Source: Phycisphaerales bacterium
Lineage (GTDB): Bacteria > Planctomycetota > Phycisphaerae > Phycisphaerales > SM1A02
Assembly (NCBI GenBank): GCA_029242715.1
Contig: JAQWTL010000033.1
Span: 1 to 64,000, forward strand
Direction of reading: 5' to 3'
DNA length: 64,000 bases
Shown here: piece after piece, positions 1 to 64,000 of the stretch
Layout of the letters: each line of letters opens with the position of its first letter
Position numbering within the stretch: the stretch's first letter is position 1
Notes under the pieces: generated by a model
Databases searched by the model: none
Seen by the model: only the letters and a program-made list of their open reading frames with translations
What the model was told of the DNA's origin: nothing
Made by a program: the position numbers and the translations under genes

Positions 1-884
1 CCCAGAATGCCCCACCGGGTACAGATCACGGCAAAGATCATGTCGTTATGTTCCTCGGGCAGGTGATTCCATTCCAGCATGGATGTGGCCATCTCATCAC
101 CAACGCCCGTCACACCGCCGGCTCCCACGAGCATCATCGAGCGAGCCCCCTGGTAACCGATATCGTTCTCGAACTGATCGTCACCACGCAACTGGGCCCA
201 CATGGCCTCTATGCGATCTCGTTGATGCGGTCGGAGCATGGGCGTCATCGCGGCACCCGCGAGCATGCCCAGCAGGACGATGATCAACAGGTGCCTTGGC
301 CTGGCACCCGCAGCAAAGAGCATCGCGAAACACACAGGGAGAAAGAGAAGCGCCGTACCGAGATCCGGTTGCAGAAGAATCAGTCCCATCGGCACCAACG
401 CCATGAGCAACGGCCTGATCAGACCAGGCAAACTGCGATGGTTCTCACGGAATCGAAGCCATGAAGCAATCAGAAGGACCATTGCAATCTTGGCCAGTTC
501 CGAGGGCTGCATGTCCGTGATCCCGATGTTGATCCATCGTCGAGCGCCGTTTCTTGGACGGACGATCTGCTCTGGCACCCCGGGCAGCAGGAGAATGATG
601 AGCAACAGCAGCACAAGAAGCATGAAGGGCATGCTCAACTTCTGAAGCCATCGCATGTGTGGAAGTGCGACAATCAGACCCGCGATGAATCCCATCACAA
701 GCAGCACCGCCTGTTTGGCGATCATCTCCGGATGTGTTGTTCCAATCGCCAACAAGCCAAGCAGGCTCAGGGCCAACGCTGCAACCACGCACAACCAACC
801 AGGATTCAACCATCGGAACCCTCGCTTGTGGCGGGATCCACCTCGATGCACGGCTGCCGTATACCCCATTGCACTGGAGGTCAT
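1..884 (-). CDS. rodA: RodA (FtsW/RodA/SpoVE family), 3' end cut by window edge
   Basis: SEDS-family peptidoglycan glycosyltransferase, a polytopic inner-membrane protein that polymerises glycan strands for cell elongation together with PBP2. Translation of the minus strand from the ATG at 884 gives about 294 residues with several hydrophobic segments and the family signatures RRWINIG...MQPSELAK, QPDLGTALLF and PEEHNDMIFAVI. The start codon overlaps the PBP2 stop as ATGA, so the two genes are translationally coupled in the common mrdA-rodA order. The last part of the protein lies beyond base 1. The reading frame is open throughout. Identification is firm; the overlapping open frame on the same strand at 445-813 is a frame shadow. 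Confidence 0.93.
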   Translation of the reverse strand, partial: MTSSAMGYTAAVHRGGSRHKRGFRWLNPGWLCVVAALALSLLGLLAIGTTHPEMIAKQAVLLVMGFIAGLIVALPHMRWLQKLSMPFMLLVLLLLIILLLPGVPEQIVRPRNGARRWINIGITDMQPSELAKIAMVLLIASWLRFRENHRSLPGLIRPLLMALVPMGLILLQPDLGTALLFLPVCFAMLFAAGARPRHLLIIVLLGMLAGAAMTPMLRPHQRDRIEAMWAQLRGDDQFENDIGYQGARSMMLVGAGGVTGVGDEMATSMLEWNHLPEEHNDMIFAVICTRWGIL

Positions 885-3151
885 CGCGATGCCTCCAGAT
901 AACCTTCTGCTCGAAGGGACTCTATGACCTGATTGGCAACTGGCCCGGCGACACGTCCACCGGAGCCGCCGTATTCAATGAGAACAGCGATGGCATACCG
1001 CGGAAGTCTCTCTGATTCCTCGCCAACGACACCTACGAACCAGGCATGCTCAAGATCTTTTGTTCGTTCACCTGGCTCAATGACACCGTCATCATTGACA
1101 TCCCGACTCCATGGAGGCGCCTGGGCCGTGCCGGTCTTTCCCATCACTGACACACCTGGAACCGTGAAGATCTGGTCGTAATCACCTTCTGCATACTTGA
1201 TTCTGCTGCCGGTCCCCCAGGATTCCGTCACTCCAAGTTCCAGACCATCCAGCACAGTCCGCACAACCTCCGGAGACAACCTGCGTGCCTGTTGTCCACC
1301 CAGATCTCCAGATGACCCACGATGCCCTCGGACAAGCGTGGGCGGAATCCGTTTCCCACCACGAACAAGTGTGGCATAGGCATCTGCCGCATGAAGCGGT
1401 GTCCATGTCAATCGACCCTGACCAATACCCATCATCACCGATTCGAAACGTCCTTCTCCCCTGGCCTTGAGCACCTCACGCTCTGCACTATCCGGGAGGC
1501 TCCCACTGGCCGATTGCCAGATGGCGTCATCAGGACCACCCATGCCTGTCGGAATGGAATGCCCCATGCCAAACCAGGCCAGCCATTCGGCAAGCCGCTC
1601 CAGTCCAAGTCGATCAGCCAGTTCGTAGAAGTAGCAGTTGCATGATCGACCAAGTGCTTCTCTGGCCGAAAGCAATCCATGGGTCGCCATTCCATATCGC
1701 TTTCGGTAGATCCAGCAACGCGCCACCTTGTCCTGTTCGGGGAAGTGATGACCACGACATTCGATCTGGGTCTGAGAACCAACCAGCCCCTCCATCATGG
1801 CGGCGGCGAGAACAAGCGGCTTGATGATCGAACCGGGAGGATACGCCGCTGCAACGGCGCGATTCACCCATGGAGATCGCTCCTGCATCTGGATCTCACT
1901 CATGCCTGCTGCATCAGATGGCGCAGGTGTGGAAGCCATCGCCAGGACTTCTCCCGTCGGGATGTCCAACACCACAACGGCTGCTGCCAGCGGCTCCCCG
2001 ACCGGAACATTCTTGTTGCCATGCCATGGCTGGACATGCGACAGGCCCCCACGCTCTCCGATGATCGCCTCGATACGAGCTTGCAACGACGCATCAATGC
2101 TGAGAATGACATCCTGCCCAGGAATGGGTGGTTCACGCCTGGATTCACCTGTTCGTCGGCTGGTCACCACAGCGCCCAGTTCGCCTCGAAGCTGATCTTC
2201 CCACCCCTTCTCAACTCCACGAGCGCCAACACGATCCGCCTGGCGATATCCACCACGATCCGTCTCACCCGTCTGCTCATCGTGGAACGGACGACGAGCA
2301 ATATCCTCAGCCCAGACGTCATAGCGAACTGTGCCGAGCAACTGATCTGCAACACCCTCGACCTGTACAGTTCGCTCACGATTTGATCGCAGTGGTCGAG
2401 GCATGTGGGATTGATCGACCATGACTTCCATGTTCTCGTTCGGATACGAACGGTGGCGGGCATAGCGGACCTGCACGAGTTCGGGCCAACGTTCTGCAAA
2501 CTGCTGAAGCGGCAAAGCCGACGCATCAGTGACATGCGGAACGACGACATGAAAACCACGCTGTTCAGCAATAGGCTGAGCCCTGAACGTGCCATACCCT
2601 CCATAACGGGCTTCATGCCTTTGCTGCTGACGTTCCCAGACGACAGCAGCCATGTGCTGGACACGGGCGCGTCGCTCATCCAGAGTGCGATCAACATCCT
2701 CAATCTTGTTGTCTGATGCCTTGGCGACCAGTTCCCAGAGTTCGTCTTCCACAACCTTCCAGCCCGGTAGCCTGGCTGCAATATTCAATTCACGGGCTTC
2801 AGGCGAAAGACTGTCCCAGGTTGCCTCATCTACCGCGTCACGCGCTTCCTGGATGGCCATGTAATCCACCCATGTCCCCGTAATGGCACGCCATGAAACT
2901 GCGATTTCATAACCCGGCTCATCTCTGGCAAGCGCTCGACCATGTCGGTCGTATATGGTTCCCCGCCAGGTCGGTATCCATTCATGAAACTGGAGACGTG
3001 ATTCGGCTTCGGCTCTGTGCACACCACCTTCAAAGACAGCAAGTCGAATCAACTGACCCGTCATCAACAAGCACGCAGCCAAACCAGTCGCCATGATCAG
3101 AATCAGGCGTCGCTGGAACATGATCGGTGCGCGTCGGCGGGTCGTTGTCAT
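881..3151 (-). CDS. mrdA: Penicillin-binding protein 2, elongation transpeptidase
   Basis: Class B PBP that cross-links peptidoglycan during cell elongation; inner membrane with a periplasmic catalytic domain. The 756-residue product starts with a basic segment and one membrane anchor (about 14-40), followed by a dimerisation region containing the R-G-x-I-Y-D-R motif (63-69). The transpeptidase domain has all three active-site motifs: S441-I-I-K444, S503-C-N505 and K672-T-G. It is about 100 residues longer than typical PBP2, mostly in the region before the catalytic domain (about 100-340). The stop overlaps the rodA start. mreC and mreD, often just upstream, are not here; aat is. A second ATG at residue 11 is also possible. 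Confidence 0.95.
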   Translation of the reverse strand: MTTTRRRAPIMFQRRLILIMATGLAACLLMTGQLIRLAVFEGGVHRAEAESRLQFHEWIPTWRGTIYDRHGRALARDEPGYEIAVSWRAITGTWVDYMAIQEARDAVDEATWDSLSPEARELNIAARLPGWKVVEDELWELVAKASDNKIEDVDRTLDERRARVQHMAAVVWERQQQRHEARYGGYGTFRAQPIAEQRGFHVVVPHVTDASALPLQQFAERWPELVQVRYARHRSYPNENMEVMVDQSHMPRPLRSNRERTVQVEGVADQLLGTVRYDVWAEDIARRPFHDEQTGETDRGGYRQADRVGARGVEKGWEDQLRGELGAVVTSRRTGESRREPPIPGQDVILSIDASLQARIEAIIGERGGLSHVQPWHGNKNVPVGEPLAAAVVVLDIPTGEVLAMASTPAPSDAAGMSEIQMQERSPWVNRAVAAAYPPGSIIKPLVLAAAMMEGLVGSQTQIECRGHHFPEQDKVARCWIYRKRYGMATHGLLSAREALGRSCNCYFYELADRLGLERLAEWLAWFGMGHSIPTGMGGPDDAIWQSASGSLPDSAEREVLKARGEGRFESVMMGIGQGRLTWTPLHAADAYATLVRGGKRIPPTLVRGHRGSSGDLGGQQARRLSPEVVRTVLDGLELGVTESWGTGSRIKYAEGDYDQIFTVPGVSVMGKTGTAQAPPWSRDVNDDGVIEPGERTKDLEHAWFVGVVGEESERLPRYAIAVLIEYGGSGGRVAGPVANQVIESLRAEGYLEASR

Positions 3152-3255
3152 CCCGGCTCGAGCCGTCGGGCCCTTGACTCCTTCCAGGGGCGGCTATGCA
3201 AGTCTACGATGAGCACGCGGCTCCCGTGGCGTGGTTCCTCCAGGAAACAGCCAAC

Positions 3256-3969
3256 TCAATCATCTGGCAGTACATCTTCCAGCCGAGGCCAGCCAGTCCA
3301 GGCCACAGGCCTCGCCTGTTGTTCGGCCAATGAAGCCAGATAGGCCTCCCTGGGCACTTCGATTGCTCCAAGGCTCGCCATGTGATCTGACGTGAACTGC
3401 ACATCCAGCAGCCCAACCTTGATCTGCTTCAGATGGGCCACTAGCCACACCAGGGAGACCTTTGAAGCATCAGTGCCACCTTGCTCAGGAAGTGAGAACA
3501 TCGATTCGCCCATGAATACCCCTCCAAGCAGGACCCCATAGAGCCCCCCAACCAGGACACCATCCAGCCAGGCTTCAACGCTATGGGCCAGGCCACGACG
3601 ATGCAGTTGGCCGTAGGCCTTGATAAATCGCTCATCGATCCAGGTCTCGGTGCCCGAAGCGCGGGGAGCCGCACAGGCACGCATCACGTCTTCAAATGAC
3701 GTATCGGCCAGGATCTCGAAGCGACCAGAACGAACCCGCCGGGCCAGGCTGCCAGAAACATTGAGGCCGTCCAGGGGCAGGATGCACCTTGGATCAGGGT
3801 TGTACCAGTCCACATCCCCGTTCGTGGGATCAGACATCGGGAAGTACCCTTCCCGGTAAGCGGCCAGCAGGATGTCAGGCTCAATGACAGTCATGACATC
3901 TGTACGATACGGGCCGTTTCCCATGTGAGCTGACAGGAATCGATGCATGACACTGGCAATCTCAGTCAT
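3256..3969 (-). CDS. aat: Leucyl/phenylalanyl-tRNA-protein transferase
   Basis: Transfers Leu or Phe from aminoacyl-tRNA to N-terminal Arg or Lys of proteins, marking them for ClpS/ClpAP (N-degron pathway). The sequence has the family landmarks: ILLAAYREGYFPM near the N-terminus, WYNPDPRCILPL, TWIDERFIKAYGQLHRRG, HSVEAW, GGLYGVLLGGVFMGESMFS and LLDVQFTSDHMASLGA. The start is uncertain. The ATG at 3969 has an upstream AGGTGG and gives 237 residues, but then the 5' end overlaps the divergent glycosyltransferase by 23 bases. Starts at 3948 or 3894 are also possible, and the one at 3894 would still begin just before the first conserved motif. The function is clear from the motifs. Confidence 0.93.
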   Translation of the reverse strand: MTEIASVMHRFLSAHMGNGPYRTDVMTVIEPDILLAAYREGYFPMSDPTNGDVDWYNPDPRCILPLDGLNVSGSLARRVRSGRFEILADTSFEDVMRACAAPRASGTETWIDERFIKAYGQLHRRGLAHSVEAWLDGVLVGGLYGVLLGGVFMGESMFSLPEQGGTDASKVSLVWLVAHLKQIKVGLLDVQFTSDHMASLGAIEVPREAYLASLAEQQARPVAWTGWPRLEDVLPDD

Positions 3970-4762
3970 CGTCACCACCTACAACCGCCCAGATGCCCTG
4001 GCTGCGACCCTTCGGGGCCTTGCCGCCCAGGCAGATCGGCAGTTCGAGGTCATCGTTGCGGATGATGGCTCGACAAGCGAAACCAGTGATTTCATTCGCG
4101 AAATCCAGCAATCCTTCCCCGTTCCGCTCCAGCATGTCTGGCATGCCGACCAGGGGTTCCGTGCCGCTGCCATTACCAATCGCGCCATTAACCAGTCAAC
4201 AGGTGACTACATCGTCCTCATGGACGGAGACTGCATTCCACGGTCTTGTTTCATCAACTGGCAACGCAAACTGGCTCAGCCAGGTTGGATGGTCGGGGGC
4301 AACCGGATCCTGCTGGAAGAGGATTTCACTCGACGGATCCTGGAAGAAGAACTGCCGGTTCATCTTTGGAAACGCAACCAGTGGATCAAACCTCGCCTCC
4401 GTGGCTGGACCAACAGGATGCTGCCCATACTTTTCACTCTTCCAGACGGCCGTTGGCGATGCAAGAGGCCACGAGACTGGCGATCTCTGCGAACCTTCAG
4501 CATGGCCGTTCACCGCGAAGACCTGTTCAACGTCAATGGACTAGATGAAGCCTACACCGGCTGGGGATCGCAGGACTCGGACCTGATCATCCGGCTGATG
4601 CACTCTGGGGTTCGAGTCAAAAGTGGACGCCACGCCTCCCCTGTTCTCCACCTCTGGCATCCTGCCTTATCCAGAGATGATGCTGCCGGAAACCGCACAG
4701 AACTGGATGAAGTCATCAAAAGCCACCGTATCAGAGCCCGGAAGGGCCTCCTGGATCAATGA
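3947..4762 (+). CDS. Family 2 glycosyltransferase with galactosyltransferase-like C-terminal part
   Basis: Predicted cytosolic or membrane-associated GT-A transferase that uses a nucleotide sugar, probably for surface polysaccharide. The 271 residues open with the GT2 signature AISVIVTTYNRPDAL. The metal/nucleotide site D93-G-D95-C follows, and near residue 205 comes W-G-S-Q-D-S-D-L, the W-G-x-(E/Q)-D-x-D-L motif of the Glyco_transf_7C type. There are no convincing transmembrane segments. The ATG at 3947 is preceded by AGGA at about 3933. It shares bases with one possible aat start on the other strand, so the aat promoter must lie inside this gene. Acceptor and donor cannot be told from sequence. 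It is the only glycan gene nearby. Confidence 0.85.
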   Translation: MTLAISVIVTTYNRPDALAATLRGLAAQADRQFEVIVADDGSTSETSDFIREIQQSFPVPLQHVWHADQGFRAAAITNRAINQSTGDYIVLMDGDCIPRSCFINWQRKLAQPGWMVGGNRILLEEDFTRRILEEELPVHLWKRNQWIKPRLRGWTNRMLPILFTLPDGRWRCKRPRDWRSLRTFSMAVHREDLFNVNGLDEAYTGWGSQDSDLIIRLMHSGVRVKSGRHASPVLHLWHPALSRDDAAGNRTELDEVIKSHRIRARKGLLDQ

Positions 4763-4776
4763 AAGGCTTTAGAGGC

Positions 4777-4806
4777 TTGATCAGCCACCCCCCTGCACAT
4801 TACAAT
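4777..4806 (+). promoter_or_regulatory. Sigma70-like promoter for the RNA candidate and tRNA-Gln
   Basis: TTGATC at 4777-4782 and TACAAT at 4801-4806 are separated by 18 bases, a good match to -35 and -10 boxes. Transcription would begin near 4813, directly before the first strand of the terminal helix of the RNA candidate. No coding frame begins nearby. Confidence 0.5.
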
Positions 4807-4814
4807 CTTCCCCT

Positions 4815-5050
4815 TCCTCCACTGAGAGGGCCGTCGGTGAGGCTCGTGCATACGAGCGGCGCCGCATGGGGCACCAGGTCGCGGCTGACAGGTGCTCCCG
4901 CCTCTGGAGGGTCCAGCCGCGGCCGCGCCGGGTGAATCACGCCCGACGTCGAGACCGCGCGAGTTCGAAGTGGTCGATCTTCGTCATGAAGTTCGACACG
5001 AGTTCGGTGGTCCGACGGCACAGGCCATGGACCGACAATCCAGTGTTTTA
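4815..5050 (+). ncRNA. Candidate structured non-coding RNA of unknown class
   Basis: A non-coding, locally GC-rich stretch of about 235 bases between a promoter-like pair and a TTTTAT run (5046-5051). Its ends pair: 4820-4824 with 5041-5045, and 4833-4838 with 5031-5036. Internal helices include 4842-4847/4852-4857, 4868-4875/4891-4898, 4904-4908/4912-4916, 4973-4982/4988-4997 (one mismatch) and 5009-5013/5029-5033. The 4880-4887 loop is perfectly complementary to 4914-4921, which would form a pseudoknot that excludes the 4904-4916 hairpin. I found no signature of RNase P RNA, tmRNA, SRP RNA or 6S RNA. It could also be a long leader of the tRNA-Gln/glmU transcript. Confidence 0.45.
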
Positions 5051-5071
5051 TGTTTCGACGTGTCTCCACAT

Positions 5072-5143
5072 TGGCCCGTGGTGTAATCGGTAACACACCT
5101 GTTTTTGGTACAGGCATTCCAAGTTCGAGTCTTGGCGGGCCAG
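5072..5143 (+). tRNA. tRNA-Gln(TTG)
   Basis: Complete cloverleaf of 72 bases. The acceptor TGGCCCG pairs with CGGGCCA and the discriminator is G. The D stem is GTGT/ACAC. The anticodon stem CCTGT/ACAGG encloses loop TTTTGGT with anticodon TTG. The T stem CCAAG/CTTGG encloses TTCGAGT. CCA is not encoded. The following gene starts 38 bases downstream, so the tRNA is probably cut from a transcript shared with glmU or with the RNA candidate upstream. Confidence 0.95.
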
Positions 5144-5181
5144 TTTACTTTTCTTCTTTCGAGTCCCCACAATCCCCAACC

Positions 5182-5964
5182 ATGTCTGACACTCAACCAA
5201 TCCAACCTGCCTCCATCATTCTTGCCGCCGGCAAGGGAACCAGAATGGGCAGCGACCTGCCAAAGGTTCTCCACCCCGTCTGCGGACGACCGATGCTGCA
5301 CTGGGTGGTGGATGCCGTACGAGCCGCAGGCTCCAGGAAGATCCTGATGGTTGTCGGTCATGGAGCGGACCTTGTCCGGGACTCCTTTGGAGATGACACA
5401 TCGGACCTGGAATTCATCCTCCAGGAAGAACAGAAAGGCACAGGTCATGCTGTGCTGGTCTGCCGTGAAGCTCTGGGGGAATTCACTGGTGACAGCTTCG
5501 TGCTGGCCGGTGACGGTCCCCTCATCCGCGCTGAAACCCTTCGGACATTGGCAGCGCACCATGCCAGCAGAAATGCCCTGGCAACCCTTGCCACTTCGAT
5601 TCTGGAAGATCCCACCGGATATGGCCGGATCATCCGGAACGAATCCGATCGCTTCGTAGCAATTGTCGAGCACCGCAATGCCACTGATGCACAGAGAGCG
5701 ATCTGCGAGGTCTATCCCAGCTATGCCTGCTTCAACACTCCAGACATGATGCAGCGGCTTGAAAACCTGGATCCTGATTCAGATTCCGGTGAGTACTACC
5801 TCACCTCGATTCCAGGGCAGATCCAGCAAGAGACCGATCGAGTCGAGGTCGTTGCCGCCGTACCAGCAGAAGATGTCCTCTCAATCAACACACCTGAACA
5901 GCTTGCGGCAGTCGATGCCGTGCTTCGCGAGCGATTGTCCAACGGCGCGGAGGTCGTGTCGTGA
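5182..5964 (+). CDS. glmU: UDP-N-acetylglucosamine pyrophosphorylase, GlmU N-terminal domain only
   Basis: Uridylyltransferase that joins UTP and GlcNAc-1-phosphate to UDP-GlcNAc for cell envelope synthesis; cytosolic. Residues 14-22 carry LAAGKGTRM, followed by DLPKVLH (K28). Then come QEEQKGTGHA (81-90), A-G-D111-G-P-L-I at the metal site, G-Y-G-R-I-I and the closing SINTPEQL. The protein stops at 260 residues, just where the left-handed beta-helix acetyltransferase half of bifunctional GlmU (about 455 residues) would begin. There is no frameshifted remainder, because prs starts at once. I chose the ATG at 5182; an upstream in-frame extension runs through the tRNA. The acetyltransferase step must be supplied by another gene. 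Confidence 0.9.
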   Translation: MSDTQPIQPASIILAAGKGTRMGSDLPKVLHPVCGRPMLHWVVDAVRAAGSRKILMVVGHGADLVRDSFGDDTSDLEFILQEEQKGTGHAVLVCREALGEFTGDSFVLAGDGPLIRAETLRTLAAHHASRNALATLATSILEDPTGYGRIIRNESDRFVAIVEHRNATDAQRAICEVYPSYACFNTPDMMQRLENLDPDSDSGEYYLTSIPGQIQQETDRVEVVAAVPAEDVLSINTPEQLAAVDAVLRERLSNGAEVVS

Positions 5965-6944
5965 ATAGAGTCGACCTCGATCACCTGAAGATCTTCGGAG
6001 CCCGTTCCGGGGAAAGCCTGGCCGGATGCATGTCCGAGTATCTCTCGCTACCACTGGGTCAAGCCGATACCGAACTGTTTCCTGATGGCGAGTTGATCGT
6101 CCGAGTTGAAGAGGATGTTCGTGGCCGTGACTGCTTCGTAGTCCAGTCGACGTGCAATCCGGTCAACGCCAACCTGATGGAACTGCTCATCTACATTGAC
6201 TGCCTCAGGCGAGCCTCGGCGCAGCGCATCACAGCCGTCATCCCTTACTTTGGCTATGGACGACAGGACCGCAAGGCCTCAGGTCGTACTCCGATCACAG
6301 CCAAGCTCGTAGCCAACCTGATTACTGCCGCTGGTGCCGATCGGGTTCTCTGCATGGACCTGCATGCAGCCCAGATCCAGGGCTTCTTCGACATCCCCGT
6401 TGATCACCTCTCAGCCATGACCGTGTTCTGTGATTACTTCACAAGCATCCGTGATCAACTGGGAGATCTTGTCATCGTGTCACCTGATGTCGGCAACGTG
6501 AAGGTCGCCAATGCATATGCCAGCTTCCTGGATGCCGATCTTGCCATCATCGACAAGCGACGTGAATCGGGCATGAAAGTGGCTTCTCGAAACCTGATCG
6601 GAAGCGTCAAGGGCCAGACCGTGCTGATGGTCGATGACATGATCTCGACAGCTGGCACCATCTGTGAGGCCGCCAACCTGGTCATGGCGGAAGGTGCCAA
6701 GCAAATCATCGCCGGGGCCACCCACCCGGTCCTGGTCGGACTGGCCATGGACCGCCTGCAGGAAGCCCCCTTCAAAAGGATCGTCGTCACCGACACGATT
6801 CCCGACAACGGCCGTCTGGATCCGATCCGTGACCGCCTCGTCAAACTCTCGGTCGCACCCCTGATGGGTGAGGCCCTTCACCGAATTCATCATGACATGT
6901 CCATATCCGCGCTGTTCCAGCGTGCTACCGGAACAAAGAGATAG
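5961..6944 (+). CDS. prs: Ribose-phosphate pyrophosphokinase (PRPP synthase)
   Basis: Makes PRPP from ribose-5-phosphate and ATP for nucleotide, His and Trp synthesis. The 327-residue length is typical. Motifs seen are FPDGE (40-44), YGRQDRK (99-105), D133-L-H-A-A-Q-I-Q-G-F-F, the flexible-loop I-D-K-R-R (197-201) and the PRPP loop VDDMISTAGT (224-233). The GTG start overlaps the glmU stop as GTGA, so the two are translationally coupled; glmU-prs-rplY-pth is a common bacterial order. No unusual residues were noticed. Confidence 0.96.
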   Translation: MNRVDLDHLKIFGARSGESLAGCMSEYLSLPLGQADTELFPDGELIVRVEEDVRGRDCFVVQSTCNPVNANLMELLIYIDCLRRASAQRITAVIPYFGYGRQDRKASGRTPITAKLVANLITAAGADRVLCMDLHAAQIQGFFDIPVDHLSAMTVFCDYFTSIRDQLGDLVIVSPDVGNVKVANAYASFLDADLAIIDKRRESGMKVASRNLIGSVKGQTVLMVDDMISTAGTICEAANLVMAEGAKQIIAGATHPVLVGLAMDRLQEAPFKRIVVTDTIPDNGRLDPIRDRLVKLSVAPLMGEALHRIHHDMSISALFQRATGTKR

Positions 6945-6984
6945 CAACACACCACGCCGCATACCTGGCGTGAGGGAGTGAACA

Positions 6985-7638
6985 ATGGGAACCGAAACAC
7001 CAAACATTACCGTCGAAACTCGCGAGAAGACGGGAAGTCGATACTCAGATCGCCTGCGTCGAGCCGGTCGACTTCCAGCTGTAATCTATGGCAAGGGCCA
7101 GGATCCCATTCACGTGAGCGTTGATGAGCACGAAATGCTCGAAGCCCTTCACCAGGGTGCTCACGTGGTCGACATCTCTGTTGATGGCAAGGGTTCTGAC
7201 AAGTGCCTGGTCAAGGATCTCCAGTTCGGCTGGCTCGGTGACAATCTCATCCATCTGGACATGACCCGAGTGGACCTGAACGAGATCGTCACGATCAACC
7301 TGCCAGTGACTCTTGCCGGAACAGCGAAGCTCGCCAGTGCTGCGGGCGCCGTCCTGGAAGTCATCCGTCGCGAAATTGAAGTCACCTGCAAGGTGTCGGA
7401 CATTCCAGGCGAGATCAAGTACGACATCACAGACATGGACGAAGTCCTCACCATCGGCGATCTCCCCCTGCCGGACGGAGTCACCCCCGTACTCGAACTG
7501 GACAAGCACATCTGCCACGTGACCTTGGTGCACCAGGAAGAAGCCGAGGGCGAGGAAACGGATGTCAATGCCGACGACGCTCAGCCAGAGGTCATCACCA
7601 AGGCCAAGGAAGAAGAAGACGCCTCAGAAGAGGGCTGA
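6985..7638 (+). CDS. rplY: 50S ribosomal protein L25/TL5/CTC
   Basis: Binds 5S rRNA in the large subunit. The 217 residues comprise an N-terminal L25 domain (about 7-95, with KTGSRYSDRLRRAGRLPAVIYG), a C-terminal TL5-type beta domain (about 100-185) and an acidic tail rich in Glu and Asp. This is the long two-domain form found outside gamma-proteobacteria. A GGAG-type ribosome-binding site precedes the ATG. It lies in the run prs-rplY-pth, 40 bases after prs. Confidence 0.95.
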   Translation: MGTETPNITVETREKTGSRYSDRLRRAGRLPAVIYGKGQDPIHVSVDEHEMLEALHQGAHVVDISVDGKGSDKCLVKDLQFGWLGDNLIHLDMTRVDLNEIVTINLPVTLAGTAKLASAAGAVLEVIRREIEVTCKVSDIPGEIKYDITDMDEVLTIGDLPLPDGVTPVLELDKHICHVTLVHQEEAEGEETDVNADDAQPEVITKAKEEEDASEEG

Positions 7639-7652
7639 TCTCAGAATTCACC

Positions 7653-8222
7653 ATGAAGCTCATCGTCGGTATCGGCAACCCGGGTCAGGAATACGAGCGA
7701 ACACGACACAACGTCGGGTTCGATGTGCTCGATCGTCTGGCCCGAAGACTGGCCCCGGGCGAAGTCGCCCGAGCCCGCTTCAAGGGTGCCACCGTCGAAT
7801 CCTCCATGGGTGAAGAGAAGGTCCTGATGCTCAAGCCGACGACCTATGTCAACTGCACCGGCGAGGCTATCGGAGAGGCCGTCCGCTTCTACAAGTTGGC
7901 TCCGGCCGAAGACCTCCTGGTCATCGTTGACGACACCGCCCTGCCCTGTGGCACCATCCGCATGCGCCCCAGTGGCGGTGATGGTGGACACAACGGCCTG
8001 AGCAACATCACACGTCATCTGGGCGATGACACCTGGGCCCGACTGAGGATCGGCATCGATCCGCCTGGCCAGATTCCCCTGAAGAACTATGTCCTTGGCC
8101 GCTTTGCACCTGAACAGGAAGAAGCCCTGCAGCCCGCTTTGGAGCAGGCTGTCGGAGCAACCGAATGCTGGCTCAAGGAAGGCGTCACAACCGCCATGAA
8201 TCGATACAACGCAACAGACTGA
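7653..8222 (+). CDS. pth: Peptidyl-tRNA hydrolase
   Basis: Cleaves peptidyl-tRNA released from stalled ribosomes. The 189 residues match the family length. The active-site residues are present: N9, the general base H19 in RTRHNVGFD, N67 in TYVNCTG, D93 in IVDD and N114 in GGDGGHNGLSN. It begins 14 bases after rplY, within the same presumed operon. Confidence 0.97.
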   Translation: MKLIVGIGNPGQEYERTRHNVGFDVLDRLARRLAPGEVARARFKGATVESSMGEEKVLMLKPTTYVNCTGEAIGEAVRFYKLAPAEDLLVIVDDTALPCGTIRMRPSGGDGGHNGLSNITRHLGDDTWARLRIGIDPPGQIPLKNYVLGRFAPEQEEALQPALEQAVGATECWLKEGVTTAMNRYNATD

Positions 8223-8283
8223 GAAGAGACGAGAAAAGAACATCACGACGCCACTTTGTACGCGTCACCAAGGAACACTACGA

Positions 8284-8835
8284 ATGACAACCACGATCAC
8301 GAATACATATGAAGGCCTCTTTCTCCTGCCGCAATCAGCCGGTTCGGATCTCGGAGGTGCTGCTGAACTGGTCAAGTCCCTGCTTGAGAAGATTGGTGCT
8401 GAAGTCCTTGCATTCCGAAAATGGGACGAACGCAGGCTTGCCTATGAAATCAAGGGCAACAAGCGAGGCCTCTACTTTCTCTGCTACTTCAACGTTGCCG
8501 GCAGCCAGATAGCCACGCTTGACAGACAGTGCCTGTTGTCAGAGAGCATCCTTCGACACATGGTGACCCGAGCCGACCATCTCACGCTTGAGCAGATGCA
8601 GTCCACAGATGCCCAGCAGGAACTCGCCGATGAGATCAAGCTGCGAGCAGAGCAGTCCAAGGACCGCACTTCCGCTGCCACCAGCATCATTGATCGTGAA
8701 GATGTTCCCAAGACCGAGGAAGCTGCTCAGGCTGAAGCACCCGCTGAAGCACCCGCTGAGGAACCCGCTGCTGCCGAGAAAGAGGCTGCTGAGACCGTCA
8801 CAGCTGAAACAACCCCGGAAGGCGGTTCCGCCTGA
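8284..8835 (+). CDS. rpsF: 30S ribosomal protein S6 with long acidic tail
   Basis: Small-subunit protein that partners S18 on 16S rRNA. Residues 8-100 are the S6 fold (YEGLFLLPQ..., KWDERRLAYEIKGNKRGLYFLCYF, SILRHMVTR). After about residue 120 comes an Ala/Glu/Pro-rich tail with repeated A-P-A-E units, bringing the protein to 183 residues against roughly 100-130 in most bacteria. It heads rpsF-ssb-rplI; the usual rpsR between ssb and rplI is missing. AGGA precedes the ATG. Confidence 0.95.
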   Translation: MTTTITNTYEGLFLLPQSAGSDLGGAAELVKSLLEKIGAEVLAFRKWDERRLAYEIKGNKRGLYFLCYFNVAGSQIATLDRQCLLSESILRHMVTRADHLTLEQMQSTDAQQELADEIKLRAEQSKDRTSAATSIIDREDVPKTEEAAQAEAPAEAPAEEPAAAEKEAAETVTAETTPEGGSA

Positions 8836-8848
8836 ATCCATATTGTGT

Positions 8849-8878
8849 CCTCAAGCCGCCCAGATGGGCCTCTTGAGG
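8849..8878 (+). terminator. Hairpin between rpsF and ssb
   Basis: CCTCAAG (8849-8855) pairs with CTTGAGG (8872-8878), with an inner CCC/GGG pairing. The downstream T-run is poor, so this may be an attenuator or processing hairpin rather than a full terminator. Confidence 0.4.
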
Positions 8879-8951
8879 TGTAGCATGATCGAGAAGAAGT
8901 GTTTCGAACGCCATCGAGGGCGTCGATCGAATAAGGCAACAGGAGGGATTC

Positions 8952-9350
8952 ATGCCGAACTACAACAAGGTCATGCTGATGGGCAACCTCACTCGCGATG
9001 TCGAGTTGAAGCACACGGCCGGCAATACAGCCGTGGCAAACCTGGCTATGGCGGTCAATCGCCGCTACAGGGTCAACGATGAAACACGCGAAGAGACCAC
9101 TTTCGTGGACTGCGAAGCTTGGGGCCGGACTGCTGAGAACATCTCCAAGTTCTTCAGCAAGGGACGACCCATCTTCATTGAAGGACGCCTCAAACTGGAT
9201 GAATGGCAGGATCGTGATGGAAACAAGCGATCCAAACTGAGAGTCGTGATTGAGAACTTTGAATTCGTAGACAGTGGCGGAAAAGGCGGAGGATCGGGCA
9301 ACCAGTCTGAAAATCGAACAGCCGTACCCGCCGATGACATTCCCTTCTAG
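8952..9350 (+). CDS. ssb: Single-stranded DNA-binding protein
   Basis: OB-fold protein that coats single-stranded DNA in replication and repair. Residues 1-108 are the DNA-binding domain (NKVMLMGNLTRDVEL, FVDCEAWGRTAENISKF, GRPIFIEGRLKLDEWQD). A short Gly/Ser/Asn linker follows, ending in the acidic tip D-D-I-P-F that recruits partner proteins. The 132-residue length is short but normal. An AGGAGG ribosome-binding site precedes the ATG. Confidence 0.97.
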   Translation: MPNYNKVMLMGNLTRDVELKHTAGNTAVANLAMAVNRRYRVNDETREETTFVDCEAWGRTAENISKFFSKGRPIFIEGRLKLDEWQDRDGNKRSKLRVVIENFEFVDSGGKGGGSGNQSENRTAVPADDIPF

Positions 9351-9425
9351 CCGGATCTCTCCGGCGGCACTGGGGCCGACCCTGTTCCGGTCGACTCCTA
9401 ACTTGAACCGAAAGGACAGTGACCC

Positions 9426-10034
9426 ATGGCACGGAACATTGAACTACTCCTCCAGGAAAACGTCGAGAACCTCGGCATCGTTGGAGACGTCGTCCGGGTA
9501 AAGCCCGGTTTTGCCCGTAACTTTCTCCTCCCGATGGGCGTGGCCGTCGTTCCGACGCCCCAGCGCATCGCTGCACTTGAGGCCGACCGTGAGAAGGCCG
9601 TCGCTGCACTTGCAGAGCAGAAGGGCCGGCGAAACATGATCCTCGAGAAGCTCGAAGGCATCGCACTGACCATGACCCGGTCATGCAATGATCAAGGCGT
9701 TCTCTATGGCTCAGTAAGTCAACGAGACATCGCCGATGGCCTCCAGGAAATCGCGGTAGCCCTGAACGAGAGCATCGACCCTCGACACATACGCGTCGCG
9801 ACCTCCATCCGGCACATCGGGACCTACGACGTGCCCATCCAGTTCGAGCAGGACCTTCGGACAGAGATCCAGGTCATTGTCGAGCCCGATCAACCGCTTG
9901 AGGAACGCGAGGAAATGGAATTCGATGATGAGGGTGAACTCATCGAGAAGCCCCGACCCAAGCAAGCTCCAAAACCTGTCTCCGGCCCCGAAGGTGCCGA
10001 GGAATCGGCTCCCGCGGATGAGGCGACCGCCTAG
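9426..10034 (+). CDS. rplI: 50S ribosomal protein L9 with C-terminal extension
   Basis: Large-subunit protein with two RNA-binding domains joined by a long helix. The N-terminal domain has LLQENVENLGIVGDVVRVKPGFARNFLLP, a long helix covers about 45-75, and the C-terminal domain has VLYGSVSQRDIADGL. The protein has 202 residues against about 150 in typical L9. The extra part, from about residue 150, is an acidic, Pro/Ala-rich tail. A diverged copy of the stretch encoding the end of the C-terminal domain (bases 9840-9917) occurs again at 20.7 kb. AAGGA precedes the ATG. Confidence 0.96.
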   Translation: MARNIELLLQENVENLGIVGDVVRVKPGFARNFLLPMGVAVVPTPQRIAALEADREKAVAALAEQKGRRNMILEKLEGIALTMTRSCNDQGVLYGSVSQRDIADGLQEIAVALNESIDPRHIRVATSIRHIGTYDVPIQFEQDLRTEIQVIVEPDQPLEEREEMEFDDEGELIEKPRPKQAPKPVSGPEGAEESAPADEATA

Positions 10035-10064
10035 TGACGGCTCATCACAACTGAATTGCAGACT

Positions 10065-10098
10065 CGGGCACCTCTTGGGGTGCCCGTTGTCATGTTTT
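10065..10098 (+). terminator. Terminator after rplI
   Basis: Perfect stem CGGGCACC (10065-10072)/GGTGCCCG (10079-10086) with a six-base loop, followed by a broken T-rich stretch ending in TTTTT. It separates the ribosomal run from the MoxR/VWA operon. Confidence 0.7.
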
Positions 10099-10253
10099 TA
10101 AAAACAATCAGCGCATGGAAGCGGCTCCTATGACCTATCTGTTGCCGAAGAGCACAGTCCAGGCTCCATGGGTCTCCGAACAAGTGGCCAAGCTCGATAG
10201 ACTTGGATCTGATCGAGACTGGATGCCTCTCACCAATCGCATTGGAGACCTGC

Positions 10254-11384
10254 ATGAGACTCTTCCGATTTGCCCTGCTCTCAATCAGCTTGCTCGTCCT
10301 CGATAACGGCACGATCTGGGCTGGGGAGTTTCCTGATGATTATTTCTTCAGCAAGGCCGACCGACCAGCATCGCTCAAGGCCCTGGAAGGCCAACCTGCC
10401 AAATCCCTTGAACTCGATGAGTGGATTGGAGAGGAGACCTCGATTGAGGATCTGAAAGGACAGGTCATCGTCGTTGATTTTTGGGCCACCTGGTGCGGCC
10501 CCTGCATGGCGGCCATTCCCAAGAACATCGCCTTGGTGGACAAGTACAAGGACCAAGGCATGGCCATGATCGGAGTGCATGATTCCAACAGTGGATGGGA
10601 CAAGGCATCCGGGGTCGTCAACGACAAGAAGATTAATTACCCCGTCGCACGCGACAAGGGCGGCAGTAGCACCAAGGCCTATGGACTGCAGTTCTGGCCG
10701 ACTTACGTGGTCATCGACCGCAAGGGGGTCGTTCGTGCCGCCGGCCTGGTTCCTGACAAAGTTGAAGATGTCATCAAGATACTTCTCAAAGAACCTGGGG
10801 GGCCGTCAGATGACGCATCAACAACAGGCGAGTTCCCCCCCGAATGGTATGTCGGCGGCAAGAAACGGCTGCCGGGCATGACTGGCCTGGAAGGCAAGCC
10901 GGCTCCAGATATTCTGACTGCTTCAGAGGATGAATGGATTGGCGACCCATCTGTTTTAGAGTCTCGCGAAGGCCGTATCACGGTCGTGCGATTCCTGGCA
11001 CCCCTGAATCTCGAAACACGCCAGGCATTGCCCGCCTGGAAAAAGACTGCCGACTCGCTCACTCCACATGGTGTTGTTTTTCTTGGGATCTGCGATTACC
11101 AATGCAAATGGGCCGACATGCAAAGTCTTGTTGAAACTGAAACAACACCCTTCCCGATTACACGCGATCAAGCACCTGAGGAAGATGGCTTGCCGCTGGG
11201 AAGAACTGCCTTGACCTATGGCGTCAGGATATGGCCCACCACGGTCGTGATCGATCGTACGGGCCACGTTCGAGCTGCAGGGATCAAGGAAGACCACCTC
11301 CAAGCAGTGATTGAAACCCTCATGGCGGAACCCGGAGATCTTCCCCCGGGAGATGAAGAGACTAATGGAGCACGCACACGATGA
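10254..11384 (+). CDS. Secreted tandem thioredoxin-like (TlpA-type) protein
   Basis: Predicted exported protein of 376 residues: signal peptide (about 1-23, ending ...IWAG), then two thioredoxin-like domains. The first (about 45-185) has the redox site W80-C-G-P-C84 and a cis-Pro segment FWPTYVVIDRKG. The second (about 210-365) has a parallel IWPTTVVIDRTG segment, but FLAPLNLE stands where the CxxC should be, so it is probably redox-inactive. I chose the ATG at 10254 because it has GGAG upstream and a clean signal peptide; an upstream TTG extension lacks both. The stop overlaps the moxR start as ATGA, tying it to that operon, where it may service disulphides of the secreted partners. Confidence 0.85.
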   Translation: MRLFRFALLSISLLVLDNGTIWAGEFPDDYFFSKADRPASLKALEGQPAKSLELDEWIGEETSIEDLKGQVIVVDFWATWCGPCMAAIPKNIALVDKYKDQGMAMIGVHDSNSGWDKASGVVNDKKINYPVARDKGGSSTKAYGLQFWPTYVVIDRKGVVRAAGLVPDKVEDVIKILLKEPGGPSDDASTTGEFPPEWYVGGKKRLPGMTGLEGKPAPDILTASEDEWIGDPSVLESREGRITVVRFLAPLNLETRQALPAWKKTADSLTPHGVVFLGICDYQCKWADMQSLVETETTPFPITRDQAPEEDGLPLGRTALTYGVRIWPTTVVIDRTGHVRAAGIKEDHLQAVIETLMAEPGDLPPGDEETNGARTR

Positions 11385-12379
11385 ACGACAGCGTCGTTGA
11401 TATGAAGAGTTCGGTTCCCGGAAACTCGTTCGCGGAGACTGTCCGAACCACTGTTGGCCGAACCGTCGTGGGACAGGAAGTCGTCGTGGAACGCATCATG
11501 ATCGCCCTGCTGACGGGCGGCCACTTGCTCCTGGAAGGCGTCCCTGGAATTGCCAAGACCCTGCTCGTCCAAGCAGTTGGCCGTGCCGTCGACCTGCAGT
11601 TCAAACGCATCCAGTTCACTATTGACCTCTTGCCCTCCGACATCGTCGGTTCCGAGATCCTCGATACGAACACCGGCAACTTCCGCATTCATCAGGGACC
11701 GATCTTTACCAACCTCCTCCTTGCGGATGAGATCAACCGAGCCTCGCCCAAGGTGCAGTCGGCCCTCCTGGAAGCCATGCAGGAGCGCAAAGTTTCAATC
11801 GGGGATGCCACCTATGAACTCCCTGCCCCCTTCTTGGTCATCGCGACGCAGAATCCTGTTGAACAAGCGGGCACCTTTGAACTTCCAGAGGCGCAGTTGG
11901 ATCGGTTCATGTTGCGACATCGACTGACCTATCCCACACCCGAGCAAGAAACCGAGGTTGTTCGTCGCGGCCTGGAATTGAAGCTCAAGCGACAAGGCGA
12001 CGGGGCTGTGCCGATGACTGCCTTTGACGCCATTGACGACAGCAGCCCTTTCCATGTGAAGGACTTGACCTCGGCGATGGAAGCCGTACTGAATGTACAT
12101 GTCAGTGATGTCTTCATGCGAGATTGTGTCGAGTTGGTCACGCTGACTCGATCTCACCCGGACATCGAACTGGGATGTTCTCCTCGGGCAGCCATCGCTC
12201 TGGTCCAGGCATCCCGGGCCCGGGCCTTCATCAATGGCCGAAACTATGCCATACCCGAGGACTTTTTGGCCTTGGCCGAAGATGTCGTTCTTCACCGGAT
12301 GCGGCTGACATACGAAGCACTGGCCCAGGGACGCCGTGGCGAAGACGTTCTGTCAGACCTCCTCACGGCTCTTGCCTGA
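11381..12379 (+). CDS. MoxR family AAA+ ATPase
   Basis: Cytosolic AAA+ chaperone-like ATPase that in known systems acts with VWA-domain proteins. The 332 residues show Walker A G53-V-P-G-I-A-K-T60, Walker B L-L-L-A-D-E-I-N-R (112-120), sensor-1 IATQNPVEQAGTFELPEAQLDRFM and the C-terminal lid. It overlaps the genes on both sides (ATGA upstream, TGATG downstream), so the cluster is translationally coupled. MoxR, DUF58 and VWA genes in this order define the Bat-type (aerotolerance) clusters. Confidence 0.93.
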   Translation: MNDSVVDMKSSVPGNSFAETVRTTVGRTVVGQEVVVERIMIALLTGGHLLLEGVPGIAKTLLVQAVGRAVDLQFKRIQFTIDLLPSDIVGSEILDTNTGNFRIHQGPIFTNLLLADEINRASPKVQSALLEAMQERKVSIGDATYELPAPFLVIATQNPVEQAGTFELPEAQLDRFMLRHRLTYPTPEQETEVVRRGLELKLKRQGDGAVPMTAFDAIDDSSPFHVKDLTSAMEAVLNVHVSDVFMRDCVELVTLTRSHPDIELGCSPRAAIALVQASRARAFINGRNYAIPEDFLALAEDVVLHRMRLTYEALAQGRRGEDVLSDLLTALA

Positions 12380-13266
12380 TGCATGACACGCACCCAGTAC
12401 TCGGACCACCCGACGAATTGTCGCATGGCGACTTCGACATGGTCGTCCGTCGCCTTGCCGATGATCTGGCCTTTGGAACAGATGCCTCACGGTTTACTGG
12501 AAGCGGATTGGAATATGCCCAATCACGAAGATACGAACCGGGTGATTCCATTCGCCAGATTGACTGGCGGCTTACGGCCCGTACCCAGGACACGTATGTC
12601 AAGGAATACGAGGCCCTGAAGCGAACGGATGTTCACCTCGTTATTGACACCTCGGCCTCGATGGCCGTCTCCTCAACGACCTTGTCCAAGCACGATCTCG
12701 CGATTTGGGTCGCGGCCGCCATTGGCCTCATTGCCCAGAGACGCCTGAGCCCCTGTGCAGTGGTTGGTGCAGGCGAACGAACGACACGATTCGAACCCAG
12801 CCTGCTGCGTTCTGATCTGAGGCAATCCCTGGAACCCCTCCGGCTCGGCAAGTATGCCGAAACAACCAACCTGGGCGAACGGCTCGAAGAGTTGGCAGCA
12901 CGTGCGAAACGTTCAAGCATGATTGTCATCCTGAGTGATCTGCATGATCTGACCGCCATGCCTGCCATTCAACATGCTGCCCAACGCCATGACGTCATCG
13001 TCTTTGAACTCCATGATCCCGCCGAGCAGGGACAACTTGGGGCCGGCTTCTTCCGAGGCCGTGAGGCCGAGACAGGCAGGCATTTCATCGGTCATGGTCG
13101 GCTTCGTTGGCACAGCAAGAACGTGGGGCATGAAGACGATGACACCGGGCAGGTCCTGGCAAGATCCGGTGCCAGTTGGCTTCGCCTGGATACGGATAAA
13201 GCGTTCCTGCCTCCTCTGAAGCATTTTCTTGCCAACCGAGCCATGGCTGGAGGCGGGCGGGCATGA
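12379..13266 (+). CDS. DUF58 domain protein
   Basis: DUF58 proteins have a VWA-like fold and accompany MoxR ATPases; their biochemical role is not settled. The 295 residues carry the family signature SRRYEPGDSIRQIDWRLTART (split here across the motif around residues 55-75). A MIDAS-like V-I-D-T-S-A-S-M follows near residue 95. No signal peptide or membrane helix is seen, so it is probably cytosolic. The ATG at 12379 overlaps the moxR stop in TGATG; a longer in-frame version starting inside moxR is less likely. Confidence 0.88.
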   Translation: MHDTHPVLGPPDELSHGDFDMVVRRLADDLAFGTDASRFTGSGLEYAQSRRYEPGDSIRQIDWRLTARTQDTYVKEYEALKRTDVHLVIDTSASMAVSSTTLSKHDLAIWVAAAIGLIAQRRLSPCAVVGAGERTTRFEPSLLRSDLRQSLEPLRLGKYAETTNLGERLEELAARAKRSSMIVILSDLHDLTAMPAIQHAAQRHDVIVFELHDPAEQGQLGAGFFRGREAETGRHFIGHGRLRWHSKNVGHEDDDTGQVLARSGASWLRLDTDKAFLPPLKHFLANRAMAGGGRA

Positions 13267-14066
13267 GCCTTGTCGTGTACATCCTCACCGTGTTCACCAT
13301 GCTGGGCGCCACGGATGCCCAACCGATGGCTGAAGCCACCCGGGGGATTGCTGGGCACGTCACGATCGAAGTTGAGCAGGGAATGTTACGAGGCAGGCCG
13401 GACCTGGATCTGGACTCACCACTGCTCATCAGGATCGCAGCCGTCCATTCACGACCTGAAGGCGGGTTCCTGTTTGACCTGGAATTCCTGGGCACGCAAC
13501 CAGGAGTGTTCGATCTCCGTGAGGTCCTGGTGTTTTCCAATGGTGCATCGACAGCACAACTTGATCCCATTCCGATCCGGATCGTCTCGCACCTGGCCGA
13601 CCATTCCGCCAGTGATCTGGCGATGACCATGCCGCCGGAATCAACTCTTCGAGGCGGCTACGTGACCTTGTTGATCGTGATCGGTGTCGTCTGGATCCTC
13701 GTGCCCGCCATCGTGATCACCCGGCGACTGCTTCGTCCACGCCCTGATCCAATCGTGACACCACGTGGGCCTACCTTGGCAGAGCAGTTGGCGCCACTGG
13801 TTGAGGCTGCAGCCGATCGTCAACTCACCATTCCCGAGCAAGCCCGGCTGGAACTCCTGCTCTACTGGCATTGGCAGGCTGCCCTTCAGCTTGATGAATC
13901 TCGTCCTGAAGCGGTTGCTCGACTCCGTCGTCACGATGATGCCGGCCAGTTACTTCGCACGGTGGAATCCTGGTTGCATGACCCGACCACCGCAGCGCCC
14001 ACCCGAGATGACATCAAGAAACTGCTCCTGCCGTACGGGCATGTATCTACGGGAGCTGTTTCATGA
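13263..14066 (+). CDS. Membrane protein of the MoxR/VWA operon, function unknown
   Basis: A 267-residue protein with an N-terminal signal or anchor (1-20), a beta-rich exported part (about 25-120), one membrane helix (about 128-152, GYVTLLIVIGVVWILVPAIVI) and a cytosolic C-terminal part with helical character. The layout resembles the small BatD-like partners of other MoxR/VWA clusters, but I see no motif that proves it. It overlaps both neighbours by ATGA, so it is made with them. Confidence 0.75.
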   Translation: MSLVVYILTVFTMLGATDAQPMAEATRGIAGHVTIEVEQGMLRGRPDLDLDSPLLIRIAAVHSRPEGGFLFDLEFLGTQPGVFDLREVLVFSNGASTAQLDPIPIRIVSHLADHSASDLAMTMPPESTLRGGYVTLLIVIGVVWILVPAIVITRRLLRPRPDPIVTPRGPTLAEQLAPLVEAAADRQLTIPEQARLELLLYWHWQAALQLDESRPEAVARLRRHDDAGQLLRTVESWLHDPTTAAPTRDDIKKLLLPYGHVSTGAVS

Positions 14067-14971
14067 CGTTCACATACCCATCGATTCTGCTTCTGCTGGC
14101 CGCTGGCGTGATCCTGATCACATGGGCCTGGCAACGGCATGGCTTTGGCCTGGCGATGCCCTTCGATCACCGCCAACATCGTCCCCGCCGGTTCCTGCGT
14201 TGGACCCTTTCAACCTTTGATTCAATGCCGGCCATCATCCTGCTGGCCGCCATCTGCATCCTCGCAGGCCCTCAGATTCTTCGGACTCCGAATCAGCAAA
14301 GGGTCCTGACCAACATCCAATTTGCCCTGGACATTTCGGGCAGCATGAATTCCGGCAACCGTTACGAGATGGCCACCGAAGCCATTCACCAATTCGTCGA
14401 TGCCCGTGAGGGCGATGCCTTCGGCCTGACTCTCTTTGGCACCCATGCAATTCGCTGGGTACCGCTGACCAAGGACCTCGATGCAATTCGGAACGCCCTG
14501 CCCTTTGCCAACCCACGCTTCCAACCAAGTCACATGGGCAGCACGCGTATTGGTAACGCCCTGGAATTCTGCCTGTCGAACATGCTTACCGAAGCCTCCG
14601 AAGGAGAGCGCATGATCATCCTGGTCTCCGACGGCATCAGCAGCGATCTCAATGATCAAGGCGCCGTGTCAACCATCACGGATGACCTCGAAGAAGCCAA
14701 CATCACGATGTACCACGTGCATGTCGGTACGTCACGAGTCCCCGCAAGAGTCCAGGAGATTGCTCGGGAAACCGGCGGAGAAGCCTTCGTGGCCACGGAC
14801 CAGAAGAGCTTGGATCGCGTGTTTCGTCACATCGATCGCCTGAAGCCGGATGAGTTCAAACGCGGCGGGACCGTTCCGATGGATTTCTTCCTGCCCTTCG
14901 CCCTGGCTGGATTGGCCGCGCTCGCCCTGCATGTGATCGGGCTCTTCGGACTGAGGTACACGCCATGGTGA
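14063..14971 (+). CDS. BatA-like VWA domain membrane protein
   Basis: A 302-residue protein: two N-terminal membrane helices (about 5-22 and 52-72), a von Willebrand factor A domain with MIDAS motif D-I-S-G-S-M-N-S near residue 92 and a matching L-V-S-D-G segment near 195, and a C-terminal helix (about 272-296). VWA domains bind metal and protein ligands. In Bat clusters two such proteins are thought to form a membrane complex driven by MoxR. It overlaps the next VWA gene by seven bases. Confidence 0.87.
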   Translation: MTFTYPSILLLLAAGVILITWAWQRHGFGLAMPFDHRQHRPRRFLRWTLSTFDSMPAIILLAAICILAGPQILRTPNQQRVLTNIQFALDISGSMNSGNRYEMATEAIHQFVDAREGDAFGLTLFGTHAIRWVPLTKDLDAIRNALPFANPRFQPSHMGSTRIGNALEFCLSNMLTEASEGERMIILVSDGISSDLNDQGAVSTITDDLEEANITMYHVHVGTSRVPARVQEIARETGGEAFVATDQKSLDRVFRHIDRLKPDEFKRGGTVPMDFFLPFALAGLAALALHVIGLFGLRYTPW

Positions 14972-15963
14972 TCTCTCCGATGCTGGCACTCCTGATTGCG
15001 ATCGTGGTTGCGGCACTCGTCGCCGTGGCACAATGGTTGCACGGTCGACGGATCAGCCGTGTCTCAACTTTGGCCTTCGGTCCCGGGGGCCGGCCCGCAG
15101 CCTGGACCTCCGCGACCACGCCTCTGATCGTGATTGCCGCCGGGTGTGTCACGTGGGGACTCATCATCCTCGCCGTGATTGACCCTCGAATACGTACCGA
15201 TGAAGCCATTCGCGAGGCTTCCAAGCACCTGCTCATTGCATTTGACGCATCGCCATCGATGTACCTGGAAGATGCCGGACCTGACATCGACAAGATGTCA
15301 CGTGCCTCGTGGGCGGGAGAGGTCATGCAAGGCGTCTTGGATCGACTGGACCCGGCGACCACTCGCATCTCTCTGGTCGCCTTCTATACCGACGCCTATC
15401 CCATCTTTCGAGAGACCTTCGACAAGGAAGTGATCCGGAATGCTCTGGATGGGCTTCCTCTCTACACGGCCTTCAAACCCGGCCCCACGAGATTGCAGGA
15501 AGGCGTGATCAAGGCCCTGGATGTCGCAAAGCCCTGGATGCCTGGATCAGCCACACTCGTGGTGATCAGTGATGGCGATACGCTCGGCAGTTCGAACCGT
15601 CCCCACTTGCCCGCATCGATTGCGGACACCATCGTGATTGGTGTTGGTGACCCATACCGAACGACCGCGGTTGCCGGACACGCGTCCCGGCAAGACACCG
15701 CCTCCCTCAAGCAACTCGCAGCCCGGCTTGGTGGCACCTTCCACCAGGGGAACGAACTCCACCTGCCCTCCGCTCTGCTCGATGATCTGACCATGATCCA
15801 ACCTCGCCTGGGTGACGAAGGCAGCCTGCGGCAAATCGCAATCATTCTGTTGGTCTGTGGGGCCGCAATCCTGGCATTGATCGGACCAGTCCTCTCACTG
15901 CTCGGCCAACCACGCACCTGGATGAATGCTCGAAGACTCCCTGCCGCAGGAGGTGTCGCATGA
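14965..15963 (+). CDS. BatB-like VWA domain membrane protein
   Basis: Second VWA membrane protein, 332 residues. Helices are at about 3-25, 50-72 and 290-312. The MIDAS motif is D-A-S-P-S-M near residue 92 and the paired segment is V-V-I-S-D-G-D near 195. The arrangement parallels the preceding gene, as in batA-batB pairs that arose by duplication. The start overlaps the previous gene and the stop overlaps the next one by ATGA. Confidence 0.87.
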   Translation: MVISPMLALLIAIVVAALVAVAQWLHGRRISRVSTLAFGPGGRPAAWTSATTPLIVIAAGCVTWGLIILAVIDPRIRTDEAIREASKHLLIAFDASPSMYLEDAGPDIDKMSRASWAGEVMQGVLDRLDPATTRISLVAFYTDAYPIFRETFDKEVIRNALDGLPLYTAFKPGPTRLQEGVIKALDVAKPWMPGSATLVVISDGDTLGSSNRPHLPASIADTIVIGVGDPYRTTAVAGHASRQDTASLKQLAARLGGTFHQGNELHLPSALLDDLTMIQPRLGDEGSLRQIAIILLVCGAAILALIGPVLSLLGQPRTWMNARRLPAAGGVA

Positions 15964-16841
15964 CCATCGCTTCACGGTTCGGCTGGTCGCTTTGGGCGTT
16001 GGTGCCCGTAGCCGTCATCGCCTTCCACTTCGGCCCTGGCCAGGTCCTGCTCGCGCGGGACAAGGCCATGACGCGGTATGACGTCGCCCTTCAACTGGAA
16101 CTGGATGCCATCGAAACCCAACGACAAGCCTACAACCATCATCTCGCTGCGATCGATGCGCGTCGTGTGACTTTCCTGCCAAACACAACACCCGAAGATC
16201 ACGCTCGTATGGAGATCGCAATCAAGGCTGAACGAATTGCCTACGAGCAGGCCGCCGATCAATGGCAACAAGTGGCGGATGTCTATGAACAGGTTCAAGA
16301 GCATCTGCAGGACGCAGACCAGGACACCTTGGCTCGTATTCGTTGGTCCAAGGCTCGAGCCCAGGTTCGATCAGGTGCGGTATGGGATGGTGCTGCGGAG
16401 TTAGAAACCCTGCTGTACGAACTTCAGGCCTTGGAAAATGATCAACAAGTCGCCCTTGCTCGTGCAACACGCGAAGAACTAGGGGCTGCTCATTATTTCG
16501 GAGCCCACCTCCTTCGACTGGAGGGCAAACCAGCATCGACCTGGCGGCCGGAAGTCGCCAAGGCACGCCAGCACTTCCGCTACCTCGCCGAAGCTGCTGC
16601 CCGGGAAGGCGCCGATGAAACCGTCATCCGCGCCCTCGAGGACAACGTCGAACGCGCCATCAATCTCGAACAAATGGACTTCTCTGAATTGGAAGGCCGA
16701 CCTCTCCCCAGGCAAAGCCCGAGAACAGGCCGCGGCGGCGGCCCTCGACCCGGTCAACAGCCAGGGATTTCCCAAAGACCTCCAGGTGAACGAGATGGTC
16801 GCGGCGCCAGTGGCGTCGGACCAATTGGACCCGGTTGGTAG
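15960..16841 (+). CDS. Exported helical-repeat protein of the VWA operon
   Basis: Unrecognised as a named family. The 293 residues have an N-terminal hydrophobic segment (about 8-31) and then a mostly helical, charged region (35-240) reminiscent of TPR-like repeats. The C-terminal tail (about 245-293) is rich in Gly, Pro, Arg and Gln and is probably disordered. Bat operons usually hold TPR proteins (BatC/BatE) at this place, which fits the position, but assignment is inference. It starts by ATGA overlap with the VWA gene. Confidence 0.68.
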   Translation: MTIASRFGWSLWALVPVAVIAFHFGPGQVLLARDKAMTRYDVALQLELDAIETQRQAYNHHLAAIDARRVTFLPNTTPEDHARMEIAIKAERIAYEQAADQWQQVADVYEQVQEHLQDADQDTLARIRWSKARAQVRSGAVWDGAAELETLLYELQALENDQQVALARATREELGAAHYFGAHLLRLEGKPASTWRPEVAKARQHFRYLAEAAAREGADETVIRALEDNVERAINLEQMDFSELEGRPLPRQSPRTGRGGGPRPGQQPGISQRPPGERDGRGASGVGPIGPGW

Positions 16842-16844
16842 GAC

Positions 16845-19800
16845 ATGATCATGAAGAACCGAACGCTCATCATCCATCTCATCCTCACATTATTCCTGGT
16901 TGCTCCAGTAACCAGCCTGGCACAGGCTTCACGCCAGCAGAAGGTTCCCCCGGCAGCGGCACCACTGCCAATCACCCGTACCTTGCCGACTTCCAAGGCA
17001 ACGGCACCTGTTGAGAAAGAGCCAGCATCCGACTCCGATGCTCCTGAGAAGGACGCTGAAGCCTCAGACAAGATGGACTCGTCTGAAGCTGAACGGCTGG
17101 TCACGCTGTACGAAGCCTTGCCACCTGATGAACAGGAACAGATGCGGCTGCTCTATGAAACCCAGGACGTCGATCTTCTGGCCATGGTGAGCCTGGTCCG
17201 AGGTGGAGACGAGAAACAACAGCCACTCCTGCCGGTTGTTGGACGTAAGCAATTCAAACGTACACCAGCATCAGTTCTGGCAGCCCGCACCAAGCTCGGG
17301 TTGGAAGAATCTGATCGTCCAGTCGACGACGCCTCCCCGAATGAACTCGCCGAATGGCTACACCTCAATGTCATGGCAGGTGAATGGGGCCAACTCCAAT
17401 GGTTCCTTGCCGAACGAGCCGGTGATGAAGGCGAAGGCATTTACTCGCACATCATCCAGTCCACGAATAAGGGTGATCCGATGCTTCTTCCGGAAGAGGT
17501 CCTCGCCCTGGCCAATGCCGCCCCGGAAGGTGATGAAGAAAATCCCAGCCCAACCAACTGGCAAGTGGACGTATTGGGCAAGTTGCTCAAGCGTGCATCC
17601 CAACGCTCTTCAATGGGGCCGATGCTGGCCCAACTGCGAGAGGGCACACGCCTCTTCGGAGGAACCAATCCTGACAATCAGGCCCGGACAGCAGCCATGC
17701 TGACCAGGGCGGGCCTGTCTGATGAAGCCTACCAATACATGCCTTCACTAGACGACGCTCGTGAGGCTGGCAATGGTCGAGTCCTTCTTGTCCATGGCCT
17801 GTACCACGCTGATCGGGAAGAGAGCATTCCAGCCTGGGAACTCTTTGGCGAAGTCTCCCTGATCGAAGGCGAGAAATTCGAACTTCGACAAGAAGCCTTG
17901 CGCGAAGCGGTCAAGCGATTGCCTGATGTCCCGGAAGCCCAGGGCACCGCATGGCTCACTCGCGTGTTTGCCGACGAACAACTCGCTCCAGCAGCGCTGG
18001 AAATCATTGCCTTGGATGCGATGGCGCTCGGTGAAAGCAAGTTGTCCGATGCAGATCGAGCTCGGGCCATCCTGGTGATGAAATCTGCCGTGGATACCTT
18101 GCTGGAATCCGAACGTGTTGATTCCAATGTGATTCGGGTCCCGCTTCGAATGCTCACAACGGGACTTGTTGCCGAAGCGGAATCGGCGGCCAATGCACCC
18201 CCTGCAAAACGTGGGCCCCAGCAGGGCCTCAGCACCCTCATGCGCGCCTTCCCGGATGAAACCTGGCTGGACTCAATTGAACCCAGCCTGGCTGCCCGCA
18301 CCTACCGGGCTTTTACCAGTGTGGCCACGCGTGCTGACGAAATCGATACCGCCATGGAAATCCTGGAACAAGGCGTGAACAAGCACCCGGAGGATGCCGC
18401 CGCCATGGGCGAAGAGTTCCTCGCAATGTGGGTCAAGCGACTTCGCCCTGATCAAGGCAGCAACCAAGATGCTGCGACACGTTACATGTTCATGATCTAC
18501 GGCGGTGATTCCAGTATGACCGCTGCCCCACTGACACGCGGACGTCAAGCTCGAAACCTGGATCGGCTTGTTCGGGTACTGGCGCTCCTGGAATCCCGAG
18601 GTGTTGAATCACGCGCTGTTCCGGGTGTGGTCGATGCCTTCCAAGCATGTCACAGCCGCTCAGAGGCCTACACTGAAGAGGACATCGTTCGCGTGCTGGG
18701 CCCCATCGAAGAACTCCCACCGGAAACAGCCGCTCAACTTTCCAAAGCCATGCAGAGTGGCCTGAGCGGTGATTGGCGCTCTCGCGAAGTCCAACAGCGA
18801 TTTGGAATGCGCCGCAATGCCAACGAGATTGCGATCGTGGTCGAGGATGGATACGCCCTGGCACTGCGTCTGATCGATCGATCTCGTGAGATGGAACCTG
18901 ATTCCTGGAAACATGCCATTTCAAAAGCTGCCTTGGCGTATGAACGCCTGGAACACCGGCGATCACAGACTGGCGAGGAACTGGCAGACTACGAACAGCT
19001 CCGTGACGAAAGCTTCGAAGCCTTCCGGGATGCTGCCATCGCCTACGCCGACTCGGCAGGCCGTGGTGAAGTCGAAGCCTCGCCCTTCGTATTCCAGGCC
19101 TGGTTCAACGTCGCCATTGGAGCAACCAACCTGGCAGAAGTCACCCGCGATAATGTTCTCTACGAGGGTTCGGAACGCGATACCCAGATTGAACTCATTC
19201 GCCAGACCATCCACCAGATGCCCCCAGCACTGGCCGAGGAACACATGGATCTCCTGGCCAATGCATTGACGGACTCGATCGACACGATCTCGGCCGAAGT
19301 GAAACCTCGCGTCGTTCGCCATGCTCTGCGTGTGATTGGAGATCATCCATCAGGCGCTGCACTGCGACGGATAAACGACCTCTACTCGGATCTCGTGGAA
19401 GACGAAATCCATCTTCGCCTCGCCCTGGACGGGGCCGATCGCGTCGGAACCGGGGAACCCTTCGGCGCGGTTCTGACTCTGCGGTACACCAATGCAGTCG
19501 ATCGCGAGACCGATGGATTCGGCAAGTATCTCCAGAACGATGTGTGGGTCTACATGGGCAATCGTGGCACGAGGATGAATTACCGCGATCGCCTGGAACG
19601 ATCAATCCGCGACGCACTCGCGGAGGGATTCGAGATTGATGGTGTTGGCTTCTTTGAATCCATGTATCCCTCCCGGGAAGTAATGGAGGACGATCAAACA
19701 GGCTGGCAAGAGAAACCACTGGCATACATCGTTCTGAAAGCCACCGATCCGAGTACCGAACGTATTCCATCAGTAGCCATGGATCTTGACTTCATGGACC

Positions 19801-20666
19801 AGACCGGTCCTGTCATCCTGCCCATTGAATCCAACGCACCACTCATCGACGCCTCGACGGCCAGCGATGCTCGGCCCATTCACGATCTCACCATCGAACA
19901 GATCGTCGACGTTCGCAATGCCACCCAGGAAGTGGTCCTTGAGATCACGGCCAATGGACGAGGGGTCGTGGCAGACCTCGATACCCTCATAAGTGGCATA
20001 CATGATGCCCTGCCCGGCTATGCCATCGCTGAATCCGGGATCGAAACACATCCCGTGAGCATGATCGAGGCCGCTCCCGAGGAAGCAGGCTTCTTCTTCA
20101 TGGACGAGAGTGAAGACAAGGAGTTTGCCGGTGCTGACGAGGATGGGATCCACAGACAGAACATTGAACGAACCTGGACTGTGCGATACGTCCCAACAGC
20201 TGCTGCTGCAACAGGTGATTTCACACTACCCGTCTTGGCCAACGGCATCTCGGGGAATCTGGTCTCGAGGACCTACTCGGACATGGACCTGGTACCCGTG
20301 GAAGGAACCAGCGTGTCATTGGCCGAAGGAATACGCACGTGGATATGGATCCTGATCGGGATCGTCATCCTGGTGCTCGTGATCGCCGTCATTGCCCTCT
20401 TGGGCAGGCGAGAAGATGATTTGGAAAGCCACTCGGAATTGGAACGCCTGCTCCCTGCACGCCCCACGCCCTTGAGCACCGTAGCCGCCCTGGAGCGTAT
20501 CAATCTGGAGTATGGCGCACACCTGGCACCAGATCGTCGCAAGAAACTCCAGTCGGAGATCCGCGATCTTCACGAGCGATTCTTCGGCCCAACAGGAGAA
20601 TCTCCGAATGGCCAGTTACAACAACTTGTGGAAGCCTGGGCCCGTGAAGCCTTGGCGGCAAGTTAG
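16845..20666 (+). CDS. Giant secreted/membrane protein ending the MoxR/VWA operon
   Basis: A 1273-residue protein of unknown function. It has a signal peptide (about 1-26), an Ala/Pro/Glu-rich linker to about 75, and a very long helical region with many Glu-Ala and Leu-rich repeats (about 80-800). A more beta-rich part follows, then one membrane helix (about 1163-1187, WIWILIGIVILVLVIAVIALL) and a cytosolic tail that includes a second predicted helix bundle. The topology puts about 1100 residues outside the membrane. It starts three bases after the previous gene and takes the place of BatD in other clusters, but no BatD homology is evident by eye. A second ATG is at residue 3. Confidence 0.75.
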   Translation: MIMKNRTLIIHLILTLFLVAPVTSLAQASRQQKVPPAAAPLPITRTLPTSKATAPVEKEPASDSDAPEKDAEASDKMDSSEAERLVTLYEALPPDEQEQMRLLYETQDVDLLAMVSLVRGGDEKQQPLLPVVGRKQFKRTPASVLAARTKLGLEESDRPVDDASPNELAEWLHLNVMAGEWGQLQWFLAERAGDEGEGIYSHIIQSTNKGDPMLLPEEVLALANAAPEGDEENPSPTNWQVDVLGKLLKRASQRSSMGPMLAQLREGTRLFGGTNPDNQARTAAMLTRAGLSDEAYQYMPSLDDAREAGNGRVLLVHGLYHADREESIPAWELFGEVSLIEGEKFELRQEALREAVKRLPDVPEAQGTAWLTRVFADEQLAPAALEIIALDAMALGESKLSDADRARAILVMKSAVDTLLESERVDSNVIRVPLRMLTTGLVAEAESAANAPPAKRGPQQGLSTLMRAFPDETWLDSIEPSLAARTYRAFTSVATRADEIDTAMEILEQGVNKHPEDAAAMGEEFLAMWVKRLRPDQGSNQDAATRYMFMIYGGDSSMTAAPLTRGRQARNLDRLVRVLALLESRGVESRAVPGVVDAFQACHSRSEAYTEEDIVRVLGPIEELPPETAAQLSKAMQSGLSGDWRSREVQQRFGMRRNANEIAIVVEDGYALALRLIDRSREMEPDSWKHAISKAALAYERLEHRRSQTGEELADYEQLRDESFEAFRDAAIAYADSAGRGEVEASPFVFQAWFNVAIGATNLAEVTRDNVLYEGSERDTQIELIRQTIHQMPPALAEEHMDLLANALTDSIDTISAEVKPRVVRHALRVIGDHPSGAALRRINDLYSDLVEDEIHLRLALDGADRVGTGEPFGAVLTLRYTNAVDRETDGFGKYLQNDVWVYMGNRGTRMNYRDRLERSIRDALAEGFEIDGVGFFESMYPSREVMEDDQTGWQEKPLAYIVLKATDPSTERIPSVAMDLDFMDQTGPVILPIESNAPLIDASTASDARPIHDLTIEQIVDVRNATQEVVLEITANGRGVVADLDTLISGIHDALPGYAIAESGIETHPVSMIEAAPEEAGFFFMDESEDKEFAGADEDGIHRQNIERTWTVRYVPTAAAATGDFTLPVLANGISGNLVSRTYSDMDLVPVEGTSVSLAEGIRTWIWILIGIVILVLVIAVIALLGRREDDLESHSELERLLPARPTPLSTVAALERINLEYGAHLAPDRRKKLQSEIRDLHERFFGPTGESPNGQLQQLVEAWAREALAAS

Positions 20667-20683
20667 ATGATTGAATATGCCTG

Positions 20684-20776
20684 ATGCAGCTCCGCCAGTT
20701 CGAGCAGGACTCTCGAACCCGGATCCAGGCCATCACTGAAACTGATCAACCACTTGAGAAACGCGAAGAACGGAAC
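20684..20776 (+). pseudogene. Decayed copy of the rplI 3' region
   Basis: Bases 20696-20773 align without gaps to 9840-9917 inside rplI. The first 15 bases are identical, and blocks such as GATCAACC, CTTGAG and AACGCGA are retained, for roughly three quarters identity overall. In the same frame both read Q-F-E-Q-D-x-R-T-x-I-Q-x-I-x-E-x-D-Q-P-L-E-x-R-E-E. The open frame from an ATG at 20684 continues through the terminator hairpin to 20842, so translation as a gene is unlikely. Similarity fades upstream of the CAG codon at 20696. Confidence 0.6.
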
Positions 20777-20781
20777 TGCAC

Positions 20782-20815
20782 GAACGAGCCCCTGAGGGGG
20801 CTCGTTCTATTTGTC
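20782..20815 (+). terminator. Strong intrinsic terminator
   Basis: Perfect 11-base-pair stem GAACGAGCCCC/GGGGCTCGTTC (20782-20792 and 20797-20807) with tetraloop TGAG, followed by TATTTGTCTT. It ends the MoxR/VWA operon and directly follows the rplI-derived fragment. Confidence 0.85.
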
Positions 20816-20861
20816 TTCACAACTGCAATGGTGATACCGTGACGCCATCAAGAGCACACCC

Positions 20862-21365
20862 ATGTCCAAGTCTTTCACCATCCCGGCGGACTTCCAGGCT
20901 CCTCTGGAACTGAACACGACGAGGATCCGCCTGCGGCCTCTGACCATCCATGATCTTGATGCGGATTACGACGCAGTGATGTCCAGCATCGACCATCTCC
21001 GCAGCACCATGCCCTTTGGCCCCTGCCATGACTGGCCGACACCGGAACTCTCAAGGGATCAGAATCTGATTGACCTTGGCTGGCACCAGAAGGAATTCCA
21101 GAACAGGACCTCCTTCGCCTATACCGTTGTGAGTCCGCACGACGGGACATGCCTCGGCTGCGTCTACATCTACCCGTCCATGAAACAGGAATTCGACGCA
21201 CAGGTCATCATGTGGGTCCGTGCCTCCGAGGTCGCCAGCAATCTGGATGAGCATCTCTACGATGCCGTAGGCAAATGGATCGATGACCTTTGGCCTTTCA
21301 ACTCCCCCGGCTACCCGGGTCGTAAACTGAATTGGGCGGATTGGGATGCTTTGCCAGAAGGATGA
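20862..21365 (+). CDS. GNAT-like N-acetyltransferase
   Basis: A 167-residue protein resembling the GNAT superfamily: TTRIRLRPLTIHDLDADYDAV at the N-terminus, FAYTVVSPHDGTCLGCVYIYP as the central beta-strand pair, and a C-terminal part with WVRASEVASNLDEHLYDAV. The acetyl-CoA loop (Q/R-x-x-G-x-G/A) is not obvious, so activity is uncertain and the substrate unknown. It is monocistronic, between two terminators. Confidence 0.68.
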   Translation: MSKSFTIPADFQAPLELNTTRIRLRPLTIHDLDADYDAVMSSIDHLRSTMPFGPCHDWPTPELSRDQNLIDLGWHQKEFQNRTSFAYTVVSPHDGTCLGCVYIYPSMKQEFDAQVIMWVRASEVASNLDEHLYDAVGKWIDDLWPFNSPGYPGRKLNWADWDALPEG

Positions 21366-21408
21366 CCTGGACAGGACCCAGAGCCATTCTCAACAGCATT
21401 CAGTGACA

Positions 21409-21439
21409 TCGAGCCCGTGATCTGGGATCCCGGGCTCGA
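21409..21439. terminator. Bidirectional hairpin between convergent genes
   Basis: TCGAGCCCG (21409-21417) pairs perfectly with CGGGCTCGA (21431-21439) across a 13-base loop. It sits between the stop codons of the convergent acetyltransferase and NrdJ-like genes. Confidence 0.6.
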
Positions 21440-21464
21440 AGGGCGTTGATTTCAGGAAGATCCG

Positions 21465-21857
21465 TCAACCTGCCAAGCGAGGCGTGGACTCTTCTGCTGG
21501 CTTGGTCACGAACTCATCTTCGAGATAGCAGGCGATGTAATCGAGAATGCTCGTAGCGTGAGGAATCCGCGGATTGGTCGTCGAGCCGGAAGGCTCGAAT
21601 CGCATGCCCTTGAATCGGCTGACCGCGTCCTTGATCGGCATCCCGTATTGAAGGCTGATGGAAAAGCTTCGACAGAAACCCTGGATGAGACCCGAGAGGG
21701 TCGAACCCTCCTTGCTCATCTTGATGAAGATCTCGCCAGGACGACCATCATCAAACAGGCCGACCGTGAGGTAGCCCTCATAACCGGTGATGGCGAACTT
21801 GTGAGTGACGGATTCCCGGGTACTTGAGAGGATTTGCCGGTTACGTTCGCTCAGCAT
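21465..21857 (-). CDS. Stand-alone NrdJ C-terminal-like (TSCPD-type) protein
   Basis: A 130-residue protein that closely matches, from memory, the segment near the C-terminus of B12-dependent class II ribonucleotide reductase: THKFAITGYEGYLTVGLFDDG, PGEIFIKMSKEGSTLSGLIQ, SISLQYGMP and MRFEPSGSTTNP...SILDYI. The catalytic barrel and the C-terminal redox cysteines of NrdJ are absent, and no large subunit lies nearby. Split reductases (NrdJa/NrdJb) are known, so it could be a partner subunit or a free regulatory domain. I chose the ATG at 21857 with GGAAG upstream; the longer frame adds unrelated low-complexity sequence. Confidence 0.75.
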   Translation of the reverse strand: MLSERNRQILSSTRESVTHKFAITGYEGYLTVGLFDDGRPGEIFIKMSKEGSTLSGLIQGFCRSFSISLQYGMPIKDAVSRFKGMRFEPSGSTTNPRIPHATSILDYIACYLEDEFVTKPAEESTPRLAG

Positions 21858-21961
21858 CTGGCCACTTCCATCCCTGGTCGGGCTTCCTTCTGGACACGAG
21901 AGGGGCCATCCATGGCCCCAGCAACTCATTAATCGGCCGGCTCCGAGTCCTCTCTCCAGAA

Positions 21962-22882
21962 TCAGCCCACAGCTCTTGCCATGAGGATGCCGTAACCCAG
22001 GAGCCCCGCCACCAGCAGGGCCAGCGAAGCCGGTGCCCGCCAGAAAGATGGCCAACGCTCCTGGCATACCAGAACCATGATCGTCACCAGCAGGACGAGC
22101 CCGGGCTCAAGAAGACTGCTGGTGTATTCGAAACGCGGCGGTGCCCCGGGGAGGTCTGCGCGGATGATCCTGGACAGCATGTCCTGACCAAGCAGGCCAA
22201 GGCCCAGGCAAGGCAACAGCACTGCGAACCACCCTCCCGCCTGGATTGCCGAGAGAACGTTCTTATGACGAGCAAGCAGAACAAGTACTCCAAGGGAAAG
22301 CAGCGAGAGAACCACACCAACAGGAACCAACCACTCCACTGGCGAGAGCCGGGCACAGGCCGCCAGAACCAGGGCGGCCAGGAAGGTAACAACCAGGCTG
22401 CCGTCACCTCTGGACGGGGCCGGCTCAGGTTCCTCATCCCGTTGAGGCATGAGATTCAGCCAGATCAGAACAAGCCCCATGGCAAAGGCAACCAGGCCCA
22501 CGACATGTGAAACTCGGCCGGCTGAAGCGACCAGCAGCATGAGGATCCCGCCGACCGGCCAGGCGATCGGCACGAGCCATGAACCTTGAAAATGATTCCA
22601 AGGCCGATCATGCCGATCAGTTGTCAGCAGGATGCCGCCCACAAGGACCGCAAAGACCATGGCTCCTGTGCCCACCGCCAAGGCTGCCTGGCCGTGCATG
22701 GGCCTCTGCTGGTCCCAGAGCAATCCCAGCAGACCCGCTGAAGCCAGCAACGGCGCCCAGGCATTGATGGTCAGCCGTTCCATTCGCACAGACTGGTCCA
22801 TGCCCACCAGGAACTGTCGCCACTGGAGCAGCATCACGATGCCAACAGGTAGAAGTAGGCCAAGGGCCACCCAGGGGAGCAT
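21962..22882 (-). CDS. Polytopic membrane protein, function unknown
   Basis: A 306-residue, very hydrophobic protein with about nine or ten membrane helices. There is a short polar loop near residues 150-165 (rich in Glu, Pro and Arg) that divides it into two halves. I recognise no family motif. It lies upstream of the NrdJ-like gene on the same strand with a gap of about 100 bases, so they may be co-transcribed, but no functional link is evident. Confidence 0.65.
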   Translation of the reverse strand: MLPWVALGLLLPVGIVMLLQWRQFLVGMDQSVRMERLTINAWAPLLASAGLLGLLWDQQRPMHGQAALAVGTGAMVFAVLVGGILLTTDRHDRPWNHFQGSWLVPIAWPVGGILMLLVASAGRVSHVVGLVAFAMGLVLIWLNLMPQRDEEPEPAPSRGDGSLVVTFLAALVLAACARLSPVEWLVPVGVVLSLLSLGVLVLLARHKNVLSAIQAGGWFAVLLPCLGLGLLGQDMLSRIIRADLPGAPPRFEYTSSLLEPGLVLLVTIMVLVCQERWPSFWRAPASLALLVAGLLGYGILMARAVG

Positions 22883-22941
22883 GTCGGAAGTGTAGCCGGA
22901 AGCTGCTTACTTCCGGCTTCTCATTCAGGAGCGCAAAGAAC

Positions 22942-22967
22942 AAGGCCGTGGCAGATGCCACGGCCTT
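22942..22967 (-). terminator. Terminator of the PEP-CTERM-like gene
   Basis: Near-perfect inverted repeat AAGGCCGTGGCA/TGCCACGGCCTT just after the stop of the minus-strand gene. Reading on that strand, TTCTTTG follows. The T-run is short but the stem is strong. Confidence 0.7.
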
Positions 22968-22993
22968 GCCAGGAAAACAAGAATAAGCAAGGA

Positions 22994-23647
22994 TCAGTTG
23001 CGACGACGCTTGCGGCCAGCGAGACCTGCAAGACCCAGAAGTGCCAGTGCACCAGGTGCAGGCACTGCGGGGAACATGATGTTCACATCATCTGAACCGG
23101 ACATGACTGAAACGGAAATGTCATCAACCCAGCCGGAGGGATCTTCGTTGCCGGCGTAGGCGTAGAGCCTTGCCTCGATCACGAGGCCAGTGCGATTACC
23201 GCCATCAGAGTCGAAGGTCCATGTGTTCGAGAGTTCAACCCATTCGGTAGTTGAAGTGCTGTAGTCGCTGGGACCACTTGCTGAACCGCCATAGCTGGAG
23301 ATGTCAGAGGTGGTGTAGTGAGCCCACAGACGAATCTTGCCAGTAAGGCTGCCATCACCAAGTCCCCACATGGAAACATCAACGGTGTCTCCCTCTTCCA
23401 GGCCGGTGATCCAACTGACATAACCCTGAGGCGTGCCACTCAGAGGAGCTTCCGTGAGCTGTAGAGCGCGATCACTGCCACCACTGACTGGGTCGGCAAC
23501 ATTCGCGAAGGTGACATTTGCACCATAGGAACCCATGACGGTACCGCCATCGTCCCAGTTGAATGAACTGCTGTAGCTGAGTCCGGCTGATGCGACTGAA
23601 GTTGCCGCCAACACAGAAACTGCACTGAGCATTGCAATAGTTTTCAT
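22994..23647 (-). CDS. Exported protein with PEP-CTERM-like sorting signal
   Basis: A 217-residue secreted protein: signal peptide (1-21, ending ASAG), a beta-rich Ser/Thr/Gly/Asp-rich body (25-185) resembling a carbohydrate-binding-like jelly roll with WVDDISVSV near its end, and a C-terminal tripartite tail (P-A-P, hydrophobic GALALLGLAGLAG, then R-K-R-R-R). Such tails are recognised by exosortases, which cut and anchor proteins at the surface; the exact variant here is not assigned. GGGAGAG precedes the ATG, with a hairpin close by. It is monocistronic with its own terminator. Confidence 0.83.
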   Translation of the reverse strand: MKTIAMLSAVSVLAATSVASAGLSYSSSFNWDDGGTVMGSYGANVTFANVADPVSGGSDRALQLTEAPLSGTPQGYVSWITGLEEGDTVDVSMWGLGDGSLTGKIRLWAHYTTSDISSYGGSASGPSDYSTSTTEWVELSNTWTFDSDGGNRTGLVIEARLYAYAGNEDPSGWVDDISVSVMSGSDDVNIMFPAVPAPGALALLGLAGLAGRKRRRN

Positions 23648-23661
23648 TTCTCTCTCCCTCT

Positions 23662-23681
23662 CAGTCCATTAATGAGGACTG
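23662..23681 (-). promoter_or_regulatory. Inverted repeat in the leader of the PEP-CTERM-like gene
   Basis: CAGTCC (23662-23667) and GGACTG (23676-23681) form a small stem with an eight-base loop directly upstream of the ribosome-binding site. It could be an operator or a leader hairpin that influences translation. Only the repeat itself is seen. Confidence 0.35.
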
Positions 23682-23683
23682 AC

Positions 23684-24049
23684 TTGTTTCTCTTTCCTGT
23701 TTTTCCAATCGGACGCCCTTCTCAAAAACGTCCGGCCGGGTCTCTTTCCGCTGTCATACTAAGGCACATCGCCGATATTTCAACGATCCAATGGCCCAGA
23801 AAGCAGTTGGATTTGAATAAGAAACAGTTTTCAGGGCCAGGCCTTGGGGAGGGCCTTGAGCTCCCCTGAGAGGGGTAAAACGGGTGTGATCGGCCAGATA
23901 GCTCAACCTGACGTGATTGGTGATCCCAAACAGGCCAAGGAGCCCCGCGGAAGCGGCATTTGGGAACCAATGAGTTTTCTAAGCACCATTTTCAGCCCTC
24001 TTAAAACCCAATCACCCGATCAGGAAGCCCGTGAAAACAGCCTGGGGCC
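23684..24049. other. Gene-free stretch between the PEP-CTERM-like gene and mfd
   Basis: No convincing gene. On the minus strand, TTGAAA (complement of 23778-23783) and TAGTAT (complement of 23756-23761) lie 16 bases apart and make a plausible promoter for the PEP-CTERM-like gene. A six-pair hairpin CGGACG/CGTCCG at 23710-23715 and 23729-23734 would be in its leader. Small inverted repeats near 23860-23875 (CTCCCC...GGGG) could belong to either side. Nothing else stands out. Confidence 0.4.
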
Positions 24050-27000
24050 TCAGGAATCAAGCCTCGATCTCAAGACAGCCCTGAGTGTGGCAAGATTGGC
24101 ATCTTTGAGGGTCTGGGGCGTTGGCCTCCAGTAGATCTCGCAGATCCCTTCTGCATCGGGTCGACCGACCAGTCGGAGTGTGCCCGGTACCCCATTCAGC
24201 CGACGTTCCAGGGCCGGAGCATCCATGGTCCGGCAGATGATGTCCTGTTCCTTTCGGCGGATTCCAAGCATTCCCGCCCGCGCAGCAAGCACCCGTATCC
24301 TGGCCAGGTCCCAGAGGCGATCTGCCGGAGGGGGCAAGGCGCCATAGGCACTGGTCACGATCTGCTCGACATCATCAAGTTCATCCGTGCTCTCTGCGCG
24401 GGCAACTCGACGGTAGATATCCATACGCCTGGATTCACTTGGAATGTAAGCAGAGGGCAGGTAACCACGCAGACCAAGATCTACATTGGTTCGATCAACA
24501 TCGATGACCGGCTCATCCTTCAACTCTCGAACAGCACGCTCCAGCAACTGGCAGTACATCTCGTATCCGACAGCGGCGATGTGACCGGATTGTTCCGGTC
24601 CAAGCAGATTGCCTGTTCCACGGATCTCCAGGTCCTGCATTGCAATCCTGAAACCCGCCCCCAACATTGAGAAGTTCTCGATGGCACGCAATCTTTTCCT
24701 GGCATCAGGATTGACGGTCCGAGTCATGGGTAACAGCAGATAGCAATAGGCCCGATGCTTGAATCTTCCGACTCGACCACGCAGCTGGTGCAGATCCGAG
24801 AGGCCGAATCGATCCGCCTCGTTGATGATCATGGTGTTGGCATTGGGAATATCGATACCGGATTCAATGATGGTCGTTGAGACCAGAATGTCCGCCTCAT
24901 GACGCATGAAGGCAAGCATCACCGCCTCGAGTTCCGCTGGCTTCATCTGTCCGTGACCTGTCAGGATTCTGGCATCTGGCACCAGCTTCCTGATCTCATC
25001 AGCAACTTCTTGAAGATCACTGACACGGTTATGCACCACAAAGGCCTGGCCTTCGCGAGCCAGTTCACGTCGCAGGGCATCACGCAATCTCCGGGCATCC
25101 CATGAGATCACCTCGGTGACGACCGCTCTTCGATCCTGGGGCGCCGTAGTCAACGAGGAAATATCGCGAAGACCAAGCATCGACATGTGCAGAGTCCTGG
25201 GAATCGGCGTCGCTGTCATGGTCAGGACATCCACCGTTGCCCGAAGGCCAACCAGTCGCTGCTTGTGATCAACACCGAATCGCTGTTCCTCATCAATGAT
25301 CACCAGGCCAAGGTTGGCGAACTTGACGTCCTGGCTGAGCAACCGATGTGTTCCAATGACGACATCCACATCACCTGCAGAGAGCCCCTCCAGAATTGCC
25401 TGCTGCTGAGGGCGGCTGCGGAAGCGACTCAATGATTCAACTGAAATCGGATACCCGGCAAAGCGAGTTGCAAATGTACGACCGTGCTGCTCCGCGAGCA
25501 CCGTCGTCGGAACCAGGACCGCGACCTGTCGACCTTCCTGCACGACCTTGAAAGCCGCGCGGATAGCCACCTCGGTCTTGCCGAATCCCACATCCCCACA
25601 GATCAGACGATCCATGGGGCCAGCCGCCTCCAGATCTCCCTTGACAGCCTGGATGGCTGCGAGCTGGTCTGGTGTTTCCTCCCAGGGAAACGCCGCCTCG
25701 AATTCATGCTGCCACTCACCATCTGCACTACAGGCCAACCCTTGTCGTCCCGCCCGGACGGCCTGCAACTGCAACATCCGGTGTGCCAGATCCCGTACGG
25801 ATTCCCCCGCCTGGATCTTCTGCCTTTGCCATCGCTTGCCGCCGAGAATGGATCGATCCGGCTTGCCATGGAACCCACCGACATAACGTTGAACAAGCTC
25901 TATCTCGCTTGCTGGGACATAGAGCCGAGCATTCTTGGCGAATTCCAGGACCAGGAATTCCTCCTGAAACAACTCGCCCTGTTCACGACCCATCAACTGC
26001 AAGCCCAGAAAACTGGCTATGCCATGTTCACGGTGAACGGCGAAATCACCCGCCTGCATGTCAACGAACGCATCTACAGCGCGGACACCATCTTTTCGAT
26101 GAACGCGTCGCCTTACCTGATACCGATGAATCAACTCGTGATAGGGAACCCAGGCTTCCTTGCCATCCCAGGTAAATCCACGATGCAGATAACCGGGAAC
26201 ACGCTGGATGGCATCCCGGATGGATTCATCCTGGACATGCTCGGTGAGCAGTTCTTCAAACCGCTGGCGATCACCGTCGTTGTTCAGCCATACGGAGACC
26301 TGCGTCGATGTCGTCAATTGCCCCAATTCAACCATCGCCTCGCCTGCCTGATCAGCGAAAACCGGAAGTGCATCAACTGGCAATCGAATCAAGTCCGATG
26401 GGTCCCCACCAGAAGCAACCGCTTCGACAGCCAGAACTGACCCTGCGATTTCAAGCATCTGTTTCTGAAGATCTTCCAGGCCAAATACACCCGTGTCATC
26501 ACTGACACGCTCCACATAACTTCGAGCCTGCTCGGAGATTTCCGCCCAGTCGTCCAGCATGATCCGCCAGTTGGCATCCAGCATGGAAACCAGGGAATTG
26601 GAATCAGGCCCCTGTTCCTTACTGAGCAAGTCGAACTGCTCGCCAGCACCGACTAGGTCCACACGATCCAATCGACGATCAGAACCCATGGTTGCCAGAT
26701 CGATCTCATGAATGGATTCCACTACATCACCAAAGAAATCCAGTCGAGCTGGCCCACCTGCTCCTGGATAGATATCGATGATGTCTCCGCGCACAGCAAA
26801 TTCACCAACTGCATCAACCGTCTTCACTCTCGCGTAACCCGCATCCACCATCCACGTAACCAGTGATTCCGGGTCGACAGAATCACCCTGTCGAACAACA
26901 CGGTGGATCCGATCCATGCCATCACGCATCGGCACGGCCTGCATCAGTGCGGTGATGGGCGCGACCACTACTTGCGGTGGTTCCTGCTCACCAAGTTGCC

Positions 27001-27337
27001 TCACGAGCGTGAGGCGATCAGACAACAGGTCAAGCCGGATGCCAGATTCGCCAGGCAGCAGTTCCATCGCTGGAAAACGAGCTGCCGCAATACCCAGATC
27101 TCGCAACTCCTCGATGGCTTCGTCAGCCTCATCGAGATGGGCTCGTACAAGGAGCACCGGACCGTCTCCAGAACCGTTGTTTCCGGCCATGCAAGCCGCC
27201 AATGCCATGGTGCTGGAGCCTGCACGGCCCTCGGCGCGCAGCCATCCCCCGCCGCGGAGTGCCTTGAGCAGGCCCACCACGCATTCATGGCGCAACAGCA
27301 TGTCACGCCTGTCGATCTTCCCGCCCGTCGTGCTCAT
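24050..27337 (-). CDS. mfd: Transcription-repair coupling factor
   Basis: Removes RNA polymerase stalled at DNA damage and recruits UvrA. The 1095 residues contain the UvrB-like N-terminal modules ([38 protein letters not shown]) and an RNA polymerase-interacting region with DYVVH-like [14 protein letters not shown] near residue 435. The RecG-like motor follows with Walker A G-D-V-G-F-G-K-T (about 581-588), [24 protein letters not shown] and HGQM, then a C-terminal D7 region. I chose the ATG at 27337, five bases after the ComEA-like stop; a TTG three codons upstream overlaps that stop. Confidence 0.96.
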
Positions 27338-27342
27338 TGAAT

Positions 27343-27696
27343 TCAATCAGCGCTCGTGAACAAGCCAGGCTCTGAACAAACGCCACCTGCTATCAGGGGA
27401 CGCAACCTCTCGATAGTACGCGGTCCGATGCCCTTGATGGCAATCAAGCCCTCAAGATCACCATTGATGCGCCCCTGGGTTCGTCCCATGACTATGCGAC
27501 GTGCAAGGACAGGACCGATACCCGGCAGCAACTGGAGCTCTGCCACCTCCGTGCGACCAAGGTCAAGCTGCCAACCCTTGGAGAAACCAGGCCCCGCCTC
27601 CGGCACCGGCACTCGAGCCGTACCCGCCAACAAGCCCAGCAATCCGATGGACAGAAACAGCATGCCGATCAATCTGTTGGTGCCGATGCCAGTCAC
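27343..27696 (-). CDS. ComEA-like helix-hairpin-helix protein
   Basis: A 117-residue protein with an N-terminal membrane anchor or signal (about 8-26) and two helix-hairpin-helix motifs: ELQLLPGIGPVLARRIV and GLIAIKGIGPRTIERLRP. ComEA-type proteins bind double-stranded DNA at the cell surface during natural transformation, and many bacteria carry short relatives of unclear role. The GTG start overlaps the preceding gene's stop as GTGA. mfd follows, so it is part of a three-gene unit. Confidence 0.82.
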   Translation of the reverse strand: MTGIGTNRLIGMLFLSIGLLGLLAGTARVPVPEAGPGFSKGWQLDLGRTEVAELQLLPGIGPVLARRIVMGRTQGRINGDLEGLIAIKGIGPRTIERLRPLIAGGVCSEPGLFTSAD

Positions 27697-29186
27697 GAGT
27701 CTGTCTTGGCAGGCATGACCACTTTGCCAAGTGGACGCATGAGCCGCTGGCGCAGACTGGCCATCTTCTTCAACACGGGCTTGGGCTGACCACCATCTGT
27801 CAACAGACCCGAACCCGTTGGAAGTGTCTGTTCATGATCGTAGAGATCGCTCCAGACGACCGCCTCTACAAATGGCTTGGACAGGAGCAGAGGAATGATC
27901 TGACCTCCCCATCGGCTTTGGCATTCCCTCGACCATGGGCTGTGCCACCACCCGGCCGCGGGATCGCAGACGTCATCCGGAACGCCCAACCCTGAAATGA
28001 TGAGCTTGGGCTCAAGATGGAGGAAGCGATCGACGTGACGACTGATCTCAAGGAGATCACGTGTCACCAAGCCACTGCGAGAGTCACCGAACAACATCCT
28101 CAAGCCGATGGCATCAAGCCTGATCCCCGCCTGCAACAACTGCTCGATGAAGACAATCGGTGGTACGCCTTCCCGGGCGTCGGCCAGGTATTCACCCCAG
28201 AGATGCGAGAGTTCCACCATGACACGGCGACCACGGTGCCCCTGACGAATGACCAATGCCAAAGTGCGAACCAGGTCGCTCATCTGCTTCAGTGTGAGCT
28301 GATAATCAAGATTCGTATTGACCCCCGAGATGATGCTGTACATCCCGATATTGTCGCCATACCGCTGTACGACAGCCTGTACATGGTCGTAGGCTCGATC
28401 GCACAGGCTACCGAAGTCCTTTCGACATGGATCCAGCCAGGCAGGCATCTGACCAGGCGCAAAGTTGAGCAAAGGTCCTGCAATCACCATGCGCTTTGCC
28501 TCGATCGCCCACTCCATCCATCGATCCACGGAAGACCAGTCGTAGACCCCTTCCTTTGGACAGATCAAGCCCCATTCCATGGGAATGCGCACCAGTGCAA
28601 ACTGTTGACTGACGAAGTCCCGCAGAGCCTTCCCATCACGCTGAGGCCAGATTGATGTACCGAAAGTAGCCCGTGAAGCAGGCCGCTCTTCAAATCGCCT
28701 GTGCAGCAGAATCTCAGCATGGGCCAACGCCAGATGCTCGGAAGCCTCCATCGCCAGCTCCAATGCTTCACGACCAAAGGCCGAGGCCTGCTGAGGATCT
28801 CGTGTCACCATGGCCCGCGTAAAGATGTGCCGAGCCTTCTCCACCATGGCCATGGATGGATGCTCTGCACTGAGATGCATCTGCCATGCTTCGGCCTGGG
28901 CCAGGAAAATGGCGATGCGGTGACGCGCCAGTTCCACATTCAGGATATATGGCGCTTCCCGATGTGGAAGCAAGCAGGTCTGCAAGGCCAGATGACCGGA
29001 CGGGCCCGCATCATGCAAGAGCGATAAGGCTGTTGGCCGAACACCGCGACGGTTGCAAGTGATCAGGCCATCGGCGAACTCGATCTCCCCGGGCACAACG
29101 ACATCGTCCCTGTCGAGCAACCGCGCATTATGCAACGGCCAATCGGAGGCAGGTCCCGAGTCGTCGAAAACGGCGAACTGGAGCAT
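27693..29186 (-). CDS. GH10-like (xylanase-fold) protein without the usual catalytic glutamates
   Basis: A 497-residue protein. An N-terminal beta-rich part (about 1-150) precedes a region like family 10 glycoside hydrolases: the MEWGLICPKEGVYDWSSVDRW segment fits the GH10 W-x-x-x-x-P-x-x-G-x-[FY]-x-[FW]-x-x-x-D motif, and IEAKRMVIAGPLLNF fits the next strand. At the acid/base site, where GH10 has W-D-V-V-N-E, this protein has Y-S-I-I-S-G. At the nucleophile site (I-T-E-L-D) it has I-S-G-L-G. It therefore looks like a catalytically dead or changed relative. No signal peptide is seen from the ATG at 29186; upstream in-frame starts would overlap purC's leader. Confidence 0.7.
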   Translation of the reverse strand: MLQFAVFDDSGPASDWPLHNARLLDRDDVVVPGEIEFADGLITCNRRGVRPTALSLLHDAGPSGHLALQTCLLPHREAPYILNVELARHRIAIFLAQAEAWQMHLSAEHPSMAMVEKARHIFTRAMVTRDPQQASAFGREALELAMEASEHLALAHAEILLHRRFEERPASRATFGTSIWPQRDGKALRDFVSQQFALVRIPMEWGLICPKEGVYDWSSVDRWMEWAIEAKRMVIAGPLLNFAPGQMPAWLDPCRKDFGSLCDRAYDHVQAVVQRYGDNIGMYSIISGVNTNLDYQLTLKQMSDLVRTLALVIRQGHRGRRVMVELSHLWGEYLADAREGVPPIVFIEQLLQAGIRLDAIGLRMLFGDSRSGLVTRDLLEISRHVDRFLHLEPKLIISGLGVPDDVCDPAAGWWHSPWSRECQSRWGGQIIPLLLSKPFVEAVVWSDLYDHEQTLPTGSGLLTDGGQPKPVLKKMASLRQRLMRPLGKVVMPAKTDS

Positions 29187-29342
29187 CGCTGGGGAAAACC
29201 TGTTTATTGAAGCTGAATAACAACCAATAGCCGCACGAACACGGTTCACCATGATAGCCGGACCGTGGCCAGAGGCCCTGATCCTGCTACACTTCGCTCT
29301 CACTCAGACAACTTCCAATTACACCCCCATCGGAAGGACCCG

Positions 29343-30293
29343 ATGATGAGCATGACCACATCAGCAGCCGTATATGACACTGATCTCCCCCTCCCAGGCC
29401 GCCGCCAGGGCAAGGTTCGAGATATCTATGACGTTCCCGCAACACCCGGTCACCCCCCATCGCTCCTGATCGTGGCCAGCGACCGCATCAGTGCCTTTGA
29501 TGTCGTTCTGCCGACGCCCATTCCTGGCAAGGGCAAAGCCCTGACCCGTATCAGCACGGAATGGTTCTCCTGGATCCGTGAACAGAACATCATTTCCGAC
29601 CATCTCCTTTCCACCACGCCAGATGATGTACCAGGTCTGAATGAATCCCATAGGCCCAGTGTGGAAGGCCGCATGATGCTGGGACGTGCCGCTCAGGTCG
29701 TTCCAATTGAATGCGTTGTTCGTGGATACATCACTGGAAGCGGATGGAAGGAATATCTGCAGGATGGCACCGTTTGCGGCATCAAGCTGCCAGAAGGCCT
29801 TCAGCAGTGCGACCAGCTTCCCGAGCCGATCTTTACCCCCGCTACCAAGGCCACCGAAGGCCATGATGAAAACATTGATTTCGAGACGGCCTGCGGAATC
29901 GCCGGCACTGATGTGATGACTCGACTCCGGGATGTTTCACTTGAAATCTACAACCGTGCCGTCGAATACGCTCGCCCACGAGGCCTGATTCTGGCGGATA
30001 CGAAATTCGAGTTCGGCTTCGCGCTGGACGAATCCGGCCAGCCAACAGATGAACTGCTCCTTGTGGACGAGATCCTGACGCCCGACTCCAGTCGCTATTG
30101 GCCCGCTGAAAACTATGAGCCGGGCCGCGACCAGGAATCTTTCGACAAGCAGTACATCCGAAACTGGCTGCAGGACATCTGTGACCGGGGCGAATGGGAC
30201 AAGACCCCTCCGGGACCTGGCCTTCCAGAGGATGTCATCACCAATTCGCTGGCACGTTATGACGAAGCAAGTCAAAGACTCTTTGGCAGCTGA
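29343..30293 (+). CDS. purC: SAICAR synthetase
   Basis: Phosphoribosylaminoimidazole-succinocarboxamide synthase of de novo purine synthesis (CAIR + Asp + ATP). The 316 residues carry GRRQGKVRDIYDVP, VASDRISAFDVVLPTPIPGKG, ECVVRGYITGSGWKEY, FTPATKA, GLILADTKFEFGF, LVDEILTPDSSRYW and SFDKQYIRNWL, typical of the long form. GGAAGGA precedes the ATG at 29343. A longer in-frame version starting at 29265 lacks conserved sequence. It is monocistronic, divergent from the GH10-like gene and convergent with folD. Confidence 0.96.
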   Translation: MMSMTTSAAVYDTDLPLPGRRQGKVRDIYDVPATPGHPPSLLIVASDRISAFDVVLPTPIPGKGKALTRISTEWFSWIREQNIISDHLLSTTPDDVPGLNESHRPSVEGRMMLGRAAQVVPIECVVRGYITGSGWKEYLQDGTVCGIKLPEGLQQCDQLPEPIFTPATKATEGHDENIDFETACGIAGTDVMTRLRDVSLEIYNRAVEYARPRGLILADTKFEFGFALDESGQPTDELLLVDEILTPDSSRYWPAENYEPGRDQESFDKQYIRNWLQDICDRGEWDKTPPGPGLPEDVITNSLARYDEASQRLFGS

Positions 30294-30318
30294 GTAGACA
30301 ATCTGCTCATCAACTGGA

Positions 30319-31194
30319 TTAAAGCATCCGCTCGGCGGCATCAACCGTGTTGCGCAGCAACATGGCAACTGTCACCGGACCGACCCCGCCTGGTACCGGT
30401 GATAACCAGCCAGCTACTTCCTGAACAGCCTCGAAGTCGACATCCCCAACAGTTTTCTTGCGACCGGTCTCTGGGTCCATCACACGCGTGATGCCTACGT
30501 CGATGACGATGGCTCCGGGTTGGACCATGTCTGCCTGCACGAGCCCAGGTTTGCCCACGGCGGAAATGATCACATCTGCAGCACGGCAATGCGCCTTGAT
30601 GTCAGGTGTATGGATATTGGTCGAGATGACGGTTGCTTCGGCCCTCATGAGCAGTACCGCCACTGGCTTGCCGACGATGTTGCTGGCACCGATGCAGACC
30701 ACCAGTTTGCCGGGCAGGTCGATGCCGGTGGATTCAATGAGCGTCATCGTTGCAAGGGCCGTACAGGGAACTAGGCTGCGTCGCCCATAGAGAACGTTGC
30801 CGATATTGGCGGGATTGACCCCCTCCACATCCTTGCTCGAATCAATGCGTGACTGCACCAGTTCCGTGTCGACACCACCCGGAAGGGGAAGGTGCATCAT
30901 GATCGCCGCAACCGCATCATCCGCATTCAACCTGTCTATGAGAGACAGAATGTCAGCCTGTGTGGCATTGCCGGGCAACTCGTGCAGTCGATAGTCAATT
31001 CCCACTTCGGCACACATCCGGGCCTGATTCGAGGCGTAGACGCTGCCTGATTGGTTGGCACCGACAATCAAGGCATCCAGGCTGGCATGCCGACCTGATG
31101 CACTCAGGGCTGCAGTACGCAGCGAGAGCGATTCTCTCACCTCCGCAGCGATGGCCCTGCCATCGAGGATTCGGCCTGTCTGCGATTCGTTCAT
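30319..31194 (-). CDS. folD: FolD-like methylene-THF dehydrogenase/cyclohydrolase with altered catalytic lysine
   Basis: Interconverts methylene-, methenyl- and formyl-tetrahydrofolate. The 291 residues align end to end with FolD: NADP site G-A-S-N-I-V-G-K-P, A-V-G-K-P-G, D-V-G-I, and the closing PVPGGVGPVTVAMLL. The active-site segment reads G-S-V-Y53-A-S-N-Q57-A-R, where E. coli has Q-I-Y50-V-A-S-K54-R-K, so the cyclohydrolase lysine is Gln. H-L-P-L-P replaces Q-L-P-L-P, and K-D-V-E-G replaces K-D-V-D-G. The ATG at 31194 has GGAGGGG upstream; a TTG seven codons earlier is an alternative. Confidence 0.88.
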   Translation of the reverse strand: MNESQTGRILDGRAIAAEVRESLSLRTAALSASGRHASLDALIVGANQSGSVYASNQARMCAEVGIDYRLHELPGNATQADILSLIDRLNADDAVAAIMMHLPLPGGVDTELVQSRIDSSKDVEGVNPANIGNVLYGRRSLVPCTALATMTLIESTGIDLPGKLVVCIGASNIVGKPVAVLLMRAEATVISTNIHTPDIKAHCRAADVIISAVGKPGLVQADMVQPGAIVIDVGITRVMDPETGRKKTVGDVDFEAVQEVAGWLSPVPGGVGPVTVAMLLRNTVDAAERML

Positions 31195-31242
31195 CGGGAA
31201 AGGATACCCCTCCAACCACGAGGCTGCCCTACACTGTGTCTC

Positions 31243-32052
31243 ATGGCTTCAGATTCCTATCTCGTCGTCATCAGCGTCGGCAACACCCGGACGCACATTG
31301 CCTCTGTCGAAGGCGAGGCCTGTGGTGCGCCAAGCAGCTTTGCCAATGATGATCTGGCAGGTGCGGTGAGCCGAGTCGTGGATCTCTGGGGCCGAAGAAC
31401 TCAGGAAAGTTCTGGCTCGATCCTGATGGCCGATGTCAATGAACCGGTTGCCTTGAGGCTGGCGTCCGCAATCACGGGCCAACTTTCAGAAGAGGTCTAC
31501 CGCATCGGCAACGATATCCCCATCCCGATGATGGTCCGTCTCGATCCAGAAACCATCACAGGAACAGATCGCCTGCTGAACGCACTGGCGGCCTGGGAAT
31601 CCGTGAAGCAAGCCTGCATCATCGTGGACAGCGGCACGGCCGTGACTGTCGACTTCGTTGATGGTGAAGGCACCTTCCACGGTGGCGCGATTGCACCAGG
31701 TGCCTCCATGCAGTTACGAGCGATGCACGAGTACACCGATGCCCTTCCTGAAGTCGAATTCTGCAGCCCGCAAAGCGGTGCCTTTGGAAAATCAACTGCA
31801 GAAGCAATGATCCTCGGAGTGTTCGCTGGAATTCGCGGGCTTGTCTGGCGACTCGTCGAGCAGTATGCCGGTGAGTACGGCGCCTACCCGATGGTGATTG
31901 CAACAGGCGGTGATGCCGAGACGATCTTCGGCGACGACGAACTGATCGACCGCGTCGTTCCCAATCTGACTCTGATTGGAATTGCTGCCTGTGCACGAAA
32001 TGCCCTGGCTGGCGAAACGCCCGATGCCAGTGACGACGCCTCATCAAGTTGA
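31243..32052 (+). CDS. coaX: Type III pantothenate kinase (CoaX)
   Basis: First step of coenzyme A synthesis; an ASKHA-fold kinase of 269 residues. Motifs seen are S-V-G-N-T-R-T near the N-terminus, G-T-D-R-L-L-N-A near residue 107, V-D-S-G-T-A-V-T-V-D near 127, G-G-A-I-A-P-G near 147, G-K-S-T-A-E-A-M near 183 and A-T-G-G-D-A near 223. The first motif is D-x-G-N-T in characterised CoaX, so the Asp is Ser here. The remaining motifs support function. The end overlaps the next gene by up to 29 bases. Confidence 0.88.
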   Translation: MASDSYLVVISVGNTRTHIASVEGEACGAPSSFANDDLAGAVSRVVDLWGRRTQESSGSILMADVNEPVALRLASAITGQLSEEVYRIGNDIPIPMMVRLDPETITGTDRLLNALAAWESVKQACIIVDSGTAVTVDFVDGEGTFHGGAIAPGASMQLRAMHEYTDALPEVEFCSPQSGAFGKSTAEAMILGVFAGIRGLVWRLVEQYAGEYGAYPMVIATGGDAETIFGDDELIDRVVPNLTLIGIAACARNALAGETPDASDDASSS

Positions 32053-33031
32053 ACAACCCGTGACAAAGACCCCCTGTCGCGTTGCCGCCTTGACGCCGCC
32101 TGCCCCAGGCGCCGTTTCCATCCTGCAATTGCATGGTGATATCGACCCGGTACTCCAGTCCATAACCGGTCGATCCCAATGGACTGTTGGAGAGATTCGC
32201 CTGTGTGATCTGGCTGGAATTGATCGAGGCCTGGTTTCGATTCCCGCCGCGGATACGGCACAAGTCATGCCGCATGGCGGCATTCGAATTCGCCAACGAC
32301 TACTGGAGGCCATCACCCGCTCCGGTGCCAGCCTGGATACCTCGATGACTCCTGCTGAACTCTTTCCAGAAGCCCGGGATCTGATTGAAGCCAGCGCGAT
32401 GCAAGTCATGACACAGGCGGCCAGCCCTCTGGCCATTGACCTTCTGTTGCAGCAATCGGAGCGATGGGCAGATTGTGTCAAGTGGACAGAGCAGGACGAA
32501 TCACGCTCGAAACGGTTGAACCGACTCATCGAGCCACCCAATGTCGTGATCTGCGGTCCAGCCAACATCGGAAAGAGCTCACTGCTCAATACACTCGCTG
32601 GCCGCGATGTCGCCATCGCCGTGGATCAACCCGGAACCACACGCGACTATGTTTCCGGACTCGTTGAACTCGGTGGACTGACTGTCCGTTGGCACGACAC
32701 ACCTGGACAAAGAGACACCGGTGACCAGATCGAGCGTGACGCGATTGAACGTTCAGATCGATTGATCACAGAAGCCGACATGCTCATATCGACCCGTGAC
32801 ATGGGATCCAAATGGCACACGCTCGAACGGCAGCCGGACTTGCTCCTGTCGCTACGGTGCGATCTCGGTCTGTGCCAGGATGCAGATGTCTGCGTGTCCT
32901 CTGTTACTGGCGAAGGCCTCATTGAACTGGTCGAATGTGTTCGGGAACATCTTGTTCCCATTGCCGACCTGGGATCGACCCGCCCCTGGCGATTTCCGGG
33001 CCTTGAAGTCCCGGGGGCACTCAACGGCTGA
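32024..33031 (+). CDS. Divergent MnmE/TrmE-like GTPase, shortened
   Basis: MnmE with MnmG modifies wobble uridine of tRNAs. This product of about 335 residues keeps a shortened N-terminal domain (V-A-A-L-T-P-P-A-P-G-A near the start, M-P-H-G-G near residue 80) and a G domain: N-I-G-K-S-S-L-L-N (G1), D-Q-P-G-T-T-R-D-Y (G2), D-T-P-G-Q-R-D-T-G (G3) and S-S-V-T-G-E-G (G5). The G4 N-K-x-D is replaced by L-R-C-D, and the C-terminal C-(I/L/V)-G-K carrying the catalytic Cys is absent. True MnmE has about 450 residues. Start uncertain: ATG 32024 or GTG 32060. Confidence 0.78.
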   Translation: MPVTTPHQVEQPVTKTPCRVAALTPPAPGAVSILQLHGDIDPVLQSITGRSQWTVGEIRLCDLAGIDRGLVSIPAADTAQVMPHGGIRIRQRLLEAITRSGASLDTSMTPAELFPEARDLIEASAMQVMTQAASPLAIDLLLQQSERWADCVKWTEQDESRSKRLNRLIEPPNVVICGPANIGKSSLLNTLAGRDVAIAVDQPGTTRDYVSGLVELGGLTVRWHDTPGQRDTGDQIERDAIERSDRLITEADMLISTRDMGSKWHTLERQPDLLLSLRCDLGLCQDADVCVSSVTGEGLIELVECVREHLVPIADLGSTRPWRFPGLEVPGALNG

Positions 33032-33164
33032 TCCGAGTCTCAAGCACCTGTGAGTGCGTGAACAATCGAGAATACAACCGATTCAATCGGGTTCTGGTTG
33101 ATCTGTTCAGCAAGTGATTGTCTACTGGATGATGGCCAGGCAACTGGCCAGGAGAGAGAAGACT

Positions 33165-34178
33165 GTGTCGCGATTGATTGCTTCAACCATCGTGATGATC
33201 ACCTTGTTGCTGACGACCGGTGCAACGGCTGGCGAATATGGTGCCTGCTGCCTGCCTGATGACAGTTGCATCGATTTACCCGTCGATGTTCCCTTCGATG
33301 GCCAAGTGATCTGCGAGACAGCCCTTCAAGGTATCTGGCTGGGTGATGGCACCAGTTGCAAGACGAACAGTTGCCAGAGTGGCGCGTGCTGTTTCATGGA
33401 CATCGAATGCGAGGACTTCTGGAGTCAACAGGACTGTGAGTCCGCTGGCGGCGTGTTCCTGGGCGAACTCTCCATGTGCGAGAACGAAGGCAGCTACTGC
33501 CGGGATGATCTCGGCGCCTGCTGTGTGGAGTACGAGATCTGCTACGACTTGATCTCCCAGGACGAGTGTTCATCGATGGGCGGTGAGTTCTTCGGCATCG
33601 ACTCTACCTGCAACGAGGATGCGCCATGGTGCATCATCCTGTTCGGCGCCTGCTGCTTCGGCGAGTACTGCCTGGAACTCGTGGAGGAAGACGAGTGCGA
33701 ACTCTCTGGTGGGACCTTCTGGTATGGGCCCTGTGATGAATTCACGGATGTCCCGGAATGTGTGGCCAGTCCTCGAGGCGCCTGCTGTGTCAATGACATC
33801 AACTGCGAAACGGATGTGACGGAACTCGAGTGCGACCAGATGAATGGGCTGTATTACGGGGACGACTCCACCGAGTGCCATCCCACATGTGCGGTGAACG
33901 TCTATGGCGCCTGTTGCCTTGATGATGGCTGCAGCTACATGCCCGACTTCCTCTGCCTGGTCTCAGAGGGCACGTTCTTACCAGGTGAATACTGCAGTCC
34001 GGATCCATGCCAGACCTGCGATGGCGACCTTAATGGTGACGGCAACATCAATGTGAATGATCTGCTCGCACTGCTGGCCGCCTTCGGGCAGAACGATGCC
34101 GGCGACTGCGATGGTGATGGTGACACGGATGTGAATGATGTGCTGTTCCTGATCAACGCCTGGGGCGATTGTCCGTAA
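33165..34178 (+). CDS. Secreted Cys-rich GACC-repeat protein with dockerin-like C-terminus
   Basis: A 337-residue exported protein of unknown function. A signal peptide (about 1-22, ending ATAG) is followed by six repeats of about 40 residues. Each begins G-A-C-C, has about six Cys and an inner D/E-C-x-x-x-x-G-x-x-x-G pattern, so a disulphide-bonded rod is likely. The C-terminus has two EF-hand-like dockerin repeats (D-L-N-G-D-G-N-I-N-V-N-D and D-G-D-G-D-T-D-V-N-D) and ends A-W-G-D-C-P. I chose the GTG at 33165 because AGGAG lies ten bases before it and the signal peptide is clean. A seventh repeat occurs in the next gene. Confidence 0.82.
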   Translation: MSRLIASTIVMITLLLTTGATAGEYGACCLPDDSCIDLPVDVPFDGQVICETALQGIWLGDGTSCKTNSCQSGACCFMDIECEDFWSQQDCESAGGVFLGELSMCENEGSYCRDDLGACCVEYEICYDLISQDECSSMGGEFFGIDSTCNEDAPWCIILFGACCFGEYCLELVEEDECELSGGTFWYGPCDEFTDVPECVASPRGACCVNDINCETDVTELECDQMNGLYYGDDSTECHPTCAVNVYGACCLDDGCSYMPDFLCLVSEGTFLPGEYCSPDPCQTCDGDLNGDGNINVNDLLALLAAFGQNDAGDCDGDGDTDVNDVLFLINAWGDCP

Positions 34179-34237
34179 CCCCCCCCCAGACACACCCCAC
34201 ACATCCCCCTCACACACAGCCCACTAAACCACAGCAC

Positions 34238-34253
34238 CCCCGTCTTCACGGGG
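34238..34253 (+). terminator. Terminator after the GACC-repeat gene
   Basis: CCCCGT (34238-34243) and ACGGGG (34248-34253) with loop CTTC, then TTGTTGTTCGTTC. The same stem and loop, in a longer perfect form, recurs after the next gene (36533-36564). Confidence 0.7.
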
Positions 34254-34340
34254 TTGTTGTTCGTTCACTGTTGAACTATTGACGTATTACGCTCTAATGG
34301 GTCCTCGGCGGCCCTGGGTCGTCAATAGGAGCAGTCGGCC

Positions 34341-36509
34341 ATGAAGACCATTCAATTCGGATTATTCAATGCTTGCTTGCTTGGAACTACGCAGCTGATG
34401 TCTCAGGCTTACGCCAGTGACTTCGAGGCACTGGTTGAAGGAGTGTCAGAAGTAGGCGTTGGCTGGACAAGCGGACCGGTGTATCCAGAAGGCGATGACT
34501 GGGTCCCAGTAGTCGGAGGCGATGAAGACTCGCAGATCCCCTCTGCTGTTGCAATGGCCCGTCAGTTCGGGGCAGGTCGAGTTGTCGCAGGAGCCGGGGT
34601 ATATGGCGGCGGCAACATCGAGGAGTACGATGAATTTGACAACCATCGCCTTGATGAAAATCTGCTCTTGTGGATGACCTCTGGAAATGGAACTGATATT
34701 GCCTATACGACCGGCCATGGGGAATGGAATAACGCTGCAATTAACCTGGCTGCTGTTGCTGATTCAATTGGCATCAACACCAATCCTCTCCCTGCCCCTA
34801 TTACATTGGACTCATTGCAACCATTCAATGCACTTATTGTCTCAATAGCATGGGGAACCATAAGCCAGGATGAAATTGACGCTATTGAAACCTGGGTAAA
34901 AGGTGGTGGCAGCCTGTTGATGATTGGACTTGGTTGGTCATGGGTTTCATACCATCCGGATCAAACAATGGAAGATTTTCCGATGATGCAACTTGGAAGC
35001 CGATTCGGCGCCCGGTGGCTGGATGGATACATATACGATCCAACAGATCAGCATGACACCGGGATGCTCCTGCACACTTTCTATCCGGACCTCGACTCCA
35101 TCAGCACCGCTGATGCCCTTACACGGATCATCCAGGCCCACAAGTCCCTGGGATCTGATCTGCCAGAAATTCTCGAAACAAGTGATGTCGCCAGAAACCG
35201 GTTTGTCCATTCGCACGCTTGCATGGCTATTCCATGCATAAACTTCCCAATCAACCATCCAGATCGAGAATTGGCATTCAATGGTTATACATCATTGGTT
35301 GAGATGTGGCCCGACTATTACGCCCGCGGATTTTCATTTGATCAATCCCAACTCCCAATCTCAGCATGGGTAAGAGAACGTGCATGGGTCTCGTGGCGGC
35401 ATAGTCTTGAACTCACTCCAGAAAGAGTCGCAAAAATTTCTAGCCTCGGCAATCTAGAAGGCACTCGACTTTCACTGTTTGAAAAGCACGGACTAATGCT
35501 GAACGAAAACGATCGTATGGATGAGCCCCAGATGCAACTCATTCATGATGTCATGGATCTCATACCTAGTGGCCTGCTTAAACTTGACGGGATGTCCGCC
35601 ATTGATTATTTGGGCGTACAACCGACAGCACTCACACTTCAGGGGCCGCGAGGCGGCACTGGGGTCAATGTGTTCAGTTGGGATGTCGGGGAATATGTCG
35701 AGAACCCGTTTCCAAATGACGTTGAAGCTTATCCAGGTGATGGATTTATGGCCGTGGTTTCACATGAAGTGAACCATGTTGTCGATGCAATGGCTCACCA
35801 CAACATCGCTAACTACAGCAACCGCCTTGCACAACTCATTGCTGACGCAGGCAAGGACACCATGAACTACCTGCGCAGCTGGGATGGTGGAGATGGATTC
35901 TTTTTCAATGCGCCACAGGAGTTCTTTGCATCCATCGCCAATCAGTGGTTTGCTAAAAGCGAACGTACGATTGAACTGGGAATGGTTCGATTTGATGCTG
36001 GCAGATTAGATCCTATTAACCAAGCTCTTTTCTTTCTTGACGTCTATTCGCGCGGGACAAACATCTCGTGGTTCTATACATCAGATGGGACCGGACTTGT
36101 TCATAGAGAGCCCGTCCTATTGAACCGGGATCTCGACGCTCGCCTGGTTGGTCTCGATCATGGTGGTACGCGAGTTGGCTTCACTTTAAACACAGAAAAT
36201 AATGTCACCTCATATGACACTGAATCCGGAACTGTTGGTGCATGTTGTATCTCCGGGATTTGCATCCCAGCTCACGAATCATCATGCTTATCAGCTGACG
36301 GCACATACCTCGGCGATAATACGCCCTGTTCAGACAACTGCCTTCCATGCCCCGACATCGATGGCGATGGCCATGTGGGAGTAGACGATATCCTTGCAGC
36401 GGTAGGTGCATGGGGCAGTGGAAATACGAATGCCGACGTCAATGATGATGGCACCGTCGATGTCGCCGACATCCTGATCATCATCGACGCCTGGGGTGAG
36501 TGCCCATAG
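34341..36509 (+). CDS. Secreted zinc metalloprotease-like protein with dockerin-like C-terminus
   Basis: A 722-residue exported protein. After the signal peptide (1-25) comes a GATase-like domain (about 105-205, with Y-T-T-G-H-G-E-W and a strand ending G-G-G-S-L-L-M-I-G). A protease-like domain follows with H475-E-V-N-H479 and a downstream Q-E527-F-F-A-S-I-A-N-Q-W-F that could give the third zinc ligand, as in lethal-factor-like or M60-like gluzincins. Next are one GACC Cys-rich repeat (about 632-668) and two dockerin-like repeats ending A-W-G-E-C-P. By eye this gene is more AT-rich than its neighbours, suggesting separate origin. AGGAG precedes the ATG. Substrate unknown. Confidence 0.78.
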   Translation: MKTIQFGLFNACLLGTTQLMSQAYASDFEALVEGVSEVGVGWTSGPVYPEGDDWVPVVGGDEDSQIPSAVAMARQFGAGRVVAGAGVYGGGNIEEYDEFDNHRLDENLLLWMTSGNGTDIAYTTGHGEWNNAAINLAAVADSIGINTNPLPAPITLDSLQPFNALIVSIAWGTISQDEIDAIETWVKGGGSLLMIGLGWSWVSYHPDQTMEDFPMMQLGSRFGARWLDGYIYDPTDQHDTGMLLHTFYPDLDSISTADALTRIIQAHKSLGSDLPEILETSDVARNRFVHSHACMAIPCINFPINHPDRELAFNGYTSLVEMWPDYYARGFSFDQSQLPISAWVRERAWVSWRHSLELTPERVAKISSLGNLEGTRLSLFEKHGLMLNENDRMDEPQMQLIHDVMDLIPSGLLKLDGMSAIDYLGVQPTALTLQGPRGGTGVNVFSWDVGEYVENPFPNDVEAYPGDGFMAVVSHEVNHVVDAMAHHNIANYSNRLAQLIADAGKDTMNYLRSWDGGDGFFFNAPQEFFASIANQWFAKSERTIELGMVRFDAGRLDPINQALFFLDVYSRGTNISWFYTSDGTGLVHREPVLLNRDLDARLVGLDHGGTRVGFTLNTENNVTSYDTESGTVGACCISGICIPAHESSCLSADGTYLGDNTPCSDNCLPCPDIDGDGHVGVDDILAAVGAWGSGNTNADVNDDGTVDVADILIIIDAWGECP

Positions 36510-36532
36510 CAACCCTCCATTAGATTGAATAC

Positions 36533-36564
36533 AACAACACCCCCGTCTTCACGGGGGTGTTGTT
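36533..36564 (+). terminator. Terminator after the metalloprotease gene
   Basis: Perfect 14-pair stem: AACAACACCCCCGT (36533-36546) with ACGGGGGTGTTGTT (36551-36564), tetraloop CTTC. It may also stop fabI transcription from the other side. Confidence 0.85.
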
Positions 36565-36592
36565 CTTGAGGTTCTGTTGTTCGCTTCGAGTT

Positions 36593-37378
36593 CTACAGCC
36601 CGATGCAGGAATAGCCCGCGTCGACGTAGATCACCTGGCCGGTGATGCCGCCGCCCCGCTCGCTCAGCAGGAACGCGGCCGTATCGCCGACGTGCTCGCC
36701 TTCGATGTTCTTGTGGAGCGGCGCCTTCTTCTCCACCCAGTCGAGAATCTCGCCGAAGCCGCCCACCGCCATCGCGGACATGGTTCGCAGCGGACCACCG
36801 GAGATCGAGTTCACGCGGATGTTCTTCTCACCAAGCTCGGCCGCCAGGTATCGCGTGGATGATTCCAGGGCACTCTTGGCCACACCCATGACGTTGTAAC
36901 CAGGGACCGCCTTCTCCGCGCCGTAGTAGGACATGGAGATCATCGAGCCGCCTTCCGTCATGAGAGGCGCTGCACGATTGGCCATTCCCACCAGAGTCCA
37001 GGCTGAGATGTCCATCGCGGTGGTGTACACCTCGCGGGGTGTGGCGGTGAACTTGCCCTTCTGAAGCCAGTCCTTGTCGGCATAGGCGATGGAGTGCACC
37101 ACGAAATCGATCTGACCGTGATCGGCCGCGATCTTCTCGAAGGCCTCGTCCATGGACGCATCGTCAGACGCATCCATTGGCATCATCCAGGGATTCTCGA
37201 CTCCCAGCGATTCAATGGCCTTGCCGCATCGACGAGCCATCTTGTCACCGGGCAGATGCGTGAAGAGGCATTCGCCACCTTCACGCAGGATCGATTGGGC
37301 AATGAACCATGCATAGGACCGTTCGTTGGCAATGCCAACAATCAGCCCCTTCTTACCAGCCATCCAACCGTCAGCCAT
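36593..37378 (-). CDS. fabI: Enoyl-[acyl-carrier-protein] reductase (NADH)
   Basis: Last step of the fatty-acid elongation cycle. The 261-residue SDR protein has the FabI-type N-terminus GKKGLIVGIANERSYAWFIA, H-S-I-A-Y-A, S-Y-Y-G-A-E-K-A-V-P-G-Y-N-V-M-G-V-A-K (Tyr-x6-Lys catalytic pair), R-V-N-S-I-S-G-G-P and I-T-G-Q-V-I-Y-V-D-A-G. AGGAG lies before the ATG at 37378. tRNA-Arg lies 31 bases upstream on the same strand, so both are likely on one transcript. Confidence 0.96.
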   Translation of the reverse strand: MADGWMAGKKGLIVGIANERSYAWFIAQSILREGGECLFTHLPGDKMARRCGKAIESLGVENPWMMPMDASDDASMDEAFEKIAADHGQIDFVVHSIAYADKDWLQKGKFTATPREVYTTAMDISAWTLVGMANRAAPLMTEGGSMISMSYYGAEKAVPGYNVMGVAKSALESSTRYLAAELGEKNIRVNSISGGPLRTMSAMAVGGFGEILDWVEKKAPLHKNIEGEHVGDTAAFLLSERGGGITGQVIYVDAGYSCIGL

Positions 37379-37409
37379 GTCCGGGACTCCTGGGAACGTT
37401 CGTGTTCAA

Positions 37410-37483
37410 CGCGCATGGCAGGACTCGAACCTGCAACCCTCGGTTTCGAAGACCGATGCTCTATCCAATTGAGCTACACACGC
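37410..37483 (-). tRNA. tRNA-Arg(TCG)
   Basis: Complete 74-base cloverleaf on the minus strand. The acceptor GCGTGTG pairs with CATGCGC (two G-T pairs) and the discriminator is G. The D stem is GCTC/GAGC. The anticodon stem TCGGT/ACCGA encloses CTTCGAA with anticodon TCG. The T stem GCAGG/CCTGC encloses TTCGAGT. CCA is not encoded. Confidence 0.95.
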
Positions 37484-37618
37484 TGGGATAGTCCGGGAAT
37501 TCTATGGGAATTCACGAAGAGGCGACGGGAGAGCAGTCAGGCCTGCATGGCCTCTCATTGGGAGATGGATCACCTCCCCGGCGGTATCCTGTGCCGTTCC
37601 CGAACAGGACCCACCCCG

Positions 37619-38605
37619 ATGACATCCGCCCAATCAAATCCCGTGACCATCGTCGGTGCCGGCGGCATTGGTTGTGCCATTGGCCACGCCCTGACAACCG
37701 GCGGAGTCGATGTGACCATGGTGGACGCCAACCCGACCAAGGTGCAGGCCGGAACGGAACATGGCATCACGATCGATGGGCAAGGTGCCCAAGCAGCTGC
37801 TTTCATCACGTTCGATGCCTGGCAACCTGGCGATGATGACCTGGTGATCCTGTGCACCAAGTGCTTCGATAACAGCGTCGTTCTGGCCAAACTGGGATCG
37901 CAGACCACGATCATTCCGGTACAGAACGGCTTCGATCCACAGCTCCAGGAACGCTGCACCTATGAAGGAATCGCTTCCTTCGTTTCAGAATGTGATCAGG
38001 ATCGACCCCACACTCGCATCACACGCGATGGAGATCTTCATATCGGCAGCAGTGGCGGCAACACGCCCCTGACCGATGAACTGTCAAACCTGGCAGATGT
38101 TCTCGAAGCAAATGGCTGCTTCACCGTCCAGCGTGTCGATGACATCCTGCCCTTCAAGCACACCAAGTTGATGTACAACGCCGCGATCAGCCCTCTGGCC
38201 GCCATCACCGGCATGGATAATGGCCAATTGCTGACCCATGCACCGGCCCGCAAACTGTTCTTCCGGTTTCTTCGTGAGAACTACGCGATCCTCAAGCAAT
38301 CAGGAACAACCCTGGGCACCGTCGGCCCGTTCCATCCCGACACCGTCAACAAGATCCTGCGAACCCCCCTGTTGGGAACACTCATGGCTGGCCCTTTCTC
38401 CAGGAGCCTGCGTGGCACCTACTGCTCCATGTCCGGCGACATCGAGAGCGGACGAACGGAAGTCGACAACTTCAACGGCCATCTTGTACGACTTGCCAAC
38501 GGCAGCCCCTGCCCGATCAACCAGGCTGCCTGCAAACTGGTCACACGAATGGCTGACGAACATGTGACACCGGCAATGAGCTACCTGGATGAATTGATCG
38601 CATGA
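37619..38605 (+). CDS. Ketopantoate reductase-like (PanE/ApbA family) oxidoreductase
   Basis: NADPH-dependent 2-dehydropantoate 2-reductase family, making pantoate for coenzyme A; paralogues act on other 2-keto acids. The 328 residues begin with the Rossmann motif V-T-I-V-G-A-G-G-I-G and continue with I-L-C-T-K-C, V-P-V-Q-N-G and K-H-T-K-L-M-Y-N-A (the K-x-x-x-N pattern of the active site). The C-terminal helical domain ends with S-G-R-T-E-V-D-N-F-N-G. AGGA precedes the ATG at 37619; the long upstream extension covers the tRNA and is not coding. It overlaps the next gene by ATGA. Confidence 0.82.
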   Translation: MTSAQSNPVTIVGAGGIGCAIGHALTTGGVDVTMVDANPTKVQAGTEHGITIDGQGAQAAAFITFDAWQPGDDDLVILCTKCFDNSVVLAKLGSQTTIIPVQNGFDPQLQERCTYEGIASFVSECDQDRPHTRITRDGDLHIGSSGGNTPLTDELSNLADVLEANGCFTVQRVDDILPFKHTKLMYNAAISPLAAITGMDNGQLLTHAPARKLFFRFLRENYAILKQSGTTLGTVGPFHPDTVNKILRTPLLGTLMAGPFSRSLRGTYCSMSGDIESGRTEVDNFNGHLVRLANGSPCPINQAACKLVTRMADEHVTPAMSYLDELIA

Positions 38606-39597
38606 CCCTGGAACTCCATGACAAGCAGGTCCTGGTCACGGGCGGATCCGGATATATCGGCGCTCATGTGGTCCGGATGCTCCAGGCGCAAGGCAATCAG
38701 GTTCGCATTCTGGATCTGACCAAGCCAGAACATGTCAATGCCTCTGATGCACAATTCATGACTGGTGATATTCGCGATCCAGCGACCATGAAGCAAGCCG
38801 TCGAGGGATGTCAGGTCGTCCTGCACCTGGCTGCCAATCCCAATCTCTGGGCACGCAACCCCGATGACTTTGAAACAGTGAATCATCAGGGCACACGAAG
38901 AGTTCTTGAAGCTGCTGCCAATGAAGGTGTTGAGCGGACCGTCTACGTCTCCACCGAATCGATCCTGACTCCACGCAAGCACACCGAGGTCATTTCAGAA
39001 TCCGTACAGACAACACTCTCGGACATGATCGGCCCGTATTGCCGCAGCAAGTGGCTGGCCGAACAAGCGGCCTTTCAAGCTGCTGATGCTGGACAACCCG
39101 TTGTCATCGTTCGACCAAGTGTTCCAGTCGGTCCCGGTGATCATCATGGCGGGCCACTGACTCGGATGATGCGCGACTTCAAGGAAGGTCGCGTCAAAGG
39201 CTGGATGCCCGGACAACTCAACCTCGTTGATGTCCGCGACGTCGCCGAGGGAACACTGCTGGCAGCCCAACGCGGCGAAATCGGCCAGGCCTATCTGTTG
39301 GTCAACGAGAACTGGACGATTCGTGAATTCATGCAATACCTTGCTGAACTCTTTGATCGCAAGCCACCACGAGCCCGGATCCCCTATTCCGTCGCGCTCA
39401 GCTTCGCCTACTTCGAGGAAGCCATGTGTCGCATGAGCAAGAAAGGTCGTATCCCCATGGCGACCGTCACAGGTGTGAAGCTCACTCGACGATGCTTCCA
39501 TTTTGATGGCCAACGTTCACGTGAAGCCCTTGGCATCAGCAGCATGCGGTGCTGCCGACAGGCCGTCCGTGAAATGCACGATGGCCTCTCAACGTAG
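38602..39597 (+). CDS. NAD-dependent epimerase/dehydratase, HpnA-like
   Basis: Extended short-chain dehydrogenase of 331 residues: V-T-G-G-S-G-Y-I-G-A-H NAD motif, HLAANPNLWARNPDDFETVN like hopanoid-associated sugar epimerases, S-T-E-S active-site Ser region and Y-C-R-S-K catalytic pair. The HLAA...LWAR...N-x-x-G-T-R string suggests the HpnA/dihydroflavonol-reductase-like group, but no hopanoid gene is nearby, so the substrate is open. The start overlaps the PanE-like stop, and the 3' end overlaps the convergent NHL gene by nine bases. Confidence 0.82.
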   Translation: MTLELHDKQVLVTGGSGYIGAHVVRMLQAQGNQVRILDLTKPEHVNASDAQFMTGDIRDPATMKQAVEGCQVVLHLAANPNLWARNPDDFETVNHQGTRRVLEAAANEGVERTVYVSTESILTPRKHTEVISESVQTTLSDMIGPYCRSKWLAEQAAFQAADAGQPVVIVRPSVPVGPGDHHGGPLTRMMRDFKEGRVKGWMPGQLNLVDVRDVAEGTLLAAQRGEIGQAYLLVNENWTIREFMQYLAELFDRKPPRARIPYSVALSFAYFEEAMCRMSKKGRIPMATVTGVKLTRRCFHFDGQRSREALGISSMRCCRQAVREMHDGLST

Positions 39598-40668
39598 CGT
39601 GGCGTTCATGCGAGTCATGCGGCCGCTTGAATTCCAGTCCATGACATAGACATTGCCGTCGGCATCGAAGCAGACGCCATGCGGCGCCGTAAAGACACCT
39701 TCGATCCACTGATCACGTGGCACAGGATTATTCGCCCACTGTGCACGATCAGGATTGTCTCCAAGGTGACCAAGCACCTTCATGTCTCCATCCAGAAGCG
39801 TGACCCGCCCCTCCAGCTCAGCAATCGCAATACGATCATCTGCAAGACCGGGCGATCCCTCATACAAGCTCAAGGCGCAAGGACGACGCAAATCGGTCAC
39901 GGGCGTATCCACATGATTGCCAGCCAGATCGAAACGTTGGAGTCGTCGATTCTCTCGATCACAGATGATCAGCATGGGTTCCTTGCCACGATCATCAACA
40001 ATCATTCCATGGCAAGTCTGAAATTGACCCGGCCCATTGCCACGACCACCAAAGCTCGACTGGTACGTCAAGTCAGGCCCGAAGATGTGAACCCACTGCT
40101 GCCCGTATCCATCCGCAACATATACACGTCCATCCGGCGAGACCGCTACAGCCGTAGGGTTGAAGCTGCCGGGATTGCCGTCGTACTTGCCTGATTCCAT
40201 CGGGACCCCGAGGGCCCAGACCAGTGTTCCATCCATCCGGAGCTTGAGTACCTGTTTGCCATGCAGATGGGCGGCGTAGATATAGGGAACACCATCCTCG
40301 ATGTTGATCAGCATGTCATGGATACCCGGATAGCGATCCGCCATGGAACGGACAAATGAACCATCTGGCGTATGCACCATGATCGAGCGTGCCGTATCCG
40401 TGTTGTAGTAGACATGACCTTCCGGATCGACCAGAATTCCGCCGTGGGTGTTGCCGATGGGAAGTTCCACACCTTCTCGTCCCCAGTTGGGAACAACTGT
40501 GTAGACCGCCCCACCAACTTCGACAGGATCCGCGATCTTCAGGGCCTGCTCTGCAGGTTGCGTCTGCTTGATCTCGGGAGGAACCGTGTCCGCAGGTGGT
40601 TCATGCCCCTCGTGCCAGCCCAGACAAGGAAGCACCATGCAGGCCAGGATGATGGTCGAGATCTTCAT
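39589..40668 (-). CDS. Exported NHL-repeat beta-propeller protein
   Basis: A 359-residue protein with a signal peptide (about 1-18) and NHL-type repeats: T-A-V-A-V-S-P-D-G-R-V-Y-V-A-D-G-Y-G, F-G-G-R-G-N-G-P-G-Q-F, and A-P-H-G-V-C-F-D-A-D-G-N-V-Y-V-M-D-W. NHL propellers include peptidyl-amidoglycolate lyases and many binding proteins; no catalytic set is obvious here. Its ATG immediately follows the stop (TGAATG) of a small membrane protein, so the pair is translated together. A Cys near residue 10 or 15 does not fit a good lipobox. Confidence 0.78.
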   Translation of the reverse strand: MKISTIILACMVLPCLGWHEGHEPPADTVPPEIKQTQPAEQALKIADPVEVGGAVYTVVPNWGREGVELPIGNTHGGILVDPEGHVYYNTDTARSIMVHTPDGSFVRSMADRYPGIHDMLINIEDGVPYIYAAHLHGKQVLKLRMDGTLVWALGVPMESGKYDGNPGSFNPTAVAVSPDGRVYVADGYGQQWVHIFGPDLTYQSSFGGRGNGPGQFQTCHGMIVDDRGKEPMLIICDRENRRLQRFDLAGNHVDTPVTDLRRPCALSLYEGSPGLADDRIAIAELEGRVTLLDGDMKVLGHLGDNPDRAQWANNPVPRDQWIEGVFTAPHGVCFDADGNVYVMDWNSSGRMTRMNATLR

Positions 40669-40890
40669 TCAGTTCTCCTCACTTGGTGTGGGTTGTACTG
40701 TATCCGTTTGATTTTCAGGAAAAGTCGCACCGTCCTGTACGTCGGCACATTGCGGCACCAGGAAGACAAGCACGATCAGGATCACCGGCAGGATGAAGAA
40801 TCCTGCAAAACCCCATGACATCAATCCCTCACCCATCGGGGGCATCTCATGGTCAGGCTTGGAATGATCCTGTGATTCAGTGTTCGTCAT
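40669..40890 (-). CDS. Small single-pass membrane protein
   Basis: A 73-residue protein of unknown function with one membrane helix (about 27-46, GFAGFFILPVILIVLVFLV) flanked by polar, acidic ends. A cysteine follows the helix. It is coupled directly to the NHL-repeat gene (stop and start adjoin), which suggests a membrane partner for that exported propeller. Confidence 0.65.
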   Translation of the reverse strand: MTNTESQDHSKPDHEMPPMGEGLMSWGFAGFFILPVILIVLVFLVPQCADVQDGATFPENQTDTVQPTPSEEN

Positions 40891-40941
40891 TTCAAGGCAA
40901 CTCTGCTCGCATTTGAGTGAATTCCGATGCCGCCGGACATG

Positions 40942-42258
40942 TCAGAATAACTCAAGCAGAAGTTCGGTGACTTCCTCATGAGACTGGTGCTCCAGCTCAG
41001 ACCACTCAGCCTGTTTGACCGCCATGTAGGCCTGCGTCAGTTCCTTGCCGAGCATTCCGCATAGTTTTTCATCCACCCGCAAGGCAATGAGGGCTTCGCC
41101 CATGTCACGAGGCATTGGAACACACGTACCCTTCGGGAGCGTGGAGGGATCCACATCCACTGCTGGTGGCAGTTCCAACTTCTCAACAAGGCCATGATGG
41201 GCTGCTGCCATCACGCCCGCGAGGCCAATGTATGGATTGGCCGTGGCATCAAAGGCTTTGAGTTCGATGTTTGTTGGCGTTTCCTGACCACGCGCAGCAG
41301 GCACACGCAACGGGGCTTCCTTGTTGTCATGGCCCCAGATCTGATACGCCCCACTCCAGGTTCCAGGCGTGATTCGTCGGTAGGAATTGAGGCAGGGTGT
41401 GGTCAAGGCAGCCAGTCCAGGCAGATGGTTCAGAACACCTGCCAGTGCGAAGCGGCCTTCCTGAGAAAGTTCCTCAGCACTCTCTGGATTGGGGAAGACA
41501 TTCTGGCCATCCCGCGAAAGGCTGAAGTGCATATGACATCCATTGCCACCAACGTCAGTAAAGATCTTCGGCATGAAGGAAGCGATGAGGTCATGTTCAT
41601 GAGCAACCGCATGAACCGTCTCACGCACGGCAATGAAGTTATCCGCTGCCATCATCGCAGGGCGATGATCCACGACGATCTCAAATTGACCTGGCCCCGA
41701 CTCGGACATCAGATTCTGAACCGGCACACCTTGGACCTCAAGAGACTCGGCCATCATGTCCAGAATGTGCCAGGCATTGTTGAGACCCATCGCCGAAGCG
41801 TAGTGACTGTGGTCAAAGGGCTCGAATCCATTTTCGGTTCGATGCAGCAGATAGAACTCATTCTCAAAGGCGGCATGGAACTGATATCCCAACGACTCAA
41901 GGGACTGGTGAGCTCGTTCCAGACATGTGCGTGGACAGCATGACCAGGGCGAACCATCGACCCCGACGAATCGACACATCACGGCAGCCAGGCCTGGAGC
42001 GAAGGGCAGATCTCGAAGGGACTCCCAATCCGGTACCAGCCAGGCACCACCAGCCGGGCCGAATCCACTGCCCGGGGCAATGTTGTCACGCATGACGGGC
42101 AGCCCCTGAGCACTCTGTGAAACATAGAAGCCCTGGTCCGATCCAGACTCGAGATGATCTCGACGCAAGGCTTCACCACGGATGATCCCCGCATTGTCTA
42201 CCCACGTGATCCGAACGAATCTCGTGTCATCCTTGAGCCGGTCAACAGGTTTCGACAT
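40942..42258 (-). CDS. Glutamine synthetase-like enzyme
   Basis: ATP-dependent amide/gamma-glutamyl ligase family. The 438 residues have the metal and glutamate sites of the fold: A-A-F-E-N-E-F-Y, S-G-P-G-Q-F-E-I, G-N-G-C-H-M-H-F, NSYRRITPGTWSG, Y-Q-I-W-G-H-D-N-K-E-A-P-L-R-V-P and I-E-L-K-A-F-D-A-T-A-N-P-Y. It is closer in layout to the GlnA-like/PuuA group than to housekeeping GlnA, and the GlnA adenylylation loop is not seen. Next to the pyrimidine degradation genes it could capture released ammonia or ligate an amine such as beta-alanine; this is inference. AAGGGG precedes the ATG. Confidence 0.85.
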   Translation of the reverse strand: MSKPVDRLKDDTRFVRITWVDNAGIIRGEALRRDHLESGSDQGFYVSQSAQGLPVMRDNIAPGSGFGPAGGAWLVPDWESLRDLPFAPGLAAVMCRFVGVDGSPWSCCPRTCLERAHQSLESLGYQFHAAFENEFYLLHRTENGFEPFDHSHYASAMGLNNAWHILDMMAESLEVQGVPVQNLMSESGPGQFEIVVDHRPAMMAADNFIAVRETVHAVAHEHDLIASFMPKIFTDVGGNGCHMHFSLSRDGQNVFPNPESAEELSQEGRFALAGVLNHLPGLAALTTPCLNSYRRITPGTWSGAYQIWGHDNKEAPLRVPAARGQETPTNIELKAFDATANPYIGLAGVMAAAHHGLVEKLELPPAVDVDPSTLPKGTCVPMPRDMGEALIALRVDEKLCGMLGKELTQAYMAVKQAEWSELEHQSHEEVTELLLELF

Positions 42259-42384
42259 TGTGCACCCCTTCAGGAAGGATGAACAGGATACCCGTTGAAT
42301 GATGAGCAGGCGGCTTCATTGGCCTCCGCGACCTATCATCCCGGCAATCAACAGGCCACAAATCACCCTGGAAGGACAGCAGGC

Positions 42385-42912
42385 ATGAGCACCGAACATC
42401 GACTGGAACGACTGGAACGAACTGTTCGACGCCAGAGGGTACTGATCGGCACTTTGCTTGCAGGAGTTGCGGTGGCCTTGCTGGGAGGCATGCAGGATCT
42501 TCCTGTCACCGAACTTTCCTTGCGAAAACTGATCATCGTTGATGACCGGGGTCGCGAACGCATCGTGCTTGAAGGCGGCACCAAGGAACCCGGGGTCGCA
42601 ACGCTTGCACATCTTGATGACCAGGGAATTCCACGCATCTTCGCCGGCACCTTCCCTGGTGGAACAGCCAGCATGACGCTCGCTGATCGCCTGGGTCAAG
42701 GACGACTGGTAGCCGGCACCTATCCAGGTGGTTCAGCCAGCATGGTCTGTGCCTCCAATGGTGAGGCTATCCGGATGGCAGCAGGCACTCGTGCCGACGG
42801 GTCGGTTCAACTGAGCCTGTATGACATCAAGGGCGGTGTCGCCTGGGAAGAAACCTCCCCTGCCCCCCCGCAGCCCCCCGCGGCCCCCCGCGGCCCCGTT
42901 GACAGGCCTTGA
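42385..42912 (+). CDS. Membrane-anchored protein with repeated G-G-x-A-S-M units
   Basis: A 175-residue protein of unknown function. After a charged N-terminus with coiled-coil character (E-x-R-L-E-R-L-E-R) comes one membrane helix (about 22-40). An outer part follows with imperfect repeats (D-D-R-G-R-E-R-I-V-L, then F-P-G-G-T-A-S-M and Y-P-G-G-S-A-S-M). The Pro-rich end is encoded by a 10-base tandem repeat. I chose the ATG at 42385 with AGGA upstream; an earlier non-ATG frame start adds unconserved residues. It is divergent from the GS-like gene. Confidence 0.68.
   Translation: MSTEHRLERLERTVRRQRVLIGTLLAGVAVALLGGMQDLPVTELSLRKLIIVDDRGRERIVLEGGTKEPGVATLAHLDDQGIPRIFAGTFPGGTASMTLADRLGQGRLVAGTYPGGSASMVCASNGEAIRMAAGTRADGSVQLSLYDIKGGVAWEETSPAPPQPPAAPRGPVDRP
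42861..42897 (+). repeat. 10-base GC-rich tandem repeat at the end of a gene
   Basis: About three and a half imperfect copies of CGGCCCCCCG. The unit length is not a multiple of three, so loss or gain of a unit would shift the frame of the last residues of the 42.4-kb gene. Confidence 0.7.
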
Positions 42913-42948
42913 ACCCGTGTCGAGTTGTCCAATTGAGCTGTGCGAGCC
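42901..42948 (-). pseudogene. Possible tRNA remnant
   Basis: On the minus strand the segment has a D-arm-like AGCTCAATTGGACA, of which 12 bases are identical to tRNA-Arg at 37.4 kb. A T-arm follows with a five-pair stem ACGGG/CCTGT around TTCAAGG. There is no anticodon arm and no acceptor pairing. It may be a deleted tRNA, or chance. Confidence 0.3.
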
Positions 42949-42996
42949 AAACTATGTATCTCCCGGCTCAGACATCCCGGGACGAGGAGGCCACGA

Positions 42997-44478
42997 ATGA
43001 CCACGCTCCCTCACCTGATCGGTGGCAAGTTAGAAACCCTGGCTGGTGATTCGGCCAGGACAAACACGGACCCTGCAACAGGCAAGACCATCAACAGCAC
43101 ACCGCTGGATGCCATCGAGGCGCTTGATCGTGCCGTTGCATCCGCCAAGGCGGCCTTCCCTGCATGGTCTCAGACACCCGTTGGCGATCGCGTCCAGTGC
43201 CTGTTCCGGTACAAGACCATTCTTGAGGATCATGTCGAGGAGTTGGCAGCGATCATCGTCGAAGAGCATGGCAAGACCAAAGGTGAAGCCATCGGATCTG
43301 TTCGGCGTGGCATCGACTGCATCGAACATGCCTGTGGTGCACCGGTCCTGATCCAGGGCCGGACACTGCCCCAGATCGCGGTGTCCTCGACCTTCTGCCG
43401 TACGGAAGACGAAGGCGGCATCGGCATCGATTCCGCGGTTGATCGCGTACCGCTTGGTGTCTGTGCCGGCATCACTCCGTTCAACTTCCCGGTGATGGTC
43501 CCGATGTGGATGTGGCCCATGGCCGTCGCCACGGGAAACACCTTCATCCTCAAGCCATCTGAGAAAGATCCTGCATCCGCTCTCCGCGCAACGGAACTGG
43601 CCCAGGAAGCAGGATTGCCCCCTGGTGTCCTGAACCTTGTTCATGGCGGACGCGATGTGGTCAATCACATGCTCGCCCATGAGGACATCACGGCCATCTC
43701 CTTCGTCGGCTCGACTACAGCAGGTGAGCACGTCTACCGGACCGGAGCCGCTCACGGCAAGCGTGTCCAGTGCATGTGCGGAGCGAAGAATCACTCGATC
43801 ATCATGCCGGATGCCAATCGCGAAGCTGCGGTCGATGGTGTCGTCGGCTCCGCCTTCGGCAATACCGGTCAGCGATGCCTCGCTGGCTCCGTCGTCGTGC
43901 TTGTGGGCGATACCCCGGAATGGTTCATGCCAGAACTGGTTGAGCAGTCTCGATCAATCAAGGTCGGGCCAGGCTGCGAGGCGTCCACTGCCATGGGCCC
44001 GATGCAGGACATGGAGTCCCGCGATCGTGTCATGAACTACATCGACATCGGCCTGAAGGATGGCGCCGAACTGGTACTCGATGGCCGCAAGGCGGACATG
44101 CCCTCTGATGGCTGTTTCGTCGGCCCGACCATCTTCGACAACGTCACACCATCCATGCGGATCGCAGCCGAGGAAATCTTCGGCCCGGTGCTCTGTGTCA
44201 TGCGAGCCGCAACGCTCGATGATGCGATCGACATGGTCAATGAATCCGAGTACGGCAACATGTCCGTCCTGTTCACCGACTCGGGGCATGCGGCCCGGCG
44301 TTTCGAAACGAACGTCCAGGCTGGAATGCTCGGAATCAATGTCGGCGTACCGGCACCCATGGCTGCTTTCCCCTTCGCAGGCTGGAAGCGTTCCTTCTTC
44401 GGCGATCTGCACACCAATGGTGAAGATGGCTTCCGCTTCTTCACCAAGTCACGCGTCACCGTACGCCGATGGATCTGA
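42997..44478 (+). CDS. mmsA: (Methyl)malonate-semialdehyde dehydrogenase, CoA-acylating
   Basis: Converts malonate semialdehyde (from beta-alanine) or methylmalonate semialdehyde with CoA and NAD to acetyl-CoA or propionyl-CoA. The 493 residues show the aldehyde dehydrogenase core: P161-F-N164-F-P oxyanion site, K-P-S-E-K, F-V-G-S-T-T-A-G-E and the catalytic C294 in G-N-T-G-Q-R-C-L-A-G-S. MmsA features include G-A-K-N-H and F-P-F-A-G-W-K-R-S-F-F-G-D. GAGGAGG precedes the ATG at 42997. It heads the uracil degradation run and performs the last step. Confidence 0.93.
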   Translation: MTTLPHLIGGKLETLAGDSARTNTDPATGKTINSTPLDAIEALDRAVASAKAAFPAWSQTPVGDRVQCLFRYKTILEDHVEELAAIIVEEHGKTKGEAIGSVRRGIDCIEHACGAPVLIQGRTLPQIAVSSTFCRTEDEGGIGIDSAVDRVPLGVCAGITPFNFPVMVPMWMWPMAVATGNTFILKPSEKDPASALRATELAQEAGLPPGVLNLVHGGRDVVNHMLAHEDITAISFVGSTTAGEHVYRTGAAHGKRVQCMCGAKNHSIIMPDANREAAVDGVVGSAFGNTGQRCLAGSVVVLVGDTPEWFMPELVEQSRSIKVGPGCEASTAMGPMQDMESRDRVMNYIDIGLKDGAELVLDGRKADMPSDGCFVGPTIFDNVTPSMRIAAEEIFGPVLCVMRAATLDDAIDMVNESEYGNMSVLFTDSGHAARRFETNVQAGMLGINVGVPAPMAAFPFAGWKRSFFGDLHTNGEDGFRFFTKSRVTVRRWI

Positions 44479-44499
44479 TCAACTAACGAGGTACCCGAC

Positions 44500-45384
44500 A
44501 TGCCCCGCATCACACGCGCTGCTCTGATCCAGGCTTCCAATCCACTGGCTGATTCGACTGACCTCATCGCCATCAAGAAGGCGATGATCGACAAGCACAT
44601 CGGCCTGATTGAAGAGGCCGCTTCCAAAGGTGCCCAGGTCTGCTGCCTGCAGGAAATCTTCTACGGCCCCTACTTCTGTGCCGAACAGGATGTGAAGTGG
44701 TACCAGACGGCCGAACAGGTTCCCGACGGTCCCACGATCAAGCTGATGCAGGAACAAGCCAAGAAACATGGCATGATCCTGGTCGTCCCCGTGTATGAAG
44801 AGGATCTCACCGGGGTGTACTACAACACCGCGGCGGTCATCGATGAACACGGCACCTACCTGGGCAAGTACCGCAAGCATCACATTCCACACTGCAACCC
44901 CGGATTCTGGGAGAAGTTCTACTTCACGCCGGGCAATCTCGGGTATCCCGTCTTCCAGACCAGCGCCGGTCGCATCGGCGTCTACATCTGTTACGACCGC
45001 CACTTCCCGGAAGGCGCGCGTGAACTGGGACTCAATGGTGCCGAGATCGTCTTCAATCCCTCCGCAACCGTCGCAGGCCTGAGCGAGTATCTGTGGAAGC
45101 TTGAACAACCGGCCCACGCCGTTGCGAACCAGTACTACGTCGGCGCGATCAATCGTGTCGGCACGGAAGCCCCCTGGAACATCGGGGAGTTCTACGGACA
45201 AAGCTACTTCTGCGATCCACGTGGCCAGATCATGACCGAGGCCAGTCGTGACCAGGATGAAGTACTGATCGCGGATCTTGATCTGGACATGATCCAGGAG
45301 GTTCGCAACACCTGGCAGTTCTTCCGAGACCGCCGGCCTGAGAGCTACGAGCGAATTGCCGATTGCGGCGGAGCGACTTCCTGA
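44500..45384 (+). CDS. Beta-ureidopropionase-like carbon-nitrogen hydrolase
   Basis: Nitrilase-superfamily amidohydrolase, 294 residues, with the triad E52 (L-Q-E-I-F-Y), K126 (K-Y-R-K-H-H) and C164 (Y-I-C-Y-D-R). The E-K-F-Y-F-T-P-G-N-L and H-F-P-E-G-A-R-E-L segments fit N-carbamoyl-beta-alanine amidohydrolase or the closely related N-carbamoylputrescine amidase. Between mmsA, a permease, an aminotransferase and dihydropyrimidinase, the former is much more likely: it releases beta-alanine, ammonia and CO2. GAGG precedes the ATG. Confidence 0.9.
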   Translation: MPRITRAALIQASNPLADSTDLIAIKKAMIDKHIGLIEEAASKGAQVCCLQEIFYGPYFCAEQDVKWYQTAEQVPDGPTIKLMQEQAKKHGMILVVPVYEEDLTGVYYNTAAVIDEHGTYLGKYRKHHIPHCNPGFWEKFYFTPGNLGYPVFQTSAGRIGVYICYDRHFPEGARELGLNGAEIVFNPSATVAGLSEYLWKLEQPAHAVANQYYVGAINRVGTEAPWNIGEFYGQSYFCDPRGQIMTEASRDQDEVLIADLDLDMIQEVRNTWQFFRDRRPESYERIADCGGATS

Positions 45385-45386
45385 CC

Positions 45387-46852
<1,466 letters not shown>

Positions 46853-46856
<4 letters not shown>

Positions 46857-48214
46857 TCACTGCCCCACCCACGATCCCACCATGCGATCACCAGCCTCAG
46901 CCCTATTCGGGACCTTCACGCGAGGATGTTCTGGACATGCGGCGAGAGTTCCTCACGCCGGCGCTCGTGACTTATTACCAGGATCCGATCATGATCGTCG
47001 AGGGCAACATGCAATGGCTCTTTGATGAGACCGGTCGGCGTTACCTCGATGGCATCGCCGGAATCGTCACGGTTTCAGTTGGCCACTGCCATCCGAAAGT
47101 CGTCGAAGCCGTTCGTGAACAGAACGAACGCCTCCAGCACACCACGACGATCTATCTGAACCCCAACATCGCCGAGTTCGGAAAGCTGCTGGTCTCGACC
47201 TTCCCCAAGGACTCGGGCCTTGGTGTCTGTTACTTCACCAGTTCCGGTAGCGAAGCCAACGAGCTAGCCATGCTCATGGCGAGGCTTCACACCGGCAACT
47301 TCGACATCCTGGCGTTGCGCAATGCCTACCACGGTCTTTCAAACCAGGCCATGGGACTGACCGCACTGCACAACTGGAAGTACCCCTATCCACATGGGTT
47401 CGGGGTCAAACATGCACCCTGCCCGGATCGACTGCGTGGCCCTCATGGTTATGACGATCCGGATGCCGGTGAGAAGTATGCCCGAATGCTCGAGGAAGTC
47501 ATCCTCCATGACACACCTGGTGTGGTTGCCGGCTTCATTGCCGAACCCATCCAGGGTGTTGGTGGAAGCATCGAAATGCCGCCGGGCTATCTTCCCCTTG
47601 TGCACGAAATTGTCCGCAAGCACGGCGGGATCTGCATCTCCGATGAAGTCCAGACAGGCTTTGGCCGAACCGGTACGGCCTTCTGGGGTTTTGAGAATCA
47701 CGGGCTCAAGCCCGACATCGTCACGATGGCCAAGGGTATCGGTAACGGCATCCCGTTGGCCTGCTGCGTAGCCCGTCCGGAAGTAGCGGAGTGCATGACC
47801 CAGCGATTGCACTTCAACACCTATGGTGGCAACCCGATGTCCTGTGCCCAGGGGCTGGCCACCTTGAAGGTTCTGCTGGAGGACAATTACCAGAAGCGTG
47901 CCCTTGAGATCGGCAACTACCTCAAGAGTGGCCTTGAAGATCTCAAATCCCGCCATGACATCGTGGCCGATGTCCGTGGCCAGGGACTCATGCTGGGCGT
48001 GGAAATCGTTGAAGACGGCAAGTCTCTCACGCCGGACCCCGCGAAGACCGCCAAGGTTCATGAACGAGCACGCGAGCTTGGAGTGCTCATCGGCAAGGGT
48101 GGCCTGCATGGCAACGTGCTTCGCATCAAACCACCGATGTGCATTGAACGTGAAGACTGTGAATTCATGTGCCAGGTACTGGACATCTGCCTCACTGAAG
48201 CCAAGGACGCCTGA
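46853..48214 (+). CDS. Class III aminotransferase, AGXT2/beta-alanine type
   Basis: PLP enzyme of 453 residues; in this setting it should move the amino group of beta-alanine to a keto acid, giving malonate semialdehyde for MmsA. Motifs: L-D-G-I-A-G-I-V-T-V-S-V-G-H, F-T-S-S-G-S-E-A-N-E, A-Y-H-G, S-D264-E-V-Q-T-G-F-G-R-T-G and the PLP lysine K294 in T-M-A-K-G-I-G-N-G. Overall it resembles alanine-glyoxylate aminotransferase 2, which also accepts beta-alanine and beta-aminoisobutyrate. The start overlaps the permease stop. Confidence 0.92.
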
Positions 48215-48217
48215 TCC

Positions 48218-49612
48218 ATGCCATTGCTCATCAAGAACGGCCGCGTTATCACTTCAAACGATGATCGACAGGTTGATGTCTATGCCGAGGGCGAGACCAT
48301 CACTCGAATCGAGGAAGACATCGACCCATCGAGCCTTCCCGCTGACACCGAAATCATCGACGCAAAGAACCGCTACGTCTTCCCCGGCTTCATCGATCCA
48401 CATGTGCATATCCATCTTCCCTTCATGGGGACCAATGCCATCGATGATCATGCCTCCGCCACCAAGGCCGCCCTGGTTGGTGGAACTACGTCCATCATCG
48501 AGATGATCTGCCCGGGTCCGGACGACGAACCCGCAGCTGCCTACAAGGAATGGGCGGATCTGGCGAAAGCCGGCGCCTGCTGTGACTGGAGCTTCCACCT
48601 TTCCGTGGTTCGTTTCGATGAACTGGCCGAGAAGCAGGTCCGTGACCTGGTGGCCAATCATGGCGTGCGTTCCTTCAAGATCTTCCTGGCCTACAAGGGC
48701 GCCCTGGACATCTCCGATGAGAACCTCTTCCGCCTGATGCAATTGGCAAAGGAACTGAATGTCATGATCACGGCCCACTGCGAGAACGCGGAAGCCGTGG
48801 ATGCAATGCAGCAGAAACTGATTGCCGAAGGCAAGACAGGACCCGAATGGCACGAACCATCTCGGCCACGCAGCGTTGAAGTCGATGGCGTCAACCACCT
48901 GTGCACCTTTGCGAACTTGACCGGGGCGAAGATCTACATCGTGCACACCTCTTGCGGCGAAGCGGTAAAGCGAGCGATGGCAGCTCGCCAGGCCGGTGTC
49001 GATGTGACGGTGGAAGCGGTCATTCCTCATCTGGTGCTTGATAGCAGTTGGGCGGAGCGTCCCAACTTCGAGGGCGCCAAGTACGTGATGTCACCCCCGC
49101 TGCGTGATCCCGAGGAACACGACCCGCTCTGGGAAGCCCTTGCTGCCCGCGAGATGTCGACCATTGGCACCGACCATGCCCCCTTCTCCTTCAATGGCCA
49201 GAAGGACATGGGCCGCGAAGCCTTCACGAAGATCCCCAACGGTATTCCGTCGATCCAGGAGCGGGTCGATCTGGTGCACACCTATGGTGTGTGCGCCGGT
49301 CGCATCGACTTGCAGACCATGGTCGACGCGTGCAGTACCCAGACGGCCAAGGTCTTCGGCATGTATCCCCGCAAGGGCGAGATCGCGGTGGGGTCCGATG
49401 CGGACCTGGTGGTCTACGACGCTGAATACGAATCACCCTTCTGCGAAGGTGACAGTCTCAGCAAGGTGGACTACTGCGGCTATGAAGGCATGGAACGGCG
49501 TGGCCGGGCCGAGGTGGTCACTCTGCGAGGCCAGATCGTTGCTCGCAAGGGTCAGTACGTTGGTGGGGAATGTGCTGGCCAGGACATTCCACGACAATTC
49601 CCGAATGGCTGA
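48218..49612 (+). CDS. Dihydropyrimidinase (D-hydantoinase family)
   Basis: Opens dihydrouracil or dihydrothymine to N-carbamoyl-beta-amino acids. The 464-residue amidohydrolase has the binuclear metal site: H62-V-H64, carboxylated lysine K160 in F-L-A-Y-K-G, H187 (A-H-C-E-N), H243 (V-H-T-S) and D319 (G-T-D-H-A-P-F). It starts three bases after the aminotransferase and overlaps the next gene by eight bases. The next enzyme of the pathway is the ureidopropionase two genes before the aminotransferase. Confidence 0.94.
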   Translation: MPLLIKNGRVITSNDDRQVDVYAEGETITRIEEDIDPSSLPADTEIIDAKNRYVFPGFIDPHVHIHLPFMGTNAIDDHASATKAALVGGTTSIIEMICPGPDDEPAAAYKEWADLAKAGACCDWSFHLSVVRFDELAEKQVRDLVANHGVRSFKIFLAYKGALDISDENLFRLMQLAKELNVMITAHCENAEAVDAMQQKLIAEGKTGPEWHEPSRPRSVEVDGVNHLCTFANLTGAKIYIVHTSCGEAVKRAMAARQAGVDVTVEAVIPHLVLDSSWAERPNFEGAKYVMSPPLRDPEEHDPLWEALAAREMSTIGTDHAPFSFNGQKDMGREAFTKIPNGIPSIQERVDLVHTYGVCAGRIDLQTMVDACSTQTAKVFGMYPRKGEIAVGSDADLVVYDAEYESPFCEGDSLSKVDYCGYEGMERRGRAEVVTLRGQIVARKGQYVGGECAGQDIPRQFPNG

Positions 49613-50582
49613 GCTTCCAAACCTCCAACCAGAGAAACCAAATCTCAATCCCGGTGAAAATTCCCGTGCCTGCGGGATCCCCAATCTCCAGCCGGAATTG
49701 CCGGAGCGTGCTCCGAAAAACTTCTACACCTTGGACCCCGATGAGTATCCAGCCAGCGCCTTGCCTGTGATTGCCCGTCGCGGCGCGATGCCGGGAAACT
49801 GGCTCTCCGCGATCACCGCCCTGCTGATCATCCTGGCCCTGTGCCTCTTGGCAATCTATGACGGTGGATTCATCAGGACAGCTGTTTTCCTGATCGTCAT
49901 GTGCCTGATCTTCGTGATTCCGAAGGCCGCCAAGTTCAGGTACAAGGCCATGGCCGCCGAATGGGTGACGTGGACGACTCGCCTCAAGGACATGGTCTGC
50001 CTGGATTGTGGTGAACCACTGACCGACCAGCCTGAACAGGGAACCTGCCCCACGTGCACCCAGCCATACTCTCTTGAATCCTGCCGCTGGGGCTGGAAGC
50101 GATGGCGTGACGAGGGCCATCTCGCGTCCGAACCTCCACCGCGACCAGGCCCGATGTTGGCCAGTCAACCCTGCCCTTCAATCCTGGCTGGAGGACCGCG
50201 GCCCTACCGGATCTTCCTCATTTTGGAGAGCCTGACTGCCCTCATCTTGATCGTCGCCTTCTCCGTGTACAGCTCGCTGCTGGACGTGTTTCGAGCTGAG
50301 TATGTCGTCGCGGTGTTCTTTCCCGCCATTGCCGCGATCTGGATCCTCGGCCGTCGCCCGATTCGATTGATGTCCAAGCGTGCTGCAGAAGTCGACGATC
50401 TCCTGTGTCCGCAATGCGCGTACCGCCTGGATGACCGAGACACTCGTGGCACATGCCCCGAGTGCGGCTTCTATTACACCTTTGCCAACTGCCAGTGGGC
50501 CTGGCGACATCTTCGCAAGGACAAGAACAATCCACCCACCCCACCGCCGTTCTTGGTACCTGGGGAATCCACCGACAAGTAA
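49605..50582 (+). CDS. Two-zinc-ribbon membrane protein (family member 1)
   Basis: A 325-residue protein of unknown function built as a duplication: two membrane helices, a cytosolic zinc ribbon, two more helices and a second ribbon. Ribbons are C-L-D-C...C-P-T-C near residue 130 and C-P-Q-C...C-P-E-C near 270, each followed by an aromatic segment (R-W-G-W-K-R-W and Q-W-A-W-R-H). The N-terminal 45 residues are polar with repeated N-L-Q-P-E. A paralogue lies at 62.8 kb, a partial one at 63.8 kb and a 3'-end relic at 60.3 kb. The start overlaps the dihydropyrimidinase stop, so it is translated with that operon. Confidence 0.8.
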   Translation: MAELPNLQPEKPNLNPGENSRACGIPNLQPELPERAPKNFYTLDPDEYPASALPVIARRGAMPGNWLSAITALLIILALCLLAIYDGGFIRTAVFLIVMCLIFVIPKAAKFRYKAMAAEWVTWTTRLKDMVCLDCGEPLTDQPEQGTCPTCTQPYSLESCRWGWKRWRDEGHLASEPPPRPGPMLASQPCPSILAGGPRPYRIFLILESLTALILIVAFSVYSSLLDVFRAEYVVAVFFPAIAAIWILGRRPIRLMSKRAAEVDDLLCPQCAYRLDDRDTRGTCPECGFYYTFANCQWAWRHLRKDKNNPPTPPPFLVPGESTDK

Positions 50583-50606
50583 TACTCATGACACGTTTCA
50601 TGCAAA

Positions 50607-50636
50607 CGCCCCCGGCCCATATGGACCGGGGGTGCG
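50607..50636. terminator. Bidirectional terminator between convergent genes
   Basis: Nearly perfect palindrome centred on CCATATGG with flanking GCCCCCGG and CCGGGGGTGC, between the zinc-ribbon gene (plus) and the first lectin gene (minus). Confidence 0.75.
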
Positions 50637-50661
50637 TGAAGAAATATGAACTGAACTTGGA

Positions 50662-53031
50662 TCAGGGGCAGGCCATGCCATAGTCACTCAGAATCTGAAG
50701 GACGTCCTCAACATCCACGATACCGTCGCCGTTGGGGTCACCGAGGGGATTGGAGGTGCCCCACTCAGCGATGACGATCAGCACGTCGTTGACATTGACC
50801 TCGCCATCATTGTCGACATCCGATGGGCAGTTGCAGCTATCCGCGAATGTGTTGTCGCCACCATCCGTGAACTCACCCCAGATGTGCTGGCCATTCGGAG
50901 CCGTGTTGCCGCAGAACTGGCTGAGCGAGATAGTTGCGGATGTTCCGCCGCCAAGAAGCATGGCGCCGCCATCATCTTCCGCGCTATTCTCCGAGAATTC
51001 ACAATCATGAACCTCGATCGTTGCATTCCAGCAATAGACGGCTCCAGCGTCAAAGCCGGTATTGGCATTGAACGTCGATCCACTCAGCGTGGCCGTGCCA
51101 CCCTGCATTTGGATGGCACCACCATCGCCCTGGTTCGACAGGAAGTTGCAGTCTTCAACGACAAGGCTGGAAGCTGAGTCGACGAATACCGCACCACCAT
51201 TATGGCCAGTATTTCCTTCGAGTGTGCAGCTCTCAATGGTCACTGAAGATCCGCTTTGCACATGCATTCCACCGGCGCGTCCGGTCACACTGTTGTTGAT
51301 GATGACGCAGTTCGAAACGGACGCCGAGGAGCAGTTGGCAAACCACAGTCCGCCACCATCATCGTTGCCATTGTTGTCCTGGAATGTCGAGTTGCGGATA
51401 TCAAGACCTGCTACGTTCTGTGCAAGGAATCCGGCTCCATCATCAGACACGGAATTTCCGCTGAAGACGCAGCCATCGATCAGACTGGTGCTGTTGTTGG
51501 ACAAGGCGAGTCCGCCACCGGCAAAGGAACTGTTGGCCTCGAATCGACAAGATTCAAGAGTGACCAGTCCGGCTCCTCCGGTGAACATGCCCCCACCTTC
51601 CCAACCGGCATCATTCCCGGTGATCACCATGTTGCGGAAGACGGGCGATGCAGAAGTACCGACAAGGATGCCACCGCCGCTACCGCCAGTTGTGCAATTG
51701 GTCACTGTGAAACCCTCGATGACGAGATCAGATTCACCATCAGATGCCACGAGTCCACGCCGAGCATTGTTGCCATCGATGATGGTGACTTCAGGTCCAT
51801 CAAGAGATCGAAGCAAGATGTTCTTGCCGAAGAAGCGAGCAACTTCACCACCGTTGTTGGTGTAAGTACCCGGGTAGACGATGATCTCGGTACCATCGCC
51901 GACGGCGTTGATGGCCTCCTGGATTGTCGTGTAGTCACCGGTCCCGTCCTGGGCGACTGTGACAGTCGCGCATGACCCATCATCGCAGCAGTCCGGGATG
52001 CCATTACCGTCCAGGTCTTCCAGTGAACCATCCAGGATCTGGCCGTAGTCCACGATGCCATCGCCGTTGCAATCGGCAGACCATTCGACCAAATAGGATC
52101 GTTGCAGGACTTCGTTATTCACAACTGCGACATCAGCCCAGCCCACTTTCCAAGACCCATCAATCTGTTCGGTGTAGTACTGCATGCGTGACTGTCCACC
52201 ACAGCAGTTGTCGAGTCCCAGCCAGTTGGTGTATTCAAGGAGTCCGCCCGTGATCCATTCCCAGCCACCTCCGGGCTCGGAATAATCGGGAGAATCGAAA
52301 TTCTGCCAGCCTCCGATGTGCGGGCCGAAGGCGTAGTAGCCGTTGTAGCCCCACAACGAATCATCTGTCAGCAGGGTATTGATGATCCAGAGGTCTTCTT
52401 CCTCTGTTACCGGTGTAGCCAGATGGCCGCCTTGTGCCGTTGCAAGGTCCGAAGCCTCTTCCCAGTTCAGGTATGGTTCAACTTCGACAGCTTGATACCA
52501 GTGGCCATTCGTGGACCATTGCATGGCGGCTGAGTTGTCGTACTCGACCACATACCATTCGCCTTCGTTGGCGACATCGATCTCATCCTGGCACTGGGTG
52601 TAGGCCAACTGGACGAAGTTACGAGTGGGACTGCTGGATGGTCCACCGTCCCACCAGCCAACAAAGGACCAGGGTTCACCGGAGACCCAGCGCCAGCCAC
52701 CGTCGGGCTCCTCGTAGTCGGATGCGGTGGTGTCCTGGTACCCGCCGATCCAACCCTTGCTGGTCCCGGCGAAGTCCAGGTTGTTGATGAAATCAAGTTC
52801 ATCCATGTCAGACACGGTTGCGAGGTGTCCGCCGGCAGCTTCTGCCGCAGCCCTTGCATCGCTCCAGTTCATGCCTGATGGAGTCAGAACGACCTCGTAC
52901 TCATGGCCGTTTCCGCCCAGGGACAATGGCCACTCGACGCGATTCGCCAGGCCGACACTGGTGGTAACCGCCAACGTGGCGATTACCAGTGATGGGCTCA
53001 GTCGCTTCAGTGAATTCTTATGTTGTTTCAT
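50662..53031 (-). CDS. Secreted protein: two C-type lectin domains, beta-helix, dockerin-like end
   Basis: A 789-residue exported protein. Signal peptide (about 1-29); lectin-like domain 1 (about 40-167: W-S-D-A-R-A-A-A-E-A-A-G-G-H-L-A-T...W-I-G-G-Y-Q-D) and domain 2 (about 175-315, G-G-H-L-A-T...W-L-G-L-D-N-C-C-G-G-Q). A Ca-binding-like linker follows (C-N-G-D-G-I-V-D-Y-G-Q-I-L-D-G), then a right-handed parallel beta-helix (about 365-720) with many G-G-G/N-x-A repeats and Cys. Two dockerin-like repeats end D-Y-G-M-A-C-P. It probably binds surface or environmental glycans. AGGAG precedes the ATG. It shares domains and linker with the gene at 56.3-60.2 kb. Confidence 0.85.
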   Translation of the reverse strand: MKQHKNSLKRLSPSLVIATLAVTTSVGLANRVEWPLSLGGNGHEYEVVLTPSGMNWSDARAAAEAAGGHLATVSDMDELDFINNLDFAGTSKGWIGGYQDTTASDYEEPDGGWRWVSGEPWSFVGWWDGGPSSSPTRNFVQLAYTQCQDEIDVANEGEWYVVEYDNSAAMQWSTNGHWYQAVEVEPYLNWEEASDLATAQGGHLATPVTEEEDLWIINTLLTDDSLWGYNGYYAFGPHIGGWQNFDSPDYSEPGGGWEWITGGLLEYTNWLGLDNCCGGQSRMQYYTEQIDGSWKVGWADVAVVNNEVLQRSYLVEWSADCNGDGIVDYGQILDGSLEDLDGNGIPDCCDDGSCATVTVAQDGTGDYTTIQEAINAVGDGTEIIVYPGTYTNNGGEVARFFGKNILLRSLDGPEVTIIDGNNARRGLVASDGESDLVIEGFTVTNCTTGGSGGGILVGTSASPVFRNMVITGNDAGWEGGGMFTGGAGLVTLESCRFEANSSFAGGGLALSNNSTSLIDGCVFSGNSVSDDGAGFLAQNVAGLDIRNSTFQDNNGNDDGGGLWFANCSSASVSNCVIINNSVTGRAGGMHVQSGSSVTIESCTLEGNTGHNGGAVFVDSASSLVVEDCNFLSNQGDGGAIQMQGGTATLSGSTFNANTGFDAGAVYCWNATIEVHDCEFSENSAEDDGGAMLLGGGTSATISLSQFCGNTAPNGQHIWGEFTDGGDNTFADSCNCPSDVDNDGEVNVNDVLIVIAEWGTSNPLGDPNGDGIVDVEDVLQILSDYGMACP
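51981..52086 (-). repeat. Ca-loop linker repeat, copy 1
   Basis: About 105 bases encoding A-D-C-N-G-D-G-I-V-D-Y-G-Q-I-L-D-G followed by a D-L-D-x-N-G-I-P-D-C-C-D-D half. It is highly similar at the DNA level to 58619-58724 and 59594-59699 and always lies directly after a lectin domain. Confidence 0.75.
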
Positions 53032-53196
53032 GTCTTGCTTCTCCTAGCTGGCATCTGGAATGCCATTGATTCATGTTTATTGGGCTCGGGAGGCCCCTTG
53101 GGCGGCCTCTATTGCCCCACGCAGAAACCCCTGCGATACTCGGAAGGCTGGAACGCAAGGAATTCTTCAATCCAGGCTTCGCAGACGGGGATTTGA

Positions 53197-53781
53197 ATGA
53201 CCATCGAGGATCAAGGCCAAGTGACCGTGCTGCTCGATGCCGCTTCCGGTGGCGACGACAAGGCCGCGGAATCGCTTTGGAGTGCGGTCAATGGGGAGAT
53301 CCGCCAGATGGCAGCCAGTGCCCTGGCCCGAGAGCGGGTGACCGCTTCCCTGCAGCCCACCCTGGTGGTCAACGAGATCTATCTGCGGATGTGGCCATCC
53401 GACGGCCCGCCTCCCAAGTGGGAGGATCGCCGACATTTCTTCGGCAGCGTGGCCCGGGTCATGGGCCAATTCCTGGTCGATCATGCCCGCACTCGAGGTC
53501 GGCTCAAGCGGGGTGGCGATCGCAAGCGGGTTCCCCTGGAAGTCTCCGAAGGTGAATTGGCTGATCTCAGCCAGGTGGATGCTGAGTCGGGTTCCCGTAT
53601 CATCGAGGCCCTGCAGAAGTTGGAATCGGTGGCGGCCCGACAAGCCGAGGTGGCTTGGCTGCGGTACGTTGCCGGGCTTACGGTGGATCAGGTGGCTCTG
53701 GCTCTGGAGGTCTCCCCCCGCACGGTCAACAACGACTGGCAGTACGCCCAGGCATGGTTGAGACGGGAATTGGCGGAATGA
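53197..53781 (+). CDS. ECF RNA polymerase sigma factor (TIGR02999-like)
   Basis: Alternative sigma factor, 194 residues, of the group common in planctomycetes. Region 2 (about 15-100) includes S-L-Q-P-T-L-V-V-N-E-I-Y-L-R and R-R-H-F-F-G-S-V-A-R-V-M. Region 4 (about 130-190) includes E-V-A-W-L-R-Y-V-A-G-L-T-V-D-Q-V-A and the helix-turn-helix V-S-P-R-T-V-N-N-D-W. No anti-sigma factor is present; instead the next gene is a Ser/Thr kinase with a helical-repeat receptor, the usual partner for this group. GGGG precedes the ATG. Confidence 0.92.
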   Translation: MTIEDQGQVTVLLDAASGGDDKAAESLWSAVNGEIRQMAASALARERVTASLQPTLVVNEIYLRMWPSDGPPPKWEDRRHFFGSVARVMGQFLVDHARTRGRLKRGGDRKRVPLEVSEGELADLSQVDAESGSRIIEALQKLESVAARQAEVAWLRYVAGLTVDQVALALEVSPRTVNNDWQYAQAWLRRELAE

Positions 53782-53854
53782 TCATGAACTGCCTATCCAA
53801 ACTTTTCCTTGCGTCTTCTCCGGCAAGTCGACGCAGGTATTCCGGAGGAGATCC

Positions 53855-56254
53855 ATGAGTCCCGATCCGGATCGAGTTCAGCAGGTTTTCAACGCAGCCA
53901 GGGTTCTACCCGAGGCCGATCGATCGGCTTGGCTCGACAAGGCCTGTGCTGGCGATGAGGCCCTACGCGAGGAGGTCGAATCGCTCCTCTTGCACAGCCC
54001 GCCTGAAACCGGACCCAACGATCAAACCCTCCGGAGTCCTACGTCTCGTTCTACCGGGGAATCTCAGGTCGGCCGCACCATTGATCGCTACGTCCTCCGC
54101 AGCATGCTGGGCGAGGGCGGCTTCGGAGTCGTCTACCGGGCCGAGCAGACCGAACCGATTCGTCGAGAGGTCGCTCTGAAGCTCATCAAGCCGGGCATGG
54201 ATTCCAAGGCCGTGCTGGGGCGATTCGAATCCGAGCGTCAGGCGTTGGCCCTGATGGATCATCCCGGGGTGGCCAGGATCCTCGACGCCGGCATGACCGA
54301 CGACGGTCATCCCTACTTCGTGATGGAGTTCGTCAAGGGCATTCCCATCACGACGTTCTGCGATGAGAACCGCCTCGGTGTCCGCGATCGCATCGAGATC
54401 TTCATGAACATCTGTGGCGCTCTACAGCACGCCCACGGCAAGGGTGTCATCCATCGCGATATCAAGCCCGGCAACATCCTGGGCGCCTTCGAGAATGGCA
54501 AGCCGGTGGTGAAGATCATTGACTTCGGCATCGCCAAGGCGATCAACCAGCGTTTGACCGATGACGGTCCCATCACCGTCGAGGGTCGGCTCATCGGAAC
54601 GCCGATGTACATGAGCCCGGAGCAGGCGGAGATGTCGGCCCTGGAGGTCGATGCCCGCAGTGATGTCTACTCGCTTGGTGTCGTCTTGTACGAGATGCTG
54701 GCGGGACGTCCACCCTTCGAATCCGACGAGCTGTTCTCGGCGGGGCTCTCGGGTGTCCAGAAGATCATCCGCGAGAAGGATCCCCCACGGCCGAGCCTGC
54801 GCTATGACAGCCTTCGCGATTCGTCGCAGGAGATCTCAGCAGACGTCGCCAAGTCACGATCCATCGATGCCCGCAGCCTGGGCAAACGCCTACGCGGTGA
54901 CCTCGACTGGATCGTGATGAAGTGCCTGGAGAAGCCGAGGCTGCGTCGTTACGAGACGGCCGATGCGTTGCGGTCTGATCTTGGTCGCTTCCTTGCCAAT
55001 GAGCCGGTGGAGGCGGGCCCGCCCGGGGCCATGTATCGCCTGCAGAAGTTTGCCAAGCGCCGAACGGGACTGCTGGCCTCGATGGCGGCAGTGCTGCTGG
55101 TACTGGTCGCGGGCGTGGTGGTGTCGCTCGTGTTTGCGGTGGAGGCATCACGGCAGCGGGATCTGGCGGAAACACGATATGACGAGGTCAAGACCTTGGC
55201 TGGTGATGTGATGTCTGACATCTACGACGAGATCTACAAGAACGACAATTCGCTCGAGGTACGAGAGCAGTTGGCCAAGGCGACCCTGAAGTCGCTCGAA
55301 ACGCTGCAGGACAAGTCGAGCGATGACCCTGAGCTTCAGGCATTCATCGCCGAGAAGTACAAGCAACTCGGGGATACTGCCGGTGGCATCCGAAGTGCCA
55401 GCAGGGGCGAAACCAGTCAAGCCCGGGCGTTGTATCTCAAGGCCATGGCGATCAACCAGCGGTTGATCGACGAGGGCTACGAGACGGCGGAAGCGAAGCT
55501 GGCACTGGTTGCCAGCCATCGCTCGTTGGCGGACTTGGACAAGAAGGAAGACAACCACCAGGCAGCTCTTGACCAGTACAGGAAAGCGTTGGACATTGCC
55601 AAGCCCTTGGCAGACGGCCTTGCTCAGTCGGACGCGCTGTACCTCCGGGCATGGCGAAACGTGGCTGCATTGCTGCGAAACATCAGTGTGGAGCAACAAC
55701 AGTTGGGAGATTCAGCGGACTCGGAATCCTCTTTCCAGGAATCCCTTGCCATTCGACGTCGGTTGTATCAGTCAGATCCAAATGAGCAGACCGAGCGGGA
55801 CCTCGGAAGTGCGATCAACAACCAGGGGTTCCGCCAGGCTCAGGCAGGCGATTTCGATGCTGCGATGGCGTCCTATACCAAGGCGCTTGAGTTGCGAAAG
55901 AAGGCGGATCGTGAGTGGCCCAGTGATACCACTCGCCGCGACCTGGCCTGGACAAACTGGTACGTTGGTGACGGGATGGTCAACCTGGACCGCGATGCGG
56001 AAGCCTCTGGCTACTACACCACCGCGGTGGAACTCATGGCCGAGGCCTGCAACCGCAACCCCGACGATGCTCGCAGCCGAGGCAGCCGTGGATTGGGCGC
56101 GATGATCGAAGTCCTTGCGCGGCCAGCCGATGGGCCAATGTTCACCGGCCCGAAGGCACTAGAATCCTGTCGCAAGGCCTTGGAAGTCAAGGGGCTCAGT
56201 AAAACAACGCAGACACAGTTGCAGCAACTGATCGTTCGGCTTTCCAGTCCGTAA
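53855..56254 (+). CDS. Hanks-type Ser/Thr protein kinase with TPR-like extracytoplasmic region
   Basis: A 799-residue membrane kinase. A short N-terminal helical module (1-50) typical of sigma-linked planctomycete kinases precedes the kinase domain (79-380): G86-E-G-G-F-G, K109, H200-R-D-I-K-P-G-N, D223-F-G, G-T-P-M-Y-M-S-P-E-Q and D-V-Y-S-L-G. One membrane helix (about 406-429) follows, then a helical TPR-like region (about 435-795). All catalytic residues are present, so it should be active. GGAGG precedes the ATG. It is 73 bases after the ECF sigma gene and very likely controls it or is controlled with it. The sensed signal is unknown. Confidence 0.93.
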   Translation: MSPDPDRVQQVFNAARVLPEADRSAWLDKACAGDEALREEVESLLLHSPPETGPNDQTLRSPTSRSTGESQVGRTIDRYVLRSMLGEGGFGVVYRAEQTEPIRREVALKLIKPGMDSKAVLGRFESERQALALMDHPGVARILDAGMTDDGHPYFVMEFVKGIPITTFCDENRLGVRDRIEIFMNICGALQHAHGKGVIHRDIKPGNILGAFENGKPVVKIIDFGIAKAINQRLTDDGPITVEGRLIGTPMYMSPEQAEMSALEVDARSDVYSLGVVLYEMLAGRPPFESDELFSAGLSGVQKIIREKDPPRPSLRYDSLRDSSQEISADVAKSRSIDARSLGKRLRGDLDWIVMKCLEKPRLRRYETADALRSDLGRFLANEPVEAGPPGAMYRLQKFAKRRTGLLASMAAVLLVLVAGVVVSLVFAVEASRQRDLAETRYDEVKTLAGDVMSDIYDEIYKNDNSLEVREQLAKATLKSLETLQDKSSDDPELQAFIAEKYKQLGDTAGGIRSASRGETSQARALYLKAMAINQRLIDEGYETAEAKLALVASHRSLADLDKKEDNHQAALDQYRKALDIAKPLADGLAQSDALYLRAWRNVAALLRNISVEQQQLGDSADSESSFQESLAIRRRLYQSDPNEQTERDLGSAINNQGFRQAQAGDFDAAMASYTKALELRKKADREWPSDTTRRDLAWTNWYVGDGMVNLDRDAEASGYYTTAVELMAEACNRNPDDARSRGSRGLGAMIEVLARPADGPMFTGPKALESCRKALEVKGLSKTTQTQLQQLIVRLSSP

Positions 56255-56271
56255 TCGGACACGGCGATTAC
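56251..56271. terminator. Hairpin spanning convergent stop codons
   Basis: GTAATCG (56251-56257) pairs with CGATTAC (56265-56271). The stem contains the kinase stop TAA and touches the stop codon of the minus-strand lectin gene. Neither T-run is strong. Confidence 0.4.
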
Positions 56272-59200
56272 TATCGACACGGTCCCCAAGCACCGAGTAA
56301 TTCAAGCAGGTCGTCCACGGTGTAAGGGTTGTTCCAGTTGGAGATCAGCAAGAGCACGTCGTCGACGTCAACGAACCCATTTCCATCAAGATCTTCCGGA
56401 CATGCCAGTGCAGGATCGCTTCGAACGAGCCCCAGTGTTCCGGGTTCGCCGCGGAGACCACTGCCTGCGTCGTTGATCGTCACCAGGTCGGGTACGCCAT
56501 CACTGTCCAGGTCGCCGTCATCGACCAGTACCGGGATGCCTGTGATATTGATATTCTCGGCGGGCGCAATCAGCAGTTGCTCGTAGTTGGTCAGGTTGGA
56601 GTCATTGCGAAGGACGTACAGCTCAAACGTGCCGTCATCCTCCCCGATCGCAATAACCGCAATGTCCTGGTCCCCATCGTCGTCAAGATCCGCCAGTGCG
56701 ACGGATCGAGCGGCTGTACCCACCGGAAGATCAACGGACCCCAGGAACTCGGCGGCACTTCTCTCCCCGTGAAGCAGGATGGAAATTGAACCGTCGTCTG
56801 GATTGGCGGTCACAATATCCACGTGGGTATCGCCATCGAGATCGGCCAGGGCAACGGACGTGGGTCCCTGCCCGACAACGTGCTTGTCATCTGCTGGATC
56901 GAACAAGAACTCGATCATCTCGCTCGTGCTGTTGTTTCGAAGGACTCCAACCTTGCCTTCGCCGTTGAGGGCGACGACGAGATCGATGAGATCCAGGTCC
57001 TTGTCTTCCTCGACTTCACCTGGATCGATGCCAATCGGGGCGTTACCCACGTCGATGAGTGCATCCTCGTTGAAGGCAAGGTCACGCAGGCCGCCAGAAG
57101 CCTGGCTTCGCCAGAGCTTGACCTGTCCAGTTCCCGTACAGGAAATGGCCAGGTCATCCCGGTTGTCATTGTTGAAATCAGCCGCCGTGAGACCTTGCGG
57201 ATTGGTCCCGGCACCAGTGTCCAGGTCCACGGCCGTCATGAATGAGCCGTTCCCATTGCTGATGATGATCGTGACACTGTTGTCAACCGCGTTGGTACCA
57301 GCCAGGTCAAGAAAACCATCACCGTTAAAATCACCAGCGACGAGATCGACCGAGGTTGCATTTCCGTTTTCCACCTGCACGTAGGTATCAAAGACGCCAT
57401 CGTCGTTGAAGTAGATCGACACCATGCCGGTAGTCGACACCGCGATGTCATCATCATTGTCGTTATCAAGATCCGCCACGGCCATGGCTTCCGGCTGTCC
57501 GACGAGAACTACCGGCACCGGTTCATCGAACCCGAGGTAGTCATCGAATCCAACGACGACGAGATCCACATTCTGGTCACCAGCACGCAGACCATCGCCG
57601 GGATACCGAACCGTCATGTACCGATCGTCACCAAGATCAGGCATGAGTGCAACGTTGAATTGATTGATAACGTTTGTGTCGGCAGTCAGAATCTGGAATT
57701 CACTGTCAATGTCCGGGATGTAGCTACCATTGGTGTTCACGATGAGGCCGCCATCGAGCGTTGCAATGCCATGTAGGTTGCCCTGGGTCAGGACTTTCAG
57801 TTTCGAGTGGCTTGACTCTCCAATGGACATGGACAGCACGCCGGGGTTGTCATATTGGCCATAGGCTCGGAATGCATTCATAGACAGATCTGGAGCAAAT
57901 TGTCCTCGATTGACAATCTTTCCTCGAATGATCCCATCGCCGATCATGATGCCGTTTTTCGAAATCAGCATGGACGCGTAGGCATCCTTTAAGTGAAGCT
58001 CAGCTGGCGACTGAATCAAGGCGGTGCCATGGTTGAGAGAAAAACTCGCCACACCCGTGAGACGACTCTCATCGGACAACATCATGTGGCCTTCTGATCC
58101 AATGCCGTCTCCCAGATCGACTTTCTCGGCATTGATCGTGGCGCCATTAGTGAGCTGGATCAGCCCGATGCCGCGATCTCCGGCTTGGAGCCGATAGACA
58201 TCCAGCGTGGTGCTGGGTCCGTCAAGTAGCAGGCTGCCGGATGATTGGGCGCCGTAGCCGAGCACCAGTTCGGCTTCTCCAGACGCCCCACTCCCGAACT
58301 CCAGTGAGCCAGAAGTAATGCCGAGCACCGCCTGGTCGCCCACGCTCTCGCCGATGATTGCAGTGCTGTTGTCATTGGAGGCCGTGTAGGTGTGGCCTTC
58401 AAGATCAAGGGTGACGTTTCCATTTTGGACCAGCAGGTTCTGTGTTTGAGCATTCACACCGAAAGTGATCGTGTAGTCGGCATCGATTTCGAGGATCGCG
58501 GTCATGTTCTGGTTGGGCGAGGCAGGCGTACTCCAGTTGCTTCTATCCTGGAAGCTGCCGCCGGCTGAATTGGTCCACTGGCTGGTGGTTGGATCACCGT
58601 CGTCCAGGCAGGACCCATCATCGCAACAATCGAGAACACCGTTGCCGTTGAGGTCTTCGTAGCTGCCATCGAGGATCTGGCCGTAGTCGACGATGCCATC
58701 GCCGTTGCAGTCGGCGGACCATTCCACGATGTAGGAAGTAAACAGAGAATCGCCCGTGTTGTCCTGAGCGACATCATCCCAGCCAATGGCGCCGTCGAGC
58801 TTGTAATACATCATTCGATCCTGACCACCGCAGCAGTTGTCAAGACCTTGCCAGTTGGTGTATGCAAATGCTTCAGTGGTGGTCCATCGCCATCCACCAC
58901 CGGGCTCGAAATAGTCATCCGCATCAATGTCCTGCCAGCCACCGATGTGAGGTCCAAAGGCATAGTTGTTGTTGTACCCCCAGTGGGCATCGGTGCTCAA
59001 GAAGGTGTCGATGACCCAGATGTCTTCCTGCTCATTGGTCAAGGTGACCAGGTGGCCACCTACCGCTTCAGCAAGTCCGTTGGATTGGTTCCAGCTCAGA
59101 TTAGGGCCGACGAAAACGGCCTGATACCAATGCCCATTCCCATCATCTTCGATGGCCCACTGGATCGCCGTCGGTGTTCCGTACTCGATGACGTACCACT

Positions 59201-60167
59201 CGCCTTCAGTTGGCAGATCCTGTTCGTCCTGGCATTGGCCATAGGCCAACTGCATGTAGTTGCGAAGATTGTTGTCGGCCGGTGCATCGAACCACCAGCC
59301 GATGAATGACCATGACTCACTGGTGACCCATCGCCAGCCGCCCTCGGGTTCGGCGTAGTCGTCGGCATTGACATCCTGATAGCCACCAAGCCAGCCTTTG
59401 TCTCCGAGACCGAGGCTATTAATGAAAGCGAGTTCGGCTGCACTGCTGACAGTCGCGAGATGGCCACCGGCTGCTTCCGCGGCAGCCCTGGCCTCTGTCC
59501 AACTGATTCCATCAGGAGTAAATACGACCTGGTAGCCATGGCCATTGCCGCCATCTGCAGTATTCCAGATGACGGTTGAATCGCAGGTGTGATCATCACA
59601 ACAGTCGGGAATCCCGTTGTCGTCGAGATCTGCAAACGTGCCATCGAGGATCTGGCCGTAGTCGACGATGCCGTCGCCGTTGCAGTCAGCCGAGTATTCG
59701 ACGATGTAGCTCAGCAGCTCGGTGTCTACCAGGTGATCCGCCCATTGGGCAATTCCGCCATCATGATTCCAGTAGCCGGCTGCCTTGGTGTCATCGTTTG
59801 ATCCAGGTTCATTTTCAGCCCAGGCTTCGTAGTTCCACGGCTCGCCAGTAATGGCCCAATGCCATGACGTGCCATCTGCCCGAGCCCCGATCCAGGGGCC
59901 CCAGTCTCCGATGTTGCCGTTGCCGGTAACGACCAGACTGTCGTATACAAATTGGTTTTCTTCTATAGAGGTCAGTGTGACGAGATGGCCACCATTGTTG
60001 AATGCGGCCAGGCCAGCATCAATCCAGGTGATACCCGAGGGATTGGTCTGCCGGTCATACCAATGCCCATTGCCTCCTTCGGCCTCGGTCCACTGGACCG
60101 CGACCGAACCCGCGACCGCGTGGACGGTGCAGGTCAACAGAACAAGCTGAACGACGGCGTGTCGCAT
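56271..60167 (-). CDS. Giant secreted protein: three lectin domains, autotransporter-like repeats, FG-GAP propeller, dockerin-like end
   Basis: A 1298-residue exported protein. Signal peptide (1-20); C-type lectin-like domains at about 25-155, 200-335 and 340-480; two copies of the Ca-loop linker (C-N-G-D-G-I-V-D-Y-G-Q-I-L-D-G). A beta-strand-rich region follows (about 530-860, resembling autotransporter-type repeat protein). Next is an FG-GAP/VCBS region with D-x-D-x-D-G/D-D repeats (about 880-1245). The dockerin-like end (D-L-D-G-N-G-F-V-D-V-D-D) has a degenerate second calcium loop and closes A-W-G-P-C-R. GGGAGAG precedes the ATG. The domain set suggests an adhesin for glycans. Confidence 0.84.
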   Translation of the reverse strand: MRHAVVQLVLLTCTVHAVAGSVAVQWTEAEGGNGHWYDRQTNPSGITWIDAGLAAFNNGGHLVTLTSIEENQFVYDSLVVTGNGNIGDWGPWIGARADGTSWHWAITGEPWNYEAWAENEPGSNDDTKAAGYWNHDGGIAQWADHLVDTELLSYIVEYSADCNGDGIVDYGQILDGTFADLDDNGIPDCCDDHTCDSTVIWNTADGGNGHGYQVVFTPDGISWTEARAAAEAAGGHLATVSSAAELAFINSLGLGDKGWLGGYQDVNADDYAEPEGGWRWVTSESWSFIGWWFDAPADNNLRNYMQLAYGQCQDEQDLPTEGEWYVIEYGTPTAIQWAIEDDGNGHWYQAVFVGPNLSWNQSNGLAEAVGGHLVTLTNEQEDIWVIDTFLSTDAHWGYNNNYAFGPHIGGWQDIDADDYFEPGGGWRWTTTEAFAYTNWQGLDNCCGGQDRMMYYKLDGAIGWDDVAQDNTGDSLFTSYIVEWSADCNGDGIVDYGQILDGSYEDLNGNGVLDCCDDGSCLDDGDPTTSQWTNSAGGSFQDRSNWSTPASPNQNMTAILEIDADYTITFGVNAQTQNLLVQNGNVTLDLEGHTYTASNDNSTAIIGESVGDQAVLGITSGSLEFGSGASGEAELVLGYGAQSSGSLLLDGPSTTLDVYRLQAGDRGIGLIQLTNGATINAEKVDLGDGIGSEGHMMLSDESRLTGVASFSLNHGTALIQSPAELHLKDAYASMLISKNGIMIGDGIIRGKIVNRGQFAPDLSMNAFRAYGQYDNPGVLSMSIGESSHSKLKVLTQGNLHGIATLDGGLIVNTNGSYIPDIDSEFQILTADTNVINQFNVALMPDLGDDRYMTVRYPGDGLRAGDQNVDLVVVGFDDYLGFDEPVPVVLVGQPEAMAVADLDNDNDDDIAVSTTGMVSIYFNDDGVFDTYVQVENGNATSVDLVAGDFNGDGFLDLAGTNAVDNSVTIIISNGNGSFMTAVDLDTGAGTNPQGLTAADFNNDNRDDLAISCTGTGQVKLWRSQASGGLRDLAFNEDALIDVGNAPIGIDPGEVEEDKDLDLIDLVVALNGEGKVGVLRNNSTSEMIEFLFDPADDKHVVGQGPTSVALADLDGDTHVDIVTANPDDGSISILLHGERSAAEFLGSVDLPVGTAARSVALADLDDDGDQDIAVIAIGEDDGTFELYVLRNDSNLTNYEQLLIAPAENINITGIPVLVDDGDLDSDGVPDLVTINDAGSGLRGEPGTLGLVRSDPALACPEDLDGNGFVDVDDVLLLISNWNNPYTVDDLLELLGAWGPCR
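58619..58724 (-). repeat. Ca-loop linker repeat, copy 2
   Basis: Second copy of the 105-base unit, after the third lectin domain of the giant gene. The core around GGATCTGGCCGTAGTCGACG is almost identical to the other copies, more so than the flanking lectin sequence. Confidence 0.75.
59594..59699 (-). repeat. Ca-loop linker repeat, copy 3
   Basis: Third copy of the 105-base unit, after the first lectin domain of the giant gene. The encoded half N-G-I-P-D-C-C-D-D is again conserved. Confidence 0.75.
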
Positions 60168-60323
60168 CTGGCTCTCTCCCGGTAGGGGGCTCGGAAGGTG
60201 ATCCAGGCAACCCCATCAACAATCCCCAGCGGTCAATTGGCACCCCGAGGAAACAAGGCCCATTGTGCCAGACTTGACCCTTGAATCAAGAACTACCCAA
60301 GGCAATTCAGACTGGGATCGATT

Positions 60324-60401
60324 CAATACCCCTACAGGGGACCCTTAAGAGCGAAAAGCCACTCGGATAGCTCGCCGCCGTTCTTGGTACCCAAGGAATA
60401 A
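60324..60401 (+). pseudogene. Relic of the 3' end of a zinc-ribbon membrane protein gene
   Basis: In one frame the segment reads Q-Y-P-Y-R-x5-K-x6-P-P-F-L-V-P-K-E-stop. It aligns without gaps to the end of the 49.6-kb zinc-ribbon protein (Q-W-A-W-R-x5-K-x6-P-P-F-L-V-P-G-E). Seventeen bases (60375-60391) are identical to 50544-50560. An in-frame stop and loss of the cysteines upstream show that it is not functional. Confidence 0.5.
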
Positions 60402-60424
60402 ACGTAAATCGTTCGACTGTGCCC

Positions 60425-61432
60425 TCAGGCACACCCGCCCCAGGCATCCAGCACGATCAGCAGGTCCACCACGTCGACGTTCCCGTCGCCGTTGATGTCG
60501 GCCGGGCAATCACCGCAGGCGCCCCAGTTCTCCAGCAACACCAGCACCTCGGTCACGTTCACCACGTTGTCACCATTGAAATCTGCCGGACACGGCAAGG
60601 CTTCCTCGCGGAAGACCAGCCAACCGGGATTGGCCACCGTGCAGAAGGCCCCCATCGCCTCGCCGGACTGGCCGTCGAAGACCTGCACCTGGTGCGACGA
60701 CTGGCTGGTCACGTAGAGATGACCATCGGAACCAAATGACACGTCGCCGGGGTTGGCTACTGTGCAGAACGCACCTTCAGACTCGCCGGTATTGCCGTCA
60801 AAGCGCAGCACTTGGTGATTGGTGGCGCTGGCAACGAAGAGATCGCCGCCAGTGCCGAAAGCCAGCCCGCGTGGATTGGCCACAGTGCAGAAGGCCCCCA
60901 GTGATTCGCCCGTCTCGCCGTCGAAACGCTGGATCTGGTGAGATGACGCAGTGCAGGCAAACAGGTCACCCAGCGTGGATCCTCTTGACTTCAATGGACG
61001 AAACGCGAGACCGGATGGATTGGCCACGAAACAGAACGCACCCATGGGTTCACCGGTCTGGCCGTCGTAGCGAAGCACCTGATGCTCGGTCAGACTCAGA
61101 ACAAACAGATCCCCGCCGGGACCAAAGAGCAGGTCACCCGGGTTGGAGACCGAACAGAAGGCCCCAAACGATTCACCCGTCTGGCCGTCGAAGCGTTGTA
61201 CGTTGTGTGATGTTGCACTGCCCACGAAGAGGTCGCCGCTGAGGGCATCACGTGTCTGCAACGGACGGAACGCCAAACCCACCGGGTTGGCCACCGTGCA
61301 GAAGTTGCCCAGCGGATCACCATCCTCGTCGTTGAACTGCTGGACCTGGTGCGAAGAACTGGTGGTCACGAATAAATCACCTGCCCATAGCGAGCTGGCC
61401 AGACACATCGAGATAAACACACATCGAACCAT
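60425..61432 (-). CDS. Secreted six-bladed propeller protein with dockerin-like C-terminus
   Basis: A 335-residue exported protein. After the signal peptide (about 1-18) come six repeats of about 40-48 residues with the pattern G-D-L-F-V...S-H-Q-V-x-R-F-D-G-x-T-G-E-x-x-G-A-F-C-T-V-A-N-P, each with one Cys. A six-bladed NHL/SMP-30-like propeller is likely. Two dockerin-like repeats follow (D-F-N-G-D-N-V-V-N-V-T-E and D-I-N-G-D-G-N-V-D-V-V-D), ending A-W-G-G-C-A. The ATG at 61432 has GAGGA overlapping the preA stop. A longer frame running into preA is a shadow. Confidence 0.83.
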   Translation of the reverse strand: MVRCVFISMCLASSLWAGDLFVTTSSSHQVQQFNDEDGDPLGNFCTVANPVGLAFRPLQTRDALSGDLFVGSATSHNVQRFDGQTGESFGAFCSVSNPGDLLFGPGGDLFVLSLTEHQVLRYDGQTGEPMGAFCFVANPSGLAFRPLKSRGSTLGDLFACTASSHQIQRFDGETGESLGAFCTVANPRGLAFGTGGDLFVASATNHQVLRFDGNTGESEGAFCTVANPGDVSFGSDGHLYVTSQSSHQVQVFDGQSGEAMGAFCTVANPGWLVFREEALPCPADFNGDNVVNVTEVLVLLENWGACGDCPADINGDGNVDVVDLLIVLDAWGGCA

Positions 61433-61440
61433 GACCGTCC

Positions 61441-62694
61441 TCAATCGTTGGCTACCAGTTTGTCGGACTGCTCCACGAACTTGTCGCCATCCCACGTCTT
61501 GTCCTGGGTGACCATGCCAGCCTTGGCAGCTTTCTCGGCCGCCTTGATGTCCGCCTGACGGCGCACCAACTCCGCATGCGTTGTGAAGTACTGCAGGCTG
61601 TGACCGCGGAACTCGTCGATGGTCTTGAAACCATGCTTGTCCATGAAGGCCGACAACTGTTCGCACAGTGTCTTGGCCAATCCATAACCATGAATCATCA
61701 CTCCAGTACAGACCTGGATGGTGCTGGCCCCCATCAAGAGGAATTCAGCCGCATCATCACCGGTCTCCACTCCGCCAATGGCCGAGAGACTGCGATCCAT
61801 GTACTGCCCCGATGGTGTCTGGTCATCGAACCGGCCAATCGGGGAGACATGCTTCGGATCAACTCGCTCGGTCTTGCGTTCCGGCGGTGGCGTGGCATCG
61901 AGTGCCTTGGGGATCAACTTGCCGGAATTCCCCCCGTACATCATCGTCGCCAGTTCCATCACCATGCGCAGTGCAATAGGACGAACCGCCTTGCAGGAGT
62001 ATCCCCCTGGAACGGTGTAGCCCTCGACCGTCGGTTCCGGTCGCAACGTGTTGAGGTCGACCCCCATCACGCTCAGGATCGTGTTGATCGCTGCGATGCC
62101 TTCGCAGCCACCATCCAAGGCGGCTCGAGCCGGGTCTTCGATGTGCGTGATATTCGGAGTCATCTTGGCCCACACCGGGATGGTCGCGGCTTCATTCACC
62201 CAACCACATACCTCGCCGACGATGCCTGGCTCCTGCCCCATCGCGGCACCCATCTTGCGCTCCGGCAGACCATGCGGACATGAGAAGTTCAACTCGAAGG
62301 CGTCAACGCCGACGTCCTGGCAGCGTTCCACAATCTCGACCCAGGCATCCTTGCGGTATTCCTCCATGATGGACGCGATAAGAATGCCATCGGGATGCGC
62401 ATCCTTCACCTGCTTGAACTCGTCAAGCCAGGTCTCGAAAGGACGATCAGAGATCAATTCAATGTTTTCCCAACCAATGACCTCGCGAGTTTCCGTCGCT
62501 CGCATTCGGGCATAGCGAGGCGCAACATTCTGAACCTTCTCCGCTTCCAGTGAAATGGTCTTGGCGACGACGCCTCCCCAGCCTTCCTGGAAGGCCTTGT
62601 TGATCACGTTGGCGTTGGTACCTGGTGGCCCCGACCCGATCACAAATGGATTGGGAAACTGCAAACCATCAACTTGAACTCGAAGATCAGCCAT
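61441..62694 (-). CDS. preA: PreA-like dihydropyrimidine dehydrogenase subunit without Fe-S domain
   Basis: FMN-barrel subunit that reduces uracil/thymine. The 417 residues match the DPD/PreA barrel: N-P-F-V-I-G-S-G-P-P-G-T, K-T-I-S-L-E, E-L-N-F-S-C139-P-H-G, W-A-K-M-T-P-N-I-T-H-I, A-I-N-T-I and C-K-A-V-R-P-I-A-L-R. The C-terminus lacks the C-x2-C-x2-C clusters that carry two 4Fe-4S centres in E. coli PreA. At the human catalytic Cys (L-A-C-G-Q) the sequence is A-A-M152-G-Q. The ATG at 62694 has GGAG upstream; a TTG five codons earlier is unlikely. No preT is seen in the window. Confidence 0.85.
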   Translation of the reverse strand: MADLRVQVDGLQFPNPFVIGSGPPGTNANVINKAFQEGWGGVVAKTISLEAEKVQNVAPRYARMRATETREVIGWENIELISDRPFETWLDEFKQVKDAHPDGILIASIMEEYRKDAWVEIVERCQDVGVDAFELNFSCPHGLPERKMGAAMGQEPGIVGEVCGWVNEAATIPVWAKMTPNITHIEDPARAALDGGCEGIAAINTILSVMGVDLNTLRPEPTVEGYTVPGGYSCKAVRPIALRMVMELATMMYGGNSGKLIPKALDATPPPERKTERVDPKHVSPIGRFDDQTPSGQYMDRSLSAIGGVETGDDAAEFLLMGASTIQVCTGVMIHGYGLAKTLCEQLSAFMDKHGFKTIDEFRGHSLQYFTTHAELVRRQADIKAAEKAAKAGMVTQDKTWDGDKFVEQSDKLVAND

Positions 62695-62760
62695 GTCAGC
62701 ATGCTCCAAGGCCCACCACGGGCCACATGATTACCCACCAGCCTACCGCGCGAGCGAACG
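62668..62760. repeat. Direct repeat, copy A (preA 5' end and divergent leader)
   Basis: The first 43 bases differ from 63721-63764 at only three positions. Similarity continues through the leader of the zinc-ribbon gene (CATGAT-AC-CACCAG-CT-CCGC). The repeat therefore includes the preA start and the region between it and the zinc-ribbon gene. Confidence 0.85.
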
Positions 62761-62781
62761 GATGGAACGCAGTCTATTGAG

Positions 62782-63648
62782 ATGACCATGAACAAACCCA
62801 TCAAGCAACGCGATCCCATGCATCCCTGGTATCCACACGAGGACTTGTTTCCCCAACCAATCCGGTTTGCTTCAAATAAGGTGGCGATCATATGCCTGGT
62901 GACGGCGGGGCTTCTGGGCACCATCAGTATCGTCTTGATGATGATCTACAAGGGCACCCGCCTCACATCGCACTTCCCCCAACTGCTCACCGCCATCCCA
63001 TTACTTCTGGCCTTTGGCGGTATCTCCCTTGTATTCTGGTCATGGAAAGTTCGAGCCAGGCGGAACATGTACGCATTGTGCCTCCAGTGCGGACAGTTCA
63101 TCGGAAATCTGGGCGAGAAAGGAACGTGCCCAAAATGCGATCGCGCATTCGTGCTGGAACAAACCCAGTGGAGTTGGAGACGCATCTGCGGGCTGCCTGA
63201 ATCAATGATCCCCCCCGGCTTTCCTGAAGGAACACCACCGGCAGGACCAGCGTTTGGCGGCATGCCACGGCCCGTACGCAACTTTCTGGTCGTCTGCTAT
63301 GGAATCCTGATTTTCGCTGCGATACTCATCCCCGAACTCATCACATCGGTCCTGCCCTATTTAGATCCTCCCGATACCGTCGATCGATCCTGGTCGATGT
63401 TGAGTACCTGGTTCAAATACTTGCTGCTTGGGCTGGTCCTCCTCGCCTTCTTTGTCCACTTGCGTCGCTGGAGAAAAAAAGCCCAACGCCTCGATTACCA
63501 CCTCTGTGTTCACTGCGCATATTCGCTGCATGGCCTGTCCGAATCCGGCAACTGCCCCGAGTGTGGATCAGAGTACACCTTCCAAGGATGTGAAATCGTC
63601 TGGAAAAAGTTCTGCAATCAACAGCTTCAACTTCCGAAAAACAGGTGA
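62782..63648 (+). CDS. Two-zinc-ribbon membrane protein (family member 2)
   Basis: A 288-residue paralogue of the protein at 49.6 kb, with the same plan: N-terminal W-Y-P-H-E-D-L-F-P, two helices (about 33-55 and 66-88), ribbon 1 (C-L-Q-C...C-P-K-C near 97-117), two helices (about 165-190 and 205-225), ribbon 2 (C-V-H-C...C-P-E-C near 243-262). Aromatic segments Q-W-S-W-R-R follow the ribbons. It is divergent from preA. Function unknown; a membrane-bound regulatory or assembly role is only a guess. The start is at one of two close ATGs (62782 or 62788). Confidence 0.78.
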   Translation: MTMNKPIKQRDPMHPWYPHEDLFPQPIRFASNKVAIICLVTAGLLGTISIVLMMIYKGTRLTSHFPQLLTAIPLLLAFGGISLVFWSWKVRARRNMYALCLQCGQFIGNLGEKGTCPKCDRAFVLEQTQWSWRRICGLPESMIPPGFPEGTPPAGPAFGGMPRPVRNFLVVCYGILIFAAILIPELITSVLPYLDPPDTVDRSWSMLSTWFKYLLLGLVLLAFFVHLRRWRKKAQRLDYHLCVHCAYSLHGLSESGNCPECGSEYTFQGCEIVWKKFCNQQLQLPKNR

Positions 63649-63709
63649 TTCAGACACGATGCGCGGCCTTCACGCCAGATCTCCCCAGAGTTGATACCGG
63701 TTGGTCAAG

Positions 63710-63748
63710 TCATTTCAGTCCGTCAACTTGAACTCGAAGAGCAGCCAT
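63710..63748 (-). pseudogene. Duplicated 5' end of preA
   Basis: Reads M-A-A-L-R-V-Q-V-D-G-L-K-stop on the minus strand, against M-A-D-L-R-V-Q-V-D-G-L-Q in intact preA. Only the start of the gene was copied; beyond the twelfth codon similarity ends at a stop. Confidence 0.8.
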
Positions 63749-63813
63749 GTCAGCATGCTCTAAGTTCCGGCATGGACCGCATGATGACTCACCAGTCTGC
63801 CGCAACGAGGACG
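63721..63813. repeat. Direct repeat, copy B
   Basis: Partner of 62668-62760, about 1.05 kb away in the same orientation. The unit between them is one zinc-ribbon gene with its leader and the preA 5' end, so a tandem duplication of that unit explains both. Confidence 0.85.
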
Positions 63814-63819
63814 CAAGTC

Positions 63820-64000
63820 ATGCCCTTCTTTCGAGAACAGCCTCCACTTCACACATGGCACCCTCATGAAGCCCTTTACCCCGCTTCCATGGTGAAGACT
63901 GCCAGGATCGTAGCCATCGTGCCATATCTTGCTGGCCTTCTCGGCCTCGTCCTGTTTTTCATATTGCTTAACTCGGGGTCGGGAAAGACACACACCCTTC
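63820..64000 (+). CDS. Two-zinc-ribbon membrane protein (family member 3), cut by window edge
   Basis: The first 60 residues are visible: W-H-P-H-E-A-L-Y-P, matching W-Y-P-H-E-D-L-F-P of member 2, then a helix with A-G-L-L-G as in member 2. The frame is open to base 64000. The ATG at 63820 has GAGG upstream and lies where the duplicated leader predicts; an in-frame ATG at 63772 is possible. Ribbons, if any, lie outside the window. Confidence 0.7.
   Translation, partial: MPFFREQPPLHTWHPHEALYPASMVKTARIVAIVPYLAGLLGLVLFFILLNSGSGKTHTL

Follow-up and report, generated by a model that had tools for sequence, protein, structure and literature searches.

Genomic Context of the RNA

The window discussed here is the whole stretch of DNA that was analyzed, 64,000 nucleotides from a Phycisphaerales bacterium. 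The gap between its glycosyltransferase gene (3947-4762) and its tRNA-Gln gene (5071-5144) carries one sigma-70-like promoter, and no terminator-like site was found within this gap before the tRNA. The initial annotation of the sequence had placed a new structured RNA between the promoter and tRNA-Gln, and this proposal is borne out by covariation, by the distribution of the RNA among genomes, and by the lack of a corresponding Rfam family. The features of the locus are as follows:

4777-4806, + strand: sigma-70-like promoter, with -35 TTGATC at 4777-4782 and -10 TACAAT at 4801-4806, conserved in relatives
4813-4922, + strand: structured RNA core, from P1 to the first motif (match of covariance model R2 at 4801-4922, and covariation)
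4815-4821/4905-4911, + strand: helix P1 (covariation in aligned relatives)
4827-4831/4900-4904, + strand: helix P2 (covariation in aligned relatives)
4835-4864, + strand: helix P3, with base 4835-4839/4860-4864 and apical stem 4842-4847/4852-4857
4868-4875/4891-4898, + strand: helix P4 (covariation in aligned relatives)
4880-4885, + strand: motif CGCGGC of the P4 loop (L4), a pseudoknot strand (conservation in 61 sequences)
4916-4922, + strand: first partner motif GCCGCGG, forming pseudoknot 1 with 4880-4885 in families f1-f5
4929-4945, + strand: hairpin P5, CGGGTG-AATCA-CGCCCG, of variable sequence between relatives
4955-4959, + strand: second motif CCGCG, which could instead pair with the P4 loop or with the first motif
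5071-5144, + strand: tRNA-Gln with anticodon TTG, which invariably follows the RNA as the next gene
5182-5964, + strand: GlmU-like uridyltransferase of 260 aa, covering just the N-terminal half (GlmU model matches)
5961-6944, + strand: prs, ribose-phosphate pyrophosphokinase (model matches)

The TTGATC/TACAAT pair, which had been described as promoter-like, has 9 of 12 matches and an 18-base spacer, where 0.2 such sites are expected from shuffles. It is also conserved in relatives, with a promoter score of at least 8 of 12 found just 5' of the core at 82% of 61 loci vs. 1.7% of shuffled copies. The conserved promoter likely places the RNA at the 5'-most position on the tRNA-Gln-glmU-prs transcript.

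The gene order downstream is strict. At all 61 loci of the alignment (A3), a tRNA-Gln(UUG) gene lies immediately downstream on the same strand, as it does at 10 of 10 further loci beyond A3, and it is followed by a GlmU-like gene at 59 of the 59 loci where this could be tested; prs, rplY, and pth come next wherever the length of the locus allows. As to position, the suggestion of a leader for tRNA-Gln and glmU therefore stands. A single transcript is likely because just 37 bases part the end of tRNA-Gln from the start of glmU in the window. The spacer between the RNA and the tRNA is unconserved and ranges from 52 to 350 bases across loci. A search of the window's genome with the tRNA-Gln sequence returned one copy, the sole tRNA-Gln(UUG)-like gene found. 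The GlmU-like protein itself matches the uridyltransferase half of GlmU models and is without the acetyltransferase half.

Comparative Evidence for a Conserved Fold

Folding of the lone sequence is no proof of a functional RNA because the reverse complement does equally well, the stability against shuffles being z = -2.4 for the segment and z = -2.3 for the reverse strand. The decisive evidence is instead the comparison with relatives. BLASTN found the segment in 25 of 101 genomes, with a deeply conserved center at about 4858-4922, and the aligned, oriented copies have in common the promoter, conserved strings, and a hairpin whose length varies. In a MAFFT alignment of 27 f1 sequences, which was not fitted to the structure even though the structure was chosen by viewing the same sequences, 92.5% of cells are paired vs. 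41-51% when slid. Among 61 f1-f5 sequences, in an alignment fitted to the nested helices and hence biased in their favor, 93.9% of cells hold standard pairs (79.4% when shuffled, 41-51% when slid), and double-sided changes occur at 24 of 32 pairs, in 278 cells. Compensatory changes run through four nested helices, P1-P4, in many genera, and the alignment of relatives thereby confirms that the region has several internal helices, as first described.

In the resulting architecture, P1 is followed by P2, which opens into a three-way junction with P3 and P4, and the P4 loop engages in a pseudoknot. The apical part of P3 differs greatly in length between relatives. The complementarity of loop 4880-4887 to 4914-4921 had been recognized from the single sequence, and its CGCGGC/GCCGCG center proves near-invariant across the 61 sequences; support for this center consists of complementarity and conservation rather than covariation because it varies so little. 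The window's copy has all of the features by which we delimit the new family, i.e., P1-P2, the three-way junction, the P4-loop pseudoknot, and tRNA-Gln as the next gene, and it scores 104.8 bits with R2 at 4801-4922, as a member of the training set of that model. We are nearly certain that this is a genuine new RNA family.

The conserved part measures about 110-150 bases, beginning near 4813 and reaching about 4959. Its 5' end corresponds to the predicted start of transcription, which we infer from the -10 box and which falls at the first strand of P1. The start initially put near 4813 thus holds, and the 3' limit put at 5051 does not; close to the tRNA, no 3' end of the RNA is conserved. The outer helices that were thought to close the structure are likewise not kept. 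Pairing of 4833-4838 with 5031-5036 would engage 4835-4839, the 5' strand of the conserved P3, and its other strand, ACCGAC at 5031-5036, was seen in the window's own genus only; pairing of 4820-4824 with 5041-5045 is lost even in the near relative L002; and the trailing TTTTAT is unconserved. By eye, the second CCGCG opens a further hairpin in the window (4953-5012) of the form NNCC-GCG...GU-GGNN, shared by the window's genus and many f2 copies, for instance as GUGAACC/GGUUCAC at L111.

Comparison with Known RNAs

Against Rfam 15 (4227 families) at the gathering score, the window matches tRNAs only, and no known family is matched at the RNA. When the segment was searched at E-values up to 5, the matches besides tRNA were at chance level, and ten relatives and seven more distant loci retrieved tRNA only, plus sub-threshold matches. 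The initial failure to find conserved strings of RNase P RNA, tmRNA, SRP RNA, or 6S RNA agrees with this, as none of them has an Rfam match at the locus. RNase P RNA and tmRNA lie on other contigs of the window's genome (G000), at G000:C11 (260.8 bits) and G000:C27 (130.4 bits), and the best match to small bacterial SRP RNA is at G000:C38 (39.9 bits, with a cut-off of 40). For 6S RNA (RF00013), no match was found in G000 at E 0.001, and none above the cut-off in any of the 13 genomes searched; a sub-threshold match in G006 is on a different contig from that genome's copy of the new RNA. These housekeeping RNAs resemble the new RNA in being single copy, widely kept, and compactly folded, and tmRNA and RNase P RNA also contain pseudoknots. 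6S RNA is a long interrupted hairpin, whereas the new RNA has a three-way junction with a pseudoknot.

T-box leaders offer another comparison, since they too are leader RNAs with a tRNA theme and many members of the new family contain ACCGCG. In contrast to T-box leaders, the downstream gene here is a tRNA and not a synthetase. The T-box string, GGTGGNACCGCG, does not occur in the window's RNA or at any locus other than L155, which lacks a recognizable copy of the new RNA, and there is no T-box model match. At that f6 locus, an exact T-box-like string, GGTGGCACCGCG, occurs at L155:1528-1539, about 290 bases before tRNA-Gln, also with no T-box model match. Riboswitches with a three-way junction and a pseudoknot are alike in size, architecture, and candidate alternative pairings, but no model match to them was obtained and no expression platform was recognized here. 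To our knowledge, no riboswitch-like element has been described immediately before a tRNA gene.

A close parallel in kind is the set of orphan RNAs among the 104 candidate structured RNAs obtained from comparative genomics of intergenic regions (PMC2864571), which likewise have covarying helices, a fixed gene neighborhood, and a function that is not known. The only planctomycete motif named in the table of that work, Rhodopirellula-1 (Proteobacteria and Planctomycetes), is without an Rfam number and so is not comparable to the new RNA by model (PMC2864571). No published description of the RNA was found in the literature searched, in which coverage of subscription papers was limited. The novelty concerns the RNA family, since no known one fits.

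Distribution among Genomes

From a sample of 400 genomes in the order, covariance model R1 was positive in 207, comprising nearly all f1 genomes and members of f2-f5, with E-values down to 1.7e-21 that are rough, as are those of all models here, due to shortened calibration. In nearly all cases, a positive genome has one R1 match, i.e., the RNA is single copy. In a sample of the class, R2 was positive in 59 of 397 genomes, from f1, f2, f4, and f5, plus genome G654 of another order (E 1.5e-5). G654 was recognized despite being outside the training set of R2, has tRNA-Gln and prs downstream, and looks intermediate between the forms of the RNA. In a sample of the phylum, the 19 positives among 392 genomes are all from the same order. 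With filters off, R2 gives clear matches at L141 and L144 and weak scores for the copies of g46; part of the R2 negatives are thus divergent rather than empty.

A pattern scan of GTDB gave a compatible picture, with the records of complete RNAs being planctomycete MAGs mostly named Phycisphaerae or Phycisphaerales. Further scan matches in Halomonas, Phaeobacter, Acidimicrobiales, and others lack tRNA-Gln and show no visible P4 loop or pseudoknot strand, and they appear to be due to chance. L128 (f6, E 0.0014) is without tRNA-Gln and was treated as false.

Two assemblies deserve comment. In G003, the RNA is split between contigs C36 and C40 (L006 and L026), which is probably why no full copy was found there by model. 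In G001, two differing copies (L004 and L027) occur in one MAG with 9% contamination, and L027 is probably contamination because the part of it that was compared matches L014 of G054 exactly.

Shorter and Divergent Forms

Six loci in other families of the class (L157-L162; f13, f18, and f20) have, upstream of tRNA-Gln, a shorter RNA with the same layout. P1 has 7-10 bp and a different sequence at each locus, P2 is present, and P4 starts with GGGG and ends with CUC or UUC. Within L4, a CGCGG-like stretch pairs with a strand 3' of the next hairpin (P5), the strands being UCGCGG/CCGCGA, ACGCGG/CCGCGU, UCGCAG/CUGCGA, and CCGCGA/UCGCGG. The pseudoknot is paired in 6 of 6, with double-sided changes at 3 of 6 pairs, in a small sample where the structure was drawn from the same six sequences that were counted. 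Model R3, built from these loci, recognizes neither the window's RNA nor other copies, and R2 gives E 0.16 on L157. Architecture, shared strings, and position make the six loci probable homologs of the window's RNA, and the homology stays unproven because the models do not join the two. The order tRNA-Gln-glmU-prs is also present in f13 and f20. At two f18 loci, tRNA-Gln lies directly before prs at a distance of about 100-150 bases, into which glmU does not fit.

Other loci have diverged further. Four copies in g46 of f2 (L150, L151, L153, and L154) retain the P3 core and have a P4 loop without CGCGG but with an extra hairpin, the pseudoknot seemingly having been replaced or lost. At two f6 loci (L143 and L147), a degenerate resemblance to P2/P3 alone remains upstream of tRNA-Gln; both have an RNase P RNA within the same 3.2 kb stretch. 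In f6 genomes L146 and L155, tRNA-Gln precedes glmU-prs without a recognizable RNA.

Proposed Role as a Free RNA

Comparison of the aligned sequences establishes the helices, the near-invariant loop and its partners, the promoter, and the strict place before tRNA-Gln. From this arrangement, we infer a course of events in which the sigma-70-type promoter would transcribe the RNA as the first element of a tRNA-Gln(UUG)-glmU-prs-rplY-pth operon, cotranscribed with the tRNA and the genes that follow. The CGCGGC of the P4 loop would pair with a CCGCG strand shortly downstream to form the pseudoknot. RNase P, in forming the 5' end of the tRNA, would cut the leader from the transcript, and the stable product released, roughly 110-250 nt long, would be a free RNA working in trans, where it would probably be the RNA component of a ribonucleoprotein. 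Taken as a whole, i.e., a new RNA family with its own promoter, at the head of an operon, released by RNase P and active in trans, this account is the most likely of those considered, and our judgment on it is evenly balanced.

Several points bear on whether the RNA would act after its release. Control of glmU translation by the leader is hard to imagine because excision of the tRNA unlinks the leader from the glmU mRNA. The unconserved spacer looks more like what would surround a free RNA than like a fixed-distance expression platform. Linkage alone is no argument for a role in cis, as the trans-acting tRNA-Gln is equally strictly linked. Operon-head placement and two competing partners for one loop are equally expected of a cis-acting switch. 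A main role in trans following release would, on these sequence comparisons, have about even chances of being right.

Alternative Pairings and Rival Explanations

The main rival to the free-RNA reading is a cis-acting transcriptional switch, in which a riboswitch-like or protein-binding leader would set the amount of tRNA-Gln-glmU-prs transcript. A ligand or protein would select among three states (L4 with the first motif, L4 with the second motif, or the two motifs paired around P5) and thereby affect transcription elongation. We consider such a leader possible, at clearly less than even chances. The aptamer-like size, the three-way junction, and the constant place at the head of this operon all suit it, as does the behavior of the second CCGCG, which is found at 59 of 61 loci vs. 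17.8 expected by shuffling and is retained even in very short leaders (L114 and L124). In f1-f5, the first motif lies 5' of P5 and the second 3' of it; L4 is able to pair with either, the motifs are able to pair mutually, and the minimum-energy fold of 4813-4962 joins the two. As the loop in L157-L162 pairs 3' of P5 with compensatory changes, the pseudoknot of these other families would correspond to the second motif, and we regard the first motif as a probable addition in f1-f5.

The idea of a switchable structure thereby survives in altered form. The hairpin at 4904-4916 that was to compete with the pseudoknot exists in the window and is absent from its nearest relatives, where 4905-4911 forms the 3' side of P1, whereas the second CCGCG is a conserved candidate competitor for the loop. 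Against a cis-acting leader, mutual pairing of the motifs is partly automatic, because CCGCG is partly self-complementary, and, within f1-f5, no covariation with the loop was found for the bases flanking the second motif. For the first motif, one flanking base covaries weakly (p 0.008, uncorrected for relatedness or several tests). Moreover, neither a conserved terminator or anti-terminator nor a conserved pairing with a ribosome site was seen, the spacer is unconserved, and the first gene downstream is one that the cell should not shut down, as no other tRNA-Gln(UUG)-like gene was found in this genome. The two f18 loci exclude glmU as a common target because prs there adjoins tRNA-Gln. The more specific proposal that a leader switches two pseudoknots on one loop and thus controls an operon that opens with a tRNA gene is, in our estimate, doubtful.

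Alternatively, the RNA could aid the maturation or expression of tRNA-Gln, by 5' shielding or by positioning RNase P, and have no role after cleavage. The exceptionless linkage to tRNA-Gln, at the A3 loci and the ten beyond them, is what such an aid would predict, but the distance to the tRNA ranges from 52 to 350 bases, L146 and L155 do without a recognizable RNA, and no family-wide complementarity to the tRNA was noticed by eye, and we therefore think this explanation unlikely. That a G+C-rich spacer merely folds by chance, as the modest excess of single-sequence stability over shuffles and the equal reverse strand might suggest, is refuted by covariation in four nested helices and by retention across families and is hardly credible.

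Single-copy RNA families conserved over large groups of bacteria are usually important, and few of open function are known. The new RNA joins them with a precise fold, a fixed site before the sole tRNA-Gln(UUG)-like gene found, and a candidate choice between two pseudoknots. If the two-pseudoknot switch were true, the supply of tRNA-Gln would be tied to the synthesis of UDP-GlcNAc and PRPP.
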